A DNA stretch of 7,648 nt from Bacillota bacterium (GTDB lineage Bacteria; Bacillota; Sulfobacillia; JAJZYS01; JAJZLH01), in assembly GCA_021850485.1 (NCBI GenBank), contig JAJZLY010000020.1, positions 1-7,648 of the forward strand. The letters are read 5' to 3'. Shown piece after piece: positions 1-7,648 of this stretch. Within the stretch, counting starts at the first letter, position 1. Every line of letters begins with the position of its first letter. The translations under genes and the position numbers were made by a program. The notes under the pieces were generated by a model. The model did no database searches. It was not told where the DNA came from and saw only the letters and a program-made list of their open reading frames with translations.

Positions 1-510
1 AGCATCTGCGGGAATCCGGTGGACGGAGACGGTGAGGTCTGTGCCGACTGCATCGCCGACGGGCGGGTGGAGAAGGAGCTCAGCCGGCGCAAGTTTCTCA
101 GAAACAGTCTGATCGGGGCCATGGGCTTGTTCGGAGTCGGCTACCTGGGCTTGGCACTAAAGAATCTGTTCCCGGCCAGCGGCGCCCAGGGCACATTGCA
201 AAACATCGGACCGATCAGCCAGTTCACCAACAACTACACCTTGATCGACTACACCGGAGCCGGCTTCCCAGACGGGGTCTATGTCCGGCAGAAGTCACCC
301 GGCGTGATCCAGGCCTTCGACTTTCACTGCGCCCATCTGCAGTGCCCGGTGCAGTGGAACTCGAGTCTGAAGGAGTTCCAGTGCCCGTGCCACGGTTCAG
401 TCTATAACGCCAACGGCCAGCACATCGCCGGGCCGGCGCCGCGCGGACTGTGGTCACACGTGGTCAAGATCGCCAACGGCAACGTGTACATCGGGGGGCA
501 AATCGATTGA
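1..510 (+). CDS. qcrA: Rieske [2Fe-2S] protein with Tat signal and N-terminal zinc-ribbon remnant (5' end cut by window)
   Basis: This is the iron-sulfur subunit of a cytochrome bc/b6f-type complex, which passes electrons from quinol to a downstream acceptor on the outer face of the membrane. The frame is open from base 1, so the gene begins upstream; the GTG at 19 is not a convincing start because it would cut a cysteine motif. Counting codons from base 1, C3-G4 and C14-x-x-C17 look like the second half of a CxxC...CxxC zinc ribbon. A twin-arginine motif SRRKFL follows at 28-33 with a hydrophobic helix after it. Rieske box I is CAHLQC (110-115) and box II is CPCHGS (128-133): C110, H112, C128 and H131 bind the cluster, and C115/C130 form the usual disulfide. 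The Ser and Tyr of CPCHGSVY are those typical of high-potential clusters, and a GPAP proline loop is present. The stop overlaps the cytochrome b start. The Rieske assignment is secure; petC would be an equally fair symbol. Confidence 0.95.
   Translation, partial: SICGNPVDGDGEVCADCIADGRVEKELSRRKFLRNSLIGAMGLFGVGYLGLALKNLFPASGAQGTLQNIGPISQFTNNYTLIDYTGAGFPDGVYVRQKSPGVIQAFDFHCAHLQCPVQWNSSLKEFQCPCHGSVYNANGQHIAGPAPRGLWSHVVKIANGNVYIGGQID
493..498 (+). promoter_or_regulatory. Ribosome binding site for cytochrome b (TTG start)
   Basis: A run of six G lies eight bases before the TTG at 507. It supports translation from TTG, which overlaps the Rieske stop as TTGA and suggests translational coupling. An alternative GTG at 450 lies deep inside the Rieske gene and would add 19 residues with no counterpart in the family. 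Confidence 0.55.
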
Positions 511-1997
511 AGCCCGCCAACTGGGTGATCGACCGGATGGGAATCCGGTCGTTTCTCAATCTCCAGCTCTACCACCGGGTGCCGCGGCGGGTGAGTCCGC
601 TGGACTTCCTGGGCCTGGGCACACTGTTCATGTTCATCAATCAGGTGATCACCGGCATCATCCTGGCGACTTGGTACAACGCCTCGGTCAGCGGCGCCTA
701 CCAGAGCGTGCAGCGGATCATGCACACAGTCCCTCTGGGCTGGCTGATCCGGGACCTGCACTACTGGGGCGCCAACTTCATGGTGGTGCTGGTCTTCTTG
801 CACATGCTGCGCGGCTACTACATCGGCGCCTACCGCAAGCCCAGAGAGCTGGTCTGGTTGAGCGGCGTCGGGCTGCTCCTGATCACCATCTTGTTCTCGT
901 TCACCGGCTATCTGCTGCCCTGGGACCAGCAGTCCTACTGGGCGACGATGGTCGGCACCTGGATGCCCTTTTACATGCCGGTGATCGGCTATTACATCGT
1001 GCTTCTGATGCGCGGTGGCCCCTACATCACAGGCGTCACCCTGACCCGCTTTTACGCCATCCACGTCTTGGTCTTGCCAGCGCTGTTCCTGATGGTGTTC
1101 GGCCTGCACATGTACATGGTGCTGACCAAGCAGCTGACCATGGTGGAAGAGGCGGAGCAGCTGCCCCGGGACAAGCAAAAGGGCCTGGTCACCTTCTTCC
1201 CGACCACCGTGTTCCAGATGACCATGTTCTTGGTCATCCTGGCGGCGGCCTTGGCGTACTTTTCGATCAACTTCCACGCCCCACTGCTGGCCATCGCCGA
1301 CCCCCTGAACAAGGCCCACTATGTGCCGATTCCGCTGTGGTTCTTCTTCTCCATCTACCAGCTGTTGAAGTACATCCCGCCAGCGCTGGACGCCTTCGGC
1401 ATCATCGGGTTGCCCACCGTCGGCATCTTGCTTCTGGTGCTGCTTCCCTTCATCGACAAGATCCCGCACCGCAAGCCCTCTGAGCGCAAGGGCTACGTGT
1501 TCTCCGGTGGCGTGGTGGTGGCGGCGATCGCCGTGCTGACCTACCTGGGAGCGGTCAACCAGGGGGTGGCGGCGCCGGTGCAAGCGGCCAGCACCTATTT
1601 GGTCAGCAATGCAGCCACCAAGACGGCCACCCTCACCTTGCTCGGCGGCTATGGCACCGCCAACGGCGGGTTCAACTTCAACGGGGCCGCCAACGGGGCG
1701 ATGGTGGTGACCATTCCCCAGGGCTGGACCTTGGATGTGGTGTTCACCAACGACGGCAGCCTGAACCATTCGGCGGCGATCACGGCGTCTGCGACATCCA
1801 GTGCGCCGCTTTCGGCGGCGGATGAGACGTCAAACGCCGTGCTTGGCCAGGCCCCCGGTGCCAAGGGCAGCTTCACCTTCAAGGCCGCCACCGCCGGCAA
1901 CTTTGTGATCGCCTGCCTGGTCCCCGGGCACATCCAGCTGGGGATGTGGGCCAAGTTGGTGGTGGCCCCCAGCGGGGCGCCCAGTATCAAGCTCTGA
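507..1997 (+). CDS. qcrB: Cytochrome b (b6 + subunit IV type) fused to a C-terminal sulfocyanin-like blue-copper domain
   Basis: This is the membrane core of a quinol-oxidising complex, 496 residues from TTG 507. Residues about 34-205 are the four-helix b6 part. Heme ligand pairs are H85/H99 and H186/H201; the 14 and 15 spacings match cytochrome b6, whereas mitochondrial cytochrome b has 14 and 14. Family motifs GWLIRDLHYWGAN and GYLLPWDQ are present. Residues about 232-350 are the three-helix subunit IV part, with the Qo motif at 276-279 reading PLWF in place of PEWY. The position matching the heme-ci cysteine of b6 is F34, so that extra heme is not expected. After the last helix comes an Ala/Ser/Thr/Gly-rich linker and a cupredoxin domain (about 385-488) with type 1 copper ligands H421, C470, H475 and M480. 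Topology (seven helices, N-terminus inside) puts this domain outside, beside the Rieske head. The cytochrome b part is certain; the copper domain is strongly supported by its motifs. Confidence 0.93.
   Translation: MKPANWVIDRMGIRSFLNLQLYHRVPRRVSPLDFLGLGTLFMFINQVITGIILATWYNASVSGAYQSVQRIMHTVPLGWLIRDLHYWGANFMVVLVFLHMLRGYYIGAYRKPRELVWLSGVGLLLITILFSFTGYLLPWDQQSYWATMVGTWMPFYMPVIGYYIVLLMRGGPYITGVTLTRFYAIHVLVLPALFLMVFGLHMYMVLTKQLTMVEEAEQLPRDKQKGLVTFFPTTVFQMTMFLVILAAALAYFSINFHAPLLAIADPLNKAHYVPIPLWFFFSIYQLLKYIPPALDAFGIIGLPTVGILLLVLLPFIDKIPHRKPSERKGYVFSGGVVVAAIAVLTYLGAVNQGVAAPVQAASTYLVSNAATKTATLTLLGGYGTANGGFNFNGAANGAMVVTIPQGWTLDVVFTNDGSLNHSAAITASATSSAPLSAADETSNAVLGQAPGAKGSFTFKAATAGNFVIACLVPGHIQLGMWAKLVVAPSGAPSIKL
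1587..1994 (+). other. Sulfocyanin-like cupredoxin domain at the C-terminus of cytochrome b
   Basis: This part of the cytochrome b gene encodes residues 361-496. It shows the sulfocyanin (SoxE-like) pattern: FNFNGAANG, then IPQGWTLDVVFTN, then LNHS carrying the first copper histidine (codon 1767-1769). The C-terminal loop is ACLVPGHIQLGMW, carrying Cys (1914-1916), His (1929-1931) and Met (1944-1946). Spacing C-x4-H-x4-M is that of blue-copper proteins of this family. In archaeal SoxM-type systems sulfocyanin is a separate protein that takes electrons from a Rieske/cytochrome b pair; here it is in the same reading frame with no stop or frameshift. Electron transfer from the Rieske cluster to this copper is an inference from topology. 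Confidence 0.85.
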
Positions 1998-2092
1998 TCC
2001 GTTAGGCGTCGCCGGCCGGTGGGCAAACCAGCTCCGGCAGGCACCTGACAGAGTGACGCTCGGCCGAAACGGCCCAAAAGGACGGGATCCAC
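1998..2092 (+). promoter_or_regulatory. Intergenic leader before the TCA operon; likely promoter region, no clear boxes
   Basis: This 95-base gap is the only sizeable spacer between the respiratory genes and the TCA operon. Two weak hairpins are visible: 2015-2038 (GCCGG/CCGGC arms, with an inner TGG/CCA) and 2062-2074 (GGCCG, AAA loop, CGGCC). Neither is followed by a T tract, so neither is a convincing intrinsic terminator. I see no good -35/-10 pair. A promoter for the downstream operon may lie here, or the TCA genes may be read through from the respiratory operon. Confidence 0.35.
2076..2082 (+). promoter_or_regulatory. Ribosome binding site of icd
   Basis: AAAAGGA lies ten bases before the ATG at 2093 and just after the small GGCCG/CGGCC hairpin. 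It supports that ATG as the start. Confidence 0.6.
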
Positions 2093-3322
2093 ATGACAAG
2101 CACGCTTCCAGCCGGTGGCGATCTGGTCGAGTTTGTCCAGGGCCAGATGCGCACACCGGATCATCCCCTGGTCGCCTTTATCGAGGGCGACGGCATCGGG
2201 ATCGACATTTGGCCAGCGACACGGGCCGTCACTGAGGCTGCGGTCCAGCGCGCCTATGGCCAACGGCGAAAGATCGTCTGGGTCGAGGTCTTGGCCGGCG
2301 AGAAAGCCAAGAAACTGACCGGCGGCTACCTGCCCGCTGCGACGCTGGACACCTTGCGCCGGGTCAAGGTCGGGATCAAGGGCCCGCTCACCACGCCGAT
2401 CGGCGGCGGCATCCGCTCGCTGAACGTGGCGCTGCGTCAAGAGCTGGATCTGTACGCCTGCGTTCGCCCGGTGCGCTACTACCAAGGCGTGCCGAGCCCG
2501 CTCAAGCACCCGGAGCAGGTGGACATGGTGATCTACCGGGAGAACACGGAAGACGTCTATGCGGGCATCGAATGGCCGTCAGGGTCCGCAGAGTCGGCCC
2601 TGTTGATCGGCACCTTGAAAGATCACCTCGGAGTGCGCATCGATCCGCAATCGGGCATCGGCATCAAGCCGATCAGCCCGAACGCCTCCAAGCGTTTGGT
2701 ACGACGCGCAATTGCCTATGCCATCGAGGCGCATCGCCGCTCGGTGACATTGGTGCACAAGGGCAACATCCAAAAGTTTACCGAGGGCGCGTTCAGGGAC
2801 TGGGGATACGAGGTAGCTGCTGAGTTTCCGGGACGGGTGGTCTTGGAGCAAGAGCTCAATGGGCCGCCGCCGGACGGAGTGGTCGTGATCAAGGACCGGA
2901 TCGCCGATAATATGTTCCAGCAGGTGCTCTTGCACCCAGAAGCCTACGACGTGATCGCCACCACCAACCTCAATGGTGACTATCTGTCTGACGCCATTGC
3001 CGCCGAGGTGGGCGGGATCGGCATGGCGCCGGGAGCCAACTTGTCAGACCAGGCGGCGGTGTTCGAGGCCACCCATGGCACCGCACCGCGCCATGCCGGC
3101 AAAGACGAAGCCAACCCGGGCAGCCTGATGCTATCGGCCGTGATGATGCTGCAAGCCATGGGCTGGCAAGAGGCGGCGAAGATCTTGGAAGATTCGCTGG
3201 CCAAATCTATCGCTGACGGCATCGTCACCTACGATCTGGTCCGGCCGGGCGCGACTCGGGTGGCTACCTCCGAGTTCGCCAGAGCGATGATCGCCCGCAT
3301 GCAGGACATGGGAGGGAACTGA
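2093..3322 (+). CDS. icd: Isocitrate dehydrogenase, E. coli-like, probably NADP-dependent
   Basis: It oxidatively decarboxylates isocitrate to 2-oxoglutarate in the cytoplasm. The 409 residues align along their whole length with E. coli Icd (416). The substrate loop [17 protein letters not shown] contains S109, equivalent to the regulatory Ser113. Substrate residues N111, R115, R125, R149, Y156 and K223 are present, and metal ligands D272, D296 and D300 are in place (LNGDYLSD at 293-300). In the cofactor pocket the usual Lys-Tyr pair of NADP enzymes is R333-H334, while Y380 and R384, which contact the 2'-phosphate in E. coli, are kept. NAD-type enzymes typically carry Asp-Ile at that pair, so NADP is more likely, but this is inferred. 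The start is ATG with a good ribosome site. The stop is separated from mdh by one base. No aceK (Icd kinase/phosphatase) is in the window, so regulation at S109 cannot be judged. Confidence 0.97.
3311..3316 (+). promoter_or_regulatory. Ribosome binding site of mdh
   Basis: GGAGGG sits inside the last codons of icd, seven bases before the ATG at 3324. With TGA-g-ATG spacing it suggests that ribosomes finishing icd re-initiate on mdh. Confidence 0.65.
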
Positions 3323-3323
3323 G

Positions 3324-4256
3324 ATGACCAAGCGCCCGAAGGTGACCCTGGTCGGAGCCGGTAACGTGGGAGCGACGACGGGCATGTGGCTGATGGCCCG
3401 AAATCTGTGCGATCTGGTGCTGTTCGATGTGGTCGAAGGCTGGCCGCAGGGCAAGGCCCTGGATCTGGCGGAGGCGGCACCGATCTTCGGCCACACCGTG
3501 TCTGTGACCGGCACCAACGACTTTGCCGAGACGGCGGGCTCGGATGTGCTGGTGGTCACGGCTGGATCGCCGAGACGGCCTGGCATGACGCGCGACGACC
3601 TGCTGAAGGTGAACAACGATGTGATCTCAGACGTGGTGACCAGAGCCGTGGCGGTGTCTCCAGAAGCGGTCGTGATTGTGGTCACCAATCCGGTGGATGT
3701 GATGACCTTCGTCGCCCAGCGGGCGTCCGGTCTGCCTCATCCGCGGGTGTTTGGCATGGCCGGCGGCCTGGATTCTGCCCGTTTTCGCACCTTTTTGGCG
3801 TGGGAGTTGGGCGTCAGCGCCAAAGATGTGTTCGGCTTCGTGATGGGTGGCCACGGCGATCAGATGGTGCCCCTGGTCCGCTACTCCACGGTGGGTGGCG
3901 AGCCGGTCGAGAAGCGCCTCTCCAAAGAGGCGATCGACCGGATCGTGACCCGCACCCGCGGCGGCGGCGGCGAGATCTTGCAGCTACTGAAGAATGGCTC
4001 TGCATTCGTAGCCCCGGCTGCAGCGACCGCTGAGATGGTCGAGGCTGTGCTGCTCGACCAGCGCCGGACGATTCCGGTGGTGGCCTACTTGAATGGTGAG
4101 TACGGACAGCAGGGCGTCTACGTTGGGGTGCCGGCTGTGATCGGCAAGGGTGGCGTCGAGCAGGTGGTCGAGATCGACTTGCAGCCGGACGAGCAGGCGG
4201 CCTTCGACGCCTCCGTCGCGGCGGTCAGGGGTCCTTTGGCGGTGTTGGGCTTCTGA
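3324..4256 (+). CDS. mdh: Malate dehydrogenase, LDH-like family, NAD-dependent
   Basis: It interconverts malate and oxaloacetate with NAD(H). The 310-residue length is typical of LDH-like bacterial MDH. The Rossmann motif GAGNVG is at 11-16 and is followed by D35 at the end of the second strand, which favours NAD over NADP. The mobile loop SPRRPGMTR (82-90) carries the arginines that select malate/oxaloacetate; lactate dehydrogenases have Gln at the key site. TNPVD (121-125), LDSAR with R153, and GGHGDQMVP with catalytic H177 complete the active site. The usual GMAGVLDS reads GMAGGLDS here, a mild change. The gene sits one base after icd, and its TGA overlaps the inferred CTG start of the malic enzyme. 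Its place between icd and a malic enzyme gene fits a role at the malate branch point. Confidence 0.97.
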   Translation: MTKRPKVTLVGAGNVGATTGMWLMARNLCDLVLFDVVEGWPQGKALDLAEAAPIFGHTVSVTGTNDFAETAGSDVLVVTAGSPRRPGMTRDDLLKVNNDVISDVVTRAVAVSPEAVVIVVTNPVDVMTFVAQRASGLPHPRVFGMAGGLDSARFRTFLAWELGVSAKDVFGFVMGGHGDQMVPLVRYSTVGGEPVEKRLSKEAIDRIVTRTRGGGGEILQLLKNGSAFVAPAAATAEMVEAVLLDQRRTIPVVAYLNGEYGQQGVYVGVPAVIGKGGVEQVVEIDLQPDEQAAFDASVAAVRGPLAVLGF

Positions 4257-5512
4257 GCCGGCACTGGCTGAGCCGAGAGCGCGCCCTGCGCTATCACAGC
4301 GAGCGGCGGGGCAAGATTGAAATCGCCGCCAAGATGCCGGTCGACGACATGGATGATCTGTCTCTCGCCTACACCCCGGGGGTGGCCGAACCGTGCCGGG
4401 AGATCCATGCCCACCCAGAACAGGTCTTCACTTACACCAATCGGGCCAATCAAGTGGCTATCTTGACAGACGGATCGGCTGTGCTGGGTTTGGGCGATAT
4501 CGGGCCCGAGGCCTCGCTGCCTGTGATGGAAGGCAAGTCGGTGTTATTCAAGCGATTTGGCGGCGTGGACGCCTTTCCCATCTTGGTCCGCAGCCAAGAT
4601 CCAGACGACATCTGCCGGGTGATGGAGCTGATCGAGCCTGGTTTTGGCGGCGTCAACATTGAGGATATCGCTGCCCCGCGCTGTTTTGCGGTGGAACGCC
4701 GCCTGAAGGCGTCTCTGACGGTGCCTGTTTTCAACGACGACCAGCACGGCACGGCCATCGTGGTGGGCGCTGCCTTCATCAATGCGGTACAGGTGACCAA
4801 CAAGACGTTGGCAGAGGTGCGGGTGGTGATCAACGGCGCTGGAGCTGCCGGCATCGCCGTGGCCCGAATGCTGCTCAATCTGGGCGTCAAGGACCTGTCC
4901 CTGGTCGACCGCAGTGGCCTGATCTGGAGCGGACGGCCGGGCCTCAATCCGGAGAAAGAAGAGATCGCACAGCACACCAACCTGGAGCACCAAGCGGGCG
5001 ACTTGACCCAGGCCGTGCGCGGCGCCGACGTACTGATCGGCCTGTCCGTCGCTGGCGCCTTCACCATGGAGATGTTGGCGGGGATGCGGCCCGGTGCCAT
5101 CGTCTTTGCGTTGGCCAATCCGGTGCCGGAAATCTGGCCGGTGCAGGCCCTGGAAGTGGGGGCGGCAGTGGTCGGCACGGGTCGGTCTGACTTCCCCAAT
5201 CAGATCAATAACGTGCTGGGGTTCCCCGGCGTGTTTCGCGGGAGCTTAGACGTGCGAGCCCGCCAGATCAGTGCCGGCATGCACCAGGCGGCGTCACTCG
5301 CTATTTCTGATCTGGTCGGCGACGAGCTGCGCCCCGACTACATCATCCCCTCGCCGTTGGATGGCCGGGTGGCACCGGCGGTGGCCGAGGCGGTGGCCCG
5401 GGCGGCGCTCGCTGAAGGCTTGGCCACCGTGACCGATCTCGATCCCAAGGAGATTGGCCGCCGTCTCGCCGAGTTGACCGGGGCCCAAGAAAAAGGAGGG
5501 GATCTCAACTGA
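4253..5512 (+). CDS. Malic enzyme, short form, inferred CTG start
   Basis: It decarboxylates malate to pyruvate and reduces NAD(P). From ATG 4334 the protein would lack the conserved N-terminus. The in-frame codons upstream encode ALRYHSERRGKIEI, which matches malic enzyme N-termini, and there is no ATG, GTG or TTG before them. CTG 4253, embedded in the mdh stop (CTGA), gives 419 residues; CTG 4268 is the alternative. Catalytic Tyr is Y40 in LSLAYTPGVAEPC and Lys is K95 in GKSVLFK. Metal ligands are E137-D138 (NIEDIAAPR) and D162/D163 (NDDQHGTA). The nucleotide site is NGAGAAG (194-200) with D219 in LVDRSG, which leans towards NAD, though cofactor preference in this family is hard to read. 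There is no C-terminal phosphotransacetylase-like domain, so this is not the long MaeB type. The 3' end carries the sucC ribosome site and its stop overlaps the sucC start. The family is certain; the exact start is inferred. Confidence 0.9.
   Translation: MSRHWLSRERALRYHSERRGKIEIAAKMPVDDMDDLSLAYTPGVAEPCREIHAHPEQVFTYTNRANQVAILTDGSAVLGLGDIGPEASLPVMEGKSVLFKRFGGVDAFPILVRSQDPDDICRVMELIEPGFGGVNIEDIAAPRCFAVERRLKASLTVPVFNDDQHGTAIVVGAAFINAVQVTNKTLAEVRVVINGAGAAGIAVARMLLNLGVKDLSLVDRSGLIWSGRPGLNPEKEEIAQHTNLEHQAGDLTQAVRGADVLIGLSVAGAFTMEMLAGMRPGAIVFALANPVPEIWPVQALEVGAAVVGTGRSDFPNQINNVLGFPGVFRGSLDVRARQISAGMHQAASLAISDLVGDELRPDYIIPSPLDGRVAPAVAEAVARAALAEGLATVTDLDPKEIGRRLAELTGAQEKGGDLN
5491..5501 (+). promoter_or_regulatory. 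Strong ribosome binding site that fixes the CTG start of sucC
   Basis: AAAAGGAGGGG is close to a perfect anti-16S match. Its GGAGG core ends nine bases before CTG 5509. From here the TTG at 5542 would be more than 40 bases away, so this site argues for the CTG. Confidence 0.75.
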
Positions 5513-6621
5513 GGCTGTACGAGTATCTGGCCAAGGCCGCGTTGCGCGAGGCCAAGATTCCGGTGCCAGAGGGACGACTGGCCACCACCGTGGACGAGGT
5601 GGTGGCTGCCGTAGAGGCGATCGGACCGTCGGCGGTCAAGGCTCAGGTCTTGGTCGGCGGCCGAGGCAAGGCCGGAGGCATCCGCTTTGCCGAGACCCGG
5701 CAGGAGGCGGAAACGGTCGGGCGCGCCATCTTGGGCATGGACCTCAAAGGCTATCGGGTGGAGCGCGTGTATGTGGAGCAAAAATTAGCCGTGGAGGCGG
5801 AGTACTACTTATCGGTGACCGTGGACCGCAGCGCCCGCAAGCCGCTGATCATGGCCTCGGCCAAGGGTGGCATCGAGATCGAGGACGTGGCCGAAGGGGA
5901 TTTGGTTCGCCGCCACGTCGACCTGTCTTTTGGCCTGCCCACCTATCTGTGCCAAGAAATCGCAGCCGAAATGGGGCTTGTCGGCGATGAGGCCAAGCAG
6001 GTGGCCACCATCATCGGTCGGCTGTACGAGGTTTTTCGCCACACGGATGCCGAGCTGGTCGAGATCAACCCACTGGTGCGGTGCGGCGGCCGGATCATCG
6101 CCGCCGACGCCAGGTTGAACATCGACGATAGCGCCCTATTCCGCCAGGGCGACTTGCCGGCAGTCGAGGAAGGCACGGCACTTGAGAAAAAAGTTCACGC
6201 CATTGGACTTGCCTACGTGGAGCTAGACGGCGACGTGGCGATCATGGCCAACGGTGCTGGCATGTCGATGGCGACCTTGGATGCCGTGCAGCATTTCGGC
6301 GGCGCACCGGCCAACTTTCTCGACGCCGGTGGTGGGGCCAGTGTCGAACCGACCGCCCAGGCCATCGAAGTGTTGCTCGAGATGAAGCCTAAGGTGATCC
6401 TGATCAACATTTTCGGTGGCATCACGCGCTGTGACGACGTCGCCAAGGCGATCACGCAGGTCAAGACCAGCCGCGGCATCCCGGTGCCGTTGGTGGTGCG
6501 ATTGGCCGGCACCAACGAACAGGCGGGGATTGAGATCTTGCAAGCCCAGGGCATTCAAGCCTACCGGGACATGGATCAAGCAGCTCGAGAAGCAGTACGG
6601 CTGAGCCAAGGAGGTGCGTGA
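5509..6621 (+). CDS. sucC: Succinyl-CoA synthetase (ADP/GDP-forming), beta subunit; CTG start
   Basis: It is the nucleotide-binding ATP-grasp subunit of the enzyme that couples succinyl-CoA/succinate conversion to ATP or GTP. A CTG at 5509, overlapping the malic enzyme stop as CTGA, gives 370 residues beginning MRLYEYLAKAALREAKIPVP, the expected SucC N-terminus. The TTG at 5542 would remove this LYEY segment. The grasp motif QVLVGGRGKAGGIRF is at 46-60. Magnesium/nucleotide residues are E185 and N187 in VEINPLV and D200 in AADARLN. The C-terminal ligase domain shows NGAGMSMATLD (248-258), LDAGGGAS (261-268) and IFGGITRCD (301-309). ATP versus GTP preference cannot be read with confidence. The last codons carry the sucD ribosome site, and the stop overlaps the sucD ATG by one base (TGATG). 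MtkA-type malate-CoA ligase is the main alternative; the shorter length and lack of its insertions favour SucC. Confidence 0.95.
   Translation: MRLYEYLAKAALREAKIPVPEGRLATTVDEVVAAVEAIGPSAVKAQVLVGGRGKAGGIRFAETRQEAETVGRAILGMDLKGYRVERVYVEQKLAVEAEYYLSVTVDRSARKPLIMASAKGGIEIEDVAEGDLVRRHVDLSFGLPTYLCQEIAAEMGLVGDEAKQVATIIGRLYEVFRHTDAELVEINPLVRCGGRIIAADARLNIDDSALFRQGDLPAVEEGTALEKKVHAIGLAYVELDGDVAIMANGAGMSMATLDAVQHFGGAPANFLDAGGGASVEPTAQAIEVLLEMKPKVILINIFGGITRCDDVAKAITQVKTSRGIPVPLVVRLAGTNEQAGIEILQAQGIQAYRDMDQAAREAVRLSQGGA
6608..6614 (+). promoter_or_regulatory. Ribosome binding site of sucD
   Basis: AAGGAGG ends six bases before ATG 6621 but only three before GTG 6618. The spacing and the homology of MGILIDRSTRILVQGITG both favour the ATG. 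Confidence 0.7.
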
Positions 6622-7487
6622 TGGGCATCTTGATCGACCGCTCCACGCGCATCTTGGTCCAGGGGATCACCGGTAATCAGGGCTCGTTTCACGCCGGTCA
6701 GATGGTCGCCTACGGCACGCAGGTCGTGGCCGGCACCTCTCCGGGCAAGGGCGGCAGCGTGCACCACGGTGTACCGGTCTTCGATCGAGTGCGCGATGCG
6801 GTCGAAGAGACGGGTGCCAGTGCGTCCGTGATGTTTGTTCCGGCCCCGTTCGCCAAGGACGCCGCCTTCGAGGCGCTGGCCGCCGGCATCAAGCTGCTGG
6901 TGATGGTCCCTGAGCATGTACCAGTCCAAGACACCATCGCCATCTTGGAGTATGCACGCTACCAAGGGGCGCTGGTGCTCGGACCCAACACCTTCGGGCT
7001 GATCACGGCCGGCCAGGCCAAGATGGGGATTCCGCCCAATCACATCTTCCAGCCCGGCCCGATCGGCATCGTCGCCCGGTCCGGCACCCTCTCCTACGAG
7101 ATCGCCGACGCCCTGACCAGAGCCGGGCTGGGCCAGACCACAGCCGTCGGCATGGGCGGCGACCCCGTGGCCGGACAGACGTTCAACGAGATCTTGCATC
7201 GCTTTGCGCAAGATCCGCAGACGGAGCTGGTGGTCATGGTGGGCGAGATTGGCGGCAGTGCCGAAGAAGAAGCCGCCAGCTTCATTCAGCAGATGAATAA
7301 GCCTGTGGTGGCCTATCTGGCGGGCAAGGCTGCACCGGTCGGCAAGCGAATGGGGCACGCCGGCGCCATCATCGAGCGCGGCCGTGGGACGTTGGAGTCC
7401 AAACGGCAAGCCTTGGAAGCCGCTGGCGCCACCGTGGTGGAGATGCCGTGGGACGTGGTGCCGGCCGTCCGCAGGCGCTTGGCCTGA
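6621..7487 (+). CDS. sucD: Succinyl-CoA synthetase, alpha subunit
   Basis: It carries the CoA site and the phosphorylated histidine of succinyl-CoA synthetase and works as a heteromer with SucC. The 288 residues match the family's usual length. CoA-binding motifs ITGNQGSFH (16-24) and TSPGKGG (39-45) are at the N-terminus. GEIGGSAEEEAA (208-219) and GHAGAI with active-site H246 are intact. The segment usually read as GPNCPG is GPNTFG at 121-126, so the cysteine near the active site (Cys123 in E. coli) is T124 and the next residue is F125, while SRSGTL is nearly kept as ARSGTL (152-156). This may tune the substrate pocket, or may be a lineage trait. ATG 6621 is preferred to GTG 6618 by ribosome-site spacing. 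It is the last gene of the operon; a hairpin begins within its stop codon. Confidence 0.95.
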   Translation: MGILIDRSTRILVQGITGNQGSFHAGQMVAYGTQVVAGTSPGKGGSVHHGVPVFDRVRDAVEETGASASVMFVPAPFAKDAAFEALAAGIKLLVMVPEHVPVQDTIAILEYARYQGALVLGPNTFGLITAGQAKMGIPPNHIFQPGPIGIVARSGTLSYEIADALTRAGLGQTTAVGMGGDPVAGQTFNEILHRFAQDPQTELVVMVGEIGGSAEEEAASFIQQMNKPVVAYLAGKAAPVGKRMGHAGAIIERGRGTLESKRQALEAAGATVVEMPWDVVPAVRRRLA

Positions 7488-7504
7488 CCGACACAGCGTC
7501 GGTC
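7486..7504 (+). terminator. Hairpin at the sucD stop, possible weak terminator
   Basis: Perfect 7-bp arms GACCGAC and GTCGGTC enclose a five-base loop, ACAGC. The left arm starts in the sucD stop codon. There is no T tract after it, so it does not meet the intrinsic terminator pattern; it could be a 3'-end stabilising stem or a pause site. Confidence 0.35.
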
Positions 7505-7571
7505 GCTGCGAGGCGGCCGAGCGGCTCTAGGATGAAACCTGTGGGGTGAGTGGTGAGAGAGGGGGGAAATA
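7505..7571 (+). other. Non-coding spacer with purine-rich stretch
   Basis: No convincing gene is seen here. A TAGGAT at 7528-7533 resembles a -10 box but has no good -35 partner at 17 bases. Positions 7543-7570 are almost all purine, with GGTGAG repeated at 7545-7550 and 7552-7557 and six G at 7561-7566. If transcription starts near 7540, this would be the 5' leader of the next gene. Confidence 0.3.
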
Positions 7572-7626
7572 GCGGAAGCAGCTCCAAATCTGGCGGTACT
7601 GGCCAACAGAAAAGGAGTGCTTCCGT
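7572..7626 (+). promoter_or_regulatory. Hairpin that sequesters the ribosome site of the next gene
   Basis: Left arm 7572-7585 (GCGGAAGCAGCTCC) pairs with right arm 7614-7626 (GGAGTGCTTCCGT). Pairing is complete apart from one bulged G at 7581 and a terminal G-U. The inner region holds a smaller stem, TGGC/GCCA, around a seven-base loop. The right arm contains the GGAG of the ribosome site (7614-7617) and the first bases of the GTG at 7625. This layout would limit translation unless the stem is opened. It matches no riboswitch class I recognise. Confidence 0.45.
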
Positions 7627-7648
7627 GTGGATGAGCGTATCGCAGCGC
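7625..7648 (+). CDS. Start of an unidentified downstream gene (3' part outside window)
   Basis: AAAGGAG at 7611-7617 is well spaced for two GTG codons in different frames. GTG 7625 (seven bases away) would begin MWMSVSQR; GTG 7627 (nine bases away) would begin MDERIAA. The first has higher GC at third positions, the second reads more like a protein start. ATG 7631, in the first frame, is a third choice at 13 bases. Only eight codons are visible, so the product cannot be identified. In Bacillus and relatives sucCD is followed by dprA and topA, which makes dprA a thought to test, nothing more. Confidence 0.35.

Follow-up and report, generated by a model that had tools for sequence, protein, structure and literature searches.

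The c-type haem outlet of bacterial bc complexes is usually regarded as a fixed part of them. The locus analysed here raises the question of whether a Rieske/cytochrome b complex can dispense with that haem and release its electrons through a covalently attached copper centre. The window, i.e., the whole stretch of 7,648 nucleotides under analysis, is an entire 7.6-kb contig (C10) from the 1.61-Mb draft genome of a member of the Bacillota (G000).

The fused gene and its domains

The following features were mapped in the window:

1-510, + strand: Rieske [2Fe-2S] protein, 5′ end missing at the contig edge (Pfam PF00355, E = 4.2e-9)
507-1997, + strand: fusion of cytochrome b and sulfocyanin, 496 aa, with a TTG start codon that overlaps the stop codon of the Rieske gene (ORF and Pfam)
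582-1121, + strand: cytochrome b N-terminal (b6-like) domain, residues 26-205 (PF00033 Cytochrome_B, E = 1.2e-46)
759-1109, + strand: putative haem b ligands His85, His99, His186 and His201 (sequence positions; b6-type spacing 14/15 on two helices)
1299-1559, + strand: cytochrome b C-terminal (subunit IV-like) domain, residues 265-351 (PF00032 Cytochrom_B_C, E = 1.1e-7)
1332-1343, + strand: Qo-site motif PLWF replacing PEWY, residues 276-279 (alignment with class members)
1497-1598, + strand: last transmembrane helix (residues 331-349) and short linker (hydropathy; sliding identity to the relative G005)
1599-1967, + strand: sulfocyanin (SoxE) cupredoxin domain, residues 365-487 (PF06525, E = 1.4e-17; rusticyanin profile match, E = 4e-10)
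1767-1769, + strand: predicted copper ligand His421 (alignment to rusticyanin ligands)
1914-1946, + strand: predicted copper ligands Cys470 (1914-1916), His475 (1929-1931) and Met480 (1944-1946), within CLVPGHIQLGM (alignment)

The first-pass annotation had read the second of these as one uninterrupted frame running from a cytochrome b into a cupredoxin with four copper ligands, H421, C470, H475 and M480. The frame is indeed open over 496 codons and recurs on an independent contig, the ligand positions are exact, and a domain search of the 496-residue product, which had been proposed as a check, found Cytochrome_B, Cytochrom_B_C and SoxE by Pfam; besides PF00033 and PF00032, PF13631 also scored above its cut-off. 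The fusion is co-encoded with the Rieske subunit, whose gene it overlaps and of which a complete homologue exists in the sister species (L033, 5468-6004). On the 3′ side, the window holds a run of TCA-cycle genes identified by Pfam (2093-7487), which encode isocitrate dehydrogenase, malate dehydrogenase, malic enzyme and succinyl-CoA ligase beta and alpha (icd, mdh, sucCD).

In the cytochrome b half, H85, H99, H186 and H201 were assigned as the haem b ligands through the established b6 numbering. The PLWF motif is common to the fusion and to the haem-c relatives of family f4, and other class members carry PAWY, PLWY, PVWY, PIWY or PPWY. Because f4 relatives share PLWF and the other members also lack the glutamate, this residue of the Qo site seems dispensable in the group. 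The first helix has no cysteine, which rules out a covalently bound haem ci there. The complex does not meet the criterion for a bc1, b6f or Qcr bcc complex, namely a c-type cytochrome in the complex, since the fusion protein contains no CxxCH and the genome gave no match to cytochrome c families or to CcsA/CcmC-type genes.

The SoxE domain scores 64.1 bits against PF06525, for which the cut-off is 21. Its ligand positions align with the copper ligands of the solved rusticyanin 2cak in a single-sequence search (E = 4e-6, over the ligand-bearing part), and with a profile built from 11 related domains the E-values were 4e-10 for rusticyanin and about 1e-15 for copper nitrite reductases. C470 is the single cysteine of the whole fusion protein. 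The stretch GFNFNGAAN corresponds to the FNFNG motif of sulfocyanins, for which the form FNFNGTS has been named (PMC3750248). The NCBIfam equivalog model for archaeal sulfocyanin, TIGR03094, gave only 51.1 bits, far under its cut-off of 168.4, and we therefore regard this as a diverged SoxE domain and not as the archaeal equivalog. AlphaFold models neither support nor refute a cupredoxin fold because the underlying alignments were shallow: the whole-protein model (7 sequences) had a mean pLDDT of 52, with the cytochrome b part alone matching solved cytochrome b, and the SoxE-domain model (4 sequences) had a mean pLDDT of 58 and no cupredoxin match. The predicted fold rests on sequence homology, and both the type 1 copper occupancy and the redox potential of the domain are inferred, without biochemistry.

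A window that is a whole 7.6-kb contig from a draft assembly could owe a fusion to faulty assembly or binning, a reading that we consider hardly credible. An intact fusion, 93% identical end to end, is present in the sister species (G002) on an independent 193,510-bp contig (JAKAUI010000045.1), which rules out an assembly artefact, chimera or frameshift. A third genome (G001) has two more copies, L110 (G001:C3) and L111 (G001:C39), both of them fragments that begin at residue 309, where their contigs start, with 85% and 76% identity over the visible part. Synonymous differences are frequent and yet the frame is maintained. All four copper ligands are invariant across the 4/4 fused copies. Between G000 and G002, the cytochrome b part has a dN/dS of 0.075 and the SoxE part one of 0.15, and comparisons with G001 gave 0.18 and 0.29 for the latter; both halves of the fusion are under purifying selection. 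The surroundings of the G001 copies differ: TCA-cycle genes follow one of them, and next to the other come genes for a response regulator and a further protein with a copper motif.

Haem-c relatives and the position of the copper domain

The annotation had further proposed that the tethered copper stands in for a c-type haem. Comparison within the order strongly supports this. Orthologous cytochromes b (families f2-f4, 49-66% identity) in nine same-order genomes show the same last helix and short linker leading into a mono-haem cytochrome c, which has a single CxxCH and stands at the position that the copper domain occupies in the fusion, and the genus with the fusion has no detectable cytochrome c or CcsA/CcmC-type gene. 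Three further genomes of the order, all fragmented, yielded no cytochrome b-c gene. The same layout is found in 12 other genomes of the class and in one Nitrospirae MAG. In G005, the C-terminal domain of the cytochrome b is a Pfam Cytochrome_CBB3 match; identity between this protein and the fusion is about 50-60% in the last helix and falls to background level past residues 353-360. The locus itself is orthologous: in G002 as in G005, a gene for an Mrp-type ATPase precedes those for Rieske and cytochrome b. Identity of the fusion cytochrome b to family f4 reaches 65-66%. A tree of the cytochromes b places the copper pair next to f4, as its sister, within the haem-c group (100/98). Since the copper pair is nested in that group, haem c is inferred to be ancestral.

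An outer-face location of the copper domain had also been claimed from helix counting. It stands on two grounds: three helices follow the b6 part, and the domain is homologous in position to the cytochrome c of the relatives, whose maturation is possible only outside.

It is possible in principle that the tethered domain is off the main electron path, as a copper store, sensor or relic, and that a separate carrier takes the Rieske electrons. A stand-alone sulfocyanin lipoprotein that could do so is present in all three fusion genomes (3/3; the G000 copy lies at C2:64024-64476), and the SoxE part evolves about two times faster than the cytochrome b part. However, the ligands are conserved in every one of the four fused copies, dN/dS of the SoxE part stays at 0.15-0.29, and the domain sits exactly where relatives have their haem c domain. 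We therefore hold an off-path role to be very improbable and retain the reading of the domain as a redox outlet of the complex.

The remaining respiratory chain and the direction of electron flow

Family searches returned zero matches in G000, G001 and G002 to each of four families that are widespread in their order relatives: PF01578 (Cytochrom_C_asm: CcsA/CcmC/CcmF; 12/12 relatives), PF00034 (Cytochrom_C; 11/12), PF13442 (Cytochrome_CBB3; 12/12) and PF01654 (cytochrome bd; 12/12). These absences of c-type cytochromes, maturation genes and bd rest on family searches in genomes that are all drafts, at least one of them a MAG, with completeness of 96-97%. ResB is nearly without matches across the whole order and is uninformative here. 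The gene next to the fusion is that for isocitrate dehydrogenase; where the qcr gene was located, in nine relatives, a PF01578 gene follows downstream at a distance of about 2-3.6 kb.

The aa3 oxidase is complete, with COX1, COX3, COX4, CtaA, CtaG and Sco present. Its subunit II retains the CuA motif CAQFCGVGHYxM in the three fusion genomes; a quinol oxidase was considered and is ruled out by these retained ligands. What subunit II lacks in G000, G001 and G002 is the C-terminal cytochrome c domain; among the relatives examined, all recovered subunit II sequences have it. With haem c swapped for copper in cytochrome b and deleted from subunit II, both complexes are now without it. On the 193-kb contig of G002, the COX operon lies about 19 kb from the fusion, and the stand-alone sulfocyanin is also there. 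COX1 is present once each in G000 and G001, and G002 has two additional divergent ones. The contigs of these extra genes (L150:1293-2777 and G002:C57:9430-10683), which are absent in G000 and G001, also carry a Sco gene.

Our preferred reading, to which we assign a probability of about 0.8, is that the fusion serves as cytochrome b in a Rieske/cytochrome b complex that oxidises menaquinol, and that a sulfocyanin domain took over the very place of the ancestral mono-haem cytochrome c, with electrons running from Rieske through copper to CuA; the electron path, copper binding and direction are inferred. Menaquinol would be oxidised at Qo, one electron going to the Rieske cluster and one through the haems b. 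On the outer face, the Rieske head would then approach the tethered type 1 copper and hand over its electron, which may pass on to CuA of the aa3 oxidase either directly or via the stand-alone sulfocyanin lipoprotein. Menaquinone as the quinone is an assumption based on the phylum.

As the main alternative, the copper domain could be an entry port, fed by Fe(II) or by a carrier that Fe(II) has reduced, while the complex runs uphill to menaquinone. The class contains Sulfobacillus, where sulfocyanin is linked to iron oxidation and in which S. thermosulfidooxidans expresses it strongly on ferrous iron (PMC4062416), so flow through the fusion complex could be reversed; for strain AMDSBA4, a bc complex has been proposed to work in reverse transfer (PMC6803676). 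However, the orthologous complexes have an ordinary cytochrome c outlet, the CuA-bearing aa3 oxidase depends on a donor other than quinol, for which no other candidate turned up, and the fusion gene lies among TCA-cycle genes, which is consistent with heterotrophic forward flow. For these reasons we consider entry from Fe(II) unlikely, and we keep forward flow from menaquinol to the oxidase as the working hypothesis.

The copper swap apparently took place because this lineage has lost both the c-type cytochromes and the apparatus for making them. The fusion genomes are reduced, at 1.5-1.6 Mb vs. 2.0-3.5 Mb elsewhere in the order, and the loss of c-type cytochromes, CcsA/CcmC-type genes and bd would leave this complex as the main route to oxygen, apparently the sole one in two of the three genomes. 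It is probable, in our judgement, that the organisms run a menaquinol-to-oxygen chain free of c-type haem, brought about by exact replacement of haem c by copper on cytochrome b, deletion of haem c from subunit II and loss of maturation genes, and that this cytochrome b is the first of its kind.

Known systems and the origin of the copper domain

Copper carriers have been placed next to Rieske/cytochrome b complexes before. In the SoxM supercomplex of Sulfolobus acidocaldarius, electrons go from Rieske/cytochrome b to the sulfocyanin SoxE and then to the oxidase, with copper instead of cytochrome c (PMC3750248, PMC3062577). The position of sulfocyanin between the two complexes is alike, but SoxE is there a separate polypeptide, whereas here it is fused, the host is bacterial and the oxidase genes are elsewhere; a SoxE that is separate and clustered with oxidase genes, the mark of a SoxM-type system, is thus not what we find. 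For complex III of Nitrososphaerales and Ca. Angelarchaeales, whose locus encodes no cytochrome c, a plastocyanin-like carrier has been posited in place of soluble cytochrome c (PMC9038741). Again a blue copper carrier stands in for cytochrome c, but its gene is separate and upstream of Rieske, the cupredoxin is of a different type and the hosts are archaea.

Also close in architecture are the cytochrome b-c fusions of the order and class, and Bacillus-type QcrC, which likewise have one covalently attached outer redox domain and a Rieske gene just upstream; those of the order and class also share the cytochrome b, last helix and linker. In place of a cupredoxin, they have a mono-haem cytochrome c with CxxCH attached, and they occur in genomes with CcsA/CcmC-type genes and c-type cytochromes. 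The class also has lipoproteins in which a sulfocyanin is fused to an electron carrier (in G098, G099, G102, G111, G132 and G133), but these combine haem c and copper in one lipoprotein, without cytochrome b.

What is new, and is real and well explained by comparison, is a Rieske/cytochrome b complex with copper, not haem c, as its covalently attached outlet. No cytochrome b-SoxE fusion was found outside the genus among 154 genomes of the class, and a SoxE search of a 398-genome sample of the phylum gave no other candidates. A peptide-pattern scan of an 84,980-species collection, which reaches close relatives only, matched the sister species alone. A literature search found no published cytochrome b-cupredoxin fusion, subscription papers being mostly outside its scope. 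To our knowledge, this would be the first cytochrome b known to have a type 1 copper centre joined to it covalently. Close orthologues with haem or copper at one site amount to a natural swap experiment on what an outlet requires in potential, reach and docking. The case also bears on how the loss of c-type cytochromes can be survived by both the Rieske/cytochrome b complex and the aa3 oxidase of a lineage, and the fusion supplies a genomic marker of haem-c-free respiration among relatives of Sulfobacillus.

In the SoxE tree, the four fused domains form one clade (100/99), which groups with the stand-alone sulfocyanins of the genus and the cytochrome c-sulfocyanin lipoproteins of the class (84/91 and 90/81). 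A first tree had suggested that the fused domain arose as a duplicate of the stand-alone sulfocyanin found in the genus itself; we rejected this when, with more class members included, the cytochrome c-sulfocyanin lipoproteins joined the clade (SoxE of 5/6). With these inside the same clade, the donor of the fused domain is unresolved. The stand-alone lipoprotein of the genus (L159:4015-4653, - strand) may itself be a cytochrome c-sulfocyanin lipoprotein minus its haem domain, as judged from the tree and a low-complexity linker after the lipobox. The six cytochrome c-sulfocyanin lipoproteins carry a mono-haem domain and a copper domain in one chain (L131, L132, L134, L138, L140 and L142, on G098:C86, G099:C6, G102:C92, G111:C77, G132:C102 and G133:C88, respectively). 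In G102 and G132 the gene adjoins one for a membrane protein that is DoxX-like by eye, the G102 copy having no Pfam match.
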